From positions 2,604,001 to 2,668,000 of the forward strand of contig NZ_JAFBCR010000001.1 in NCBI RefSeq assembly GCF_016907795.1: a DNA stretch of 64,000 bases. Reading direction: 5' to 3'. This DNA comes from Kocuria palustris (GTDB lineage Bacteria; Actinomycetota; Actinomycetes; Actinomycetales; Micrococcaceae). Each line of letters begins with the position of its first letter. Position 1 is the first letter of the stretch. Positions 1-64,000 of this stretch are shown in pieces. Position numbers and translations under genes: made by a program. The notes beneath the pieces are model-generated. The model was not told where the DNA came from and made no database searches. It was given only the letters and a program-made list of their open reading frames with translations.

Positions 1-227
1 CGCAGCCGCTCGTGGGCTACCGCGTCTCCGACGGCGCCTACACCCGCCGCGGCGGCCTCCGGGTCTTCGCCGCCGAGATGCAGCTGCAGTCCCGGCTCTT
101 CGGCCTGGGTCACGTGGGCCGGCTCGAGCTGGCGCGCAACGTGGTGGTGCGCGGCGGCTATCGGTTCATCCCGCGGCGACTGCGCGAGCGCAGCTTCCGC
201 GCGTTGGTGAGCTCGCGCCGCGTGTGA
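1..227 (+). CDS. C-terminal fragment of a family 2 glycosyltransferase
   Basis: Only the last 75 or so codons are inside the window; the reading frame is open from base 3 to the stop at 225-227. The visible part contains a YRxxDGAYTRRGG segment, then a basic tail (VVVRGGYRFIPRRLRERS). This resembles the C-terminus of actinobacterial GT2 glycosyltransferases that build cell-surface polysaccharide. The catalytic domain lies upstream of the window, so donor and acceptor sugars cannot be inferred. Its neighbours, a CapD-type dehydratase and a WecA-type transferase, fit an exopolysaccharide cluster. The family call rests on tail resemblance and context only. Confidence 0.5.
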   Translation, partial: QPLVGYRVSDGAYTRRGGLRVFAAEMQLQSRLFGLGHVGRLELARNVVVRGGYRFIPRRLRERSFRALVSSRRV

Positions 228-277
228 TCCGCCTCCCGCACAGGGGCGGCCTACCGGGTCGCGCGTCCGCCTGCCTC

Positions 278-283
278 TAAGCT
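278..283 (+). promoter_or_regulatory. putative -10 box for the capD-like gene
   Basis: TAAGCT lies about 118 bases before the ATG at 401 and matches the TANNNT actinobacterial -10 pattern. It would give an untranslated leader of roughly 110 bases. No convincing -35 box is visible. Confidence 0.35.
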
Positions 284-400
284 GGACGGACCGACTGCCG
301 GGCCCGCGCACCTTCGGGCGCTCCGTCGCAGCCCCCGCGAGGGCTCTGCTCGGGCGGCCGGCACAGCGCTCCCGTACGTCTCCAGGAGGGACCGACCCCG

Positions 401-2422
401 ATGCAGCCACCGCAGGACGGCGACGGAGCCGCATCCTCCACCGGTCTGACCGGCTCCGCCTCGCTCGCGCTGAGCCGAGCCGCGGCCGATGAGAAGCCCA
501 CCGCGTGGCTGTGGATCCAGATGATCCTGGACTCGCTGTCCTGGATCGTGGCCATGACCGTCGCCCTCGCGCTGCGCTACGAGCTCAACCTGGACTTCAT
601 CAGCCCGATCGGGATGTTCGCCGTGTGCGTCGTCGCTGTCGTCTCGCAGCTGGCCGTCGGCTATTCCTTCGCCCTCTATCGGGGCCGCTACTCCTTCGGC
701 AGCTTCGACGAGGCCAAGCTGCTCGTGGTCGTCACCGTGATCGTGGCGGCGATCCTGCAGATCCTGCTGCTGATCACCGGCCCGTCGATCGGGGTGCCGC
801 GCTCAGTCGCGCTGATCGCCTTCCCGTTCGCGTGCCTGCTGATGGCCGCCTTCCGCTACCTCAAGCGCATGTACCAGGAGTCCGCGTCCAAGCCCGGCGA
901 GGCGGCCCAGCACGTGGTCGTCTACGGCGCGGGGCAGTCCGGCACGTTCATCATCCAGCGCATGATGCAGGACCCGGACTCGGAGTACGTGCCCGTCGGG
1001 ATCATCGACGACGACCCCGCCAAGAAGCACCTGCGCATCTCCTCGGTCCCGGTGCTCGGCACGCTCGACGACGCCACCCAGGTGCTCGAGCAGACGCGCT
1101 CGCAGATCCTGCTCGTGGCCCTGTCGGGGGTCGACTCCAAGAAGCTGCAGCGGGTGGCGGACACGGTCGCCGGCACCGGCACGCGCGTGATGACCGTGCC
1201 GCCGCTGTCGTCCATGCTCACCGGCCCCGGCACCAGCGTGGACATCCGCGACGTCAACCTCGAGGACCTGATCGGGCGCAGCCCCGTGGACATCGACTCC
1301 AAGGAGATCTCCGGCTACATCACGGGTCGGCGGGTGCTGGTCACGGGTGCCGGCGGCTCCATCGGCTCGGAGCTGTGCCGCCAGCTGCTGGCCTTCGAGC
1401 CCGGCGAGCTGATGATGCTCGACCGCGACGAGACCAACCTGCAGTCCACGCAGATCTCCATCACGGGCCGCGGCCTGCTCGACGGCCGGGACACCGTCCT
1501 GGCCGATATCCGCGATGCCGAGGCGCTCGAGCAGCTGTTCCTCGAGCGCCGACCGGAGGTCGTCTTCCACGCGGCGGCGCTGAAGCACGTCTCGCTGCTG
1601 GAGACCTATCCCGACGAGGCATGGAAGACCAACGTGCTCGGCACCCTCAACGTGCTGGAGGCCGCACGGAAGGCGGACGTGGGCGTGTTCGTCAACGTCT
1701 CGACCGACAAGGCCGCCAACCCCACGACCGCACTGGGGCACTCCAAGCGCGTGGCCGAGAAGCTCACCGCCTGGATGGCCCAGGAGACCGGCAAGCGGTA
1801 TGCCTCGGTGCGCTTCGGCAACGTGTTCGGCTCGCGCGGATCCATGCTCCCGCTGTTCACGGAGCAGATCCGCCAGGGCGGGCCCATCACGGTCACCGAC
1901 GCACAGGCGACCCGCTACTTCATGACCATCCCGGAGGCCTGCCAGCTGGTGGTCCAGGCCGGGGCGATCGCCCGCGGCGGCGAGGTGCTCATCCTGGACA
2001 TGGGCGAGCCGATCCGCATCATCGACATCGCCGAGCGGCTGCGGACCCTGTCGGGGCGCGAGTCGATCGAGATCGTGATCACCGGGCTGCGCCCGGGGGA
2101 GAAGCTGCACGAGGAGCTGATCGGTCTCGGCGAGTCGGACGAGCGCCCCTTCCACCCCAAGATCTCGCATGCCAAGGCGACGGCGCTGTCCCCGGAGGGC
2201 CTGGACCGGCACACCTGGAAGCTGCGCGGCAACATGCCCACGACCGGCATGATCCCCGTGGTGCGAACGCACTCCCAGCCTGCGCCCACGGAGTTCCGCG
2301 CCGCACGCCGGGCCTCCCTCTCCGCTCACGCGGAAGAGCCCGAGCACGGGACCGCTGCCGGTGGTGCGCGCCGCGGCGACGACGAGCTGCCGTACGACCA
2401 GGATCAGGACAGCGCCTCATGA
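401..2422 (+). CDS. CapD/PglF-type membrane nucleotide-sugar 4,6-dehydratase/epimerase
   Basis: This 673-residue protein has the two-part layout of CapD/WbpM/FlaA1 long-form dehydratases. The N-terminus carries about four membrane segments (residues ~38-160). A first nucleotide-binding fold follows (VVVYGAGQSG, ~170), then an extended SDR domain beginning with VLVTGAGGSIGSELCRQ near residue 310 and including STDKAANP. The family acts on UDP-GlcNAc-type sugars at the inner membrane for surface polysaccharide synthesis; the exact sugar is not readable here. The ATG at 401 is preceded by a strong AGGAGGG site at 383-389. The C-terminal ~60 residues are acidic/Ala-rich and probably disordered. 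The stop overlaps the next gene by ATGA. Confidence 0.85.
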   Translation: MQPPQDGDGAASSTGLTGSASLALSRAAADEKPTAWLWIQMILDSLSWIVAMTVALALRYELNLDFISPIGMFAVCVVAVVSQLAVGYSFALYRGRYSFGSFDEAKLLVVVTVIVAAILQILLLITGPSIGVPRSVALIAFPFACLLMAAFRYLKRMYQESASKPGEAAQHVVVYGAGQSGTFIIQRMMQDPDSEYVPVGIIDDDPAKKHLRISSVPVLGTLDDATQVLEQTRSQILLVALSGVDSKKLQRVADTVAGTGTRVMTVPPLSSMLTGPGTSVDIRDVNLEDLIGRSPVDIDSKEISGYITGRRVLVTGAGGSIGSELCRQLLAFEPGELMMLDRDETNLQSTQISITGRGLLDGRDTVLADIRDAEALEQLFLERRPEVVFHAAALKHVSLLETYPDEAWKTNVLGTLNVLEAARKADVGVFVNVSTDKAANPTTALGHSKRVAEKLTAWMAQETGKRYASVRFGNVFGSRGSMLPLFTEQIRQGGPITVTDAQATRYFMTIPEACQLVVQAGAIARGGEVLILDMGEPIRIIDIAERLRTLSGRESIEIVITGLRPGEKLHEELIGLGESDERPFHPKISHAKATALSPEGLDRHTWKLRGNMPTTGMIPVVRTHSQPAPTEFRAARRASLSAHAEEPEHGTAAGGARRGDDELPYDQDQDSAS

Positions 2423-3549
2423 GCACCGCCGCGATCCCCGCTCTGCAGCTCAGTGCCGAGAACAAGGACATCTCGGTGCTCGCCACCGATCCCGGCGCCT
2501 GGCCGACCGCCGAGGAGCTGCAGTCCCTGCTGCACCTGGGCCTGATCTTCGGCTCCGCGGCTCTGGTGCTGAGCCTGGCCATGCCGCTGGTGGTCAAGCC
2601 CGTGCTGCGCCGACTGGGCGTGGTGGACATCCCCAATGAGCGCTCCTCTCACACACGCACCGTGATCCGCGGCATGGGCCTGGCGGTGGCGGCCGCCGTG
2701 GTGGTCGTGCAGCTGCTGGCCCTGCTTCTCGGGGCCGTCGAGGTCGACCGCTCGATCGCCCTGGTCGTGCTGCTCGGCACGGCCCTGGCCGCCGGGCTCG
2801 GGTGGTGCGAGGACATCCGCGGGCTGTCGGTGCGCTGGCGCCTGGCCGGGCAGCTGCTGATCGGCCTGGTGTGCGCCGGGGCGCTGACCCTCATCCTGGG
2901 CACCGGGATCTGGTGGTGGCCGGTGTGCGCGATCGCCGTAGTCGCCTACATCAATGTCGCGAACTTCATGGACGGCCTCAACGGCATCTCCGGGATGCAC
3001 GGCTTCGTGGTCGGCCTGGTCTACGCCTGGGCGGGGGCCTCCAACGACCTGGTGTGGATGATCGTGGCCGGGCTCGTGGTCGCCTTCGCCTTCCTGGGCT
3101 TCCTCCCCTGGAACTTCTCGCGCGACTCCGTCTTCCTGGGCGACGTCGGCTCCTACCTGCTGGGCGGATCGCTGATCATGATCGCGATCGCGGCCTTCCT
3201 GTCCGGGGTGTACGTCGAGTACCTGCTGCCCGCGCTGTCCGTGTACCTGGCGGACACGGGCTGGACCCTGCTGCGGCGCATCCGCCGCGGCGATCCATGG
3301 TGGCGCCCGCACCGCGAGCACGTCTACCAGCGGCTCACGGACATCGGGTTCTCGCATGCGGCTTCGTCCCTGACGGTCGCGGTCTTCACCGTGGTCGTCT
3401 CCCTGGTGGGGCTCACCGGCCTGTGGCTGAGCGGGCTGCCGGCCGTCGTGCCGGGCCTGGCCGTGCTGGCCGTGCTCGCGCTGTACCTGAGCCTGCCGCA
3501 CCTGCTCGGCGCACGACGCACCGCCGAGGCCCAGGAGGCGCGCGCATGA
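2419..3549 (+). CDS. MraY/WecA-family phosphoglycosyltransferase
   Basis: The predicted 376-residue polytopic membrane protein transfers a phospho-sugar from a UDP-sugar to the lipid carrier undecaprenyl phosphate. Family motifs are clear: NVANFMDGLNG at residues 179-189, FLGDVGS at 239-245 (catalytic Asp loop) and HREHVYQ at 298-304, the last being WecA-like rather than MraY-like. The open frame runs back to 505, but the real start is the ATG at 2419, overlapping the upstream stop as ATGA. It probably primes glycan assembly for the polysaccharide cluster. M. tuberculosis has the comparable gene (Rv1302) just before its atp operon, so the position is conserved. Substrate is inferred only. Confidence 0.85.
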   Translation: MSTAAIPALQLSAENKDISVLATDPGAWPTAEELQSLLHLGLIFGSAALVLSLAMPLVVKPVLRRLGVVDIPNERSSHTRTVIRGMGLAVAAAVVVVQLLALLLGAVEVDRSIALVVLLGTALAAGLGWCEDIRGLSVRWRLAGQLLIGLVCAGALTLILGTGIWWWPVCAIAVVAYINVANFMDGLNGISGMHGFVVGLVYAWAGASNDLVWMIVAGLVVAFAFLGFLPWNFSRDSVFLGDVGSYLLGGSLIMIAIAAFLSGVYVEYLLPALSVYLADTGWTLLRRIRRGDPWWRPHREHVYQRLTDIGFSHAASSLTVAVFTVVVSLVGLTGLWLSGLPAVVPGLAVLAVLALYLSLPHLLGARRTAEAQEARA

Positions 3550-4010
3550 GCGTCCGTCGAGACCCTCGCCGGCGCCTGAGCACCGTCGGGGGAAGCCCCT
3601 GGGCAGTGATGCTGCGCCACGGCCTGATCGCCGGTGCCGCGGCCTGCCTGGCGCTCGTGGTCGCGGCCGCGATCATCTCCGGGGGAGGTGCTGCCGCCTC
3701 GGCGGCGACGGCCTCGGCGGTCGTCGCCGTCCCGTTTGCGCTGTCCGGCCTGGCGCTGTGGTGGGCCAGCGGGCTGTCGGCCTACGCCCCTCCGCTGGTC
3801 ATGCTCTTCGCCTACCTCGTGCTGGTGCTCGTCGGGGCCATGCTGATGGCCTCGGTCGAGGCCCCGGGCTGGCTGAGGCCCCACTGGCTGATGGCAGCGG
3901 CCGCTGTGGCCGTGGGGGCGTGGCTGGGCGGGATGGCCACCGGCCTGCGCCGAGCCCGCATGCCGATCTACGACGTCGCCGTGCCGGACGGCGATTCCGA
4001 GAGGACCTGA
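3546..4010 (+). CDS. AtpI-like four-helix membrane protein at the head of the atp operon
   Basis: This is a 154-residue predicted integral membrane protein with four hydrophobic segments (about residues 22-45, 51-76, 79-101 and 115-135) and short polar ends. Size, topology and position just before atpB match ATP synthase protein I (AtpI), which assists c-ring assembly in other bacteria. AtpI sequences diverge strongly, so this is called from topology and context more than motif. The ATG at 3546 overlaps the wecA-like stop by four bases, so the two are translationally coupled. It could instead be an unrelated small membrane protein carried by the operon. Confidence 0.55.
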   Translation: MSVRRDPRRRLSTVGGSPWAVMLRHGLIAGAAACLALVVAAAIISGGGAAASAATASAVVAVPFALSGLALWWASGLSAYAPPLVMLFAYLVLVLVGAMLMASVEAPGWLRPHWLMAAAAVAVGAWLGGMATGLRRARMPIYDVAVPDGDSERT

Positions 4011-4012
4011 CG

Positions 4013-4426
4013 ATGGACCCCGTACAGCACCCAGACGATACGCCGAGAGCATCCGCGGGCAAGGACTCCCCGGAGGCTGGATCAGCCGCTGAGAAGAGCC
4101 CGCTGAGCACCGCGGGGGAGCTCGTGCAGGCCGGTGGGAACCGCGCCGCACTGGGGATCATGACCTATCTCGTGATTGGGACGGCCTTCTGGGGTCTGAT
4201 AGGATTCCTGCTGGATTACCTGGTGGGAACACAGTGGATGGTCTATGCCGGTGCGGGCCTCGGGCTCGCGGCAGGCCTCGCTCTCTCCTACCTCCGCCTG
4301 CAGGCCGGGCTGCGGATCAGCGAGGACCCGCAGGATCATGGTGCCGCCCGGAAACGCCGAGACGCCCCGTATCACTCCGAGACTCACCGGAGCTGGGACG
4401 GCGGCAGCAGAAAGGACCGCCAGTGA
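4013..4426 (+). CDS. atpZ: AtpZ/AtpI-family two-helix membrane protein
   Basis: The 137-residue product has a ~45-residue polar N-terminus, two membrane helices (about residues 47-72 and 76-95; core LVIGTAFWGLIGFLLDYLVG) and a basic tail. This matches the AtpZ/AtpI putative F0F1-ATPase accessory family. With the four-helix protein upstream it forms an AtpI-AtpZ pair, reported in other bacteria to act as a Ca/Mg transporter or assembly aid for ATP synthase. The start is ATG 4013, two bases after the previous stop and following GAGAGGA. Its stop overlaps the GTG start of atpB. The gene symbol is tentative. Confidence 0.6.
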   Translation: MDPVQHPDDTPRASAGKDSPEAGSAAEKSPLSTAGELVQAGGNRAALGIMTYLVIGTAFWGLIGFLLDYLVGTQWMVYAGAGLGLAAGLALSYLRLQAGLRISEDPQDHGAARKRRDAPYHSETHRSWDGGSRKDRQ

Positions 4427-5214
4427 TTGTCGCGCCGCCCCTCGAGGGAACAGGCCTAGAGGTCCCCGGCGTGGAGGACATGCACCTCCCGCCGCTGTTC
4501 GAGATCGGGTCCTTCGCCTTCGGCAAGCAGATGCTTCTGATCCTGCTGTCGGTGGCACTGATCTCCTTCTTCTTCCTCTGGGCCATCCGGCGCCAGTCGC
4601 TCGTGCCGTCCAAGGGCCAGTACCTCGGTGAGGTCGCCTACGGCTTCGTCCGCAACTCGCTGGGCCGCGATCTGATCGGCGAGAAGGAGCTGCGCCCCTG
4701 GCTGCCGTGGCTGTTCACCTTCTTCTTCTTCATCCTGGTGAACAACTTCTTCGGGTCCATCCCCGTCCTCCAGCTGCCGACCATGTCGCACGCCGGCTCG
4801 GCCTACGTGCTGGCGATCATCGCCTACGTCGCCTGGGTGGGCGTGGGGATCAAGCGCCACGGCTTCGGGAAGTTCATGGCCAAGATGACCATGCCGGAGG
4901 GCGTCCCCAAGATCCTCTACGTCATCCTGATCCCGATCGAGTTCCTCTCGAACCTGATCATCCGCCCCGTGACCCACGCTCTGCGTGTGTTCGCCACCAT
5001 GTTCGCCGGCCACATGGCCATCATGGTCTCGGCCGGCCTCATGTCCCACCTCTTCGTGAACGTGGGCGGCTTCGGGTTCCTCGGCGGACTGGGCGCCCTC
5101 GTGCTCGGCATCTTCATCTTCTTCCTGGAGGTGCTGATCCAGGTGCTCCAGGCCTACATCTTCGTGCTGCTGTTCGCGGTCTACGTCGACGGCGCACTGA
5201 AGGAAGGGCACTGA
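4423..5214 (+). CDS. atpB: ATP synthase Fo subunit a
   Basis: Subunit a (263 residues) forms the two proton half-channels beside the c-ring. The core helix reads THALRVFATMFAGH; its Arg188 is the invariant arginine that meets the c-ring glutamate. Conserved NNFFGSIP and multiple membrane helices are also present. The open frame extends back to 4234, but the GTG at 4423 is chosen because it overlaps the upstream stop as GTGA and follows an AAAGGA site at 4411-4416. It is followed by a 119-base gap before atpE. Confidence 0.95.
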   Translation: MIVAPPLEGTGLEVPGVEDMHLPPLFEIGSFAFGKQMLLILLSVALISFFFLWAIRRQSLVPSKGQYLGEVAYGFVRNSLGRDLIGEKELRPWLPWLFTFFFFILVNNFFGSIPVLQLPTMSHAGSAYVLAIIAYVAWVGVGIKRHGFGKFMAKMTMPEGVPKILYVILIPIEFLSNLIIRPVTHALRVFATMFAGHMAIMVSAGLMSHLFVNVGGFGFLGGLGALVLGIFIFFLEVLIQVLQAYIFVLLFAVYVDGALKEGH

Positions 5215-5333
5215 CCCCACAGTCTTGGTTCGGCAGCGACCGAGCCACACGCGGAGTACCGCTCCGACCTGTCAATCGCCATTCGTGGCACACCGCTCGC
5301 ACTGCGCGGGCAGTCTGAAAGGAATCTCCAAGA

Positions 5334-5540
5334 ATGGATATCACTGGTTCGCTCTCCGCCATCGGCTACGGTCTCGCTGCCATCGGCGGCGGCATCGGCG
5401 TGGGTCTGATCTTCGCCGCCTACATGCAGGCCGTCTCCCGCCAGCCGGAGGCCCAGCGCGTCCTGCAGCCCATGCTGTTCATGGGCTTCGCCGTGGTCGA
5501 GGCCCTGGCCATCCTGGGCTTCGTCATGTTCTTCCTGTGA
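5334..5540 (+). CDS. atpE: ATP synthase Fo subunit c
   Basis: This 68-residue two-helix proteolipid forms the rotating c-ring. The first helix has the glycine-rich packing motif GGGIGVG (residues 18-24), the polar loop is RQPE (36-39), and the second helix carries the proton-binding Glu56 in FAVVEALAI. Length and motifs are normal for the family. The ATG at 5334 follows GAAAGGA. The 119-base upstream gap may hold signals that raise expression of this high-copy subunit; I see no strong hairpin or promoter box in it. This is the protein targeted by diarylquinolines in mycobacteria. Confidence 0.97.
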
Positions 5541-5594
5541 TCCTCCGCGGTAGTGGAGATCTGACAGGAGCCGAAGAGAACAGGAACGACGTCC

Positions 5595-6143
5595 ATGACC
5601 ACTGACATCATGGCTGCCGAGGCGGCCAATCCGCTGATCCCCAATGGCTGGGAGATGCTGGTCACCGCCGTGGGGTTCTTCATCCTGCTGTTCGTCGCGA
5701 TCAAGTGGATCGTCCCGATGTTCGAGCGCACCTACGCCGAGCGCAGCGAGGCGATCGAGGGCGGGCTCGCCAAGGCCGAGCAGGCCCAGGCCGAGGCCGA
5801 CCGCGCTCGCGACGAGTACAACCAGCAGCTGGAGAGCGCCCGTCTCGAGGCCCAGAAGATCCGCGAGGAGGCTCGCCTCGAAGGCGAGAAGATCCTGGCT
5901 GACTTCAAGGACCGCGCGAACAGCGAGTCCGCTCGGATCACCGAGAACGCGCACAAGGCCATCGCCGCCGAGCGCTCCTCCGCGGCGCTGTCGCTGCGCA
6001 CCGAGGTCGGCTCGCTGGCCACGCAGCTGGCGTCCAAGGTCGTCGGGGAGTCCCTTTCCGACGATGATCGCTCGCGTCGCGTCATCGATCGGTTCATCTC
6101 CGAGCTCGAGAGCGCGCCGGCCGATCAGGGTGCCCAGCAGTGA
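5595..6143 (+). CDS. atpF: ATP synthase Fo subunit b
   Basis: The 182-residue peripheral-stalk subunit has one N-terminal membrane helix (residues ~18-38, VTAVGFFILLFVAIKWIVPM). A long charged, Ala/Glu/Arg-rich helix follows, typical of the b-subunit coiled coil, and a delta-binding tail. It anchors F1 to Fo as a dimer. The start at ATG 5595 gives the usual length. The stop overlaps the GTG of atpH (GTGA), so the two stalk subunits are translationally coupled. Confidence 0.94.
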   Translation: MTTDIMAAEAANPLIPNGWEMLVTAVGFFILLFVAIKWIVPMFERTYAERSEAIEGGLAKAEQAQAEADRARDEYNQQLESARLEAQKIREEARLEGEKILADFKDRANSESARITENAHKAIAAERSSAALSLRTEVGSLATQLASKVVGESLSDDDRSRRVIDRFISELESAPADQGAQQ

Positions 6144-6955
6144 GCGCCGCACGGTCTGAGCTCGGACGCGTGGATGTCGCGTCGCTGCTGCGCCCGTGGG
6201 CGGAGCAGGCGCACTCGACCATCTCGCGCGAGCTGTTCGACGCGCTCGAGGCCGTGCAGGGCAATGATCTGCTGCGGCGCTCGCTGACCGACCCCTCTCG
6301 CTCCGGCGAGGAGCGCGGCGCCCTGGCGCGGCGCATCTTCTCCACGGCGCTGGGGGATGCGGCCACCGGGATCCTCGAACTGCTGAGCAGCCGCACGTGG
6401 GCCACCGAGGAGGCGTTCACTGAGGGCCTCGAGTCCTCGGCCGTCGTCCTGGCGGGGTTCGCGGCAGAGCGGCGCATGGGCCCCGAGGGCCTGGACGCGG
6501 TCGTCGACGACGCCCTGGGCATGCAGGCGGTCCTCGAGGAGGAGCCCGAGCTGCAGCAGGCGCTGACGGACGCACGAGCTCCGCGCGAGGCCAAGCTGCG
6601 TCTGCTGGATCGCGTGGCCCCGTCGCTGCGCGAGGAGGGTCGCCTGCTCGCCGAGCAGGCCATCCTGACCCCGCGGGCCCACCGCCCGCACCGGGTGCTG
6701 GCCGACTGGGCCGAGCTGCTCTCCGAGGTCCGAGAGGGCGGCATCGCCCGCGTCCGCTACGCCGGAGCTCTCGACGACGCACAGGTCGAGCGCCTGCGCG
6801 GCGCCCTCTCGCGGCTCTACGGCCGCGAGCTGAAGATCGTGCTCGACGAGGACCGCACGCTGGTCGGAGGTCTGCGGATCACCGTCGGCGACGAGGTGAT
6901 CGAGGGCTCCGTGGCAGCACGGCTGAACGAGCTGCAGGAGCGCATCCGCGCCTGA
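6140..6955 (+). CDS. atpH: ATP synthase F1 subunit delta
   Basis: The 271-residue delta (OSCP) subunit caps the F1 head and joins it to the b stalk. At about 270 residues it is longer than the E. coli protein (177), which is common in actinobacteria. The C-terminal part contains the typical ending, including GGLRITVGDEVIEGSV and RLNELQERI. The GTG at 6140 overlaps the atpF stop. A 110-base gap with a hairpin separates it from atpA. Confidence 0.92.
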   Translation: MSAARSELGRVDVASLLRPWAEQAHSTISRELFDALEAVQGNDLLRRSLTDPSRSGEERGALARRIFSTALGDAATGILELLSSRTWATEEAFTEGLESSAVVLAGFAAERRMGPEGLDAVVDDALGMQAVLEEEPELQQALTDARAPREAKLRLLDRVAPSLREEGRLLAEQAILTPRAHRPHRVLADWAELLSEVREGGIARVRYAGALDDAQVERLRGALSRLYGRELKIVLDEDRTLVGGLRITVGDEVIEGSVAARLNELQERIRA

Positions 6956-6985
6956 GGCCGCCACCGGACGCCGCACCGCGCCCGC

Positions 6986-7005
6986 CGGTCGGGAAGATCC
7001 GACCG
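6986..7005 (+). terminator. small hairpin between atpH and atpA
   Basis: CGGTCGG and CCGACCG form a perfect 7-bp stem around GAAGAT, 61 bases before the atpA start. There is no T-run, so it is more likely an RNA processing or stability element, or a weak attenuator, than a full terminator. Confidence 0.35.
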
Positions 7006-7065
7006 CACAGACGAAACAGCTGGTCATCGACACGATGATCACGAACGAGGAAGCAGGGACACGAG

Positions 7066-8712
<1,647 letters not shown>

Positions 8713-8718
8713 CGCCCT

Positions 8719-8760
8719 CCGCTGCGGTGCGCCGCGCTTGAGGGCGGCGCACCGCAGCGG
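8719..8760 (+). terminator. perfect 17-bp hairpin between atpA and atpG
   Basis: Bases 8719-8735 and 8744-8760 are exact inverted repeats around an 8-base loop (GCTTGAGG). The structure sits 6 bases after the atpA stop and ends 17 bases before the atpG ATG, leaving just enough room for AGAAAGGA. With no T-run, and with essential genes downstream, partial termination, mRNA protection or translational tuning is more likely than full termination. Confidence 0.6.
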
Positions 8761-8777
8761 CACAGAAAGGAAGCTTC

Positions 8778-9695
8778 ATGGGAGCCCAGATCCGGGTCTA
8801 CCGCCAGAAGATCTCCTCCACGCAGTCCATGAAGAAGATCTTCAAGGCGATGGAGATGATCGCGACTTCGCGCATCAGCAAGTCGCGTCAGCGCCTGGCC
8901 GCGGCCTCGCCGTACGCCAATGCGCTGACCCGTGCTCTGTCGCAGGTGCTGTCCCAGTCCGGGACCTCGAGCCACCCGATGCTCAACCAGCGCACGGAGA
9001 CCTCGCGCCGCTCGGCCGTCGTCGTGTTCAGCTCGGACCGCGGCCTCGCCGGTTCCTACTCGGCCAACGTCCTGAAGAAGACCGACAAGCTGCTGGCTCG
9101 CTTCGACGAGCAGGGCACCGAGGCGAAGGTCTACCTGATCGGGCGCAAGGCCAAGCAGAACTTCGACTTCCGGGGCCGTGCCTACGAGCAGGCCTTCGAG
9201 GGGGACACCGACAGCCCCAAGGCGGAGCGGGCCGAGGAGCTGGCCGAGCTGCTGGTCGATCTCTACACGACGGAGTACGACGAGGGCGGCATCGACGAGA
9301 TCCACCTGGTGTACACGCGCTTCGAGTCGCTGGTGAAGCAGGAGCCGTCGGTCCTCCGCCTGCTGCCGCTGGAGGTCGTGGACGCCAACGAGATCCATGA
9401 CGACGTCGCCGATAGCTACGGCGAGGTCTCCACGGCGGACACCGGCTTCGATTTCGAGCCCTCTCCGGAGGACTTCCTGGACATCGCGCTGCCGCGCTAC
9501 ATCCGGGCGCGCATCTACTCGAGCATGTGCCATTCGGCCGCTTCTGAGCTGGCTTCGCGCCAGCGCGCCATGAAGTCGGCCGGGGACAACGCCGGCGAGC
9601 TGATCAACAAGTACACGCGCCAGATGAACAACGCCCGCCAGGCCGAGGTCACCACGGAGCTCACGGAGATCGTCTCGGCCACCGAGGCCCTGTGA
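8778..9695 (+). CDS. atpG: ATP synthase F1 subunit gamma
   Basis: The 305-residue gamma subunit is the rotor shaft of F1. It begins with the conserved [12 protein letters not shown] and a helix with [19 protein letters not shown], contains [13 protein letters not shown], and ends with the C-terminal helix ([34 protein letters not shown]). The start ATG 8778 follows AGAAAGGAAG. It is preceded by the 17-bp hairpin, which may lower its output relative to alpha and beta (one gamma per three alpha-beta pairs). Confidence 0.96.
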
Positions 9696-11222
<1,527 letters not shown>

Positions 11223-11223
11223 C

Positions 11224-11502
11224 ATGGCTGATCCGCTGATCGTCGAAGTCGTCGAGGTCGACCAGTCCGTGTGGAACGGCGAGGCCCGTCAGGTCATCGT
11301 CAACACCATGGAGGGCGAGATCGGCATCCTCGCGGGACACGTCCCGGTCGCGGGTGTGCTGCAGGAGGGTCGTGTGATCATCGACCCGACCAGCGGCTCG
11401 CGCGTGGAGGGCCGCGTCGACGGCGGAATCGTCACCGTCGACAACAACCGCGTGACCATCGTCGCCGATCACTTCCGCGAAGGCGCAGCCGCGCAGAAGT
11501 GA
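11224..11502 (+). CDS. atpC: ATP synthase F1 subunit epsilon (short form)
   Basis: This 92-residue protein contains the epsilon beta-sandwich ([16 protein letters not shown] early, [18 protein letters not shown] late). It stops at residue 92, about where the C-terminal two-helix domain of the ~130-residue E. coli protein would begin. That domain is the ATP-hydrolysis brake in many bacteria; if it is truly absent, inhibition must come from elsewhere, such as the alpha extension. The ATG lies one base after the atpD stop. A strong terminator follows, closing the operon. Confidence 0.93.
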
Positions 11503-11511
11503 TCGGCCGGA

Positions 11512-11553
11512 CCGCCCGTCCCCGCGCGCAGCAGCGCCTGCGGGGGCGGGCGG
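11512..11553 (+). terminator. terminator after the atp operon
   Basis: A 14-bp GC-rich stem (11512-11525 with 11540-11553, one G.T pair) closes over a 14-base loop 9 bases after the atpC stop. It is followed by CTTCATG rather than a long T-run, as is common in high-GC actinobacteria. Confidence 0.7.
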
Positions 11554-11629
11554 CTTCATGCCGTCGTCGTGTCGGCGCATCGCCGCCGCCCCGAGGGATG
11601 CGGGCCAGCAGACCAGGAAGAGCCAGAAC

Positions 11630-12904
11630 ATGGAAGACAAGATCGTCGTCCGCGGCCGCACGTCCGTGAACGGGACGCTGCCGGTGCACGGCGCCAAGAA
11701 CAGCGTCCTCAAGCTGATGGCGGCCACGCTGCTGGCCGAGGGCCGCTCCACGATCACCAACGTCCCGGAGATCCAGGACGTCTCGATCATGGCGGAGCTG
11801 CTGCGGCGCCTGGGCTGCCAGGTCGACTACGACCGCGCCGGGCACACCGTGGCCATCGACGTTCCTGAGGCCCTGCACCACCAGGCCGACTACGACCTGG
11901 TCCGGGCCATGCGCGCCTCGATCTCGGTGCTGGGCCCGCTGACGGTGCGCAGCGGCGCGGCCGAGGTGGCCGTGCCCGGAGGCGACGCCATCGGCACCCG
12001 CGGCCTGGACATGCACCGCGCCGGGCTGGAGGCCATGGGCGCGCACCTGCGCACCGAGGGCGGCTACCTCAAGACCTCGGTCGACGGGCGGCTGCACGGC
12101 GCCCACTACCGCCTGCCGTACCCCTCGGTGGGGGCCACCGAGAACCTCATGACCGCAGCGACCCTGGCCGACGGCGTCACGGTGCTGGACAACGTGGCCC
12201 GCGAGCCGGAGATCGTGGACATCTGCCGCATGCTGGTGGACATGGGCGCTCAGATCGAGGGGATCGGCACCGGCACGCTCACGATCACAGGCGTGGAGCG
12301 GCTGCAACCGGTCATCCACCGCACCGTTCCGGATCGGATCGTGGCCGGCACCTGGGCCTTCGCCGCGGCGATCACCGGGGGAGAGGTCGTTGTGCAGGGC
12401 GCCGAGGCCGAGCACATGGAGGTCGTGCTCGACAAGCTGCGCGACGCCGGCTGCGAGATCGAGGTGCTCGACGACGGCTTCCGCGTCCGCGGGCCGCAGC
12501 GACCCAGCCCGGTGAACTTCTCGACCTTCCCGTACCCGGGCTTCCCCACGGACCTGCAGCCGTTCGCCGTCGCCCTCAACGCGGTGGCCGACGGGCCCGG
12601 CATGATCACCGAGAACGTCTTCGAGGCGCGCTGGGGCTTCACCGCCGAGCTCGAGCGGCTGGGCGCGGTCGTGCGCCTGGACGGTCACCACGCCTGGCTC
12701 AACGGTGTGGACGAGCTCTCCGGTGCGCCCGTCGAGGCCATGGACATCCGCGCCGGCGCCGCACTGGTCATCGCCGGCATGCGCGCCGACGGCGAGACGA
12801 TCGTGGGCGGAGTGGAGCACATCGACCGCGGCTACGAGCACTTCGTGGAGAACCTGACGGCAGCGGGCGCAGCCGTGGATCGCCGACTGCAGGGCGGCTT
12901 CTGA
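11630..12904 (+). CDS. murA: UDP-GlcNAc 1-carboxyvinyltransferase (MurA), Asp-type, copy 1
   Basis: MurA transfers enolpyruvate from PEP to UDP-GlcNAc, the first committed step of peptidoglycan synthesis. The 424-residue protein has the catalytic Lys/Asn segment (VHGAKNS, ~22) and the active-site loop [11 protein letters not shown], where Asp119 stands at the usual fosfomycin-reactive Cys position. The same substitution (Asp117) underlies intrinsic fosfomycin resistance of M. tuberculosis MurA. The start is ATG 11630 after AGGAAG; the frame opens earlier at 11558 but lacks a site there. An atp operon followed by murA and nucS is also seen in mycobacteria. A second copy lies at 58336. Confidence 0.93.
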
Positions 12905-12921
12905 GCCGAGAGATCGCGGAC

Positions 12922-12967
12922 GGATCGGGCGTCGGCAGCACCGACGGGTGCCGCCTGCCCCCGATCC
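12922..12967. terminator. bidirectional terminator between murA and nucS
   Basis: GGATCGGG (12922-12929) and CCCGATCC (12960-12967) pair around a GC-rich inner hairpin in the short gap between convergent murA and nucS. Its position suits termination from both sides. Confidence 0.5.
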
Positions 12968-12968
12968 A

Positions 12969-13664
12969 TCAGAAGAGCCGCGAGTCGACGTCGTCCACGC
13001 CGCGCATGGCGTCGTAGTCGAGGGTGAGGCAGTCGATGCCGCGATCGGCGGCCAGGGTCCGCGCCTGCGGCTTGATCTGCTGCGCGGCGAAGATGCCGCG
13101 CACCGGGGCCAGGCGGGGGTCGCGGTTGAGCAGCTCGAGGTAGCGGGTCAGCTGCTCCACGCCGTCGATGTCACCGCGGCGCTTGAGCTCGATCGCGATC
13201 GTGGCGCCGGAGGTATCTCGGGCCAGGATGTCCACCGGTCCGATGGCCGTGGGGAACTCTCGGCGCACCAGCGTGGTGCCCGTGGACACCAGGTCCAGCT
13301 GCTCGGCAAGAAGGCGCTGCAGGTCGGCTTCCACGCCGTCCTTGATCAGCCCCGGGTCGACACCCAGGTCGTGGGAGAGCTCCTCATGGCGGGCGTGGAT
13401 CAGCACGCGCAGGACATCGTCGGACTTGGCGGCGCTGACGGTCCACACCTCGGTGACGCCGGCGGCAACCTGGTCCTCATCCGGGGCGGTCTCGACCAGC
13501 CGAGCCGGAGGGGACATCCAGTTCAGGGGCTTGTAGCTGCCGCCGTCGGAGTGCACGAGCACGGAGCCGTCGGCCTTCACCAGGAGGAGGCGACGGGCCA
13601 GGGGCAGGTGGGCCTTGAGGCGGCCCTCGTAGTCGACGGAGCAGTCAGCGATCACACAGCGCAC
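12969..13664 (-). CDS. nucS: mismatch-specific endonuclease NucS/EndoMS
   Basis: NucS cleaves both strands at mismatches and provides non-canonical mismatch repair in actinobacteria that lack MutS/MutL. The 231-residue protein starts [15 protein letters not shown], shows the N-terminal dimerisation/DNA-binding domain, and carries the RecB-like catalytic triad Asp145, Glu159, Lys161 ([17 protein letters not shown]). The final residues, DSRLF, resemble the C-terminal clamp-interacting tail described for NucS proteins. The frame is open 52 codons further upstream, but only the GTG at 13664 gives the conserved N-terminus. Confidence 0.94.
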
Positions 13665-13848
13665 GGCCGACAGTCTCCCACAGCGGCCCCGCTCGAGCGG
13701 ACACGGCCATCCCTCAGCGAGGGTCGCCAGCCCTGTCCCGCGCTGCTGCGGAGGCTCTCGCGCCGGGCCTCCGTCTGCGCGGACGACGCGCCCGTGCGCT
13801 GACAGCGAGCGCCGCAGCAACGATGGGCAGAGGCGGCGATGCCGTCGC

Positions 13849-13854
13849 TAGACT
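13849..13854 (+). promoter_or_regulatory. -10 box, probably leaderless transcript
   Basis: TAGACT is followed by 7 bases and the ATG at 13862. There is no ribosome binding site, so transcription probably starts at or next to the start codon. Confidence 0.6.
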
Positions 13855-13861
13855 CGCAGGC

Positions 13862-14839
13862 ATGAGCATTCCTAGCGATCCCCGTATCCCCGCAGGCGCC
13901 GGCGCGGCCGAGTCCGCGCCGCAGGACGACCAGGCCCAGCAGCTGCCGGCCTCGGTGCGCGGAGCCGTCGACCTGGGCCAGGAGGCAGCCGCCCCGTCGG
14001 CAGGCGGCGAGCAGGGCCAGACGCAGGGCGGCGGCTACCGCCGGGACATCGAGACCGTCGAGCAGTTCCAGGACGTCGCCGAGCTCTCGGCCACGGTGCC
14101 GGTCGTGCTCGTGCTGTGGGCCGCGTACTCCGAGGGCTCCCGCACGTTCGTGGACGAGGTCGCCGCGCAGATCGACCGTCGCGCCGGTCGCCTGGTGCTG
14201 GGCGCGGTGGACATCGAGAAGCTGCCGCAGATCGCCGAGGCGCTGCAGGCCCAGTCGGTGCCCACCACCGTTGCCATGATCGGCGGGCGCCCCGTGCCGA
14301 TCGGACAGTCGGCGATCCCCATGGACCAGCTGAGCTCGCTGTTCGACGAGCTGCTGCAGCTGGCCGAGCAGAACGGCGTCTCCGGCACCGCCGAGCCGAC
14401 CGCGGGGCAGGAGGAGCAGAAGCCGCTCCCGCCGCTGCACCAGGAGGCCATGGACCGCATGGAGGCCGGCGACCTCGACGGCGCCAAGGCCAGCTACGAG
14501 CAGGCCCTGAAGGAGAACCCGGGCGATCACGAGGCCAAGCTCGCCCTGGCCCAGGTCGAGCTGCTGCGCCGCGTCACCGCCATGGATGCCGCCGCGGTGC
14601 GCCAGGCCGCGGCACAGGACCCGCAGGACATCCCCGCCCAGCTGGACGTGGCGGATCTGGATGTCTCGGGCGGTCACGTGGAGGACGCCTTCACTCGACT
14701 GCTGCAGCTCGTGCGGCGCACGGCCGGAGAGGAGCGGGAGACCGTCCGACAGCGGCTCGTCGAGCTCTTCGATGTGGTGGGCTCGGAGGACCCCCGCGTC
14801 GTGGCGGCACGGGGGCAGCTGATGCGCGCCCTCTTCTGA
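13862..14839 (+). CDS. thioredoxin-fold/TPR protein of the YbbN (CnoX) type lacking CXXC
   Basis: The 325-residue protein has a low-complexity Gln/Ala-rich N-terminus (~1-55), a thioredoxin-like domain (~60-165) and a C-terminal TPR-like helical region (EALKENPGDHEAKLALAQVE near 215-235). In the active-site position the usual WCGPC is replaced by WAAYSEGS, so it cannot do thiol-disulfide chemistry there. This architecture matches YbbN/CnoX co-chaperones, which hand substrates to chaperones. A thioredoxin-type gene near murA-nucS is also found in M. tuberculosis (Rv1324). Function here is inferred from family. Confidence 0.75.
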   Translation: MSIPSDPRIPAGAGAAESAPQDDQAQQLPASVRGAVDLGQEAAAPSAGGEQGQTQGGGYRRDIETVEQFQDVAELSATVPVVLVLWAAYSEGSRTFVDEVAAQIDRRAGRLVLGAVDIEKLPQIAEALQAQSVPTTVAMIGGRPVPIGQSAIPMDQLSSLFDELLQLAEQNGVSGTAEPTAGQEEQKPLPPLHQEAMDRMEAGDLDGAKASYEQALKENPGDHEAKLALAQVELLRRVTAMDAAAVRQAAAQDPQDIPAQLDVADLDVSGGHVEDAFTRLLQLVRRTAGEERETVRQRLVELFDVVGSEDPRVVAARGQLMRALF

Positions 14840-14871
14840 GCAGAGCCTCTCCGCCGGCCCCTCCTCTCCTC

Positions 14872-14889
14872 GGGGGGGGGGGGGGGGGG
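14872..14889 (+). repeat. 18-G homopolymer tract
   Basis: Eighteen consecutive G residues lie between the YbbN-like gene and the ABC transporter, 60 bases before the -10 box of the transporter. Such tracts are prone to slippage and to sequencing error. Confidence 0.95.
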
Positions 14890-14895
14890 CGGTGC

Positions 14896-14940
14896 GCGCC
14901 CCGGCGATCCTCCTCCCAGCGGGGGAGGCGACCGGGGCGC
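14896..14940 (+). terminator. hairpin downstream of the YbbN-like gene
   Basis: GCGCCCCGG (14896-14904) pairs exactly with CCGGGGCGC (14932-14940), with a further inner CCTCC/GGAGG stem. It is a probable terminator for the upstream gene and sits directly before the next promoter. Confidence 0.5.
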
Positions 14941-14949
14941 TGTCGTGCC

Positions 14950-14955
14950 TATCGT
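14950..14955 (+). promoter_or_regulatory. -10 box, probably leaderless transcript
   Basis: TATCGT lies 6 bases before the ATG at 14962, with no ribosome binding site between. Confidence 0.6.
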
Positions 14956-14961
14956 GGATCC

Positions 14962-15756
14962 ATGACGCAGATCCCCATCCCGCCCTCCGAATCCGCGGTG
15001 AGCCTGCGCGGGCTCACGAAGGTCTTCGGGTCCTCGAAGAGCCCGTCCGTGGCCGTCGACCGGCTGAGCCTGGACGTTCCGCGCGGGGCCTTCTACGGCC
15101 TGGTGGGCCGCAACGGCGCCGGCAAGACCACTGCGCTGTCCATGCTCACGGGGCTGCTGCGCCCCACGGAGGGACAGGCCTTCGTCTCCGGGATCGACGT
15201 CTGGGCGGATCCTCGAGCCGCGAAGGCCAGGATGGGGGTGCTTCCGGACGGGGTGCGGCAGTTCGACCGCCTGGCCGGTCGCCAGCTCGTGACCTACTCG
15301 GGCCTGCTGCGCGGCATGGATCGGGAGACGGTCGCCCAGCGCACCGAGGATCTGCTGCGGGCCATGGATCTCGTGGAGGCCGCGGGCACCGCTGTGCAGG
15401 ACTACTCGGCGGGCATGACCAAGAAGATCGCCCTGGCGGCGGCCATGATCCACGCACCTGATCTGCTGGTGCTCGACGAGCCGTTCGAGGCCGTCGACCC
15501 CGTCTCGGCGGCGCGGATCCGCGAGCTGCTGCACGGCTTCGCCCAGGCTGGCGGCACGGTGATCGTCTCCAGCCACGTGATGGACCTGGTCCAGCGGATG
15601 TGCGACCACGTGGCGATCATGGACGGCGGCGTGCTGAAGGCCGCCGGGACCGTCGACGAGGTCCGCGGCGAGCGCTCCCTCGAGGAGGTCTTCGTGGACA
15701 CCGTCGGCGGCGTCCAGGGCGCAGGGGAGGAGCTGACGTGGCTGAAGCCCCGATGA
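14962..15756 (+). CDS. ABC transporter ATP-binding protein
   Basis: The 264-residue ATPase energises an ABC transporter. Walker A GRNGAGKTT is at residues 49-57, the signature YSAGMTKK at ~148-155 (a variant of LSGGQ), and Walker B LLVLDEP at 168-174, followed by the H-loop (SSHVMDL). It is of the ABC-2 exporter type. The adjacent gene encodes its probable membrane partner with overlapping reading frames. Substrate is unknown. The ATG at 14962 is set by the close -10 box. Confidence 0.9.
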   Translation: MTQIPIPPSESAVSLRGLTKVFGSSKSPSVAVDRLSLDVPRGAFYGLVGRNGAGKTTALSMLTGLLRPTEGQAFVSGIDVWADPRAAKARMGVLPDGVRQFDRLAGRQLVTYSGLLRGMDRETVAQRTEDLLRAMDLVEAAGTAVQDYSAGMTKKIALAAAMIHAPDLLVLDEPFEAVDPVSAARIRELLHGFAQAGGTVIVSSHVMDLVQRMCDHVAIMDGGVLKAAGTVDEVRGERSLEEVFVDTVGGVQGAGEELTWLKPR

Positions 15757-17480
15757 CCCCGCAGGGACCCGCCTCCGAGACCTCCGTGCAAGATGCCGGG
15801 ACCGGGGAAGCCGCACCGCAGGATCTGACCGCTCGGCAGGCGGCGACTTCCCTGCCCGCCCCTGGCGGGAGCGCGAGCGTGAAGGGCCCGTCGGCCGCAG
15901 CCACGGCGCGGCTGGTCGTCGGCCTCAAGGCGCGACTGACCGCGGCGGCCATGCGCCGCAGCACCTGGACCCTGGTGGGCACGATCCTGGGCGGGCTCTA
16001 CCTGCTCGGCCTCGTGGTCTTCTGGGGCGGCATGGCCTGGGTCGGCGGAAGCGGCGCCGAGCCCCGAGCGGTCGCGGTGCCGGTCGTGCTGGTCGGTGCG
16101 GCCGCCACGGTCGGCTGGTGGGTCGCCTCCCTGGTCACCGGGCGGGCCGATGCCACGGTGCACGCCGGTCGCTTCGCCCTGTATCCCGTCCCGCGCTCCG
16201 GACTGGCCCTGGGCCAGCTGCTCAGCGCGGCCGTGGGGCTGGCGGGGCCGTTCACGCTGCTGGGGCTCCTGGCGCTGAGCCTGGCCTGGCGCGCCACCCC
16301 GATCGCACTGATCAGCTCCCTCGTGCTGATCCCCGTCGCCTGGGGGCTCATGGTCCTGGGCAACCGGTGCCTGGCTGCCGGGCTGGAGGGCCTGCAGCGC
16401 AGCCGGCTGCTCGGCGATGCCGCCTCCGTGCTGGGACTGGCCTTGCTGGTCCTGATGGGGCCGGTGATCGGCGGTCTGACCGGTCTGCTGGCAGGTGGCG
16501 GGCTCGACCTCGAGCGGATCGCCGCGGGGGTGTCGTGGACCCCCTGGGGAGCACTGTGGGCGATCCCCGCCGACATGGCCGAAGGCTTCCTGCTGCACGC
16601 TGCGGGTCGGCTCGCCGTGGTCGCTGCGACGGGCATCGTCGTGTGGCTGCTCTGGGCTCGTCTGCTCGAGCGCTCGCTGGAGCATTCGACGGCACCGGTG
16701 CGGGGCACGGCCTCTCGCGTGCGCGGCGCCGGGCTGCTGGGCCGAGTGCCCGCGACCCCGTGGGCCGCCGTGGCGGCGCGCAGCATCATCTACTGGCTCA
16801 AGGACCCGCGCTACGCGGCCTCGATCGTGCTGATCCCCGTGATGCTGGGCCTGCTGTGGTTCAACTCGGGCCCAGGGGAGGGCGGGCCTCTGCTGTTCGC
16901 GGGACCGCTCGTGGCCGCCATGATGGGCTTCACGATCTCGGCCGATGTGGCCTACGACCACTCGGCGTTCAGCCTGCACGTGCTCAGCGGGATCCGAGGC
17001 CGCGACGACCGCCTGGGCAGGCTGATCTCGCTGTGCGTCGTGGGAGGGGCGCTGAGCATCGCGGCCCTGCTGTTCGGCGCGGCGATGACCCAGACCTGGC
17101 ACCTGCTTCCCGGTGTGATCGGCATGAGCCTGCTCGGGCTTCTCGGCGGGGGCGGCATCAGCTCCGTGCTCTCGGCGCGCTACACCTATCCCGTGCCGCT
17201 GCCGGGCGATTCGCCCCTGAAGACGCCGCCGGGCTTCACCTTCCTCAACGTGCTGGTGCAGATGGCCGTCATGGTCCTGATCGGAGCCGTGACGATGCTG
17301 GCCGGCATCCCGCTGGTGGTCCAGATGATCACCGGACAGGATCTGTGGGGCTGGCTCGGCCTCGCCGTCGGTGTCATCGGCGGGCTGGGCCTGGCCTGGG
17401 GCGGCGTCGTCCTCGGCGGCAGGTGGCTCGAGGCCCGGGCGCCGGAGCTGTACCAGCAGGTCTCGTCCTACCGCTCCTGA
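15738..17480 (+). CDS. ABC-2 type transporter permease
   Basis: The 580-residue protein has a polar ~65-residue N-terminus and about 12 hydrophobic segments, consistent with a fused or large ABC-2 permease. It follows the ATPase gene and overlaps its end. The GTG at 15738 is chosen because AGGGGAGG at 15723-15730 is ideally spaced; an in-frame ATG at 15753 overlapping the upstream stop as ATGA is the alternative. The cargo cannot be told from sequence. The central domain between helices carries basic and Arg-rich loops. Confidence 0.8.
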   Translation: MAEAPMTPQGPASETSVQDAGTGEAAPQDLTARQAATSLPAPGGSASVKGPSAAATARLVVGLKARLTAAAMRRSTWTLVGTILGGLYLLGLVVFWGGMAWVGGSGAEPRAVAVPVVLVGAAATVGWWVASLVTGRADATVHAGRFALYPVPRSGLALGQLLSAAVGLAGPFTLLGLLALSLAWRATPIALISSLVLIPVAWGLMVLGNRCLAAGLEGLQRSRLLGDAASVLGLALLVLMGPVIGGLTGLLAGGGLDLERIAAGVSWTPWGALWAIPADMAEGFLLHAAGRLAVVAATGIVVWLLWARLLERSLEHSTAPVRGTASRVRGAGLLGRVPATPWAAVAARSIIYWLKDPRYAASIVLIPVMLGLLWFNSGPGEGGPLLFAGPLVAAMMGFTISADVAYDHSAFSLHVLSGIRGRDDRLGRLISLCVVGGALSIAALLFGAAMTQTWHLLPGVIGMSLLGLLGGGGISSVLSARYTYPVPLPGDSPLKTPPGFTFLNVLVQMAVMVLIGAVTMLAGIPLVVQMITGQDLWGWLGLAVGVIGGLGLAWGGVVLGGRWLEARAPELYQQVSSYRS

Positions 17481-17554
17481 GCCGCGCCGTGAGGGTGGCC
17501 GGACGCACAGGCCCGCAAGGCCCTGAGCTGGGGAGAGGCGTCGGGCGCGCGGAG

Positions 17555-17560
17555 TACACT
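17555..17560 (+). promoter_or_regulatory. -10 box, probably leaderless transcript
   Basis: TACACT lies 7 bases before the ATG at 17568 without a ribosome binding site. Confidence 0.6.
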
Positions 17561-17567
17561 GGCCGTC

Positions 17568-17885
17568 ATGAGCTTCCACGACGAAACCCTCCCCGTGGCG
17601 GGTCCCTGGCCCTTCGGCGGGGGAACCTCGAACGAGCCCGTCGGCGGCACCTCGACCCTCGAGCGGGAGGAGACCCGCACCTTCGAGGAGCCTGGCGATC
17701 ACGAGCGCTTCGCCCACTACGTCCGCAAGGAGAAGATCACGGAGTCGGCCGTCACCGGCGATCCCGTGATCGCACTGTGCGGCAAGGTCTGGGTCCCGGG
17801 CCGCGATCCGGAGAAGTTCCCGGTCTGCCCCACCTGCAAGGAGATCTACGACGGCCTGCGCGCTCCGCAGGACGGCGGCAAGTGA
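17568..17885 (+). CDS. DUF3039 family zinc-ribbon-like protein
   Basis: The 105-residue actinobacterial protein has a disordered N-terminal third and a conserved core HYVRKEKITESAVTGDPV-ALCG ending in FPVCPTCKEIY. His50, Cys71, Cys87 and Cys90 form a plausible zinc site. Members of DUF3039 are common in actinobacteria and of unknown function. It sits just before the DEAD/DEAH helicase but has its own promoter and terminator, so co-function is only a possibility. Confidence 0.85.
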   Translation: MSFHDETLPVAGPWPFGGGTSNEPVGGTSTLEREETRTFEEPGDHERFAHYVRKEKITESAVTGDPVIALCGKVWVPGRDPEKFPVCPTCKEIYDGLRAPQDGGK

Positions 17886-17904
17886 TCTGAGACCGCGTGC
17901 GCTC

Positions 17905-17928
17905 GGCCCCGTCGGGATCGACGGGGCC
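17905..17928 (+). terminator. terminator after the DUF3039 gene
   Basis: A perfect 10-bp stem (GGCCCCGTCG / CGACGGGGCC) with a GGAT loop is followed by TTGCTCGT, 20 bases after the DUF3039 stop. Confidence 0.75.
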
Positions 17929-18059
17929 TTGCTCGTGCGCCCCCGCGCGCCCTCAGCTCGGCCCGCGCCACCCCCGCCCCCGCAGCGATTGCGGGGCGCC
18001 CCCCGCGGCGCGTCCGCACGACGCCCGCCACGCGATCCGCGAAAGGACCTGCCCAGCCC

Positions 18060-19865
18060 GTGTCCGATGACTCCCAGCCCTCACTGTTCGGCGGCCCGGC
18101 CGCCGAGATGCCTCCCGCCTACCCCGAGCGCGCCGCCTGGGGCACAGCGGGGAAGCTGCGCGCCTGGCAGGCAGAGGCCCTGGAGAAGTACTTCGCCGCC
18201 GAGCCGCGCGACTTCATGGCCGTGGCCACGCCCGGCGCCGGCAAGACGACGTTCGCGCTGCGCCTGGCCCGGGAGCTCGTGGACCGCGGGACCATCAACC
18301 GGATCACCGTGGTGTGCCCCACCGAGCACCTCAAGCGGCAGTGGGCGGATGCCGCCGCGCGCGTGAACCTGGCGATCGACCCCAATTTCAAGAACGCCGA
18401 CGGCAGCCATGCCCGCGGGTTCATCGGAGTCGCGCTGACCTACGCGCAGGTCGGCATGAAGCCGCTGCTGCACCGGGCGCGCACCGAGCAGGGCCGCACG
18501 CTGGTGATCATGGACGAGATCCACCACGCCGGCGACTCCCGCTCCTGGGGCGACGGCCTCAAGGAGGCCTTCGAGCCCGCCGCGCGCCGTCTGGCTCTGA
18601 CCGGCACGCCCTTCCGCTCGGACACCTCGCCGATCCCGTTCGTCACGTACCAGGAGGACAAGGACGGCATCCGCCGCTCGAAGGCCGACTACACCTACGG
18701 CTACGGCGACGCCCTCAAGGACCACGTGGTCAGGCCCGTGATCTTCATGGCGTACTCGGGACAGATGCGCTGGCGCACCTCGGCAGGCGAGGAGATGGCC
18801 GCCGAGCTCGGCGAGGGCTTCACCAAGTCGATCACCGCTCATGCCTGGCGCACGGCCCTGGCTCCCGACGGCGCCTGGATCCCCTCCGTGCTCCAGGGCG
18901 CCGACCGCCGCCTGACCGAGGTCCGGCGCACGGTCCCCGATGCCGGGGCGCTGGTGATCGCCACGGATCACCAGGACGCCAAGGCCTACGCCGCTCTGCT
19001 CGAGCGGATCACGGGCGAGAAGCCCACCGTCGTGCTCTCGGACGACAAGGGCGCCTCCGAGCGGATCGAGGCCTTCGCGGAGGGGGATCAGCGCTGGATG
19101 GTGGCCGTGCGCATGGTCTCCGAGGGCGTCGACGTCCCCCGCCTGGCCGTGGGCGTGTACGCCACCTCCACGTCCACCCCGCTGTTCTTCGCCCAGGCGG
19201 TCGGGCGCTTCGTGCGCTCGCGCAAGCGCGGGGAGACCGCCTCGATCTTCCTGCCCTCGGTGCCGCTGCTGATGGCGCACGCCAACGAGATGGAGCTCGA
19301 GCGCGATCACGCCCTGGACCGTCCCGTGGCGCAGGGCCCGGACTTCGTGGACCTCTCGGAACAGGGGTGGGACGACGACGAGCTCGCGGCCGCCAATCGC
19401 GAGGAGAAGGCCTCCTCGCAGCTGGCCGGCGGCGAGTTCAAGGCCCTGGAATCGGACGCGTCGTTCCATGGCGTGCTCTTCGACGGCGGCGAGTTCGGCG
19501 GCGGCGTGGCCGCCGGCACCGACGAGGAGGCCGACTACCTCGGCATCCCGGGTCTGCTGGATGCCGAGCAGGTCACCACGCTGCTGCGCGAGCGGCAGTC
19601 CGAGCACGCCCGTCGGCGCTCGCAGTCGACAGCCGATCAGTCGCAGCAGGCGTCGTCCGTTCCGGATCACCGCCGGCTCAAGGAGCTGCGCAAGAAGCTG
19701 TCGCAGAACGTCTCGGCCTGGTCCGCGCGTACGGGCACGCCGCACGGCGTGATCCACAACGACCTGCGCCGCGAGTGCGGGGGACCGGCCGTGGCCCAGG
19801 CCACCGAGGAGCAGATCGAGGCGCGGATCGCCAAGATGCAGAACTGGTTCGTGGGGCGGAAGTAG
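18060..19865 (+). CDS. DEAD/DEAH-box superfamily 2 helicase
   Basis: The 601-residue protein contains an SF2 helicase core: a Q-motif-like WGTAGKLRAWQAEAL, Walker A TPGAGKTT (57-64), DEIHH (152-156; DEAD/H box), TGTPFRSD (motif III region) and a motif VI-like AQAVGRFVRSRK. The C-terminal ~190 residues are charged and less conserved. It resembles RAD25/XPB-like bacterial helicases involved in DNA metabolism, but the specific role is unknown. The N-terminus contains QPSLF (residues 6-10), close to the consensus beta-clamp-binding motif. The GTG at 18060 follows GAAAGGA. Confidence 0.85.
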   Translation: MSDDSQPSLFGGPAAEMPPAYPERAAWGTAGKLRAWQAEALEKYFAAEPRDFMAVATPGAGKTTFALRLARELVDRGTINRITVVCPTEHLKRQWADAAARVNLAIDPNFKNADGSHARGFIGVALTYAQVGMKPLLHRARTEQGRTLVIMDEIHHAGDSRSWGDGLKEAFEPAARRLALTGTPFRSDTSPIPFVTYQEDKDGIRRSKADYTYGYGDALKDHVVRPVIFMAYSGQMRWRTSAGEEMAAELGEGFTKSITAHAWRTALAPDGAWIPSVLQGADRRLTEVRRTVPDAGALVIATDHQDAKAYAALLERITGEKPTVVLSDDKGASERIEAFAEGDQRWMVAVRMVSEGVDVPRLAVGVYATSTSTPLFFAQAVGRFVRSRKRGETASIFLPSVPLLMAHANEMELERDHALDRPVAQGPDFVDLSEQGWDDDELAAANREEKASSQLAGGEFKALESDASFHGVLFDGGEFGGGVAAGTDEEADYLGIPGLLDAEQVTTLLRERQSEHARRRSQSTADQSQQASSVPDHRRLKELRKKLSQNVSAWSARTGTPHGVIHNDLRRECGGPAVAQATEEQIEARIAKMQNWFVGRK

Positions 19866-19943
19866 GAGGCACCGGGGCGAGACGCTTCGATGCGGAAAGT
19901 CCCGCCGCAGCAGGCGCAGCGCGTCGGTGCGAGGCGGGCCCCG

Positions 19944-20564
19944 TCAGCCGCGCACGACCTCCACGCCTGCGTCGTCGAGCTCGTCGATGACGTCCTCGAG
20001 GGAATCGGGGGAGACGGCGGCGCTCAGGCTCAGCAGCACCCGGGTCTCGTAGCCGGCGTCGGCGGCGTCCAGGGCGGTGGCGCGCACGCAGTGATCGGCG
20101 GCCAGGCCCACGATGTCCACGGCCTCGATCTCCCGATCGCGCAGCCAGTCGTCCAGGCCGATCGGCTCCTCGTCCTCGGCCTCGTCGTCCTCCTCCACCG
20201 CCCCCAGGGGCGTGGAGGTCTCCGGGGCCAGGACGCCCTCGAAGCCCGAGTAGGCGGCTTCGTATTCGCCCTTGCGGAACCAGGCCTCGATGCGGTCGGT
20301 CTCGAACTCGTCGTGGGTGTCGGCGCCCTCGGTCTCGGCCACGCAGTGCACGGGCCACGAGGTCCGGAAATCAGGGTCCTCGGAGAAGTGCGAGCCCGGC
20401 GAGATGTGCCAGTCCAGGGTCCCCACGATCGCCTCGTAGTCCCCGTGGTGCTGCTCGATGTGCTCGGAGATCGCCGCCGCGACGTCCGAGCCGCCGTCGA
20501 CGGCCAGGGAGCCGCCCTCGCAGAAGTCGTTCTGGACGTCCACGACGATCAGTGCAGTGCGCAT
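19944..20564 (-). CDS. pncA: nicotinamidase (isochorismatase superfamily)
   Basis: PncA hydrolyses nicotinamide to nicotinate for NAD salvage, and also activates pyrazinamide in mycobacteria. All expected residues are present in this 206-residue protein: catalytic Asp9, Lys98 and Cys159 (AADHCVRAT), and metal ligands Asp51, His53, His73 (DWHISPGSHF). An acidic insertion (residues ~115-135, rich in Glu/Asp) separates the Lys and Cys motifs and is unusual. It lies 14 bases after pncB on the same strand, so the operon makes nicotinate and then uses it. Confidence 0.92.
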   Translation of the reverse strand: MRTALIVVDVQNDFCEGGSLAVDGGSDVAAAISEHIEQHHGDYEAIVGTLDWHISPGSHFSEDPDFRTSWPVHCVAETEGADTHDEFETDRIEAWFRKGEYEAAYSGFEGVLAPETSTPLGAVEEDDEAEDEEPIGLDDWLRDREIEAVDIVGLAADHCVRATALDAADAGYETRVLLSLSAAVSPDSLEDVIDELDDAGVEVVRG

Positions 20565-20578
20565 GAGGAGGGTTCCCT

Positions 20579-21907
20579 TCAGTTCTCGAGCACGGTGGGG
20601 ATCGCGGCCTCGCCCTCGGAGAGGCGGGTGGCCGAGCGCGGGAGCTCCCGCACGGAGTCGGCGTGGCGCTGCCGGGCGCGCTGGACGCCCTGGGGGCCGG
20701 TCCAGCCGTCGACCAGCTCGCCTCCGCGCACGAAGTCCTGCATCAGGGGGCGGTCGTCGCCGTCGTCGGCGGGATCGTGGCCCACCCCCACGATCTCGTG
20801 GGTCGCGGTGCCGCGCGGATCCAGGCGGCGCAGCGCCGACTTGCGCCCGCCGACGGAGGTTTTGCCGGACGAGGCCTTGGCCACGGAGACGAGCTGCCCA
20901 TCGGTGCCCTCGCGGGCCACGAGCTTGTAGACCATGGAGGACGTGGGGGCCCCGGAGCCGGTGACCAGTCTGGTGCCCACGCCGTAGGAGTCCACGGGGG
21001 CAGCGGCCAGCGCGGCGATCGCGTACTCATCGAGATCGGAGGTCACGGTGATGCGCGTGTCGCGGTTTCCCAAGCTGTCGAGCAGGGCGCGCACGCGACC
21101 GGCCTGACCCACCAGGTCCCCGGAGTCCACGCGCACGGCCCCTAGCTGCGGACCGGCGAGCTCGACGGCCAGGCGCACCGCCTTCTCGACGTCGTAGGTG
21201 TCCACCAGCAGCGTGGTCCCCACGCCCATGGTCTCGAGCTGGGAGCGGAAGGCCGCCTCCTCGTCGTCGTGCAGCAGCGTGAACGCATGCGCCGAGGTGC
21301 CGACGGTCTTCAGGTCATAGCGGTAGCCGGCCTCGAGGTTGGAGGTCCCTGCGAAGCCCGCGATCACGGCCGCACGGGCGGCGGCCACGGCGGACTCCTC
21401 GGAGGCGCGGCGCGAGCCCATCTCCAGGCACGGGCGCTCGCCCGCGGCGGTGACCATGCGGGAGGCGGCGGAGGCCACGGCGGAGTCGTAGTTGAGCACC
21501 GAGAGCAGGTAGGTCTCCAGGATGCAGGCCTCGGCGAACGTGGACTCCACGCGCAGGATCGGCGAGTGCGGGAACCAGAGGTCGCCCTCGGCATAGCCGC
21601 TGATGTCGCCGGTGAAGCGGAAGTCCGCGAGCCACTCGAGAGTGGCGGCATCCACCACGCCGGTGCGCTCCAGGAAGGCCAGGCGGTCCTCGTCGAAGCG
21701 GAAGCTCGCCAGTCCCTCGAGGAAGCGCCCCGTGCCGGCCACGACGCCGTAGCGGCGTCCGGCGGGCAGGCGGCGGGAGAAGACCTCGAAGACGCTGCGC
21801 CGCTGCGCGGTGCCGTCGCGCAGGGCGGCCTGCAGCATGGTCAGCTCGTAGTGATCCGTCATCAGCGACGTCGGGGCGGGGGACCAGGTCCGGTTGCTCG
21901 ATTCCAC
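20579..21907 (-). CDS. pncB: nicotinate phosphoribosyltransferase
   Basis: PncB joins nicotinate to PRPP to give nicotinate mononucleotide in NAD salvage. The 442-residue protein shows TDHYELTML near the start, the segment around the regulatory histidine (GTSAHAF), VRVDSGDL and the C-terminal GVGTRLVTG. The frame is open far upstream, but the GTG at 21907 is chosen: a TACAGT -10 box sits 7 bases before it and the resulting N-terminus fits the family. The neighbours match the mycobacterial pncB-clpS order. Confidence 0.92.
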   Translation of the reverse strand: MESSNRTWSPAPTSLMTDHYELTMLQAALRDGTAQRRSVFEVFSRRLPAGRRYGVVAGTGRFLEGLASFRFDEDRLAFLERTGVVDAATLEWLADFRFTGDISGYAEGDLWFPHSPILRVESTFAEACILETYLLSVLNYDSAVASAASRMVTAAGERPCLEMGSRRASEESAVAAARAAVIAGFAGTSNLEAGYRYDLKTVGTSAHAFTLLHDDEEAAFRSQLETMGVGTTLLVDTYDVEKAVRLAVELAGPQLGAVRVDSGDLVGQAGRVRALLDSLGNRDTRITVTSDLDEYAIAALAAAPVDSYGVGTRLVTGSGAPTSSMVYKLVAREGTDGQLVSVAKASSGKTSVGGRKSALRRLDPRGTATHEIVGVGHDPADDGDDRPLMQDFVRGGELVDGWTGPQGVQRARQRHADSVRELPRSATRLSEGEAAIPTVLEN

Positions 21908-21914
21908 GCAGCCC

Positions 21915-21920
21915 ACTGTA
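21915..21920 (-). promoter_or_regulatory. -10 box of pncB-pncA, probably leaderless
   Basis: On the minus strand TACAGT precedes the GTG of pncB by 7 bases, with no ribosome binding site. Confidence 0.6.
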
Positions 21921-21987
21921 CTGGCCGCCCGCCGTGCGGTCCCGTCCCCGGGCATGGTCCTCATGATGCGCTGTCGGGACCGGTGCC

Positions 21988-21993
21988 TACGAT
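21988..21993 (+). promoter_or_regulatory. -10 box of clpS, near-leaderless
   Basis: TACGAT lies 10 bases before the ATG at 22004. An in-frame ATG at 21992 overlaps the box and is therefore rejected as the start. Confidence 0.5.
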
Positions 21994-22003
21994 GGGGCAC
22001 ATC

Positions 22004-22363
22004 ATGGAGCTCAGCACGAGAACCCGCACGCCTCTGACCAGCCTCGGACCGGATCTGGACGAGCGCCCGGAGGTCGACACCGCCCAGCGCACCGCCCTGG
22101 AGATCCCGTGGCACGTGGTGGTCTGGGACGATCCCGTGAATCTCATGTCGTGGGTGACCTGGGTCTTCCGCACGCACTTCGGCTTCTCGCAGGCCAAGTC
22201 CCACGCGCTGATGCTCGAGGTCCACGAGCGGGGCCGGGCGATCGTGGCCGAGGGCACTCTGGAGGAGGCCGAGCGCCATGTCGCCGCCCTGCACGGCTAT
22301 GGCCTGATGGCCACCTACGAGCGCGCAGGCGGAGGCCAGGACGCGGATGGGGTGCGCAGCTGA
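22004..22363 (+). CDS. clpS: ATP-dependent Clp protease adaptor ClpS
   Basis: ClpS delivers N-degron substrates to the Clp ATPase. The 119-residue protein has the typical core PWHVVVWDDPVNLMSWVTWV, including the DDPVN loop that binds N-terminal residues, and the helix with HALMLEVHERGRA. The gene is followed, with the stop overlapping the next start (TGATG), by a DUF2017 gene, a pairing also seen in mycobacteria. Confidence 0.93.
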   Translation: MELSTRTRTPLTSLGPDLDERPEVDTAQRTALEIPWHVVVWDDPVNLMSWVTWVFRTHFGFSQAKSHALMLEVHERGRAIVAEGTLEEAERHVAALHGYGLMATYERAGGGQDADGVRS

Positions 22364-22956
22364 TGGCGCACGGATTCCGCTCGGGGGCCCACGGCCTCTC
22401 CGCCCGGCTCTCCGCGGATGAGCGAGGGCTGCTGGTCAGGCTGTGCCAGGACATCATCGGCCTGCTCGAGCTCGAGCAGGCCGCTCCGGAGGCAGATCCG
22501 CTGGAGGCCCTGCTCGGCGGCGACGGTCCCGTCGAGGCGCCGCAGGATCCGGCGGTGGCGCGCCTGCTGCCTGCCGGCAGCCAGGATCCGGAGCAGGCGG
22601 AGGAGTTCCGCCGCTTCACCGACCGGTCCCTGCGCGAGCAGAAGGTCGCCTCGCTGCGCGCTGCGGCACTCGCCTTCGAGTCCGATCCCGTGCGCCTGAG
22701 CCCCGCGGCGGCCAGCGACGTCTCCCGGGCGCTCAACGACATCCGTCTGGTGCTCTCGACCCGGCTGGGGATCGACTCGGAGGCGGACGCCCGTCGGGTG
22801 GAGAAGGCCTCCGGGAAGAAGCCCAAGGACACCGAGACCTACATGGCCGTCGTCTACGGCTTCGTCTCGTGGCTGCAGGACTCGCTGATCCAGGCCATGC
22901 TGGTGGAGCTGCCGGAGGATGACGGGACGGACGATCAGCCGCCGCAGGGCCTCTGA
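22363..22956 (+). CDS. DUF2017 family protein
   Basis: This 197-residue, acidic, mostly helical protein belongs to DUF2017, an actinobacterial family of unknown function usually encoded right after clpS. It contains RFTDRSLREQKVASLRAA and the C-terminal segment YMAVVYGFVSWLQDSLIQAM. No catalytic motif or membrane segment is seen. The start overlaps the clpS stop, so the two proteins are made together and a role in Clp-linked proteolysis is a reasonable guess. Confidence 0.82.
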   Translation: MAHGFRSGAHGLSARLSADERGLLVRLCQDIIGLLELEQAAPEADPLEALLGGDGPVEAPQDPAVARLLPAGSQDPEQAEEFRRFTDRSLREQKVASLRAAALAFESDPVRLSPAAASDVSRALNDIRLVLSTRLGIDSEADARRVEKASGKKPKDTETYMAVVYGFVSWLQDSLIQAMLVELPEDDGTDDQPPQGL

Positions 22957-23045
22957 CCAGGGTGAGGACCCCGCATGAGTCATCGTGTGAAGTGATCTGC
23001 GTGACCTCGTCGGCGCGCGGTTCAGGCTGCTGAGCGGCACCGGTC

Positions 23046-23051
23046 TACCCT
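23046..23051 (+). promoter_or_regulatory. -10 box of murI, near-leaderless
   Basis: TACCCT lies 9 bases before the ATG at 23061 without a ribosome binding site. Confidence 0.5.
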
Positions 23052-23060
23052 GGGTGCCCT

Positions 23061-24056
23061 ATGCGCGAGATTCCGGGGAGCACAGAAGCGGCAGACGGAC
23101 CCGTCGAGGGTCCGTCGCCCGATGCTCCCATCGGCGTGTTCGATTCCGGCGTGGGCGGGCTGACGGTCGCCCGGGCGATCATCGACCAGCTGCCGGATGA
23201 GCGGATCGTCTACGTGGGCGACACCCTCAACGGCCCCTACGGTCCGCTGCCGATCGCCGAGGTCCGCGCCCACGCGCTGCGGATCATGGACGAGCTGGTG
23301 GACTCCGGGGTCAAGGTGCTGGTGATCGCCTGCAACACCGCCTCGGCGGCCGTCCTGCGCGATGCCCGGGAGCGCTACACGCGCGCCTACGGCATCCCCG
23401 TGGTGGAGGTCATCCAGCCGGCCGTGCGCCGGGCCGTGTCCTCCACGCGCAACGGCCGCATCGGCGTGATCGCCACCCAGGCCACCGTGGGCTCGCGGGC
23501 CTACGAGGACACCTTCGCGGCCGCTCCGCAGCTTGAGGTGCGCTCCGTGGCCTGCCCCCGGTTCGTGCCGTTCGTCGAGGCCGGGGTGACCACCGGTCCC
23601 GAGGTCCTCGAGACCGCTCAGGAGTACCTGCGTCCGCTGCAGGACTCCGGGGTGGACACCCTCGTGCTCGGCTGCACGCACTACCCGCTGCTCACCGGTG
23701 TGATCTCCTACGTCATGGGGGAGGCGGTCACGCTGGTCTCCTCTGCGGAGGAGACCGCCAAGGACGTCTACCGCGCACTGGTGCGCCATGACCTGGCGCG
23801 CGTCCAGCCGCCGCAGGAGCCCCACGAGTTCCTGGCCACGGGAGATCCGGAGCCCTTCCAGATCCTGGCCCGGCGCTTCCTGGGCCCGGAGGTCACGGCC
23901 GTGCGCCACGTGGGCTCGGTGGCCGAGCAGTTCCCCACGGGCTCGCTGTCCCAGGTGAGCTCGCAGATGCTCGCCGAGCACGCCGCCATGAAGGACCGCG
24001 CCTCCGCCGGTCCGTCCCCTGTCCGCGCCTCCGACGATGAAGGCCCCGTCTCATGA
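23061..24056 (+). CDS. murI: glutamate racemase
   Basis: MurI converts L- to D-glutamate for peptidoglycan. The 331-residue protein has [14 protein letters not shown] near the start and both catalytic cysteines, Cys91 (CNTAS) and Cys205 (LGCTHYPLL). It extends about 60 residues beyond the usual 265-275; the C-terminal tail is polar and probably disordered. The stop overlaps the next ATG as ATGA, and the order murI-MBL-rph-rdgB is shared with mycobacteria. Confidence 0.94.
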
Positions 24057-24934
24057 TCCTGACCGTGATCGGCTGCACCGGCTCGTTCGCCGGCCCCGAT
24101 TCCCCTGCCTCCTGTTACCTGCTCACCGGAACCGATCATGAGGGTCGGACCTGGCGGGTGCTCATGGACCTCGGCAACGGGTCGCTGGGCGCGCTGCAGC
24201 GCCACATCGAGCTCTCGGAGATCGATGCCGTCCTGATCAGCCACCTTCACCCGGATCACTGCGTCGACCTGGCGGGGCTGCACGTGGCGGTGAAGTGGGA
24301 TCCGCGCGGCTGGGAGGCCGGCCCGGTCCCGGTCTGGGGCCCGGCCGGGATGATGGACTACATGGAGGCCGCCCACGTCCTGGACTCCGCGGAGACGATC
24401 GAGAACGAGTTCACGATCGGGCAGTGGGAGGACGGCCGGGCCGTGGAGATCGGCCCGTTCCGCGTCACCCCGCACCGGGTCGAGCACCCGGTCGAGGATC
24501 CGTTCGCGCTGCGCATCGAGTACGACGGAGCCGACGGCAACAGCGTGCTGACCTACTCCGGGGACAGCGACGCCTGCGAGGGCCTCACCGAGGCTGCCCG
24601 CAATGCCGATCTCTTCCTGTGCGAGGCCGCCTACCACGAGGGCCGCGACGCCTACCGGGGGATCCACCTCACGGGCCTGCGCGCCGGGCAGACCGCCGAC
24701 GACGCCGATGCCGATGAGCTGATGCTCACGCACCTGCCCGTGTGGAACTCGCCGACCCGTGCCGTCAGGGAGGCTGCCGAGGCCTTCACGGGTCCGATCT
24801 CGCTGGCTCAGCCGTCGACCTCGTACCGGATCGTGGCCGACATGGACCGCACCGCCGGTCGCGTCCTGGCCAGGGGCCGCTCGGTGCCGAGCACCACGAC
24901 CACCATGCGCGTGATCGACCCCAACACGCGCTGA
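24053..24934 (+). CDS. MBL-fold metallo-hydrolase
   Basis: The 293-residue metallo-beta-lactamase-fold protein carries the metal motif HLHPDH (His64, His66, Asp68, His69), TPHRVEHP and a later [11 protein letters not shown] with the bridging Asp. It resembles the M. tuberculosis protein Rv1339 in the same gene order, a member of the group that includes RNase Z-like and cyclic-nucleotide phosphodiesterases; Rv1339 has been linked to cAMP hydrolysis. Substrate here is not shown. The start overlaps murI by four bases. Confidence 0.82.
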
Positions 24935-24987
24935 GCTCCGCCACGGCTCGCCCGCCGAGCCGTTGGCCGCCGCCGCCCGCGCGCGGC

Positions 24988-24993
24988 TAGGCT
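24988..24993 (+). promoter_or_regulatory. -10 box of rph, probably leaderless
   Basis: TAGGCT lies 7 bases before the ATG at 25001, with no ribosome binding site. Confidence 0.6.
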
Positions 24994-25000
24994 GGGCGCC

Positions 25001-25777
25001 ATGACTTCCGAGGCTGAGACCCCCGCCGCATCCTCGTCCCCGAGCGGACCCCGAGCGGACGGACGCGCCGTCGACGAGCTGCGTCCCATCACCATCACGC
25101 GCGGCTGGTCCGCGCAGGCCGAGGGCTCGGCGCTGATCGAGTTCGGGCAGACTCGCGTGCTGTGCACCGCCTCGGTCACCGAGGGCGTTCCGCGCTGGCT
25201 GCGCGGCGAGGGCCGCGGCTGGGTCACCGCCGAGTACGCGATGCTTCCCCGGGCCACCGGCACGCGCTCGCAGCGCGAGTCGGTCAAGGGCAGGATCGGC
25301 GGCCGCACCCACGAGATCTCCCGGCTCATCGGCCGGTCGCTGCGCTCCGTGATCGACCTGAAGGCGCTCGGCGAGAACACCGTGGTCCTGGACTGCGATG
25401 TCCTCCAGGCGGACGGCGGCACCCGCACGGCATCGATCACCGGTGCCTATGTGGCGCTGAGCGAGGCCATGGGGTGGGCCCGGCGCCAGGGCCTGGTCAC
25501 CGGCGATCCGCTCACCGACTCCGTGGCCGCGGTCTCGGTCGGCATCATCGACGGCGTCCCCATGCTGGATCTGCCCTATGTCGAGGACGTCCGCGCCGAG
25601 ACCGACATGAACGTGGTCGTCACCGGCTCCGGGACCTTCGTGGAGGTCCAGGGCACTGCCGAGGGCGCCCCGTTCGATCGCAGCGAGCTCGACGGCCTCC
25701 TGGACCTGGCGGTTGCCGGATGCGCCGATCTGGCGAGGATCCAGACGGCCACGCTCGCGGAGGGCCGCGATGCCTGA
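25001..25777 (+). CDS. rph: ribonuclease PH
   Basis: RNase PH trims the 3' ends of tRNA precursors phosphorolytically. The 258-residue protein contains [18 protein letters not shown]-type [19 protein letters not shown] segment (here [13 protein letters not shown]), [20 protein letters not shown] and the C-terminal EGRD. It forms an operon with rdgB: its stop overlaps the rdgB start by eight bases. Confidence 0.95.
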
Positions 25778-26537
25778 GCAGCACGACCCCTCCCAGGCCA
25801 CCGCATCGACCGCCCCCAGTGCGGCCGTGGAATCCGCATCGGAGGACCCCGAGCCAGATCCGGACGCGTCCGCGGTATCCATCCCATCGGGCGCCCGCCT
25901 GGTCCTGGCCACGCACAACGCCGGCAAGCTCGCTGAGCTGCGGGCCATGATCGCAGCCGAGCTGCCCGGTCTGGACGTCGAGCGCGCCGTGGTGGACGCA
26001 GGCTCCCTGGGCCTGCCCGACGTCCGTGAGACCGGCACGACCTTCCAGGCCAACGCGCTGCTCAAGGCGCACGCGGCCGCCGAGGCCTCCGGCCTGCCTG
26101 CCGTGGCCGATGACTCCGGACTGGCCGTCGACGTCCTGCACGGCGCCCCGGGCATCTTCTCGGCACGCTGGGCGGGGCGCCACGGCGACGACACCGCCAA
26201 TCTCGAGCTCCTGCTGGCCCAGCTGGGCGATATCCCCGATGAGCACCGTGCCGCGGGCTTCGTGTGCGCCGCAGCTCTGGTGACCCCGGAGGGAGCCGAG
26301 CACCTCGAGTTCGGGCACCTGCGCGGCACGCTGCTGCACGAGCCGGTCGGCGACGGCGGCTTCGGCTACGACCCCGTCCTGCGCCCCGACGGCCTGGACG
26401 TCTCGTGCGCCCAGCTCGATCCGGAGCACAAGAACCGGATCAGCCACCGGGGACAGGCCATGGCCGCCCTGGCGCCGCACCTGGTCGCCCTGCTCTCCCA
26501 GGGCGCTCCCGCAGCGGAGCCCGGAGAGGAGCGCTGA
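25770..26537 (+). CDS. rdgB: RdgB/HAM1 non-canonical purine NTP pyrophosphatase
   Basis: This enzyme hydrolyses ITP, dITP and XTP to protect nucleic acids from deaminated purines. Motifs are clear: [12 protein letters not shown] (THNAGK 48-53), [23 protein letters not shown] and ISHRGQA. The 255-residue length includes an unusual Ser/Pro/Asp-rich N-terminal extension of about 38 residues before the conserved domain. The ATG at 25770 has GGAGGG upstream inside rph; a later start would remove the extension but shows no better site. Confidence 0.92.
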
Positions 26538-26538
26538 G

Positions 26539-27408
26539 GTGGTCGCCCTGAGCATGAAGCGCATGCTCCCGTACGCCGATGTGGTGGATGCCGCGCTGCG
26601 CGAGATCGGAGAGCACCCGGATCCGAGCACGTGGCGGATCATCACGAGCGGGTCCGCGCACGTGGTCGTCGGGATCGACGACCGGCTGTGCGTGCGCATC
26701 GCCAAGAACCCGGCCGCCAAGCGCAGCCTGGCACGGCGCACCGAGGTCCTCTCCAGGCTGCCCGAGTACTCCTTCGCCACGCCGCGGCCGCTGAGCCGCG
26801 TGCACGGCAGCCGAGGCCACGGCGCGGTCGCCCTATCCTGGGTGCACGGCGAGCACCGCTGGGGCAGGGTGGACACCGCGGAGCTGATCTCGCTGCTCGA
26901 GCAGCTGTGGGCCACCGACACCGCACCGCTGGAGGCCTATCTGGACCGCCCTGGTCAGCATTGGGGCGGTCATCGTCGGCGTCGGATCATGCTCGACGAC
27001 GTCGTGCCGCGGCTGCTGCCGCGCAACCGCGAGCTGGCCCGGCACGCGATCCGGGATCTGGCCGAGCTGGAGACGGTGACTCCTCACCTCGTGCACTCGG
27101 ACCTGATGGGCCAGAACATGATCTGGTCCGGTGACGCGCTGGCCGGGGTGATCGACTGGGATCACGCGAGCCTGGGCGATCCGGCGCAGGACGTGGCCGC
27201 ACTGGCCTGCTCGTACGGCTGGCCCACCCTCGACGGCGCCCTGCCGCCCGAGATCCTGCACCGAGCCCGACTGCACGCACGGATCATGCCCATGCAGTCG
27301 GTGGCCTACACGCTGGTCCAGGATCTGGACACGGCGCAGGTCAATCAGGCCGTGGCTCGGGCCGATGAATGGATCGACACTCGTCTGCGAGCCCTGCTGC
27401 GCCGCTGA
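26539..27408 (+). CDS. aminoglycoside phosphotransferase (APH)-family kinase-like protein
   Basis: The 289-residue protein has the APH/choline kinase fold: an N-lobe (WRIITSGSAHVVVGID), the Brenner-type catalytic loop LVHSDLMGQNMIW (HSD with Asn downstream) and the metal motif VIDWDHASLGDPAQD. The family includes antibiotic, choline, homoserine and macrolide kinases; substrate cannot be assigned. The gene follows rdgB with no gap, so it may belong to the rph-rdgB operon. The GTG at 26539 follows GGAGAGGAG; an in-frame ATG at 26554 is possible. Confidence 0.78.
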   Translation: MVALSMKRMLPYADVVDAALREIGEHPDPSTWRIITSGSAHVVVGIDDRLCVRIAKNPAAKRSLARRTEVLSRLPEYSFATPRPLSRVHGSRGHGAVALSWVHGEHRWGRVDTAELISLLEQLWATDTAPLEAYLDRPGQHWGGHRRRRIMLDDVVPRLLPRNRELARHAIRDLAELETVTPHLVHSDLMGQNMIWSGDALAGVIDWDHASLGDPAQDVAALACSYGWPTLDGALPPEILHRARLHARIMPMQSVAYTLVQDLDTAQVNQAVARADEWIDTRLRALLRR

Positions 27409-27436
27409 GCCGGGTTGCGAGCCCAGCGGCGATCGC

Positions 27437-28723
27437 TCAGCCGGTCAGGCCGAGCAGCTGCACCCACCGCTGGCAGGCCTCTTCGATGACCTCCCGGGCC
27501 TCCAGCCGCCCGATCTGCTGAGCCTCCAGCGACGCACCGCCATGCGCGGCGGCGATCAAGGCCGCCGCCAGCGGTGCGCTGCCGCGGGCGTCCGAGCCCT
27601 GCTCCCGCTGGGCCGCGGCCACGGCCGTCTTCCAGAGCTCAGGCGCCGAGGCACCTGTCTGCTCGGCCTCCAGGGCGCAGCGCAGGCCGATGGCCAGCGT
27701 TCTGGACGACGTGTCCCGGTCCGGCCCGGCGCTGCTGCCAGCGGCGCCGGAGTCTGCCTGCCCCTGCGGGGTGTCGACGTCCTGTGCCACGCCCGCGGCG
27801 GTGTCCGGATCGCCTCCGTCGAGGACGGCCCGGAGCAGCTCGGAGGTGCCGCGGGTGGGACGGGTGAGCCGGCCCAGCACGTCCAGGGCGGACTCGGCGG
27901 CAGTGCGCACGGGCTCCTCCGAGCCCCGGCAGCCCTCGACCTGCGCGGCTTGGAGCATGAGCGCCAGCGCGGTCGCGGCCGTCTGCGCCTCGGCCCGTCC
28001 GTGGGTGATCGCGGCGGCATCGATGCTCAGCGGGGCGATCGAGCGCCAGCCCACGGGAAGCAGGCCGTAAGGGATCGAGCGGATCACCGCAGTCCGGTCC
28101 TGGGCCTCTGGGAGCACGGGGCGCTCGACCAGGCCCATGCTGCCGGTGAGCAGCGCTTCCAGCGTCTGGCCCTGGTGGCCGTGATCTGCGTGAAGCACCT
28201 GGTGGGCGTCGATCCAGCGCGGCAGCGGGGAGGGTGCGGACTCCGGCCATTCGACGTCCTGGGTGCGCAGCCAGCGCAGCTGCGCCAACCACTGGCAGGC
28301 GGTTTCATCGGCGGCCTCACCGGCCGAGGCCCATTCGATCGACTCGAGCAGCCCGTCCATCGTGTAGAGGCTCAGCTGGGTGTCGGCGCTGATCCGCAGC
28401 GGCTGAAGCTGGAGCGTCGTGGGACCGGAGACGGCTGCGGCGTCCGCGATGGTCGCCGCCGCTCCTCCAGAGGCCGCACCCGCACCGGGCGAGCCGCCCT
28501 GCGCGACGCCGGGCGACGGGATGCCGAGGACCTGGCCTCCTGCTGCGGTGCTGACGCCCTCGGGCGGGGCCGCAGGGGCCTGCGCGGGCTCGGGCTGCGC
28601 CGTCAGGGCGTCCCCCAGTGCCCCTGCGAGCATGATCGCGCGGACCCGATCGGCGATCCCGGGGAGATCTGCCGGGGTGCCCTGATCGGGCGAGAGCGCG
28701 GGCGAGGACGAGGATGCGGTCAT
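27437..28723 (-). CDS. degenerate ADP-ribosylglycohydrolase-like protein
   Basis: The 428-residue protein resembles the ADP-ribosylglycohydrolase (ARH/DraG) family. It shows the N-terminal helix IADRVRAIMLAGALGDALTA (23-42), ADTQLSLYTMDG (113-124) matching the TDDTQM region, and ITHGRAEAQTAATALAL matching the S/T-H-x-x-A region. The metal-binding acidic pairs look lost: one Asp of TDDT is missing, and the C-terminal GGDTDT site reads like DARGSAPLAAALIAA. An Ala/Pro/Gly-rich insert fills residues ~43-100. It may be a pseudo-enzyme or a binding protein. The ATG at 28723 is preceded by a TAGGAT box 6 bases away. Confidence 0.6.
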   Translation of the reverse strand: MTASSSSPALSPDQGTPADLPGIADRVRAIMLAGALGDALTAQPEPAQAPAAPPEGVSTAAGGQVLGIPSPGVAQGGSPGAGAASGGAAATIADAAAVSGPTTLQLQPLRISADTQLSLYTMDGLLESIEWASAGEAADETACQWLAQLRWLRTQDVEWPESAPSPLPRWIDAHQVLHADHGHQGQTLEALLTGSMGLVERPVLPEAQDRTAVIRSIPYGLLPVGWRSIAPLSIDAAAITHGRAEAQTAATALALMLQAAQVEGCRGSEEPVRTAAESALDVLGRLTRPTRGTSELLRAVLDGGDPDTAAGVAQDVDTPQGQADSGAAGSSAGPDRDTSSRTLAIGLRCALEAEQTGASAPELWKTAVAAAQREQGSDARGSAPLAAALIAAAHGGASLEAQQIGRLEAREVIEEACQRWVQLLGLTG

Positions 28724-28729
28724 GGCCCC

Positions 28730-28735
28730 ATCCTA
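28730..28735 (-). promoter_or_regulatory. -10 box, probably leaderless
   Basis: On the minus strand TAGGAT precedes the ATG at 28723 by 6 bases, without a ribosome binding site. Confidence 0.6.
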
Positions 28736-28792
28736 GAAGCGCTGGGACGCGCCCCGGCACGAGGCCCGCGGGGCCGCCCCGACGCTCGGCGC

Positions 28793-28798
28793 TAGGCT
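28793..28798 (+). promoter_or_regulatory. -10 box for the MFS gene
   Basis: TAGGCT lies 62 bases before the ATG at 28861; this gene keeps a leader and a CAGGAG ribosome binding site. It is divergent from the promoter at 28730. Confidence 0.5.
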
Positions 28799-28860
28799 GG
28801 GCGCCGAGCACCGCGCAGAGCCGGTGCCGTGAATCCGTCCGCACGACAGCCAGGAGCGCC

Positions 28861-30618
28861 ATGAGCGACAGGGCCAGGCTCGGCACCGGCCGCGAACCCG
28901 CAGCCGACCATGCCGCCGGCGGCTCGTGGTCGGGATCCCGCAGCAGCACCGGCGAGGGACGGGCAGACGCGCCGACCGGCTCCGGGCCTAGCGGTGCCGC
29001 CGCGGGCTCCGGCGAGTCCGGTGCGGGAGAGCTGGCCACGCCGCTGCCGGACCGGGGCCACCGCGCGCTGGCGATCGGCGGCATCGCCAGCGCGGGCACG
29101 GCGGGACGCGGCCCGGAGCTCGGTGCTGCGGGGTACAGCGGCGCCGTCGCAGGGGACGGCGCCGCGCCTGCGGATCCTTCTCCCGGCGCCTCGTCGGAAG
29201 CCGACGTCCAGGCCGGCGATCTCACCTCGGACACGACGGCCGAGGACGGCTCTGCCCCGCAGGAGGGAAGCGGCCGCGATCGGCGCACCCGACGGGCGCA
29301 GCTGCGCACCCTGATGGTGGGTGACTACCCCGCCCTGCGAGGCGTGGTCTCCAACTGGTACCTCCTACTGACCCTGATCGTGCGGCTTCCGTCGGTCATC
29401 CTGCCGCTGACGGTGCTGACCTACGTCACCGCCGTGTCCGGGCAGGAGCTGTGGGGTGCCGCCTGCGCGGGCGCGGTGCACTTGGGTCAGGCGGTCTCGG
29501 TTCTGGCCCTGGTGCGCGGCGACCGGATCCGCCGCCGGCAGTGGATCCTGCTGCTGCACACGCTGCTGCACGTGGGTGTGATCTGCTGGCTCGTCTTCCG
29601 CTTCTCGGAGCAGGCGCAGGACGCGCCCACCGCGCCCTGGCCGTGGCTGCTGTGCCTGCTGGCGGGGCTGTCCGCACCGCAGCTGGGCAACGCGACCCGG
29701 CTGCGCTGGCGCACCATCCTGGAGCAGCGCCGCAGCCTCGACCTGATCCTGCCGAGCATGCGCCATGACGCTGTCATGGACGCCGTTTCCCTGGTGCTCG
29801 GCGCGCTGATCGTGGGCGTCCTGGCGATCACGCTGGGGCCGCTGCTGGGGATCATGGCCGCCGCCGGGCTGCTCGTGCTGTGCACGACCGCCCTGCTGCT
29901 GCACCCCACCGCCGACATCCTGGGCGAGGATGCCCAGAACCATCTGGTTGATCCGACTCATCAGCCGCTCAACTCCGCCATGCGACGCAGGCTGCGCACG
30001 CAGCGGCGCATGCGCTTCCTGCCGGTGGTGGGCGTCGGGTGCATCGGGCTGATGCTGGGCTCGATCCAGATGTGCTTGGTCTACTTCACGGCCTCGGTCG
30101 AGGCCATCGAGACGATCGGGGCCCAGTTCGCGGCCCTGGGCCTCACCGCTGGGGCGGCGGCGGTGATCACCGCAGGCGCGCGCCCGCGTCGTCCCTGGAA
30201 CCTGTGGGTGCTCTTCGGGGCGGTGACGGTGCTCGCCACGCTGCTGATGTCTCTGCCGTCGCGGCCGCTGGGAATGGTCCTCATCCTGGCGGTCCTGGGC
30301 GCTGCGATCGGTCCCACGCTGGTGGCCGTGTTCTCCACGGTCCCGCTGATCACCCCGCTGAGCGAGGTCAGGGGTCTCACTGCTGCCACGAGCGTCCTCA
30401 TCCAGGTGGGGATGGGCCTGGGCGTGGGCCTTGCCGGTGTCATGGGCGACCTGGCCGGCTATGAGACGGCCGCCCTGCTGCCCGTCCTGGCGGCGGCGGC
30501 GCTTCTGGCGACCGTTTTCGTGCTCATGGCGCGACGCAGCCGCGTGCCCCTGGACCTGGTGGGGGAACGGCCGATCCCGGGCACCGAGTCCGTTCCGAGG
30601 ATGCTCTCGGAGGACTGA
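28861..30618 (+). CDS. MFS-type membrane transporter with long disordered N-terminus
   Basis: The 585-residue protein has a long Gly/Ser/Ala/Asp-rich N-terminal region (about residues 1-155). A membrane domain of about 12 helices follows, with loops containing RGDRIRRR and RRRLRTQRRMR, consistent with a major facilitator superfamily member. No substrate signature is seen. The start at ATG 28861 follows CAGGAG; a shorter start would cut the extension but no site supports one. It is divergent from the ADP-ribosylglycohydrolase-like gene, which may indicate shared regulation. Confidence 0.7.
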   Translation: MSDRARLGTGREPAADHAAGGSWSGSRSSTGEGRADAPTGSGPSGAAAGSGESGAGELATPLPDRGHRALAIGGIASAGTAGRGPELGAAGYSGAVAGDGAAPADPSPGASSEADVQAGDLTSDTTAEDGSAPQEGSGRDRRTRRAQLRTLMVGDYPALRGVVSNWYLLLTLIVRLPSVILPLTVLTYVTAVSGQELWGAACAGAVHLGQAVSVLALVRGDRIRRRQWILLLHTLLHVGVICWLVFRFSEQAQDAPTAPWPWLLCLLAGLSAPQLGNATRLRWRTILEQRRSLDLILPSMRHDAVMDAVSLVLGALIVGVLAITLGPLLGIMAAAGLLVLCTTALLLHPTADILGEDAQNHLVDPTHQPLNSAMRRRLRTQRRMRFLPVVGVGCIGLMLGSIQMCLVYFTASVEAIETIGAQFAALGLTAGAAAVITAGARPRRPWNLWVLFGAVTVLATLLMSLPSRPLGMVLILAVLGAAIGPTLVAVFSTVPLITPLSEVRGLTAATSVLIQVGMGLGVGLAGVMGDLAGYETAALLPVLAAAALLATVFVLMARRSRVPLDLVGERPIPGTESVPRMLSED

Positions 30619-30654
30619 GGCCCGGGATCGGCGCGATCGATCAGCGTCCGCGGA

Positions 30655-31365
30655 TCAGTGGCCGCGGTCGAGCCACTCCTGGACATGCGGGGCCTCGGCC
30701 CCGATCGTGGTGGAGTCCCCATGCCCGGTGAGCACCGCCGTGGAATCGGGCAGGGTGAGCAGGCGCTCGCGGATGGACTCGACGATGGTGGGGAAATCCG
30801 AGTACGAGCGCCCCGTGGCTCCGGGACCGCCCTGGAAGAGGGTGTCTCCGGAGAACACCACGCCGCTCAGGGGCTCGACGGGGGAGCCCTGGTCGTCCAC
30901 GACGCCCAGCTCCGGGGCGTAGAGGCACACCGAGCCGGGCGCGTGGCCCGGAGTGTGCAGCGCGCGCAGGCTCAGGGAGCCGATCTGGAACTGCGTGCCC
31001 TCGGCGATCTCGTGATCGGGGGCGGTCTGCGGGTGGGTCTGGTCCCACAGCACGCGATCCTCCGGATGCAGCCAGGTCTGCGCCCCGAGCATCTGGGCCA
31101 CCTGCGGGGCCACGCCCACGTGGTCGTCGTGGCCGTGGGTCAGCACGACCGCTACGACCTCTCGGCCAGCCACCGCCTCCCGCACGGCCTCCGGGGAGTG
31201 CGCGGGATCGATCACCAGGCAGCGCTGGCCGTCCCCGACGATCCAGACGTTGTTCTCCACCTCCCACGTGCCTCCGTCGAGGGAGAAGGTCCCGCTGGTC
31301 ACCACGCGCTCGACGCGCACGGAGCCGTCGGCGGCGGCGGCGACGGTCAGTGGCGCGGTGCTCAT
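30655..31365 (-). CDS. MBL-fold hydrolase (glyoxalase II-like) of the mycothiol formaldehyde pathway
   Basis: The 236-residue protein has the glyoxalase II-type metal motif THGHDDH (His77, His79, Asp81, His82) and [13 protein letters not shown]. Its start overlaps the end of the mycothiol-dependent formaldehyde dehydrogenase gene by four bases (ATGA). In M. tuberculosis the same pair is Rv2259-Rv2260. The context suggests it hydrolyses the S-formylmycothiol produced by the dehydrogenase, or another mycothiol thioester; this is inference. Confidence 0.85.
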
Positions 31366-32462
31366 TCGCCCACCTCCACGACCGAGCGCAGGACGCGGCC
31401 CTGCTTCATCTTCTCGAAAGCGGACTGGACGTCATCCATGGTGATGCGCTCGGAGACGAAGCTGTCAAGGTCCAGTCGACCCAGGCGGTACTGGTCCACG
31501 AACATGGGGAAGTCGCGCTCGGGCAGGGTGTCGCCGTACCAGGCGGACTTGATGGAGCCGCCGTGGCTGAAGACCTCGGCCAGGTCGATGTCGGTGACCG
31601 TGCCCGGGTTCGGGACGCCCACCAGCACCATGCGACCGGCCAGGTCACGGGCCTCGAAGGCCTGGCGGAAGGTGGGAGCGATGCCCACGGCATCGATCAC
31701 CAGGTCTGCGCCGTGGCCGCCGGTGATCTCGCGGATGGCCTCGACGGGGTCCTTCTCCTTGGAGTTGACCTTGTGCGTGGCGCCGAAGGACTCGGCGGTG
31801 GCCAGCTTCTCGTCGTCGAGGTCCACGGCGATGATCCGCGTGGCTCCACCCAGCTGAGCGCCGGCGATCGCCGCGGTGCCCACGCCGCCGCAGCCGATCA
31901 CGGCCACGGACTCGCCGCGCTTCACGGCACCGGTGTTGAGCACCGCGCCCAGGCCGGCGGTCACGCCGCAGCCGAGCAGCCCGACGGCCGCGCGCTGCTG
32001 CGGCTCGAGGGCACCGCCCGGGATTCGAGTGCACTGACCGGCTGCGACCAGGGTCTTCTCCGCGAAGGCGCCGATGCCCAGGGCGGGCTCGAGCGGGGTG
32101 CCGTCCTGCAGGGTCATCTTCTGTGTGGCGTTGAGGGTGTCGAAGCAGTACCAGGGCTCGCCGCGGTGGCAGGCGCGGCACTGGCCGCACACGGCGCGCC
32201 AGTTGAGGATGACCTCGTCGCCGACGGCGATGTCCGTGACGCCCTCGCCGATGGCGGCCACGCGGCCGGTGGCCTCGTGTCCGAGCAGGAACGGGAAGTC
32301 GTCCGAGACGCCGCCGACCTGGTAGTGCATGTCGGTCTGGCAGACCCCGCAGGTCAGGATGTCCACCAGGGCCTCCCCGGGGCCCGGATCCGGGACCAGG
32401 ATGGTCTCCACGACGGGGGCCTCGTCCTTGGCCTTGACGACGACGGCCTTGACTTCATGCAT
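31362..32462 (-). CDS. S-(hydroxymethyl)mycothiol dehydrogenase / MscR-type alcohol dehydrogenase
   Basis: This zinc-dependent class III alcohol dehydrogenase (366 residues) oxidises the formaldehyde-mycothiol adduct and can also reduce S-nitrosomycothiol. Catalytic zinc ligands are Cys41 (GVCQTDMHY) and His62-Glu63 (GHEATG); structural zinc cysteines are 92, 95, 98 and 106. The cofactor fold contains [13 protein letters not shown]. The start follows GAGGAGCG. Its presence implies that the organism makes mycothiol, a thiol restricted to actinobacteria. Confidence 0.9.
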
Positions 32463-32521
32463 GCTGGATCGCTCCTCGTGCGTGTTCGGGACAGATGCTC
32501 GCCGCCGACCCTGGACAAGAC

Positions 32522-32563
32522 GGCGGGAGGCGCCGCGGCACCAGGGCCGCGGCGCCTCCCGCC
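32522..32563 (-). terminator. terminator after the BrkB-like gene
   Basis: A perfect 18-bp stem (32522-32539 with 32546-32563) with loop ACCAGG lies 43 bases after the BrkB-like stop on the minus strand and before the dehydrogenase start. Confidence 0.8.
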
Positions 32564-32605
32564 ACTGTAGCGAACAGCACAGACGTCGTGCCTGGCCCGC
32601 CTGTC

Positions 32606-33769
32606 TCAGACCTCGCGCTGGCGCTGCTCGTCGAGCACGGAGCGGGCCTCGTCGTCGAAGTGGGCGACCTCGTCGCCGTCCTCCGCGCCGGAGTCCTTAC
32701 CGCGCCGGGAGTAGTCCATGCCGGAGTTCGACTCCAGACGCAGCTGGCGGCCCTGGTCGATGAGCTTGTCCTGCTTCTCGATCTTCGTCACGACGGTTCT
32801 GACGTCGCGCGGGGGCAGCTGCAGCGTGTCCTCGGCGGGGATGCCGGCCTGCAGCTCGCGCACCCGCTCGACCTCGGCGTCGATCTCGGCACCCAGCAGG
32901 AGCACGTTGTTGATGATCCACACGCCCAGCAGGCCCAGGATCACGGCGCCGATGACGCCGTAGGTGGCGGTCTGCGTGGCGAACTGCGTGGCGTAGACGG
33001 AGAAAGCGCCGGCGGCCAGGATCGCGCCCAGGATTGCGAAGACCGCACCGGGGGAGATCCAGCGCATCTTGGGCTGGCGGACGTTGGGGGTCCGGTAGTA
33101 CAGGACGGCCACGAGCAGCATGAGCAGCACGAGGATGACGGGCCACTTGGCGATGTTCCACACGGTCACGGCGGTCGAGCCCAGGCCGATGGCATCGCCC
33201 AGGGTCTCCGCGATGCCGCCGGAGAGCAGGATCATCAGGAAGATCAGCACCACGGTGATCACGACCGTCAGCGTGGTCAGCAGCATGGACAGCTTGAGCT
33301 TGACGAAGCCGCGGCCCTCCTCGACCTCGTAGATCCGGTTCATGGCCCGGGAGAACGCACCGACGTAGCCGGAGGCCGTCCACAGTCCGGTGGCCACACC
33401 GATGATCAGGGCGATGATGCCGCCGCCGGTCGAGCTGGTGAGGTTGTTGATCGGCTCGGAGAGCAGCTCGTTGAGCTCCGGCGGGACGCGTCCGTCCAGG
33501 AAGCCGGTGATCGCCTGCGTGGTCTGCTCGCCCTGGCCGAACACGCCCAGCAGGGAGACGACGGCCAGCAGGCCGGGGAAGATCGCCGAGACCGTGAAGT
33601 AGGTCAGCGCTGCGGCCAGGTCCGTGCAGCCGTCCTGCGTGAACTCCGCGAACGACCGCTTGAGGACATAGCCCCACTTTATCTTGGTCGGCGAGTCCGG
33701 CTTCGAGCTGCTCTCGGCCGCGGGGGCCTTGGCGCGCTCCAGGGTCTCGCGAAGGTTGTTCTTCGCCAC
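32606..33769 (-). CDS. YihY/BrkB-family membrane protein
   Basis: The 387-residue protein belongs to the YihY/BrkB family (formerly mis-annotated as ribonuclease BN). The signature [20 protein letters not shown] is near residue 55, with about six membrane helices and a polar, charged C-terminal tail. The family function is unsettled (proposed transporter). The GTG at 33769 follows AAGGAG. The gene is followed by a strong terminator and stands alone. Confidence 0.88.
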
Positions 33770-33979
33770 GTGGGGCTCCTTGCTGAGGGTCGAGGGGGAA
33801 CTAGGATCGCTCGTGAGCTCGGGCGGCCGTCGCGATCCGGAAGTTCAGTGTACTGAGATCCGGCCCGCGGACCCGGGAGCCGGCGCCCCCCCCCGTCGCT
33901 CCGACGCGCCGGGCAGGGCGGGTCGAGGCGGCAGGGTCCGCATGGTGCAGGGCGCGGACCGGGGAGGTCCGTGCGGGGA

Positions 33980-34453
33980 TCAGTCGGTCAGGCTGTGGCG
34001 CAGCCGATCGGAGAGCCGGGTCAGGATGCGCAGCTCCTCCGAGTCCAGCCCGGCGACCATGAGCTCGTGCACGTGGCGGTCGAAGTGCTCCGCGATGCGC
34101 TGCTGCAGGTCCTTGCCGTCCTCGGTGAGCCTGATGCGCAGGCCGCGCAGGTCCTGGGGATCCTGCCAGCGGTGGACGAGGCCCTTGGCCTCGAGCCTCT
34201 CGAGCATGCGGGAGAGGCTGGACTGCGTGAGGAGGACATACTCGTTGAGCTCGTTCAGGCGGATGCCGCGGGCGTCGGAGCGGGCCAGGTTGAACAGGAC
34301 GTCGTATTCGCGCATGGACAGATCCGCGAACTCCTCCTGTCGCTGGAGCTTGCGCATGACGGTGACCTGGGCTCGGTACAGGGCCTCCCATGCAGTGGTG
34401 GAGGTCTCTACGGGGTCGTTGTCAGATTCTCTGGTGGGCACGAGCCAGATCAT
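33980..34453 (-). CDS. MarR-family transcriptional regulator
   Basis: The 157-residue winged-helix protein contains the MarR core: helix EFADLSMREYDVLFNLA, recognition region LTQSSLSRMLERLEAKGLV and wing DPQDLRGLRIRLTEDG. It contains no Cys. The target is unknown: it is not next to an obvious efflux or resistance gene, and 210 bases separate it from the BrkB-like gene on the same strand. Its upstream region (34454-34593) is relatively AT-rich for this genome and is the likely operator area. Confidence 0.85.
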   Translation of the reverse strand: MIWLVPTRESDNDPVETSTTAWEALYRAQVTVMRKLQRQEEFADLSMREYDVLFNLARSDARGIRLNELNEYVLLTQSSLSRMLERLEAKGLVHRWQDPQDLRGLRIRLTEDGKDLQQRIAEHFDRHVHELMVAGLDSEELRILTRLSDRLRHSLTD

Positions 34454-34593
34454 ATGTCATCCAAGTCGAATGCATGATTCTTCCGTGTCCACCGAAAGGC
34501 GCCTGTGTCCGGAGAAAAGGTCGGGGACAGTTCCGACGGCGGTCTCCGTCCGTGTCTGTGGCCTGCAACGTCACGGAAGGACGGGCCGGGACG

Positions 34594-34631
34594 ACGACGG
34601 CCTCCCATGCATATGCATGGGAGGCCGTCGT
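34594..34631. terminator. 38-bp perfect palindrome, terminator of mqo
   Basis: Bases 34594-34612 and 34613-34631 are exact inverted copies with no spacer, centred on TGCATATGCA. It lies 38 bases after the mqo stop on the minus strand and fits a terminator hairpin, although no T-run follows on either strand. Confidence 0.65.
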
Positions 34632-34669
34632 TCAGGCGTGCGTCATGAAAGCGCTCGCAGGCTATCTGC

Positions 34670-36148
34670 TCATCGGATTCCGAGGGTCTTTGCGGTGTGG
34701 CCCATGATCTCGTCGGCCAGCGCCGGGTTCTCATCGAGCTGCTGACCCAGCGAGGGGATCAGGTCGGTGAGGCGGGACTTCCAGGCCGCGGAGTGGTTCG
34801 GGAAGCAGCGTCCCAGCAGGTCGATCATGATCGGGACCGCGGTCGAGGCGCCCGGGGAGGCGCCCAGGAGGCCTGCGATCGAGCCGTCGTCGGCGGTGAT
34901 CAGCTCCGTGCCGAACTGCAGCACGCCGCCCTTCTTCTTGTCCTTGCGCATGACCTGCACGCGCTGGCCGGCGTGGACGAGCTCCCACTCCTCGGCCTGG
35001 GCCTGCGGGTAGAACTCGCGCAGGGCCTCCATGCGCTGGTCCTTGTTCTTGGCCAGCTCGGAGAGCAGGTACTTGACCAGGTCCAGGTTGGCCAGGCCTG
35101 CGCGGGCCATGGGGTAGATGTTGTCGGGGCGCACGGACTTGGGCAGGTCCAGCAGGGAGCCCTGCTTGAGGAAGTTCGGCTTGAAGCCGCCGTAGGGGCC
35201 GAACAGCAGCGACTTCTTCCCGTTCTCGTAGCGGGTGTCCAGGTGCGGCACCGACATGGGCGGGGCGCCGACGGCCGCCTGGCCGTAGACCTTGGCGTCG
35301 TGGCGCTCGGCGGTGCTGGGGTTGGAATTGCGCAGCCACAGCCCGGAGACCGGGAAGCCGCCGAAGCCCTTGATCTCCGGGATCCCCGACTTCTGCAGCA
35401 GCGGCAGGGCTCCGCCGCCGGCGCCGACGAACACGAACTTGGCGCGGATCTCGCGGGAGTCCTCCGAGTTCAGGCGGTTCTGGGTGCGCACGATCCAGGT
35501 GCCGTCCGGCTGGCGGTCCAGGTTCTGCACCTGGACGCCGGTGCGGATCTCGGCGCCGTTGGCCTCCATGTGCCGGATCAGCTGGCGGGTCAGCTCGCCG
35601 AAGTTGACGTCGGTGCCTTCCGGGGCGAAGGAAGCGGCCACGGGGCCGGCGCCGCGGCCCTCCTGGGTCAGCGGGGCCCACTGGGCGATCTGGTCGCGGT
35701 CCTCGGAGAGCTCGAGGCGCTCGAAGAGCTTGTGCTGCGAGAAGGACTCGTGGCGGGCCCGCAGGTACTCCACGTGGTCCGCGTTGAAGACCATGGAGAT
35801 GTGCGGGACCGGGTTGATGAACGAGCCCGGCTCGCCGAGCTTGCCCTCGCTGACGAGCGTGGACCAGAACTGGCGCGAGACCTGGAACTGCTCGTTGATC
35901 TTCACGGCCTTGGTGGCATCGACCGTGCCGTCCGCGGCGCGCGGGGCGTAGTTGAGCTCGCACAGGGCGGAGTGCCCGGTGCCGGCGTTGTTCCACACCG
36001 CCGAGCTCTCCTGGCCCACGTGGTCGAGGCGCTCGAGCAGGGTGATGCTCCAGCTCGGCTCGAGTTCCGTGAGCATGGCGCCCAGGGTCGCGGACATGAT
36101 GCCGCCGCCCACCAGGACGACGTCGGTGGATTCCATGGTCTTGGTCAC
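34670..36148 (-). CDS. mqo: malate:quinone oxidoreductase
   Basis: Mqo is a peripheral membrane FAD enzyme that oxidises malate to oxaloacetate and passes electrons to quinone, serving the TCA cycle and respiration. The 492-residue protein begins with the FAD-binding VVLVGGGIMSATLGAML and includes SAVWNNAGTGHSA, GPVAASFAPEGTDVNFG and PGASTAVPIMIDLL. Length is normal for the family. The GTG at 36148 follows GGAGG. It gives an alternative to NAD-linked malate dehydrogenase, as in Corynebacterium and Micrococcaceae. Confidence 0.95.
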   Translation of the reverse strand: MTKTMESTDVVLVGGGIMSATLGAMLTELEPSWSITLLERLDHVGQESSAVWNNAGTGHSALCELNYAPRAADGTVDATKAVKINEQFQVSRQFWSTLVSEGKLGEPGSFINPVPHISMVFNADHVEYLRARHESFSQHKLFERLELSEDRDQIAQWAPLTQEGRGAGPVAASFAPEGTDVNFGELTRQLIRHMEANGAEIRTGVQVQNLDRQPDGTWIVRTQNRLNSEDSREIRAKFVFVGAGGGALPLLQKSGIPEIKGFGGFPVSGLWLRNSNPSTAERHDAKVYGQAAVGAPPMSVPHLDTRYENGKKSLLFGPYGGFKPNFLKQGSLLDLPKSVRPDNIYPMARAGLANLDLVKYLLSELAKNKDQRMEALREFYPQAQAEEWELVHAGQRVQVMRKDKKKGGVLQFGTELITADDGSIAGLLGASPGASTAVPIMIDLLGRCFPNHSAAWKSRLTDLIPSLGQQLDENPALADEIMGHTAKTLGIR

Positions 36149-36254
36149 GTGAAGAGGCCTCCGTCTGCTCGGGCGCGGAGATCAGCTGCCCTGGACCCGG
36201 GCCTCCGCGCGCGTGGTCGCCCCCAGGCTACTCCGTCGTGGGCCGTGCCTGCGG

Positions 36255-37877
36255 TCACGACTGGGTGAGCTCGACCTCGCGGAAGGGCTCGAAGCCCGTG
36301 GAGGACAGGGGGAAGGACGCCGTGCGCTGATTCACGGCCACGGCAGTGATGGGGAAGGCCAGGGGCAGCGCGGCGCGGTGCTGGGCGACCTGGTCGCCGA
36401 CTCTGCTGTAGAGCTCCTGGCGCTGCTCGCCGTCCGGGACCTCCGCGGCCTCCTCGATGAGCTCGTGGAGGCTCTCGGATCGCAGGTCGAGCTCCGGGGT
36501 GGTCGCGGAGAAGAGCACGGCCGTGAAGAAGTCCTGATCGCGCAGCCCGCCGCTGAGGCCGCTGAGGAAGAGGTCGTGATCGGCGGAGCGGGTGCGCAGG
36601 CTCTGCGCGTAGGTGCTCCAGGGCAGCGGCACCGGCTCGATCTCGAACCCGCAGCGCACCAGCTGCTCCGAGATGTCGGCGTAGAGCCGCTCCGGCTCCA
36701 GCGCCCAGGAGCGGGAGGCTCCGGTGGGGTAGGCGAAGCGCAGGGGCGTGCCGTCGTAGCCGGCGTCCTCGAGGGCCCGGCGCGCGTCCTGCGGGTTGTA
36801 GTCGGGGTATCCGGAGGTGCCGTCGGGGATGTTGAAGCGGGCTGGCATGAAGTCCTGGGCCACCCCGGTGCCCTCGGGGTAGTGCTCGCGCACCAGCGCC
36901 TGCCGATCGATCGCGGACATCACCGCGCCGCGGACCTCGAGGGAGTCCAGCCACTTCGACGAGGTGTGGATGCCCAGGTAGGACAGGGCATAGGGGTCGC
37001 GCTGCAGGACCTGGACGCCGTCGCGGGCCAGCGGCGCGAAGTCCGAGAGCCCGACCAGGTCGTAGCCGTCCACGCGTCCGGTCTCCAGGGCGATGTAGCG
37101 CATGCGGGGGTCGAGGATCGCCACGAACGACAGGCGGCCGATGTCTCCGGTGCCGTTCCAGTGCTCGGGAAAGGACTCGAGCTCGATGGGATCGTCCGGG
37201 AGCTGGCCTGCGCCCGGGTCGAGTCCGCGCACCACGCGGAACGGCCCAGTGCCCACGGGCGCGGTGCCGACGGTGTCGTCGTCGATCGAGGCGCTCGAGG
37301 CGATCCCGAAGGCCGGGTGCGTCAGGCACGTGACCAGGGCGGGGAAGCGGCGGGTCAGCAGCAGGCGGAAGGTGTGCTCGTCGACCGCCTCGCAGCCGTC
37401 GTAGAGGCTTCCCTGGGGGGTGCCGCGGCGGAAGATGGCATCGAACAGGCTGTGCCGCCCGGTCGCGGTGTCTCGCACGGAGGCCGCCGCCCAGCGCTCG
37501 AAGTTGCGGCAGACGCTCTGGGCGGTGAGCTTCTCGCCGTCGTGGAAGACGACGTCGCGGCGCAGAGCGAAGTCGAGGGTGCGTCCGTCGTCGGAGGCGG
37601 CCCAGCTCACCGCGAGCGCGGGCACGGCCTCGCCGGTCAGGGAATCCGGGGCCACGAGGCCGTCGAGCACCTGGCGGGCCACGCGATTGGTCTCCACGTT
37701 GTCCGTGAGCGTGGGGTCCAGCGTGGGGGCCGTGGCCGCATTGGCGAACACGTACGGCCGCTGCGATGCGCTCTGCTCCTCGGAGGCGGAGTCGGCTTCC
37801 GATCCCCGTGAGCAGCCGGCCAGCGCCAGGGCGGAGGCGCCGAGCAGCAGCGCTCGGCGGGTCGGCTGGGCGCTCAC
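36255..37877 (-). CDS. ABC transporter substrate-binding lipoprotein (peptide type, SBP_bac_5)
   Basis: The 540-residue exported lipoprotein has a basic TRRALLLG start, a hydrophobic core and the lipobox LAGC with lipidated Cys22. The mature part shows family 5 features such as PALAVSWAASDDGRTLDFAL and FHDGEKLTAQSV. Such proteins bind peptides, nickel or glycosides; the ligand is unknown. The GTG at 37877 is preceded by a near-perfect AGGAGGA; a longer frame to 37991 would run into the tRNA-Leu gene and is rejected. No permease or ATPase genes adjoin, so it is an orphan receptor. Confidence 0.86.
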   Translation of the reverse strand: MSAQPTRRALLLGASALALAGCSRGSEADSASEEQSASQRPYVFANAATAPTLDPTLTDNVETNRVARQVLDGLVAPDSLTGEAVPALAVSWAASDDGRTLDFALRRDVVFHDGEKLTAQSVCRNFERWAAASVRDTATGRHSLFDAIFRRGTPQGSLYDGCEAVDEHTFRLLLTRRFPALVTCLTHPAFGIASSASIDDDTVGTAPVGTGPFRVVRGLDPGAGQLPDDPIELESFPEHWNGTGDIGRLSFVAILDPRMRYIALETGRVDGYDLVGLSDFAPLARDGVQVLQRDPYALSYLGIHTSSKWLDSLEVRGAVMSAIDRQALVREHYPEGTGVAQDFMPARFNIPDGTSGYPDYNPQDARRALEDAGYDGTPLRFAYPTGASRSWALEPERLYADISEQLVRCGFEIEPVPLPWSTYAQSLRTRSADHDLFLSGLSGGLRDQDFFTAVLFSATTPELDLRSESLHELIEEAAEVPDGEQRQELYSRVGDQVAQHRAALPLAFPITAVAVNQRTASFPLSSTGFEPFREVELTQS

Positions 37878-37954
37878 GATTCCTCCTGGGGCTGGTCTCG
37901 GTCGGGGACGGCGGTGCGGGAGCGCGCGGGCGATGAGCAGGCGCACTGCGGGAG

Positions 37955-38034
37955 TGCGCGAGGCGGGACTCGAACCCGCACGCCGGAGCACAGGAACCTA
38001 AATCCTGCGTGTCTGCCAGTTCCACCACTCGCGC
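37955..38034 (-). tRNA. tRNA-Leu (anticodon TAG)
   Basis: On the minus strand the GCGCGAG / CTCGCGC acceptor, a CAGGA-TTTAGGT-TCCTG anticodon arm (anticodon TAG, reading CUN) and a T-arm with GGTTCGAGTCC form a class II tRNA. CCA is not encoded. Confidence 0.93.
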
Positions 38035-38101
38035 TCGCCCCGCACTGCGGGGGCCGCCCGATCATACCGTCGACGGAGCCGACGACGACGGCCGCAGCGC
38101 C

Positions 38102-38575
38102 TCAGTCCTCCAGGCCGAGGTCCCGGCGCAGCTTGGCCACGTGGCCCTTGGCGCGCACGTTGTACTGGGCGAGCTCGACGACGCCGTCGGCGTCGACGAC
38201 GATCGTGGAGCGGATCAGTCCCTCGTAGACCTTGCCGTAGTTCTTCTTCTCGCCCCAGGCGCCCCAGCGCTCGGCGACCTCGTGATCGGGGTCCGAGAGC
38301 AGGGGGAAGCCGAGCGACTCCTTCTGCGCGAAGCGCTCGAGAGCGGCGGGGGCATCGGGGGAGATGCCCAGGACCTCGAAGCCGTCGGCGCGGAAGCGCT
38401 CCAGGCGGTCCTGGAAGTCGCAGGCCTGGGTGGTGCAGCCCGGGGTGGAGGCCTTCGGGTAGAAGTAGACGATGACCCGCCTGCCGCGCAGCCCGGACAG
38501 GGTGACCTCCTCGCCTGCGGCATCGGTGAGGGTGAAGTCAGGGGCCTTCTCTCCGGGGGTCAGTCGCTGGGACAT
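38102..38575 (-). CDS. bcp: thioredoxin-dependent thiol peroxidase (Bcp/PrxQ)
   Basis: This 157-residue peroxiredoxin reduces hydroperoxides using thioredoxin. The peroxidatic Cys47 and resolving Cys52 sit in STPGCTTQACDF, the arrangement of the Bcp/PrxQ group. FTLTDAAGEEVTLSGLRGR and FPLLSDPDHEVAERWGAWG also match. The start follows AAGGAG. It is divergent from a MarR regulator at 38700, 124 bases away, which might control it, though operators were not identified. Confidence 0.93.
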   Translation of the reverse strand: MSQRLTPGEKAPDFTLTDAAGEEVTLSGLRGRRVIVYFYPKASTPGCTTQACDFQDRLERFRADGFEVLGISPDAPAALERFAQKESLGFPLLSDPDHEVAERWGAWGEKKNYGKVYEGLIRSTIVVDADGVVELAQYNVRAKGHVAKLRRDLGLED

Positions 38576-38687
38576 GTTCGGACTCCTTCGTCGCTGTCGG
38601 GTGCTGCTGACATGGTCGCAGATCGGCCTGATCCGGCAGTCGGGGCGGGACCCATGCGGCAGTGAGGATTGCTTCCCTCGTCATGGT

Positions 38688-38693
38688 TACAAT
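38688..38693 (+). promoter_or_regulatory. -10 box, probably leaderless
   Basis: TACAAT lies 6 bases before the ATG at 38700, with no ribosome binding site. Confidence 0.65.
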
Positions 38694-38699
38694 CGTGTC

Positions 38700-39224
38700 A
38701 TGTCCGAGAACTCCGAGTGGTCGACCAATCGCCTCCTGTCCACGGCGGCCCGGCTCGTCGAGCACTCGTGGAACGAGCGGCTGGCGGCCCTGGGCGTGAC
38801 CCACGCCGGGTACATGGCGCTGGACGTGCTCCACGAGCACGGCACGCTGAGCCAGGCCCGGCTCGCCCAGGAGGTCCGGGTCCAGGCGCAGACCATGGGC
38901 AAGACCCTGCACCGGCTGGAGAGCCACGGGCACATCAGCCGCAGCCCCAATCTCAAGGATCGGCGCAGCCACCTGGTCTCGATCACCGAGGCGGGCCGGA
39001 ACGTCCTGGACGAGGCCTCGCGCCTGGAGGGCGAGCTGATCGACGACGGCACCCTGAGCGACGAGCAGCTGCGCCGCAGCCTGGCGCACATCATCTCCAC
39101 TCTCGGCGCCTCCCGCTGGAAGCTCGACGTCGATGCCCAGGGCGCGGTCCACGAGCTCTCCGAGGACCAGGGTGAGCGCCCTGCCGAGTCTGCTCCAGCG
39201 CCGGGGGGGTCGGAGGCGGTCTGA
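38700..39224 (+). CDS. MarR-family transcriptional regulator
   Basis: The 174-residue winged-helix protein has the MarR core, with helices around THAGYMALDVLHEHG, the recognition helix VRVQAQTMGKTLHRLESHG and wing LKDRRSHLVSITEAG. There is no Cys for redox sensing. A disordered Pro/Ser/Glu tail ends the protein. It is divergent from bcp, so autoregulation or control of bcp is possible. The ATG at 38700 is supported by the close -10 box. Confidence 0.87.
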   Translation: MSENSEWSTNRLLSTAARLVEHSWNERLAALGVTHAGYMALDVLHEHGTLSQARLAQEVRVQAQTMGKTLHRLESHGHISRSPNLKDRRSHLVSITEAGRNVLDEASRLEGELIDDGTLSDEQLRRSLAHIISTLGASRWKLDVDAQGAVHELSEDQGERPAESAPAPGGSEAV

Positions 39225-39295
39225 GGCCGCGGCGCCCGGCCGGCTCTGCGCCCCGGCGAGCGCGGCATGCGGCGTTCATGACGGTGCTCACGCAT

Positions 39296-39327
39296 AAGGG
39301 CCCGACTCCAGCTGGAGTCGGGCCCTT
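39296..39327. terminator. 32-bp perfect palindromic terminator
   Basis: Bases 39296-39311 and 39312-39327 are exact inverted copies, followed by TTTGCC on the plus strand. It lies between the MarR gene (plus) and tRNA-Lys (minus) and can serve both. Confidence 0.8.
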
Positions 39328-39338
39328 TGCCTTTCCTG

Positions 39339-39411
<73 letters not shown>

Positions 39412-39646
39412 GGGATGCGATCTGGGGGAGCGGAACGCTGCCGCCTCCCTCGATCTGCGCCGCAAGACATTACCACAGGGCGAGACTCGGACTCGCTGGA
39501 CCTCCAGGAGAGGTGCGGGGAATCCGTTTCGCGAAGCTGTGCTCCGTCGAACGACGAAGAAAAAATGTACCGGAGGTTCCCGGCGCTGTCCACTTGGTGC
39601 TCCCGGACGTGGCCTGTCTCACTATGCGGGACGGTCGTCCCGAGGA

Positions 39647-39676
39647 TTGACACGCCCTTGCGGGGCATCGGAGCAT
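39647..39676 (+). promoter_or_regulatory. putative promoter of the ilv leader
   Basis: TTGACA at 39647-39652 is followed 18 bases later by GAGCAT (39671-39676), a poor -10. The distance to the leader ATG at 39684 would suit a leaderless transcript. The upstream 39412-39646 holds nothing I can identify. Confidence 0.35.
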
Positions 39677-39683
39677 GGCCGAC

Positions 39684-39758
39684 ATGCAGTGGATCACAGC
39701 GCGCCGTCACTCGGTCATCCTGACCGGGCTGGTCGTCCCAGTCGGGCGACCGGTCTGA
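39684..39758 (+). CDS. putative ilvBNC attenuator leader peptide
   Basis: A 24-codon reading frame begins MQWITARR and continues HSVILTGLVVPVGRPV before the TGA. It contains two Ile, two Leu and five Val (nine of 24 residues), concentrated in SVILTGLVVPV. It ends 272 bases before ilvB. An in-frame ATG at 39675 could add three residues. Attenuators of this kind control ilvBNC in Corynebacterium glutamicum. Downstream inverted repeats support an attenuation mechanism, but the peptide is too short for statistical proof. Confidence 0.6.
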   Translation: MQWITARRHSVILTGLVVPVGRPV

Positions 39759-39782
39759 CGCGCGCTGAGCATCCCGCGAGCT

Positions 39783-39826
39783 GAAGGCCCCGTCGCCCGT
39801 CCGCACCAGGATGGATCGGGGCCTTC
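39783..39826 (+). promoter_or_regulatory. attenuator/terminator hairpin of the ilv leader
   Basis: GAAGGCCCCG (39783-39792) pairs exactly with CGGGGCCTTC (39817-39826). Upstream, GGTCGTCC (39731-39738) pairs with GGGCGACC (39744-39751) within the leader peptide. Alternatively GGGCGAC (39744-39750) can pair with GTCGCCC (39792-39798), a possible antiterminator that touches the terminator stem. Confidence 0.55.
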
Positions 39827-40030
39827 GCTCGTTCAGCCCGCCCGCACGATCGCCTTGGCACCCGGGGCGCCGGCGAGCGGCCGCTTCCGGAGGATGGCGA
39901 GATGCCCGAGACCTCCCGGCGCCGTCGTGCGCCAGGGGGCCGCGGGAGGCCTTCGGATCGGGGACAATGTCTGCAACGGCCGCTGGGCCGAGGACCGCAG
40001 CGCCGAGGATTCGGCACGAAGGACGATGAC

Positions 40031-41900
40031 ATGAGCAGTGGAACAGAGATCAGCCCCGCGCTGATGGCCAGTCGGCGCACGGGTGCGGGGCACCAGAAGG
40101 CGGCCTCCGACTCGGGCGTCGTCATGCCGCGGGTCATGGGGCCGAACCCCACGATCGCTCCGGAGGCGACCACCGGGTCGGGGGCGGTCATCAAGTCCCT
40201 GCAGGCGCTGGGCGTCACGGACGTCTTCGGCCTGCCGGGCGGGGCCATCCTGCCCACCTACGACCCCCTGATGGACGCCGAGGGCATCAATCACATCCTG
40301 GTCCGCCACGAGCAGGGCGCCGGGCACGCGGCCGAGGGCTACGCCATGGCCTCCGGGCGCGTGGGCGTGTGCATCGCGACCTCCGGCCCGGGTGCCACCA
40401 ACCTGGTCACCGCCCTGGCCGATGCCAACATGGACTCGATCCCCATGGTCGCGATCACCGGTCAGGTCGCCTCGAACCTGATCGGCTCGGACGCCTTCCA
40501 GGAGGCGGACATCGTGGGCATGACCATGCCGGTCACCAAGCACTCCTACCTCGTGACCGACGCCGACGAGATCCCTCGCATCATGGCCGAGGCCTTCCAC
40601 CTCGCCTCGACCGGCCGTCCCGGCCCCGTGCTGGTGGACATCGCCAAGGATGCGCAGGTCGCGTCCACGACCTTCTCCTGGCCGCCCACCCTGGACCTGG
40701 TCGGCTATCGCCCGATCGCCCGGGGCCACGCCAAGCAGATCCGCGAGGCCGCGCGCCTGATCCGCGAGGCCCGTCGTCCGGTGATCTACGCCGGCGGCGG
40801 CACGATCAAGGCGGAGGCCTCCGAGCAGCTGGCCGAGCTGGCCGAGCTCACCGGCGCCCCGGTCGTCACGACCCTCACCGCCCGCGGCGTCTTCCCGGAC
40901 TCCCACCCCCAGAACCTGGGCATGCCGGGCATGCACGGCACGGTGCCGGCCGTCTACGCCATGCAGCAGGCGGACCTGCTGATCGCCCTGGGCGCTCGGT
41001 TCGACGACCGCGTGACCGGTGTCCTCGCCTCCTTCGCCCCGAACGCCAAGGTCATCCATGCCGACGTCGACCCCGCGGAGATCTCCAAGAACCGCGTCGC
41101 CGACGTCCCGATCGTGGGCGATCTGGCCACGGTGATCCCGGATCTCTCCGAGGCGCTGCGCTCCGGCACGCAGCAGCTGCCGGACCTCGCCGACTGGTGG
41201 AAGATCCTCGACGGCGTGCGCGAGACCTACCCGCTCGGCTGGACCCCCACCGAGGACGGCCACCTCAGCCCGCAGCTCGTGATCCAGAAGATCTCGGAGC
41301 TCAGCGGACCGGAGTCGGTCTACGCCGCGGGCGTGGGCCAGCACCAGATGTGGTCCTCGCAGTTCATCCGCCACGAGCGCCCGCGCCAGTGGCTGAACTC
41401 GGCCGGACTGGGCACCATGGGCTTCGCCGTGCCGGCGGCCATGGGCGCCAAGGTCGCCGAGCCCGAGCGCACGGTGTGGGCCATCGACGGCGACGGCTGC
41501 TTCCAGATGACCAACCAGGAGCTGGCCACGTGCACGCTCAACGGGATCAACATCAAGGTCGCGGTCATCAACAACGGCTCGCTGGGCATGGTGCGGCAGT
41601 GGCAGACCCTGTTCTACGACGGCCGCTACTCGAACACCCACCTGAACACGGGCCATGACTCCCGGCGGGTCCCCGACTTCCTCAAGCTCGGCGAGGCCTA
41701 CGGCTGCGCCGTCTTCCGCTGCGAGCGGGAGGAGGACGTCGAGGAGACCATCCGCGCGGCCATGGAGGTGAACGACCGCCCGGTCGTCGTCGATTTCGTG
41801 GTCTCCGCCGACGCCATGGTGTGGCCCATGGTGCCCTCCGGCGTGGCGAACGACCTGATCCAGATCGCCCAGAACATGACGCCAGATTGGAACCAGGACG

Positions 41901-41908
<8 letters not shown>
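40031..41908 (+). CDS. ilvB: acetolactate synthase large subunit
   Basis: This ThDP/FAD enzyme makes acetolactate and acetohydroxybutyrate, the first common step of valine, leucine and isoleucine synthesis. The 625-residue protein has [12 protein letters not shown], the ThDP-activating Glu94 ([12 protein letters not shown]), and the [11 protein letters not shown] metal/ThDP motif. The N-terminal ~55 residues before the domain are polar. The ATG at 40031 follows AAGGA; an earlier in-frame ATG (39902) is less likely because it lies close behind the leader hairpin. ilvN overlaps its end by eight bases. Confidence 0.95.
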
Positions 41909-43563
<1,655 letters not shown>

Positions 43564-43582
43564 TCCGCGCAGCACCTCATCA

Positions 43583-43624
43583 CGACGGCGGCCTCCCCTC
43601 CATCAGGAGGGGAGGCCGCCGTCG
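43583..43624. terminator. bidirectional terminator between ilvC and the AIM24 gene
   Basis: A perfect 19-bp stem (43583-43601 with 43606-43624) with loop ATCA sits between convergent genes. Its CGACGG..CCTCCC sequence resembles the mqo terminator at 34594. Confidence 0.85.
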
Positions 43625-43640
43625 CGCTGTGCGCAGCCGA

Positions 43641-44312
43641 TCAGCTGCCGGTGGTGATCACCGGAACGCCCTCGGAGGGCTGGACGACCACGAAGCCGGG
43701 GCCGTGGAAGGCCAGCTGGAAGGCCTCCCCGGATCCGCCGCGGAACATGCCCGAGAAGTTGAAGTCGTTCTTGATGGACGGCGCCAGGTTGGTGGACCAG
43801 CACACCGCGGCCTGGGGATCCACGAAGGTGGGCTGCGTCGAGGCATCCAGGACCATGGGCTCGCCGTCGCAGCACACGGCGATGAAGCCGTGACCGGACA
43901 GCTCGAGGTTGAACAGGCCGCCGGCCATGAAGCCCGCGCCCTGGATGCGCTTGATGTCCCAGTTCAGGGAGCCGTCGAAGGCCAGCAGGGAGTCGGAGTC
44001 GACCGTGATGGCCTCGCCCTCGAGCTGGATCAGGAAGATGTTGCGCGCCTGGCGCGCGAAGAAGACCTCGCCCTGGCCGGAGACGCGCATCATGGCCCCG
44101 CCCTCGCTGGTCATGGCCTTCTTGAGGAACTTGCCCAGGGAGCCGGAGCCCTCGTGGGTGAAGGTCATCTGCCCCTGATAGGCCACCATGGCGCCCTTGG
44201 TGGCGATGATGTCCTGGGACATGTTGACCCGGAGCATCTTGGAGGACTGCAGGGCCCACTGGTCCTGCGTCTCGCGCTCCATGTGATCCGGGGCGAACAG
44301 TTCGCTGCGCAT
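43641..44312 (-). CDS. AIM24 family protein
   Basis: This 223-residue protein of the AIM24/TIGR00266 family is predicted to be all-beta, with repeated Gly-rich strands such as AMVAYQGQMTFTHEGSG and TSEGGAMMRVSGQGEVFFA. The yeast member is a mitochondrial inner-membrane protein; the bacterial role is unknown. The ATG at 44312 follows GAAAGG. It is divergent from metG across an AT-rich segment. The gene interrupts an otherwise amino acid synthesis region and shows no other link to it. Confidence 0.82.
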   Translation of the reverse strand: MRSELFAPDHMERETQDQWALQSSKMLRVNMSQDIIATKGAMVAYQGQMTFTHEGSGSLGKFLKKAMTSEGGAMMRVSGQGEVFFARQARNIFLIQLEGEAITVDSDSLLAFDGSLNWDIKRIQGAGFMAGGLFNLELSGHGFIAVCCDGEPMVLDASTQPTFVDPQAAVCWSTNLAPSIKNDFNFSGMFRGGSGEAFQLAFHGPGFVVVQPSEGVPVITTGS

Positions 44313-44381
44313 CGCGTGCCTTTCGTGCTGGGAGACGCCCGACGGTCGCGGGCCTGATCAGCGTCTCACATGAAATTGCTT

Positions 44382-44393
44382 AAGTGAATACTT
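44382..44393. promoter_or_regulatory. AT-rich inverted repeat in the AIM24-metG divergent region
   Basis: AAGT-GAAT-ACTT lies in the AT-rich stretch 44370-44395, unusual in this GC-rich window. It could be an operator for the AIM24 gene; no protein can be named. Confidence 0.3.
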
Positions 44394-44464
44394 GACGGGA
44401 TCGTGGCCGCTCCGTGTCGGGGCGGGCACGGCGCCGGCGGTGGGGCGGGCGCGGTCGTCGCCGC

Positions 44465-44470
44465 TACGAT
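44465..44470 (+). promoter_or_regulatory. -10 box of metG, probably leaderless
   Basis: TACGAT lies 7 bases before the GTG at 44478. An in-frame ATG at 44469 overlaps the box and is unlikely to be transcribed. Confidence 0.6.
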
Positions 44471-44477
44471 GGTCCGC

Positions 44478-46076
44478 GTGACTTCTGAGCAGACTGCCGA
44501 CGTGAGCGCCGAGACCCCCGAGCCCGAGACCGTGACCAGCGCGCGACCGGCGTTCTACCTCACGACCGCCATCTCGTACCCCAATGGGGCGCCGCACATC
44601 GGGCACGCCTACGAGGCCATCGCCGCGGATGTCCTGGCCCGGTTCAAGCGCCTGGACGGCTATGACGTCCGCTTCCTGACCGGCACCGACGAGCACGGCC
44701 AGAAGATGCAGCAGACCGCCGACCGCGAGGGCATCGCGCCCAAGCAGCTCGCCGATCGCAACGCGGCCGCGTTCCGGTCCATGGACGACATGCTCCAGGT
44801 CTCCTACGACCGCTTCATCCGCACCACGGATGCGGATCACTACGAGGCCTCGCAGGAGATCTGGCGGCGCATGGAGGCCAACGGGGACATCTACCTGGAC
44901 TCGTACTCGGGGTGGTACTCGGTGCGCGACGAGGCCTACTACGCCGAGGACGAGACCGAGGTCGTCGACGGCGTGCGCCTGTCCAAGGGCACTGGCACGG
45001 AGCTGACCTGGACCGAGGAGTCCTCCTACTTCTTCCGGCTCTCCGCCTATCAGGACCGTCTGCTGGCCCTCTACGAGGACGGGCTGGTGGGCCCGCAGTC
45101 GCGCAGCAACGAGGTCGCTGAATTCGTGCGCGGCGGACTGCGCGACCTGTCGATCTCGCGGACCACCTTCGACTGGGGCGTCCCCGTGCCCGGGGACCCG
45201 GATCACGTCATGTACGTGTGGGTGGACGCCCTGACCAACTACCTGACGGGTGTGGGCTACCCGGATGTCGACGGCGAGCTCTTCCAGAAGTTCTGGCCGG
45301 CGGACGTGCACATCATCGGCAAGGACATCATCCGCTTCCACTCGGTCTACTGGCCGGCCTTCCTGATGTCGGCCGGACTGCCGGTCCCGCGGAAGGTCTT
45401 CGGGCACGGCTTCCTGTTCAACCAGGGCGAGAAGATGTCCAAGTCCGTGGGCAACGTGATCGACCCGCAGTCGCTGGTCAGCGCCTACGGCCTCGACGCC
45501 CTGCGCTTCTTCCTCATGCGCGAGGTCCCCTTCGGACAGGACGGCTCGTACTCGCACGAGGCGATCGTCTCGCGCATCGATTCGGACCTGTCGAATGACC
45601 TCGGCAACCTGGCTCAGCGCTCGCTGTCCATGGTGGCCAAGAATCTCGAGGGTCGCGCCCCGCAGCCGGGCGAGCTCACGGCCGAGGACCGCCAGATCCT
45701 CGACGACGCCCACGCCCTGCTGCCGCAGGTCCGCGAGGCCTTCGACGCGCTCCAGTTCCATCGCGGTCTGGAGCAGATCTGGAAGGTCGTGGCGCAGTGC
45801 AACCGCTACTTCAGCTCGCAGGAGCCGTGGGTGCTGCGCAAGACCGATCCCGAGCGCATGGCCACGGTGCTGTGGTCCACGCTCGAGGTCGTGCGCACGG
45901 TCGCGGTGCTGGTCCAGCCCGTCATGCCCGGATCGGCCGCACGCCTGCTCGACGCGCTCGGGCAGGAAGCGCAGGACCGCGAGTTCACCGCGCTGTCGCG
46001 CGAGCTCGTGCCCGGCGCACCGCTGCCCAAGCCCACGCCGGTCTTCCCGCGCTACGAGGAGCCCTCGAAGGAGTGA
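44478..46076 (+). CDS. metG: methionyl-tRNA synthetase
   Basis: MetRS charges tRNA-Met. The class I signature HIGH is at residues 40-43 (PHIGH) and KMSKS at 319-323. The connective domain ([13 protein letters not shown] ... SYFFRLS) has no Cys pairs, so this is the zinc-free type common in actinobacteria; no C-terminal dimerisation domain is present. The protein has 532 residues. GTG 44478 is chosen from the close -10 box over the ATG at 44469. Confidence 0.95.
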
Positions 46077-46105
46077 GCGCCCTGCCTGCCCGCAACGTGG
46101 ACGTT

Positions 46106-46124
46106 CGTCTCACATCATGAGATG
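46106..46124. promoter_or_regulatory. inverted-repeat operator upstream of leuB
   Basis: CGTCTCA-CATCAT-GAGATG lies 37 bases upstream of the leuB -10 box. The arms and spacing match the site at 55919 next to the IclR regulator, suggesting control by the same protein. The position upstream of the core promoter would suit activation. Confidence 0.6.
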
Positions 46125-46160
46125 ACGTCGCGGGCCGGGGACGGCGGGCCCGCGCCGTCG

Positions 46161-46166
46161 TATCGT
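46161..46166 (+). promoter_or_regulatory. -10 box of leuB, near-leaderless
   Basis: TATCGT lies 7 bases before the ATG at 46174. GAGGGG in between could also act as a weak ribosome binding site for a short leader. Confidence 0.55.
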
Positions 46167-46173
46167 GAGGGGC

Positions 46174-47253
46174 ATGACCGCGCAGAACACCGTCACCGCC
46201 TCATCCGCCTCCCACCGCATCGCCGTGATCCCCGGGGACGGAATCGGCCCGGAGGTCGTCGCCCAGTCGCAGAAGGTGCTGGCGGCGGTGTGCGCCCCGG
46301 CAGGGATCGAGCTGCAGGAGACCAGCTTCCCGCTGGGCGCCGAGCACTGGCTGGCCACGGGGGAGACCCTGCCGGATGAGACGCTCGAGCAGCTGCGCGG
46401 CTATGACGCCATCCTCTTCGGCGCTGTGGGCGCGGCTCCTGGCGACAAGCGGATCCCGTCGGGGATCATCGAGCGCGAGATGCTGCTGAAGATGCGCTTC
46501 AGCCTGGACCACTACATCAACCTGCGCCCGTCGGAGCTGTTCCCCGGCGCGGTCTCTCCGCTGAGCGACCCCGGGAACATCGACTTCGTCGTGGTCCGGG
46601 AGGGCACCGAGGGCCCGTACACCGGCAACGGCGGTGCGCTGCGCGAGGGCACCGATCAGGAGATCGCCACGGAGGTCTCGATCAACACCGCCCACGGCGT
46701 GCAGCGCCTGGTGCGCTACGCCTTCGAGCTGGCGGCCGAGCGGCCCCGGCACAAGCTGACGCTCGTGCACAAGCACAACGTCCTGGTCCACTCCGGGCGC
46801 CTCTACCAGCGCACGGTGGATGCGATCGCCCAGGAGTTCCCGGCGGTCGAGGTCGACTACATGCACATCGACGCCGCGACCATCCACATGACCGTGGATC
46901 CGGCTCGATTCGACGTCATCGTCACGGACAACCTCTTCGGCGACATCATCACCGACCTCGCCGGCGCCGTCTCCGGCGGCATCGGCCTGGCTCCCTGCGG
47001 CAACATCAATGCCGCTCGCACCGCGCCGTCCATGTTCGAGCCCGTCCACGGCTCGGCCCCGGATATCGCCGGACAGGGCATCGCCGACCCCACCGCCTCG
47101 ATCCTGGCGGGGGCCATGATGCTGGATCACCTGGGACACCCCCAGCAGGCCCAGCAGATCCGCGACGCCGTGCGCCGCGACCTGGAGGCCTCCGGCTCGC
47201 AGCGCCGCAGCACCGAGCAGATCGGCGACGCGGTCGTCGCCGCCCTGGCCTGA
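46174..47253 (+). CDS. leuB: 3-isopropylmalate dehydrogenase
   Basis: LeuB performs the NAD-dependent oxidative decarboxylation step of leucine synthesis. The 359-residue protein has [14 protein letters not shown], the substrate arginines in [15 protein letters not shown], the catalytic Lys/Asp region ([24 protein letters not shown]) and [15 protein letters not shown]. The ATG at 46174 is supported by the -10 box; the in-frame GTG at 46165 overlaps that box. It is probably regulated through the inverted repeat at 46106. Confidence 0.95.
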
Positions 47254-47265
47254 TCGGGCCAGGGC
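47242..47265 (+). terminator. hairpin spanning the leuB stop codon
   Basis: GCCCTGGCC (47242-47250) pairs with GGCCAGGGC (47257-47265) around TGATCG, which contains the leuB stop. It is a probable terminator or 3'-end stabiliser between leuB and ilvE. Confidence 0.6.
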
Positions 47266-47351
47266 TCCCGCACCACCAGCACACAGGCTCTCCGGCTCCC
47301 GAGCCGGGCGCAGGCCGCGCGCGCAGCCGCGGCAGAATCGACGGAACCGAC

Positions 47352-48449
47352 ATGAGCATCGACTTCCAGCGCACCCCGAACCCGAATCCGGCCACCGCCC
47401 AGCAGCGCGAGGAGATCCTGGCCGCGCCCGGCTTCGGGCAGCACTTCACCGATCACATGGTCACGATCGAGTGGACCGGCGACGTCGAGTCGGGCGAGGG
47501 CTCGTGGGGCACCCCGCACCTGCAGCCCTACGGGCCGCTCCAGCTCGACCCGGCGGCCGCCGTGCTGCACTACGGGCAGGAGATCTTCGAGGGGCTGAAG
47601 GCCTACCGGCACGACGACGGCTCCGTATGGACCTTCCGCCCCGAGTCCAACGCGAGCCGGCTGCGCCGCTCCGCCCAGCGGCTGGTCATGCCCGAGCTGC
47701 CCGAGGAGCTCTTCCTGGCCTCCCTGCGCGAGCTCGTGAGCGCCGATCAGGACTGGGTGCCCTCGGGGGACGGGCAGTCGCTGTACCTGCGCCCGTTCAT
47801 GATCGCCACGGAGTCCTACCTGGGGGTCCGGCCCGCGCGCCGCTACCTGTTCTGCGTGATCGCCTCTCCGGCGGGCTCCTACTTCGGCACGGTCGACACC
47901 GTCGACATCTGGCTGTCCCAGGACTACGCCCGCGCGGGCGTGGGCGGGACCGGCTCGGCCAAGTGCGGCGGCAACTACGCGGCCTCGCTGATCGCCCAGA
48001 TGGAGGGCGAGGCCCACGGCTGCGCCCAGGTGCTGTTCACCGATCCGAACCGCGATCACGCGGTCGAGGAGCTCGGCGGCATGAACGTGTTCTTCGTCTT
48101 CGACGACGACCGCCTGGTGACCCCCGAGCTGACCGGGACCATCCTGGAGGGCGTGACCCGCTCGTCGATCATCGAGCTGGCCGAGGCCCGCGGGATGACG
48201 GTCGAGCAGCGACGATTCACGCTCGACGAGTGGCGCGAGGGCGTGCGCAGCGGGCACCTCACGGAGGTCTTCGCCTGCGGCACCGCCGCGGTCATCTCCC
48301 CGGTCGGTCGGCTGATCTCGCCCCAGGAGGCCATCGGCCCGGACGACGCCCGGCCCGGAGAGGTCACCATGGCCCTGCGCGAGCAGCTGCTCGGCATCCA
48401 GACCGGCGCTGTGGAGGACACCCGCGGCTGGACGTCCCGGCTGGCCTGA
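47352..48449 (+). CDS. ilvE: branched-chain amino acid aminotransferase
   Basis: IlvE is the PLP enzyme that makes valine, leucine and isoleucine from their keto acids. The 365-residue class IV aminotransferase carries the PLP-binding Lys204 in SAKCGGNYAAS, as well as LHYGQEIFEGLKAYR and FACGTAAVISPVG. Start ATG 47352 gives the standard length. It follows leuB by 98 bases and ends at a strong terminator. Confidence 0.95.
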   Translation: MSIDFQRTPNPNPATAQQREEILAAPGFGQHFTDHMVTIEWTGDVESGEGSWGTPHLQPYGPLQLDPAAAVLHYGQEIFEGLKAYRHDDGSVWTFRPESNASRLRRSAQRLVMPELPEELFLASLRELVSADQDWVPSGDGQSLYLRPFMIATESYLGVRPARRYLFCVIASPAGSYFGTVDTVDIWLSQDYARAGVGGTGSAKCGGNYAASLIAQMEGEAHGCAQVLFTDPNRDHAVEELGGMNVFFVFDDDRLVTPELTGTILEGVTRSSIIELAEARGMTVEQRRFTLDEWREGVRSGHLTEVFACGTAAVISPVGRLISPQEAIGPDDARPGEVTMALREQLLGIQTGAVEDTRGWTSRLA

Positions 48450-48462
48450 GCCGACGGCGGCC

Positions 48463-48510
48463 GCAGCGCCCCGGAAGCCCCCGCGCGAGCGGGCGGTCCC
48501 GGGGCGCTGC
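48463..48510 (+). terminator. terminator after ilvE
   Basis: A perfect 12-bp stem (48463-48474 with 48499-48510) encloses a GC-rich inner hairpin 14 bases after the ilvE stop. Confidence 0.7.
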
Positions 48511-48528
48511 TGCGTCGGGGGCGGGGCT

Positions 48529-48534
48529 TAGGCT
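48529..48534 (+). promoter_or_regulatory. -10 box, probably leaderless
   Basis: TAGGCT lies 6 bases before the ATG at 48541. Confidence 0.6.
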
Positions 48535-48540
48535 GAGAGC

Positions 48541-49317
48541 ATGCGCATCAGCCGATTCACCGTCGAGAACGAGATCCACTACGGCGTCGTCCAGGGCGAG
48601 GGGGAGGACCAGGTCGTGGTCCCCATCGCCGGCGACCCCTTCTACAACGGCATCCAGCCGATCGAGGGCGCGTCGTGGAAGGCGCAGGACGTCCGCCTGC
48701 TGGCTCCCGTGATCCCGCGCTCCAAGATCGTGTGCGTGGGGCGCAACTACGCCGACCACGCCGCGGAGATGGGCAACGAGCTGCCCACCAGCCCCATGCT
48801 GTTCTTCAAGCCGAACACCTCCGTGGTGGGCCCCGGCGACCCCGTCACGCTGCCGTCGTGGACCGAGCGCGTGTCCTACGAGGCCGAGCTGGCCGTGGTC
48901 ATCGGCCGGATCTGCAAGGACGTCCCGGCGGAGAAGGCCGATGAGGTCATCTTCGGCTACACCGCCGCCAACGACCTCACCGCCCGCGACGCCCAGGAGA
49001 CCGACGGCCAGTGGGCCCGCGCCAAGGGCTTCGACGGCTCGTGCCCGCTGGGCCCGTGGATCGAGACCGAGCTGGACCCCTCTGACCTGCGCATCGCCTC
49101 GCGCGTGGACGGGCAGACCAAGCAGGACTCCTCGACCGCCCAGATGGTCTTCTCGGTCGCCGAGATCATCGCCTACGCCTCCGCGGCGTTCACGCTGCTG
49201 CCCGGCGACGTCATCCTCACCGGAACCCCGGCGGGCGTGGGCCAGGTGGATGAGGGGGATCGGATCGAGGTCGAGGTCGAGGGCATCGGCACCCTGGCCA
49301 CCGTGCTGCGCCGCTGA
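48541..49317 (+). CDS. fumarylacetoacetate hydrolase-family protein
   Basis: The 258-residue FAH-family protein contains VCVGRNYADHAAEMG, FFKPNTSVVGPGDPV and the metal-site segment YEAELAVVIGR, then TAANDLTARDAQ. Members hydrolyse or decarboxylate 2-oxo acids (FAHD1-like oxaloacetate decarboxylase, acylpyruvase, or 2-hydroxyhepta-diene-dioate isomerase). The substrate cannot be fixed. The location just before gltX is conserved in mycobacteria (Rv2993c-gltX). Confidence 0.88.
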   Translation: MRISRFTVENEIHYGVVQGEGEDQVVVPIAGDPFYNGIQPIEGASWKAQDVRLLAPVIPRSKIVCVGRNYADHAAEMGNELPTSPMLFFKPNTSVVGPGDPVTLPSWTERVSYEAELAVVIGRICKDVPAEKADEVIFGYTAANDLTARDAQETDGQWARAKGFDGSCPLGPWIETELDPSDLRIASRVDGQTKQDSSTAQMVFSVAEIIAYASAAFTLLPGDVILTGTPAGVGQVDEGDRIEVEVEGIGTLATVLRR

Positions 49318-49347
49318 CCCGGGGCTGAGCCAGGCGGCGTCGGCGCC

Positions 49348-49353
49348 TAGACT
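49348..49353 (+). promoter_or_regulatory. -10 box of gltX, near-leaderless
   Basis: TAGACT lies 9 bases before the ATG at 49363 without a ribosome binding site. Confidence 0.55.
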
Positions 49354-49362
49354 GGGTTCATC

Positions 49363-50901
49363 ATGACTGACGCATCCACGGACGCCCCCCAGGGCGAAGC
49401 ACAGATCACCCCCAGCGCAGCCGCGACCGGCTCGGACATCCGCGTCCGGTTCTGCCCGTCGCCCACAGGAACCCCGCACGTGGGCCTGGTGCGCACCGCC
49501 CTGTTCAACTGGGCGTGGGCCCGGCACACCGGCGGCAAGCTGATCTTCCGCATCGAGGACACCGACGCCAGCCGCGACTCGCAGGAGTCCCTGGACCGGC
49601 TCGTCGAGGCCCTGCAGTGGCTGGGCATCGACTGGGACGAGGGCTACGGCGTGGGCGGGCCCCACGAGCCGTACCGCCAGTCCCAGCGCGGCGAGCTGTA
49701 CCAGGACGTGATCGCCAAGCTGAAGGACGCCGGGGCGATCTACGAGTCCTTCTCCACTCCGGAGGAGGTCGAGGCCCGCCACCGGGAGGCCGGGCGCGAC
49801 CCCAAGCTCGGCTACGACGGCTTCGACCGCGATCTCACCGACGAGCAGATCGCAGCCTTCCGCGCCGAGGGCCGCGAGCCCGTGCTGCGCCTGCGCATGC
49901 CGGACGAGGACATCACCTTCACCGACCTGGTCCGCGGCGAGATCACCTTCGGCGCCGGCTCAGTGCCGGACTTCGTGGTGGTGCGCGCCAACGGCCAGCC
50001 GCTGTACACCCTGGTCAACCCGGTCGACGACGCCCTCATGGGCATCACCCACGTGCTGCGCGGAGAGGATCTGCTCTCGTCGACCCCGCGCCAGATCGCG
50101 CTGTACGACGCCCTGGTGCGCGTGGGCGTCGCCGAGCGGATCCCCGAGTTCGGCCACCTCCCCTACGTGATGGGAGAGGGCAACAAGAAGCTGTCGAAGC
50201 GCGATCCGGAGTCCAACCTCTTCCTTCACCGCGACGCCGGCTTCATCCCGGAGGGGCTGCTGAACTACCTGGGGCTGCTGGGCTGGTCGCTGTCCGCGGA
50301 TGAGGACGTGTTCACCACGCAGCAGTTCATCGAGGCCTTCGACATCCACGACGTCCTGGCCAATCCCGCGCGCTTCGACGTCAAGAAGGCCACGGCGATC
50401 AATGCGGATCACATCCGCATGCTGGAGCCGCAGGACTTCCGCGACCGCCTGGTGCCGTACCTGCAGGCCGGGGGAGTGCTCGGCGAGACCCTGACGCAGC
50501 GCCAGGAGCAGATCCTGAACGAGGCCGCTCCGCTCGTGCAGACCCGCATGGACCTGCTGGGCGAGTCGGTCGCCCTGCTGGGCTTCCTGTTCGTCGACGA
50601 CGCCGAGCTCGTCCATGACGAGACCGCCGTGTCCAAGCTCAAGGAGTCGGCGCCGCAGGTGCTGGCCGCGGCCCGCACGGCGCTGGCCGATCTGGACGAC
50701 TTCACGGCCGAGCCGATCGAGACCGCCCTGCGCGAGGCGATCGTGGACGGGCTGGAGATCAAGCCGCGGCTGGCCTTCGGCCCGGTGCGAGTGGCCGTCT
50801 CCGGGCGCCAGGTCTCGCCGCCGCTGTTCGAGTCGCTGGAGATCCTGGGGAAGGACGCGGCGCTGGCACGTATCGACGCACTGGCCGCTCGACTGGGCTG
50901 A
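49363..50901 (+). CDS. gltX: glutamyl-tRNA synthetase
   Basis: GluRS charges tRNA-Glu, and probably also tRNA-Gln when a GatCAB amidotransferase is present. The 512-residue class I enzyme has [20 protein letters not shown] (PHVG 38-41), [14 protein letters not shown] and KLSKR (276-280). Strikingly, its own substrates, tRNA-Gln and two tRNA-Glu genes, follow within 500 bases. The ATG at 49363 is supported by the -10 box. Confidence 0.95.
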
Positions 50902-50931
50902 GATCACCCGAGGCCCGGCCGTCGGATGGAT

Positions 50932-50960
50932 TTGCTGAGGCGGTCGGCCTTGGGTATAGT
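50932..50960 (+). promoter_or_regulatory. promoter of the tRNA-Gln/Glu cluster
   Basis: TTGCTG (50932-50937) and TATAGT (50955-50960) are separated by 17 bases, followed about 68 bases later by tRNA-Gln. This is the best-formed sigma70-like promoter seen in the window. Confidence 0.65.
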
Positions 50961-51027
50961 TTCAGCCTGTTGCGCGCAGGAATGCGAGGCGGACCGAGAG
51001 GTTCACGTCGAGGACTTGCGCTGACAG

Positions 51028-51099
51028 TGGGGTATGGTGTAATCGGCAACACTACGGTTTCTGGTACCGTCATTCTAGGTTCGAGTCCTGGTACCCCAG
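51028..51099 (+). tRNA. tRNA-Gln (anticodon CTG)
   Basis: The acceptor TGGGGTA / TACCCCA, anticodon arm ACGGT-TTCTGGT-ACCGT (anticodon CTG) and T-arm GGTTCGAGTCC define a 72-base tRNA. CCA is not encoded. Confidence 0.95.
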
Positions 51100-51100
51100 C

Positions 51101-51173
51101 GGCCCCATCGTATAGCGGCCTAGTACTCCGCCCTCTCACGGCGGCAACACCGGTTCGAATCCGGTTGGGGTCA
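51101..51173 (+). tRNA. tRNA-Glu (anticodon CTC), copy 1
   Basis: The acceptor GGCCCCA / TGGGGTC, anticodon arm CCGCC-CTCTCAC-GGCGG (anticodon CTC) and T-arm GGTTCGAATCC define a 73-base tRNA. It starts one base after tRNA-Gln, so both are in one transcript. Identical to copy 2. Confidence 0.96.
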
Positions 51174-51183
51174 CTTCCGCTGA

Positions 51184-51217
51184 CAGCTGCGTCGCATCTT
51201 CGGGTGCGGCGCAGCTG
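51184..51217 (+). terminator. terminator between the two tRNA-Glu genes
   Basis: A 15-bp stem (51184-51198 with 51203-51217, two G.T pairs) closes on a stable TTCG tetraloop and is followed by TTCACG. Confidence 0.75.
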
Positions 51218-51297
51218 TTCACGAGACCACCGGCGCACGTCGTCGGTCGCGCGCCCCGATCCTCGGATCGGGAATCCGCTCGCACTGCGAGCACCTC

Positions 51298-51370
51298 GGC
51301 CCCATCGTATAGCGGCCTAGTACTCCGCCCTCTCACGGCGGCAACACCGGTTCGAATCCGGTTGGGGTCA
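51298..51370 (+). tRNA. tRNA-Glu (anticodon CTC), copy 2
   Basis: An exact 73-base duplicate of the tRNA-Glu at 51101, 197 bases downstream. The flanks differ, so only the tRNA unit is repeated. Confidence 0.96.
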
Positions 51371-51379
51371 CACCGAGGC

Positions 51380-51409
51380 GAAGCCCCGGACCATCTGGTC
51401 CGGGGCTTC
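51380..51409 (+). terminator. terminator after the second tRNA-Glu
   Basis: GAAGCCCCGGACCA and TGGTCCGGGGCTTC are exact inverted copies with two bases between, followed by TTCC; about 12 pairs form around a small loop. Confidence 0.8.
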
Positions 51410-51533
51410 TTCCATGTCTGCGTCGCGCTCTCGCGCGCCGGGACTCCGGGTCCATCCTGCACACGACTTCCTGTCCACGGGCCGCTGACGCCGCTGCGGG
51501 CTCCTGAACCCGTGCACTGCGGGTTCGTGGCAG

Positions 51534-51567
51534 ATGCGCATCCGATCAGCGCTGATGGGGTGCGCAT
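51534..51567. repeat. nested inverted repeat upstream of the GTPase pair
   Basis: ATGCGCA (51534-51540) and TGCGCAT (51561-51567) flank the perfect 12-bp palindrome ATCAGCGCTGAT (51545-51556). It lies in the otherwise gene-free 51371-51656, about 75 bases before the GTPase promoter. It could be an operator or cruciform; function unknown. Confidence 0.6.
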
Positions 51568-51642
51568 ATGTCACCAATCGGCGGCCGGCCTGCGCCGGGC
51601 GGCTTCGGCGCGGGGCTGAAGCGCTGCCGGGGGAGGGTGCGG

Positions 51643-51648
51643 CATGAT
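51643..51648 (+). promoter_or_regulatory. -10-like box of the GTPase pair
   Basis: CATGAT lies 8 bases before the GTG at 51657; it differs from TANNNT in the first base. No ribosome binding site is visible. Confidence 0.4.
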
Positions 51649-51656
51649 GGTCCACC

Positions 51657-53414
51657 GTGAGCACCGCCCCAGATCCTTCCGCGAACGGCCGCACCCCCGC
51701 CGAGGCCGTCGACGAGCTGCGCACGGTCCTGTCCCAGGTCAGCCTGCCCTTGGACACTCCGGACGCGCGGCCCGGACGCGACGCCGCCCGACGCAGCCTC
51801 GACCAGATCGACGACTACGTCCTGCCCCGCGTGCGCCACCTCGACGCCCCGCTGCTGGCGGTCGTGGGCGGCTCGACCGGGGCAGGGAAGTCGACCGTGG
51901 TCAATGCCCTGATCGGCCGCCCCGTCACCCGGGCGGGCGTGGTGCGCCCGACGACCCGCCAGCCCATGCTGATCCACCACCCCGACGACGCCGCGGCCTT
52001 CGAGGGCACCCGTGTGCTGCCGCACCTGGCTCGCGTACGAGGCTGGCTGGCGCGCACGGAGGACTCCGGCGGGGAGCTCGGTGCGCCCGAGACCGCAGCA
52101 GCGGGGACGAGTCTCGTGCTGCTCGCCGACGAGGGCGCGGATCGCGGCATCGCCCTGCTGGACGCCCCGGACATCGACTCGGTCTCTGAAGCGAACCGGA
52201 AGCTGGCCGGGCAGCTGCTGGCAGCCGCCGACCTCTGGCTGTTCACCACGACCGCCAACCGCTACGCCGACGCAGCCGCCTGGGACCTGCTCATCGAGGC
52301 CGGCCGCCGCCAGATCACCGTCGCCGTGATCCTGGACCGCGTGCCGACAGGGGCGGCCGAGGAGATCGAGCCGGACCTGCGGCGCATGCTCACGGAGAAG
52401 GGCCTGGGGGAGGCGCCGATCTTCGTGATCCCCGAGTCCCCGCTCAACGCCGCCCAGATGCTGCCGGTCGCGGCCGTGGATCCGCTGCGCATGTGGCTCA
52501 GCGACCTGGCCGCCGACGCCCAGGCCCGCTCCGAGGTCGCCCGTCGGACGCTCGGAGGTGCGCTCGAGCAGCTGGCTGAGCGCACCGACGACGTCGCCGA
52601 CGCGGTGGCCGCGCAGAAGGAGGTCGCCGACCAGCTTCGCTCGGACGTCGAGGAGGCCTACCGCCGGGCCCTGGAGGCGATCGACGACGCCACGCGCGAC
52701 GGCTCCCTGCTGCGCGATGAGGTGCTCTCGCGCTGGCAGGACTACGTGGGCACCGGCGAGTTCTTCCGCTCGCTGGAGGCCAGGATCGGGCGCTGGCGCG
52801 ATCGAGCCGGAGCGGCACTGCGCGGCAGGCCTGCGCCGGAGGTCCAGGTCGAGCAGGCCCTGGAGACCGGGCTGCAGGCCGTGATCATCGAGGAGCTGGC
52901 CAAGGCCGGCGAGCAGTCCCAGCGCCGGTGGCGCGCGGACGCCGCCGGGCGCGGGCTGCTCGGCGGAGATGACCTGGGGCGACTGCCCGACGACGTCCCC
53001 GAGCGCTCCGCCGAGGTGATCCGGGCCTGGCAGGGCGAGATCATGGCGATGATCCAGAGCGAGGGCGCGGGCAAGCGCACACAGGCTCGGCTGATGTCGA
53101 TCGGGCTGAACATCGTCACGGTCGGGCTGATGGTGGTCGTGTTCTCCATGTCGGCGGGGCTGACGGGAGCGGAGGTCGGCATCGCCGGAGCCTCCGGAGT
53201 GGTGGGCACCAAGCTGCTGGAGGCGGTGTTCGGCGAGGACGCCGTGCGCCGGATGGCCCAGCAGGCACGTGAGGACCTGGAGCGCAGGATGGAGGAGTTC
53301 GTGGAGCAGCTCGAGCAGCCGTGGAGGCAGCGCCTGGAGGCGGTCGCCGATCCGGAGCCCGCGCGGCTGAAGGAGGCGGCTGCTGCCGTCCGCGCGGCGG
53401 GGGAGGCGCTGTGA
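51657..53414 (+). CDS. dynamin-like GTPase, first of a pair
   Basis: The 585-residue protein has an N-terminal GTPase domain: P-loop GGSTGAGKST (71-80), switch I RPTTRQP (97-103) and G3 DAPDID (169-174). The G4 region reads ILDRVP, so the usual N/TKxD base-specificity motif is lost. A long helical region follows. Near residue 480-530 is a hydrophobic stretch (IVTVGLMVVVFSMSAGLTG), then a helical tail, as in bacterial dynamin-like proteins. The next gene overlaps and encodes a second GTPase. Paired dynamins act at division membranes in Streptomyces (DynA/DynB); homology to those is only suggested. Confidence 0.75.
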   Translation: MSTAPDPSANGRTPAEAVDELRTVLSQVSLPLDTPDARPGRDAARRSLDQIDDYVLPRVRHLDAPLLAVVGGSTGAGKSTVVNALIGRPVTRAGVVRPTTRQPMLIHHPDDAAAFEGTRVLPHLARVRGWLARTEDSGGELGAPETAAAGTSLVLLADEGADRGIALLDAPDIDSVSEANRKLAGQLLAAADLWLFTTTANRYADAAAWDLLIEAGRRQITVAVILDRVPTGAAEEIEPDLRRMLTEKGLGEAPIFVIPESPLNAAQMLPVAAVDPLRMWLSDLAADAQARSEVARRTLGGALEQLAERTDDVADAVAAQKEVADQLRSDVEEAYRRALEAIDDATRDGSLLRDEVLSRWQDYVGTGEFFRSLEARIGRWRDRAGAALRGRPAPEVQVEQALETGLQAVIIEELAKAGEQSQRRWRADAAGRGLLGGDDLGRLPDDVPERSAEVIRAWQGEIMAMIQSEGAGKRTQARLMSIGLNIVTVGLMVVVFSMSAGLTGAEVGIAGASGVVGTKLLEAVFGEDAVRRMAQQAREDLERRMEEFVEQLEQPWRQRLEAVADPEPARLKEAAAAVRAAGEAL

Positions 53415-55099
53415 GGCTCCCGGGGCGGCGCACCCGCCGCGATCCGCACGCCGATCTGGATCAGCGTCTGAGCGCCCTGCGCGAGGCCGTCGACCTGGGC
53501 CGCGGGCGCCTGGACGAGGAGGCGCTGCAGCTCGGCGAGGACGCCCTGGCTCGGGCGGCAGGACGGCGCGCTCTGTCTGCCGAGCACACCGTGGTGGGCT
53601 TCTTCGGAGCCACGGGCTCGGGGAAGTCGTCGCTGCTGAACACCCTGCTGGGCCGTCAGGTGGCTCGAGCCGCGGTCCAGCGGCCCACGACCTCCGAGCC
53701 GATGGCCGTGCTGGGCGGGCTGTCGGGAGCCGATCCGCTGCTGGACTGGCTGGAGGTCCGCGACCGGCGCGTCCTCGAGGAGCTGGCGGCCGAGCCGTGG
53801 TCCCAGGGACCGGCGGGGCTGTGGACGCCCGTGCCCGAGGGGCTGATCCTGCTCGATCTGCCGGACGTGGACTCCGTGGCCCGCGAGCACCGGGAGATCG
53901 CCTCGCGTCTTGCGGGAATGGTCGACGTCGTCGTGTGGGTCGTGGACCCCCAGAAGTACGCGGATGCGGTGCTGCACGACCACTTCATCGCTCCGCTGTC
54001 GCGCCACGCCTCGTCCACCCTGGTGGTGCTCAACCAGGCCGACCGCCTCCCGACCGGAGAGGTGCCGCGCGTGCTGGAGTCGCTGCGCGAGGTCCTGGCC
54101 CAGGACGGGCTGCGCATGGACGGCCGCGCCGCGCCGATCGCAGCCTCGGCGGCCCGGGGCACGGGCATCGGGCAGCTGCGGGAGGCGATCGCCGAGGTCG
54201 TCGAGGCCAAGGCCGCCTCCTCGGAGCGCCTGTCCGGGGATGTCGAATCCGCCGCCGAGGCGCTCGAGGCCTCCCACGGCGCGGGACGGCCCGACGGCGT
54301 CACTCCGTTCGCCCGCGAGTCCCTCGTGGACGGCCTGGCGACCGCGGCGCAGGCCGACGGGATCGCCGCTGCGGCCTCCCGCAGCTATGTCCTGCACGCC
54401 TCACGGCGCACCGGATGGATGCCGGTGCGGTGGCTCGGAGCCTTCCGCAAGGATCCGCTCAAGCGCCTGCACCTGCAGGGGGCTGAGCAGGGTTCCGCAG
54501 AGGGGACCGATCCGTCGCTGCACCGCAGCTCTCTGCCTCCCCTGGGCGCCGCCCAGCGCGCCGCAGGGGACACCGCGGTGCGCCGCTTCGCGCAGGAGGC
54601 CGCCCATGGCGCGTCACCTGCCTGGGAGCGCTCGATCCGCGAGGCGGCCCGATCGCACGACGAGCAGCTGCCCGACGCCCTGGACCAGGCTCTCGCCCGC
54701 ACGGACCTGCGCCGCGGCGCGCGGTCCTGGTGGTGGGTTCCCATGGGCATCGTGCAGTGGCTGCTGCTGCTCATGGCCGTGGCGGGTCTGCTCTGGCTCA
54801 CCGGGCTGTTCGCCCTGGACTACCTGCAGATCCCGGTGCCGGGCGCACCCGAGGTCCGGGACACCGGCATCCCGGTGCCCACGCTGCTGGTGGTCACCGG
54901 CCTGGTGGCCGGGCTGGTCTTCGGGGTGCTCTCGGCCGCCCTGGCGCGGCTGTCGGCCTCCCGACGACGGGCGCGCGTACGGCGCAGGCTGCGCGAGCAG
55001 ATCGCCGACGCGGCCCAGACCCATGTGATCGATCCGGTCGAGGCGGAGCTGTCCCGGCAGGAGCGCCTCACCGAGGCCCTGGTGCGCACCAGGGGCTGA
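53411..55099 (+). CDS. dynamin/YfjP-like membrane GTPase, second of a pair
   Basis: The 562-residue protein has P-loop GATGSGKSS (66-74), RPTTSEP (91-97), G3 DLPDVD (149-154) and a conventional G4 NQAD (208-211). The C-terminal part has two membrane helices (around WLLLLMAVAGLLWLTGLFAL and TLLVVTGLVAGLVFGVLSAA) and a basic helical end. The GTG at 53411 overlaps the first GTPase stop (GTGA), so the two are coupled. Both share RPTT..P and PDxDSV, consistent with duplication from one ancestor. A membrane-remodelling heteromer is a reasonable inference. Confidence 0.75.
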   Translation: MRLPGRRTRRDPHADLDQRLSALREAVDLGRGRLDEEALQLGEDALARAAGRRALSAEHTVVGFFGATGSGKSSLLNTLLGRQVARAAVQRPTTSEPMAVLGGLSGADPLLDWLEVRDRRVLEELAAEPWSQGPAGLWTPVPEGLILLDLPDVDSVAREHREIASRLAGMVDVVVWVVDPQKYADAVLHDHFIAPLSRHASSTLVVLNQADRLPTGEVPRVLESLREVLAQDGLRMDGRAAPIAASAARGTGIGQLREAIAEVVEAKAASSERLSGDVESAAEALEASHGAGRPDGVTPFARESLVDGLATAAQADGIAAAASRSYVLHASRRTGWMPVRWLGAFRKDPLKRLHLQGAEQGSAEGTDPSLHRSSLPPLGAAQRAAGDTAVRRFAQEAAHGASPAWERSIREAARSHDEQLPDALDQALARTDLRRGARSWWWVPMGIVQWLLLLMAVAGLLWLTGLFALDYLQIPVPGAPEVRDTGIPVPTLLVVTGLVAGLVFGVLSAALARLSASRRRARVRRRLREQIADAAQTHVIDPVEAELSRQERLTEALVRTRG

Positions 55100-55132
55100 G
55101 GGCCCAGCGCCGGCAGCCCGCGGACCGTCGGC

Positions 55133-55906
55133 TCAGAGTCCCGGGCGGATGGCCTGGGTGAGCTGACGCGCCGCCGCCACGACCGTCTCGGCGTGCAGCC
55201 GTCCGGGCTGGCGGGTCAGGCGCTCGATCGGTCCCGAGATCGACGCGGCGGCGATGACGCGCCCGGACGGTCCGCGCACCGGAGCGGAGACCGAGGCGAT
55301 GCCCGCCTCGCGCTCGCCGATGGACTGGGACCAGCCGCGGCGTCGGACTCCGGAGAGCATGGTGGCCGTGAAGCGGGCGCCCTGCAGGCCCTCGAGCAGG
55401 CGGCTGTGATCCTCCCAGGCGGTGAGCACCTGGGCCGCCGAGCCCGCCTTCATGGACAGCTGGGTGCCGACCGGGATGGTGTCGCGCAGGCCGATCGGGC
55501 GCTCCGAGGAGGCCACGCAGACGCGCCATTCTCCCTGGCGCCTGAAGATCTGCGCGGACTCGCCGGTGGCATCGCGCAGCTGCACGAGCGTGGGGCCTGC
55601 CGCGGCGATCAGGCGGTCCTCGCCGGCGGCCGAGGAGAGCTCGACCAGGCGCGGGCCCAGCACGAACCTGCCCTGGATGTCCTTGCCGAGCAGCCGGTGA
55701 TGCGCCAGGGCGGAGGCCAGCCGGTGGACGGTGGGCCGCGAGTAGCCGGTGGCCGAGACCAGCTGGGCCAGTGAGGCGGGGCCGGCCTCGAGGGCATCGA
55801 GGATCCCGGAGGCCTTGTCGATCACCCCGACTCCGCTGGGGGAGAAGGAGGTCTCCGCCTCGGCGGAGGTGCTGCGGAGGGGGTCGGAGGCCCGCGGAGT
55901 GTCCAT
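55133..55906 (-). CDS. IclR-family regulator of leucine biosynthesis (LtbR/NdgR type)
   Basis: The 257-residue protein has an N-terminal winged helix (ASLAQLVSATGYSRPTVHRLAS) and the C-terminal IclR effector domain. Divergent position immediately before leuCD is the hallmark of C. glutamicum LtbR and of NdgR in Streptomyces and mycobacteria, which control leuB and leuCD. Compared with those ~235-residue proteins it has about 25 extra N-terminal residues before the helix-turn-helix. The start ATG at 55906 is supported by a TAGTAT -10 box 6 bases away, and the shared inverted repeat at 55919 sits right behind it, suggesting autoregulation. Confidence 0.85.
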   Translation of the reverse strand: MDTPRASDPLRSTSAEAETSFSPSGVGVIDKASGILDALEAGPASLAQLVSATGYSRPTVHRLASALAHHRLLGKDIQGRFVLGPRLVELSSAAGEDRLIAAAGPTLVQLRDATGESAQIFRRQGEWRVCVASSERPIGLRDTIPVGTQLSMKAGSAAQVLTAWEDHSRLLEGLQGARFTATMLSGVRRRGWSQSIGEREAGIASVSAPVRGPSGRVIAAASISGPIERLTRQPGRLHAETVVAAARQLTQAIRPGL

Positions 55907-55912
55907 GTTGCG

Positions 55913-55918
55913 ATACTA
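55913..55918 (-). promoter_or_regulatory. -10 box of the IclR gene, probably leaderless
   Basis: On the minus strand TAGTAT precedes the ATG at 55906 by 6 bases. The operator at 55919 lies directly upstream, where bound protein would block RNA polymerase. Confidence 0.65.
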
Positions 55919-55937
55919 CGTCTCAGGATGCGAGATG
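55919..55937. promoter_or_regulatory. inverted-repeat operator between the IclR gene and leuC
   Basis: CGTCTCA-GGATGC-GAGATG matches the site 5' of leuB (46106) in both arms with the same 6-base spacer. It overlaps the IclR promoter and lies about 130 bases before leuC. Confidence 0.65.
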
Positions 55938-55947
55938 TCTTCCCATC

Positions 55948-55989
55948 ATGTGGCGGAATCCGCGCGGCGGGCTGATCCTGTGTGCATGA
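55948..55989 (+). CDS. possible short leader peptide before leuC
   Basis: A 13-codon frame (MWRNPRGGLILCA) contains Leu-Ile-Leu and is followed by a 7-bp hairpin GGCGGCC-GCAT-GGCCGCC at 55994-56011. It could be a weak attenuator, but only two leucines are present and no ribosome binding site is seen. Chance is quite possible. Confidence 0.25.
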   Translation: MWRNPRGGLILCA

Positions 55990-56067
55990 CTCCGGCGGCC
56001 GCATGGCCGCCCTCTTCCGCCTCGCCCCGATCGGGCGGGCGCGGAGCTCTTCAGCGGAAGGACCACC

Positions 56068-57504
56068 ATGTCGACTGAGACCCAGTCAGCGCCTCTCACC
56101 CTGGCCGAGAAGGTCTGGCAGCAGCACCTCGTGCGCCGCGGCGAGGACGGGCAGCCGGACCTGCTCTACATCGACCTCCACCTGATCCACGAGGTCACCT
56201 CGCCGCAGGCCTTCGAGGGCCTGCGCCTGGCGGATCGGCCGCTGCGGCGCGTGGACCTCACCATCGGCACCGAGGACCACAACACGCCCACCGAGGACAT
56301 CTTCTCGACGATCGCCGATCAGACCTCCCGCAAGCAGATCGAGGCCCTGCGCTCGAACACCGAGGAGTTCGGCGTCCGACTGCACCCTCTGGGCGATGAC
56401 GAGCAGGGCATCGTCCATGTGGTGGGCCCCCAGCTGGGGCTGACCATGCCGGGCATGACCGTCGTGTGCGGCGACTCCCACACCTCCACCCACGGGGCCT
56501 TCGGCTCGCTGGCCATGGGCATCGGCACCTCCGAGGTCGAGCACGTCATGGCCACGCAGACCCTGCCGCTGGCACCGTTCAAGACGATGTCCATCCGGAT
56601 CGACGGCCACCTGCGCCCGGGGGTCTCCTCCAAGGACATCATCCTGGCGGTCATCGCCGAGATCGGCACCGGCGGCGGACAGGGCTATGTCCTGGAGTAC
56701 CGCGGCACCGCCATCGAGGAGCTGTCGATGGAGGCCCGCATGACGATCTGCAACATGTCGATCGAGGCGGGCGCGCGCGCCGGGATGATCGCCCCGGACG
56801 AGACCACGTTCGACTACGTCAAGGGCCGCCCGCACGCCCCCGAGGGCGAGCTGTGGGACCAGGCGGTCGAGCACTGGCGCAGCCTGCGCACGGATGACGA
56901 CGCCGTCTTCGACGTCGAGGTCGTGATCGATGCCGACACCCTCGAGCCGTTCGTGACCTGGGGGACCAACCCGGGCCAGGGCGTCTCGCTGTCGGGGGAG
57001 GTCCCGGATCCCGAGGACTTCACCGACGACAGCGCCAAGGCCGCGGCGCAGCGCGCCCTGACCTACATGGACCTCACTCCCGGCACCCCGCTCAAGGAGG
57101 TTCCCGTGGATGTGGTCTTCCTGGGCTCGTGCACGAACTCGCGCATCGAGGACCTGCGCCTGGCGGCCGAGGTCGTCAGGGGCCGCACCAAGGCCCCGAA
57201 CGTCGACATGATGGTCGTCCCCGGCTCCCAGAAGGTCCGGCTGCAGGCCCAGGAGGAGGGCCTCGATCAGATCTTCAAGGACTTCGGCGCGGACTGGCGC
57301 TTCGCCGGCTGCTCCATGTGCCTGGGAATGAACCCGGACCAGCTGGCCCCGGGGCAGCGCTGCGCCTCCACCTCGAACCGCAACTTCGAGGGTCGACAGG
57401 GCAAGGGCGGTCGCACGCATCTGGTCTCGCCCGTCGTCGCCGCCGCCACGGCCGTGCGCGGCACGCTCTCGGCCCCGTCCGACCTCGAGCCCGTCTCGGT
57501 CTGA
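56068..57504 (+). CDS. leuC: 3-isopropylmalate dehydratase large subunit
   Basis: LeuC is the [4Fe-4S] subunit of isopropylmalate isomerase in leucine synthesis. The 478-residue protein has cluster ligands Cys355 (FLGSCTNSR), Cys415 and Cys418 ([14 protein letters not shown]), and [15 protein letters not shown]. The ATG at 56068 follows GGAAGGA. leuD follows after 74 bases. Expression is probably controlled by the divergent IclR protein. Confidence 0.97.
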
Positions 57505-57578
57505 TCGGGCCCAGCGCCCGCCTCGCACACGTCCAGCACCCGCCCGGGCCGAGCCCGGCAGCACTCCAGGAGGACCCC

Positions 57579-58178
57579 GTGGAGAAGTTCAGCACCCACA
57601 CCGGCATCGCAGCGCCGCTGCGCCAGTCGAATGTCGACACCGACCAGATCATCCCCGCCGTCTACCTCAAGCGGATCACCAAGACGGGCTTCGAGGACGC
57701 CCTGTTCGCCCAGTGGCGCACCCAGGACGACTTCGTGCTCAACCAGGACGCCTACCGCGACGCGAGCATCCTGGTGGCCGGTCCGGACTTCGGCACCGGC
57801 TCCTCGCGCGAGCACGCCGTGTGGGCGCTGCGCGACTACGGCTTCAAGGTCGTGATCTCGCCGCGCTTCGCCGATATCTTCCGCGGCAACTCGGGAAAGC
57901 AGGGGCTGCTGGCGGCCCAGGTCGAGCAGTCGGACGTGGAGCTGCTGTGGAAGCAGATCGAGGCCGAGCCGGAGGTCCCCACCACGGTGGATCTCACAGC
58001 GCGCACCGTCTCGGTGGGCAGCGTCACCGTGCCGTTCCAGATCGACGACTACACCGCATGGCGGCTGTCCGAGGGGCTCGACGACATCGGCCTGACCCTG
58101 CAGCACGAGGATCGGATCCGCGAATTCGAGGCCCAGCGCCCGGCCTGGCTGCCCACGACCCTCCCCGCTCGGACCTGA
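57579..58178 (+). CDS. leuD: 3-isopropylmalate dehydratase small subunit
   Basis: LeuD completes the isopropylmalate isomerase. The 199-residue protein starts [14 protein letters not shown] and shows the conserved [16 protein letters not shown] and [17 protein letters not shown]. The frame opens far upstream, but GTG 57579 with CCAGGAGG just before it gives the family-standard N-terminus. It is the last gene of the leuCD operon; murA copy 2 follows with its own promoter. Confidence 0.96.
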
Positions 58179-58258
58179 GGCCCTCGAGGAGGCGGATCGT
58201 GACCTGGGCGGATGAACCGCCCATGAGGGCAGTGCGAACACGCGGGGCCGTCCTCTCG

Positions 58259-58264
58259 TAAGAT
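58259..58264 (+). promoter_or_regulatory. putative -10 box of murA copy 2
   Basis: TAAGAT lies 71 bases before the ATG at 58336. The leader contains the hairpin TGCCGTG-GGCT-CACGGCA (58307-58324) ending about 4 bases before the GGGAGA ribosome binding site. Confidence 0.5.
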
Positions 58265-58335
58265 GGTCCCTCGAAGCAGCGCGATCGCTGCGCGCATCGA
58301 GCAATTGCCGTGGGCTCACGGCAGATCGGGAGACC

Positions 58336-59655
58336 ATGTCCAGCGCACTGACCATCACGGGCGGGGTTCCGCTCCAGGGCACGATCAAGGTCCGGGGAGC
58401 CAAGAACCTCGTACCCAAAGCCATGGTGGCCGCGCTGCTGGGCGCCACCCCCTCGACGCTGCGCAACGTCCCGCACATCAAGGACGTCCAGGTCGTCACC
58501 GATCTGCTGTCCCTGCACGGAGTGGCGGTCGACAACGACGGCCAGGGCAAGCTGCACCTCGACCCGTCGAACGTGGTCCGGGCCCAGCACGCGGACATCG
58601 ATGCCCACGCCGGCGACTCCCGCATCCCGATCCTGCTGTGCGGCCCGCTGCTGCACACCCTGGGCGAGGCCTTCATCCCCGACCTGGGCGGCTGCAAGAT
58701 CGGCGATCGCCCCATCAACTACCACCTCGATGTCCTGCGCCACTTCGGCGCCAAGGTCGAGAAGCTCGACTCCGGCATCCGCATGTCCGCCCCCAACGGG
58801 CTGCACGGCGCCAAGGTCGAGCTGCCGTACCCGTCGGTGGGGGCCACCGAGCAGGTGCTGCTCTCCGCCACGCGCGCTCGCGGGCGCACCGAGCTGCGCG
58901 GTGCCGCGACCGAGCCCGAGATCATGGACCTGATCGCGATCCTGCAGAAGATGGGCGCGATCATCACGGTGCAGACCGATCGCGTGATCCACATCGAGGG
59001 CGTCGAATCGCTGTCCGGCTACAACCACAGCGCCATGTCCGATCGCATCGAGGCGGCCTCCTGGGGCTCGGCCGCACTGGCCACCGGCGGAGACATCTTC
59101 GTCGAGGGCGCCACGCAGGCGGACATGATGACGTTCCTCAACACCTTCCGGAAGGTCGGCGGCGATCTCGACATCCGCGAGGACGGCATCCGCTTCTCCC
59201 ATCCGGGAGCGGCGCTCAAGCCGATCGTCGTGGAGACGGATGTCCACCCCGGCTTCATGACCGACTGGCAGCAGCCGCTCGTCGTGGCGCTGACGCAGGC
59301 CGAGGGCGTGTCGATCGTGCACGAGACCGTCTACGAGAACCGCTTCGGCTTCACCCACGCGCTGCAGCGCATGGGAGCCAACATCCAGCTGCACCGCGAC
59401 TGCCTGGGCTCCACGCCCTGCCGCTTCGGCCAGTCCAACTACGTGCACTCCGCGATCATCTCCGGACGCACCGAGCTGCGGGCCCAGGACATCCACGTCC
59501 CGGACCTGCGCGGCGGCTTCTCGCACCTGATCGCGGCCCTGTCCGCCGAGGGCGTCTCCCATGTGACCGGCGTCGAGCTGATCGAGCGCGGCTACGAGCA
59601 CTTCACCACGAAGCTCGAGGCCCTGGGCGCCACGTTCGACGTCGCGAACAGCTGA
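58336..59655 (+). CDS. UDP-GlcNAc 1-carboxyvinyltransferase (MurA) homologue, Cys-type, copy 2
   Basis: The 439-residue EPSP-synthase-fold protein is a second MurA. It retains the Lys/Asn motif (VRGAKNLVPKAM) and, in the active-site loop, LGGCKIGDRPIN, where Cys120 is the normal fosfomycin-reactive residue. It is clearly diverged from copy 1 at 11630, which has Asp here, so this is an old paralogue and not a recent duplicate. It heads a run with plsC, gpsA and ddl, all cell-envelope genes. Whether it is redundant, conditional or acts on another substrate is not visible. Confidence 0.88.
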   Translation: MSSALTITGGVPLQGTIKVRGAKNLVPKAMVAALLGATPSTLRNVPHIKDVQVVTDLLSLHGVAVDNDGQGKLHLDPSNVVRAQHADIDAHAGDSRIPILLCGPLLHTLGEAFIPDLGGCKIGDRPINYHLDVLRHFGAKVEKLDSGIRMSAPNGLHGAKVELPYPSVGATEQVLLSATRARGRTELRGAATEPEIMDLIAILQKMGAIITVQTDRVIHIEGVESLSGYNHSAMSDRIEAASWGSAALATGGDIFVEGATQADMMTFLNTFRKVGGDLDIREDGIRFSHPGAALKPIVVETDVHPGFMTDWQQPLVVALTQAEGVSIVHETVYENRFGFTHALQRMGANIQLHRDCLGSTPCRFGQSNYVHSAIISGRTELRAQDIHVPDLRGGFSHLIAALSAEGVSHVTGVELIERGYEHFTTKLEALGATFDVANS

Positions 59656-59681
59656 TCCGCTCGAACCGCAGGGAGCTGCAC

Positions 59682-60470
59682 ATGGCCCGCACCCGCCGCT
59701 CCGGTCGACGCAGCGAGCTCAATCTCGAGCTGCAGATTCTCCAGCGGCTCGTGCGGCTGCCCTACGGGCTGCTGGCCCGGCGCCGCGTCGAGCATCTGGA
59801 GCGGATCCCGTCCGACGGCCCGTGCCTGATCGTGGCCAACCACGTCACCGAGATCGACCCGATCACGGTGGGGCTCAGCGTCGTCGATGCCGGGCGCACG
59901 CCCCGGTTCCTGGCCAAGGAGTCGCTGTTCCGCATCCCCGTGCTCGGCTTCCTGCTGCATCGGATCGGGCAGGTGCCCGTGCACCGGGGCACTCGCGACA
60001 CCGCCCAGGCCCTCAGCGACGCCCAGGACCACCTGGCTCGCGGCGGGGTCGTCGTGATCTATCCGGAGGGCACGCTGACCCGGGATCCGCTGCGCTGGCC
60101 CATGCACGCCTACCCCGGTGCGGCGCGGCTGGCTCTGGGCCTCGACGTCCCCGTGATCCCGATCGCCCACTGGGGAGACCAGCAGATCCTGGGCCGCGGC
60201 AGCCGGTGGCGGGTGCACGTGAGCCTCCGTCCCCGGCGGCCGGTGCGGGTGCGCGTGGGCGAGCCCGTGGACCTGAGCCGCTTCCGCAGCACGCGTGCGC
60301 CCGGGCAGACTGGGCGCACGGATGCCGAGAGGGTCGCGGCCGTGCCGCGCGCCGCGGCCGCTGAGGCCACCGAGGCCATCCTGGACGCGATCGCCGCTGA
60401 GCTGTCCGTCCTGCGCGACGAACCCGTTCCGCCCACCCGATGGGACCGACGCCTCAGGGGACGACGATGA
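59682..60470 (+). CDS. plsC: 1-acyl-sn-glycerol-3-phosphate acyltransferase (PlsC family)
   Basis: This acyltransferase makes phosphatidic acid from lysophosphatidic acid, or acylates a related lipid. The 262-residue protein has the catalytic HX4D (His54-Asp59, in NHVTEID) and the substrate motif VIYPEGTLTRDPLRWPM. The C-terminal 50 residues are charged. ATG 59682 follows GCAGGGAG; the frame is open upstream in a shadow. Its stop overlaps gpsA (ATGA), tying it to the glycerol-phosphate supply enzyme. Confidence 0.9.
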   Translation: MARTRRSGRRSELNLELQILQRLVRLPYGLLARRRVEHLERIPSDGPCLIVANHVTEIDPITVGLSVVDAGRTPRFLAKESLFRIPVLGFLLHRIGQVPVHRGTRDTAQALSDAQDHLARGGVVVIYPEGTLTRDPLRWPMHAYPGAARLALGLDVPVIPIAHWGDQQILGRGSRWRVHVSLRPRRPVRVRVGEPVDLSRFRSTRAPGQTGRTDAERVAAVPRAAAAEATEAILDAIAAELSVLRDEPVPPTRWDRRLRGRR

Positions 60471-61618
60471 CGCAGCATTCCGAGCAGCTGACCCGCGACG
60501 GCGACGCCGCGCAGGATCTGGGCGCTCCCGAGCCGAGGTGGAGCCCGCGCCGGGCCGCCGTGCTGGGCGCCGGATCCTGGGGAACGACCTTCGCCAAGAT
60601 CCTCACTGACGCCGGGCTCAGCGGCGAGGGCCCGGCCCCCGAGGTCGTGCTGTGGGGCCGGGACGCAGAGGCGATGTCCCGCATCGCCCGCACCCGAGTC
60701 AACGAGCGCTACGTCCCCGGCACGCACCTGCCCGATCCGCTGCAGGTCACCGCGGACCTGGCCCAGGCCTTGGAGGGGGCGGACCTGGTCGTGCTGGCTG
60801 TTCCCGCTCAGGCCCTGCGCGCGCAGATGGCTGCCGTGGCGCAGCACCTCGAGCACGAGGCCGTGCTGGTCTCGCTGGCCAAGGGCCTCGAGCGGGGCAC
60901 GGGGCTGCGCATGAGCGAGGTCGCGGCCGAGGTCCTGGCCGAGCAGCGCCCGGAGGGCCACCCGCTGGGCGGGCGCGACCGCGAGGGCTGGAGCCGGCGG
61001 CTGTGCATCGTCTCGGGCCCGAATCTGGCCATGGAGATCGCCGACGAGCAGCCCACCGCCTCGGTGGTGGCGGCAGCCGATCCGCAGCTGGCCGCCGATG
61101 TGGCCCGCGCCGTGGCCGCGCCCTACTTCCGCCCGTACACGAACACCGATGCCGTGGGCACGGAGATCGCCGGACTGACCAAGAACGTGATCGCTTTGTC
61201 CGTGGGCATCTGCGACGGCCGCCACTACGGCGACAACTCCAAGGCCTCCGTGATCACCCGCGGGCTGGCGGAGTCCACCCGGCTGGCCCTGGCGCTCGGG
61301 GCTCGCAGCGAGACCATGGCTGGGCTGGCCGGGATCGGCGATCTGGTGGCCACCTGCTCATCGCCGCTGTCGCGCAACCGGACGGCCGGGCGCCTGCTGG
61401 GACAGGGCCGCACGCTCGAGCAGATCGACCGCGAGATGACGCAGACCGCCGAGGGCCTGAAGTCCGCGCCTGCTGTGCTGCAGCTCGCGCGGGCGCACGG
61501 GGTCGACATGCCGATCACCGAGGCCGTCGTGGCTATCCTGGACGGTCGCATCACCGTCGAACACCTCGCCCCGCTGCTGCTGGGCCGCGAACTGAAAGCG
61601 GAGGCAACCACCGCATGA
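60467..61618 (+). CDS. gpsA: glycerol-3-phosphate dehydrogenase [NAD(P)+]
   Basis: GpsA reduces dihydroxyacetone phosphate to sn-glycerol 3-phosphate for phospholipids. The 383-residue protein has the nucleotide-binding VLGAGSWGTTFAKIL (GAGSWGT 34-40), SLAKGLERGTG, the catalytic Lys segment EIAGLTKNVIALSVGI and LAGIGDLVATC. Its ~30-residue N-terminal extension is polar. Both ends overlap neighbours by four bases (plsC and ddl), indicating a tight operon. Confidence 0.95.
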   Translation: MTQHSEQLTRDGDAAQDLGAPEPRWSPRRAAVLGAGSWGTTFAKILTDAGLSGEGPAPEVVLWGRDAEAMSRIARTRVNERYVPGTHLPDPLQVTADLAQALEGADLVVLAVPAQALRAQMAAVAQHLEHEAVLVSLAKGLERGTGLRMSEVAAEVLAEQRPEGHPLGGRDREGWSRRLCIVSGPNLAMEIADEQPTASVVAAADPQLAADVARAVAAPYFRPYTNTDAVGTEIAGLTKNVIALSVGICDGRHYGDNSKASVITRGLAESTRLALALGARSETMAGLAGIGDLVATCSSPLSRNRTAGRLLGQGRTLEQIDREMTQTAEGLKSAPAVLQLARAHGVDMPITEAVVAILDGRITVEHLAPLLLGRELKAEATTA

Positions 61619-62787
61619 GCACCATCGATCCCGCAGCCGCTGAACCGCAGACCGCAGCCCCGTCGTCCCGCCCCCGTGTGGCGATCCTGTTCGGCGGGCG
61701 CTCCTCCGAGCACAGCATCTCGCTGGTCACCGCCCGGGGCGTGCTCGGGGCGATCGACCGCGAGCACTGGGACGTGGTGACCGTGGGGATCGCGCGCACG
61801 GGCGAGTGGTTCCTCTTCTCGCAGGACGAGCTCGAGGCGCTGCTCGACGAGAACCCCATCACCGAGCTGCCGGTCGGCGAGCAGATGGTCTCGCTGCCCA
61901 TGGGCTCCGGCGACACCGAGCTGCTGATCCGCGACATCTCCGGCGAGGGCCCGGCCCAGGAGCGCCGCGAGCACATCGACGTCGTGCTGCCGCTGCTGCA
62001 CGGCCCCTACGGCGAGGACGGCACCCTTCAGGGGATGCTCGAGCTCGCCGACATGCGCTACGTCGGCTGCGGGGTGACGTCCTCGGCCGTGGGCATGGAC
62101 AAGCACTTCATGAAGGTCGCCTTCGAGTCGGCCGGGCTGGAGGTCGGGCCGTACATCGTGGCCAAGGACCGGCGCTGGCGCAGCGAGCCGGAGGCGGTCC
62201 TGGACGAGATCGCTCAGCTGGCGGCGCCCGTCTTCGTGAAGCCCGCCCGAGCCGGATCGTCGTTCGGCATCACCCGGGTGGATGACCCGAGCGATCGTTC
62301 GGCTGTCACCGCCGCGGTGGAGGAGGCCCGGTCCTTCGACCGCAAGGTGGTCGTGGAGGCCGGGATCTCCGGGCGCGAGATCGAGTGCGCCGTGCTGCAG
62401 GGCCACGGGCAGGACGCTCCGCGCGTCTCGCTGCTCGGGGAGATCGTCGTGGTGGACGAGCATTCGTTCTACGACTTCGAGGCCAAGTACGTCGCGCAGG
62501 ACTCCGCGCAGCTCAGCTGCCCGGCCGAGGTCCCGGAGGCGACCGCCGAGCGCATCCGCGCGGACGCCGCCCGGGCCTTCGAGGCCGTCGACGGCGAGGG
62601 GCTCTCGCGCGCCGACTTCTTCCTGGCCGACGACGGCCGCGCCCTCATCAACGAGGTCAACACCATGCCGGGATTCACCTCGATCTCCATGTACCCGCGG
62701 CTGTGGGAGGCCTCCGGCCTGCCCTACGACGCCCTGCTCGACGAGCTGCTGCGCCTGGCCCTCGAGCGGCCGGTCGGGCTGCGCTGA
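61615..62787 (+). CDS. ddl: D-alanine--D-alanine ligase
   Basis: Ddl joins two D-alanines for the peptidoglycan stem peptide. The 390-residue ATP-grasp enzyme has VAILFGGRSSEHSISLVTA, HGPYGEDGTLQGMLE, KPARAGSSFGI and the C-terminal INEVNTMPGFTSISMYPRLW. This is the normal (not D-lactate) type by overall pattern. The ATG overlaps gpsA by four bases. The same gpsA-ddl-DUF3515-thiL order occurs in mycobacteria. Confidence 0.95.
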   Translation: MSTIDPAAAEPQTAAPSSRPRVAILFGGRSSEHSISLVTARGVLGAIDREHWDVVTVGIARTGEWFLFSQDELEALLDENPITELPVGEQMVSLPMGSGDTELLIRDISGEGPAQERREHIDVVLPLLHGPYGEDGTLQGMLELADMRYVGCGVTSSAVGMDKHFMKVAFESAGLEVGPYIVAKDRRWRSEPEAVLDEIAQLAAPVFVKPARAGSSFGITRVDDPSDRSAVTAAVEEARSFDRKVVVEAGISGREIECAVLQGHGQDAPRVSLLGEIVVVDEHSFYDFEAKYVAQDSAQLSCPAEVPEATAERIRADAARAFEAVDGEGLSRADFFLADDGRALINEVNTMPGFTSISMYPRLWEASGLPYDALLDELLRLALERPVGLR

Positions 62788-62794
62788 GCCCGGC

Positions 62795-63289
62795 TCAGGT
62801 CTGCGGGACCTCGTCCACGGAGAGGCACTCGGAGTCCTGCGGCACGGTCGAGACCGCGCTGCCCAGATCGACCAGAGCGGTCGAGGACGGCACGACCGTG
62901 GTGTCGAAGGTGATCTCGAAGGCGGGATCGCGCCCGTAGGTCGTGGCCTGCCACTGGTTGTCGGACTCGAGATCGCGGATCAGCCAGTCCACACCGTTCA
63001 CGCGCGTGCACAGATCGGTCGTGGGCTCCGGGGGAGTCACCCCGCAGCGCACGACGGCCGCCGAGGGATCCCCGTAGGCCGTGGTGCCCTGGCTCGAGGT
63101 CTGGCGCTGGTCCTGCCCGCTGATCTGCTCCGGCATGGCGAGCATGGCGGGCGCGCACTCCGGATTCGCGGCGTCCTCGGCAGCCTCGACCTGCGCGGTG
63201 CTCGAGCCGCAGCCCGTGAGCAGGACCAGGCCGGCGGCCGTCAGAGCCGCAGCGCGGAGGGGGAGCAGGGGATTCGGACCGGAGCGCAT
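62795..63289 (-). CDS. DUF3515 family lipoprotein
   Basis: The 164-residue protein has a signal peptide with lipobox LLTGC (Cys27) and a small extracytoplasmic domain with paired cysteines (NPECAP, RCGV, DLCTRV, DSECLS). DUF3515 is an actinobacterial family of unknown function next to ddl and thiL. The frame extends upstream, but ATG 63289 is set by the lipoprotein signal and a TAGGAT box 7 bases before it. The stop lies 7 bases after ddl on the opposite strand. Confidence 0.88.
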   Translation of the reverse strand: MRSGPNPLLPLRAAALTAAGLVLLTGCGSSTAQVEAAEDAANPECAPAMLAMPEQISGQDQRQTSSQGTTAYGDPSAAVVRCGVTPPEPTTDLCTRVNGVDWLIRDLESDNQWQATTYGRDPAFEITFDTTVVPSSTALVDLGSAVSTVPQDSECLSVDEVPQT

Positions 63290-63296
63290 GGCCCGG

Positions 63297-63302
63297 ATCC
63301 TA
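63297..63302 (-). promoter_or_regulatory. -10 box, probably leaderless
   Basis: On the minus strand TAGGAT precedes the ATG at 63289 by 7 bases. Confidence 0.6.
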
Positions 63303-63408
63303 TCGCCCGGCTCCAGCGGGCCTCGAATCGCGCAGAACCGCCGCACGGGACCGCCGGCACGCACGCCCTCAGGGCGCAGCGAGCGGCTGTGCTGTCCGCC
63401 CAGGTGGC

Positions 63409-63414
63409 TAGCGT
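63409..63414 (+). promoter_or_regulatory. -10 box of thiL, probably leaderless
   Basis: TAGCGT lies 8 bases before the ATG at 63423, with no ribosome binding site. Confidence 0.55.
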
Positions 63415-63422
63415 GAGCCCCG

Positions 63423-64000
63423 ATGAACCGAGAGGCGGCGCAGATGACCAGGCAGGACAGCACGGGCGGCTCGACGCTGCGAGGCCAGGGGCCTGGGACT
63501 GCTCGCGCAGCGGCCGTGGACGGCTCGTCGGAGGCTTCCGCCGAGCCGTCCACGGCTGCGGAGGCTCTCGCCGGCCGCAGCGTGGGGGAGACCTCCGAAT
63601 CGGAGCTGCTCTCCGCCTTCCTGCCGCTGCTGCAGGGCGAGGACTCGCCGTACCTGCAGCTGGGCCCTGGTGATGACTGCGCGGTGATCGCCGCCCCGGA
63701 CGGGCGCTTCGTGATCACCACGGACACCCAGGTCGAGGGCCAGGACTTCCTCTCGGTGTGGCCCAGCGGCGCACGGACCGGCGGTGCGGACACCGGTGCC
63801 AAGGCAGCCGCGCAGAACCTGGCGGATGCCGCGGCCATGGGGGCGGCGCCGTCATCCATGGTCGTGTCCCTGACCCTCCCGGCGCAGACTCCGTGCCAGT
63901 GGGTCCTGGACTTCGCCCGCGGGCTGCGCGGCGGGATCCAGGCCTGCGGGGCACCGCAGCTGTCGGTGGCTGGAGGTGATCTGGGCGGGGGCGAGCAGAT
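63423..64000 (+). CDS. thiL: thiamine-monophosphate kinase, N-terminal part
   Basis: ThiL phosphorylates thiamine monophosphate to the active diphosphate. The frame is open from 63423 to the window end (192 codons). After a ~60-residue polar N-terminus the family motifs appear: LGPGDDCAVI, TTDTQVEGQDF, AAQNLADAAAMGA and SVAGGDLG. An in-frame ATG at 63444 could also be used. The rest of the gene is outside the window. Confidence 0.9.
   Translation, partial: MNREAAQMTRQDSTGGSTLRGQGPGTARAAAVDGSSEASAEPSTAAEALAGRSVGETSESELLSAFLPLLQGEDSPYLQLGPGDDCAVIAAPDGRFVITTDTQVEGQDFLSVWPSGARTGGADTGAKAAAQNLADAAAMGAAPSSMVVSLTLPAQTPCQWVLDFARGLRGGIQACGAPQLSVAGGDLGGGEQ

Follow-up and report, generated by a model that had tools for sequence, protein, structure and literature searches.

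A Probable Leader-Peptide Attenuator Ahead of ilvBNC in Kocuria palustris

Introduction

RNA switches that sense the translation of a short peptide are a well-known kind of regulatory element. In Corynebacterium glutamicum, such an element (the ilvB-II motif) is described as lying ahead of ilvBNC and as combining a branched-chain-rich leader peptide of 15 codons with anti-antiterminator, antiterminator and terminator hairpins (PMC11857589; PMC10272879), the transcription start being placed one nucleotide from the leader codon (PMC11857589). The ilvB1NC attenuator of Mycobacterium tuberculosis, which is experimentally supported, is portrayed as a branched-chain-rich upstream ORF with a leader terminator, in which a ribosome at the stop codon blocks the antiterminator (PMC13236596). 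Short Ile/Val/Leu ORFs followed by a terminator have furthermore been predicted ahead of ilvB in Streptomyces, Mycobacterium and Corynebacterium (Seliverstov 2005; PMC1262725), and the same article reports that altered ilvB leader codons were without effect in Streptomyces coelicolor.

Herein, we describe a computational analysis of the ilvBNC upstream region in a stretch of 64,000 nucleotides of the Kocuria palustris genome (hereafter, the window), around which the genome is a single contig of 2.9 Mb. Like the C. glutamicum attenuator, the element in the window stands ahead of ilvBNC, carries a branched-chain-rich leader peptide, has a predicted transcription start beside the leader ATG and can form the same three kinds of hairpins (PMC11857589; PMC10272879). 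Unlike it, as far as two systems compared by description and not by alignment can be set side by side, the leader has 24 codons, the overlap comprises 6 nt of the terminator arm instead of the reported GCC, and the terminator is U-poor. The likeness to M. tuberculosis (PMC13236596) lies in the branched-chain-rich ORF, the leader terminator and the block of the antiterminator by a ribosome at the stop codon, but the Kocuria case is computational and was likened to it by description, not by sequence. A short Ile/Val/Leu ORF with a terminator likewise fits the predictions of Seliverstov 2005, in the main text of which Kocuria, Arthrobacter and names in Micrococc- do not occur (PMC1262725), and a limited literature search on ilvB leaders or attenuation in these taxa retrieved no description of the present case. 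The Rfam matches in the window and in 39560-40040 included no ilvB family; Rfam may not hold the ilvB-II motif. As detailed below, the reading of this switch as an ordinary ilvB leader-peptide attenuator, added to the Corynebacterium and Mycobacterium precedents, is well supported.

Organization of the locus and the leader reading frame

The ilvB gene (40031..41908, + strand), encoding the 625-aa large subunit of acetolactate synthase, was identified by NF005860 (1058.7 bits), and its start was aligned to those of the relatives. It is followed on the same strand by ilvN for the small subunit (41901..42419; NF008864) and by a gene at 42535..43563 that we take to be ilvC, the frame of which is open from 42193 and the start of which was set by eye. 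The spacer between the terminator-type hairpin and ilvB measures about 200 nt in the window; a 56-nt block of it just 5' of ilvB (39975-40030) shows 3 differences from the nearest relative (L084), the remaining spacer having diverged. The block 39945-40034 was considered as a genomic repeat and rejected, itself being the sole strong hit among 16 matches at E ≤ 1 (next E, 0.01). Elsewhere in the window, three clustered tRNA genes with equal Rfam scores were found at 51028-51370.

The leader frame, 24 codons encoding MQWITARRHSVILTGLVVPVGRPV, occupies 39684..39758 on the + strand (ATG at 39684, TGA at 39756-39758) and ends 272 nt ahead of ilvBNC. Both the sequence and the ORF list bore out this frame as given in the original prediction, together with its nine Ile, Leu or Val residues (I4, V11, I12, L13, L16, V17, V18, V20 and V24). 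An alternative in-frame start at ATG 39675, giving 27 codons, was discarded: it overlaps the -10 element, and the relatives open at the equivalent of 39684.

A search of 27 same-genus genomes, including the window's own, gave 25 with an ilvB match at threshold, the other two being assemblies 76-79% complete. In all 25 loci (L001, the window, and L084-L107), a counterpart of the leader was present, with 18-34 codons, 6-14 of them for Ile, Leu or Val; the conserved frame on which the original prediction depended is thus found in the relatives. With 9 of 24 codons for Ile, Leu or Val and a frame kept in 25/25 loci, the predicted peptide has the richness in end-product codons proper to an attenuator. 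Close to their C-termini, the peptides have in common a stretch of Val, Leu or Ile with a Gly behind it (VVLIG, VLVG and similar), the window having LVVPVG. On the basis of alignment by eye to this run before the conserved Gly and of the stall-state folds described below, we propose Leu16-Val17-Val18 (39729..39737, + strand) as the main stall codons, with Val11-Ile12-Leu13 as a possible alternative.

The synonymous/non-synonymous test gave a weak signal of amino-acid conservation or coding, with pN/pS ratios of 0.72 (groups C and E together), 1.22 (C alone), 0.94 (A) and 0.40 (D); groups A-E were defined by leader start, not by tree. Codon usage in the leaders departs from that in ilvB: GTA accounts for 21% of Val codons in the Kocuria leaders (n = 117; L001, L084-L107) versus 1.3% in ilvB (n = 1381), and GTG for 6% versus 62%. 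Relative to ilvB, GTC, GTA and CTC are preferred in the leaders and GTG and CTG are shunned, a bias that may be caused in part by the hairpin itself.

Promoter and predicted transcription start

A -35 element, TTGACA, lies at 39647..39652 (+ strand) and reads TTGACAC in 25/25 loci, the distance from its first base to the leader start codon being 35-38 nt in every same-genus locus. The corresponding -10 element, GAGCAT at 39671..39676 (+ strand), is weak (3/6 consensus matches), and its position was deduced from the conserved spacing; a consensus promoter scan of the window did not report the TTGACA promoter. Judging from these elements, transcription should start at the leader ATG itself or no more than about 2 nt away from it (predicted at ~39682-39685). 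The fixed spacing between TTGACA and the leader suggests that the leader mRNA is probably leaderless and read without a Shine-Dalgarno site.

Hairpins and the alternative pairing

The region 39660-39850 folds far more stably than chance would allow (z = -6.0; 0/200 shuffles). The original prediction comprised a first hairpin (39731-39738/39744-39751), a terminator-type hairpin (39783-39792/39817-39826) and an alternative pairing (39744-39750/39792-39798); the arms of the first do pair, with one G-U, and those of the other two are exact complements. The first hairpin proved longer in the fold than had been proposed, its arms 1 and 2 forming 13 pairs (39726-39738/39744-39756; feature 39726..39756, + strand; -22.4 kcal/mol). 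The terminator-type hairpin (39780..39828, + strand; -32.5 kcal/mol) comprises the stem given above and an inner stem at 39797-39802/39809-39814, and is followed by a poor U-tract. In the duplex and stalled-state folds, the putative antiterminator (39743..39799, + strand) consists of 8 bp between 39743-39750 and 39792-39799 and 5 bp between 39752-39756 and 39785-39789.

This extended pairing bears on a doubt voiced in the original prediction, in which the overlap with the terminator stem was put at a single base plus the loop and mutual exclusion was held to be uncertain. The one-base overlap is superseded, as the pairing reaches 5 bp into the stem, taking 6 of the 10 nt of the terminator left arm (39785-39789 and 39792) and 3 of the 6 of the inner stem (39797-39799). 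The modelled exclusion between antiterminator and terminator would accordingly be substantial in extent, and the doubt is largely met.

A GC-rich hairpin begins 18-35 nt 3' of the leader stop in all 25 same-genus loci, and arm 2 and the terminator left arm (arm 3) share an ungapped pairing of 5-9 bp in 25/25 (a count made without shuffle control), with group-specific extensions, for example TCGGGCCTG/CAGGCCCGA and CGGGGCCTG/CGGGCCCTG; in L090 and L091, the best pairing is in another register. In only 9/25 loci is the duplex at least as stable as the 5% shuffle level, and when arms were swapped between groups, the own pairing was better both ways in A and E, better one way in C and D, and worse both ways in B. 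In L085, L086 and L092, the stop codon comes 3 codons earlier than in the other Kocuria loci and the arm 2 sequence CGGGYCTG is kept though untranslated there, which speaks for a role of arm 2 as RNA. An RNAalifold consensus on the MAFFT alignment yielded 4 pairs only, in our opinion because MAFFT fails to align the terminator arms of the different groups with one another; pairing was assessed per sequence instead.

Folding with a stalled ribosome

The nascent RNA was folded up to just before the terminator right arm, with a simulated ribosome at codons 10 to the stop and its front edge 15 nt past the P-site. In the window, the number of arm 3 nucleotides paired upstream, out of 17, was 11.2 when the A-site lay at codon 10, 12.0-12.9 for codons 11-16, 11.0 for codon 17, 8.3 for codon 18 and 7.2-9.9 for codons 19-21, and it fell to 0.0-0.3 from codon 22 to the stop. 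The best stalled-state structure pairs 39743-39750 with 39792-39799 and 39752-39756 with 39785-39789, and when no ribosome is present, arm 2 is sequestered by the leader hairpin together with an outer helix. The folding comparison that had been proposed as a check revealed a switch in silico, the stalled ribosome freeing the antiterminator and the ribosome at the stop blocking it.

The original prediction located the stall at Val11-Ile12-Leu13, where the ribosome would cover the left arm of the first hairpin. A ribosome at these codons reaches only 39726-39732, at the very edge of the left arm (39731-39738), although the antiterminator still forms. The simulation does not single out either Val11-Ile12-Leu13 or Leu16-Val17 as the stall site. 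We favour the latter as the main stall codons on two grounds, namely that the left arm lies under a ribosome waiting there and that these codons correspond to the Val/Leu run conserved in the relatives.

Over the 25 loci, the mean number of arm 3 nucleotides paired, out of 12, was 7.7 in the stalled state, 1.9 at the stop and 2.4 with no ribosome, versus 4.35, 2.15 and 5.36, respectively, in the shuffled counterparts. The computed stalled and stop states differed by more than 3 nt in 25/25 loci, and the stalled and ribosome-free states in 17/25. The combined contrast was reached by 0/100 shuffles of the window and 1/100 of L084; it was weak in six relatives (L087, L088, L094, L101, L102 and L105), for which 11-39 of 100 shuffles reached it. 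In L101-L103, L105 and L106, arm 3 is well paired even with no ribosome (5.2-7.9 of 12). At equilibrium, the terminator was the preferred fold of the full RNA for all stall positions tried (P = 1.00), which means that the switch must be kinetic.

The conserved leader, the hairpins and the alternative pairing computed here support the attenuator reading, and we consider it very probable, as modelled, that a translation-dependent transcription attenuator controls ilvBNC. In the mechanism that we propose, transcription would start no further than 2 nt from the leader ATG at 39684, and the leader peptide would be read from a leaderless mRNA. When charged Val, Leu and Ile tRNAs are plentiful, the ribosome would reach the stop codon and cover arm 2 (39743-39756), so that the terminator (39783-39826) forms and transcription ends before ilvB. 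When charged tRNA is short, the ribosome would wait at Leu16-Val17(-Val18), or already at Val11-Ile12-Leu13; arm 2 would then be freed to pair with 39785-39799 in the terminator left arm, and RNA polymerase would continue into ilvBNC. In the absence of a ribosome, arm 1 would trap arm 2, and the terminator could form.

A predicted IclR-type operator upstream of the promoter

A palindromic box, GTCTCACTATGCGGGAC, lies at 39616..39632 (+ strand) and is a probable operator of an IclR-type regulator; in all 25 same-genus ilvB loci, the best match stops exactly 14 nt short of the -35 element on its upstream side, with 1-6 mismatches to the consensus applied, the maximum of 6 being in L101 (these ilvB counts are without shuffle control). 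Boxes of the same kind were found ahead of leuB (46107..46123, - strand; 2 mismatches), the frame of which spans 46165-47253 (LeuB by NF002898), and in the interval that separates the iclR-type gene from leuC (55920..55936, + strand; 3 mismatches). The regulator gene (55133..55906, - strand), divergent from leuC, matched PF01614 and PF09339 above cut-off and NCBIfam models below their cut-offs. It has counterparts in 27/27 same-genus genomes, and the box upstream of it was best with 2-4 mismatches in 27/27 same-genus regions (shuffled best, ~6-7). At least three box matches within the window occurred in 1/100 window shuffles, and the genome holds 9 boxes with up to 3 mismatches versus 0 for the reversed pattern. 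The boxes at ilvB, leuB and iclR-leuC would make up a small shared regulon inside one window. Apart from these, L108 and L111 (genome 1305289-1305495) are two same-kind boxes ~190 bp apart near a frame that by eye resembles a winged-helix regulator, with no obvious branched-chain gene nearby.

This arrangement, an IclR-type regulator beside leuC with a shared predicted operator at ilvB, leuB and leuC, is that of the NdgR/LtbR regulon. The passages of PMC4340878 on S. coelicolor list ilvB, leuB and ndgR-leuC among the NdgR targets, and the divergent position of the regulator gene agrees as well; the box differs, being a 17-bp GTCTCAnnATGyGAGAy here versus the reported 15-bp motif, and orthology is indicated by position and family only. 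The IclR-type protein probably sets promoter activity from 39616-39632 as a second layer of control; that it activates rather than represses is a guess from the position of the box.

These data raise the alternative that a regulator of this NdgR/LtbR-like type exerts the main control, the leader and hairpins of this species being an attenuator that is minor or has decayed. The box at its constant distance from the -35 element in 25/25 loci, its partners at leuB and iclR-leuC and the NdgR targets in S. coelicolor (PMC4340878) favour this explanation, as do the weak -10 element, the scarcity of U behind the terminator hairpin of the window and of L084, and the reported lack of effect of leader codon changes in S. 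coelicolor (PMC1262725). However, the leader, its spacing and the switch geometry are kept in both the window and L084 (0 and 1 of 100 shuffles), which would be unexpected under decay, and the two layers can coexist. We therefore regard main control by the IclR-type regulator as unlikely, though far from negligible.

Terminator tail, Rfam search and survey controls

A strict intrinsic-terminator scan of the + strand found none, because the tail of this hairpin, CCTTCGCTCGTTC, is devoid of a U-run; L084 shares this lack. A hairpin of this kind and the spacer of ~200 nt between it and ilvB in the window could be accommodated if no intrinsic terminator existed and leader translation instead governed the access of Rho or the pausing of RNA polymerase at the U-poor hairpin. 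Nevertheless, a T-run of at least 4 stands behind the corresponding hairpin in 14/25 loci by our own count, and the window retains the strong GC stem. We hold Rho access or pausing to be a rather improbable explanation.

The highly structured leader (z = -6.0) would also suit a riboswitch or T-box in place of a peptide-sensing leader, but Rfam cut-offs were reached solely by tRNAs in the window, and likewise in 10 of the retrieved loci, and the open frame is kept in 25/25 loci while the sequence changes; such an element is thus very improbable. A relaxed covariance search for T-boxes or riboswitches over 39560-40040 gave nhaA-II at 20.7 bits (cut-off 70.4) and mir-5408 at 15.9 bits (cut-off 90), which were taken as chance matches.

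An automated test for a leader, a hairpin and a U-rich tail was passed by 22/25 Kocuria loci, 22/24 of L007-L030 and 18/53 of L031-L083. The reverse strands gave 0/25, 2/24 and 1/53 passes, respectively, and mononucleotide shuffles 0-2 per set. The Kocuria loci that missed it are the window, L084 and L092, and L050 looks to be a false one among the 18 passes. The comparison of ilvB upstream regions of related genera, also proposed with the original prediction, accordingly showed a leader and terminator in 22/24 loci of L007-L030. Among the 35 failing loci of L031-L083, 30 by our own count have, within 200 nt before the ilvB match, what we take to be an IlvD-like C-terminal motif, and many are Microbacteriaceae by title. 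One further locus, L029, is labelled Sporosarcina beigongshangi; its ilvB ranks among the Micrococcaceae and it has a similar leader, and the label may be wrong. A chance ORF over an unrelated terminator, conceivable in GC-rich sequence that yields many frames and hairpins (12 frames of at least 20 aa overlap 39500-39950), is practically refuted by the presence of the leader in 25/25 loci at a fixed promoter distance and by Kocuria controls of 0/25 on the reverse strand and 0/25 in each of 5 shuffles.

Pairing geometry outside Kocuria

A set of 35 leaders was hand-chosen from the 77 loci outside Kocuria (among L007-L027 and L033-L082), with at least 5 nt counted as paired, one stall codon per leader, and terminator borders and fold end set slightly differently than for Kocuria. 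Under these settings, the arm freed by stalling paired with the 12 nt immediately 5' of the terminator in 34/35 leaders and inside the terminator stem in 2/35, both from Nesterenkonia, versus inside the stem in 25/25 and also before the terminator in 23/25 in Kocuria. Inspection of 7 non-Kocuria leaders likewise placed the freed arm just before the terminator, not inside it, and many of the flush helices outside Kocuria form with no ribosome too. A stem-invasion switch was tried on 25 hand-chosen leaders from outside Kocuria and rejected, the stalled value being 0.0 or 0.1 in all.

These geometries allow the tentative idea that the ilvB leader peptide stays in actinobacteria and the RNA switch behind it is rewired. 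Stem invasion would then characterize Kocuria (25/25) and the two Nesterenkonia leaders, and solely flush pairing the other 33/35; the U-run would have been lost in the lineage of the window, so that termination there may need help. We consider such rewiring possible, though doubtful.

Conclusions

With this locus, Kocuria and its neighbours join the actinobacteria that have a probable leader-peptide attenuator at ilvBNC, here paired with a predicted IclR-type operator at fixed spacing. The 25 natural variants, including a U-poor terminator, would lend themselves to testing attenuation in GC-rich bacteria, for which the published Streptomyces result misfits the classical attenuation model (PMC1262725). 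If the rewiring is true, these leaders would furthermore constitute a natural series of attenuators that change their mechanism while keeping their sensor.
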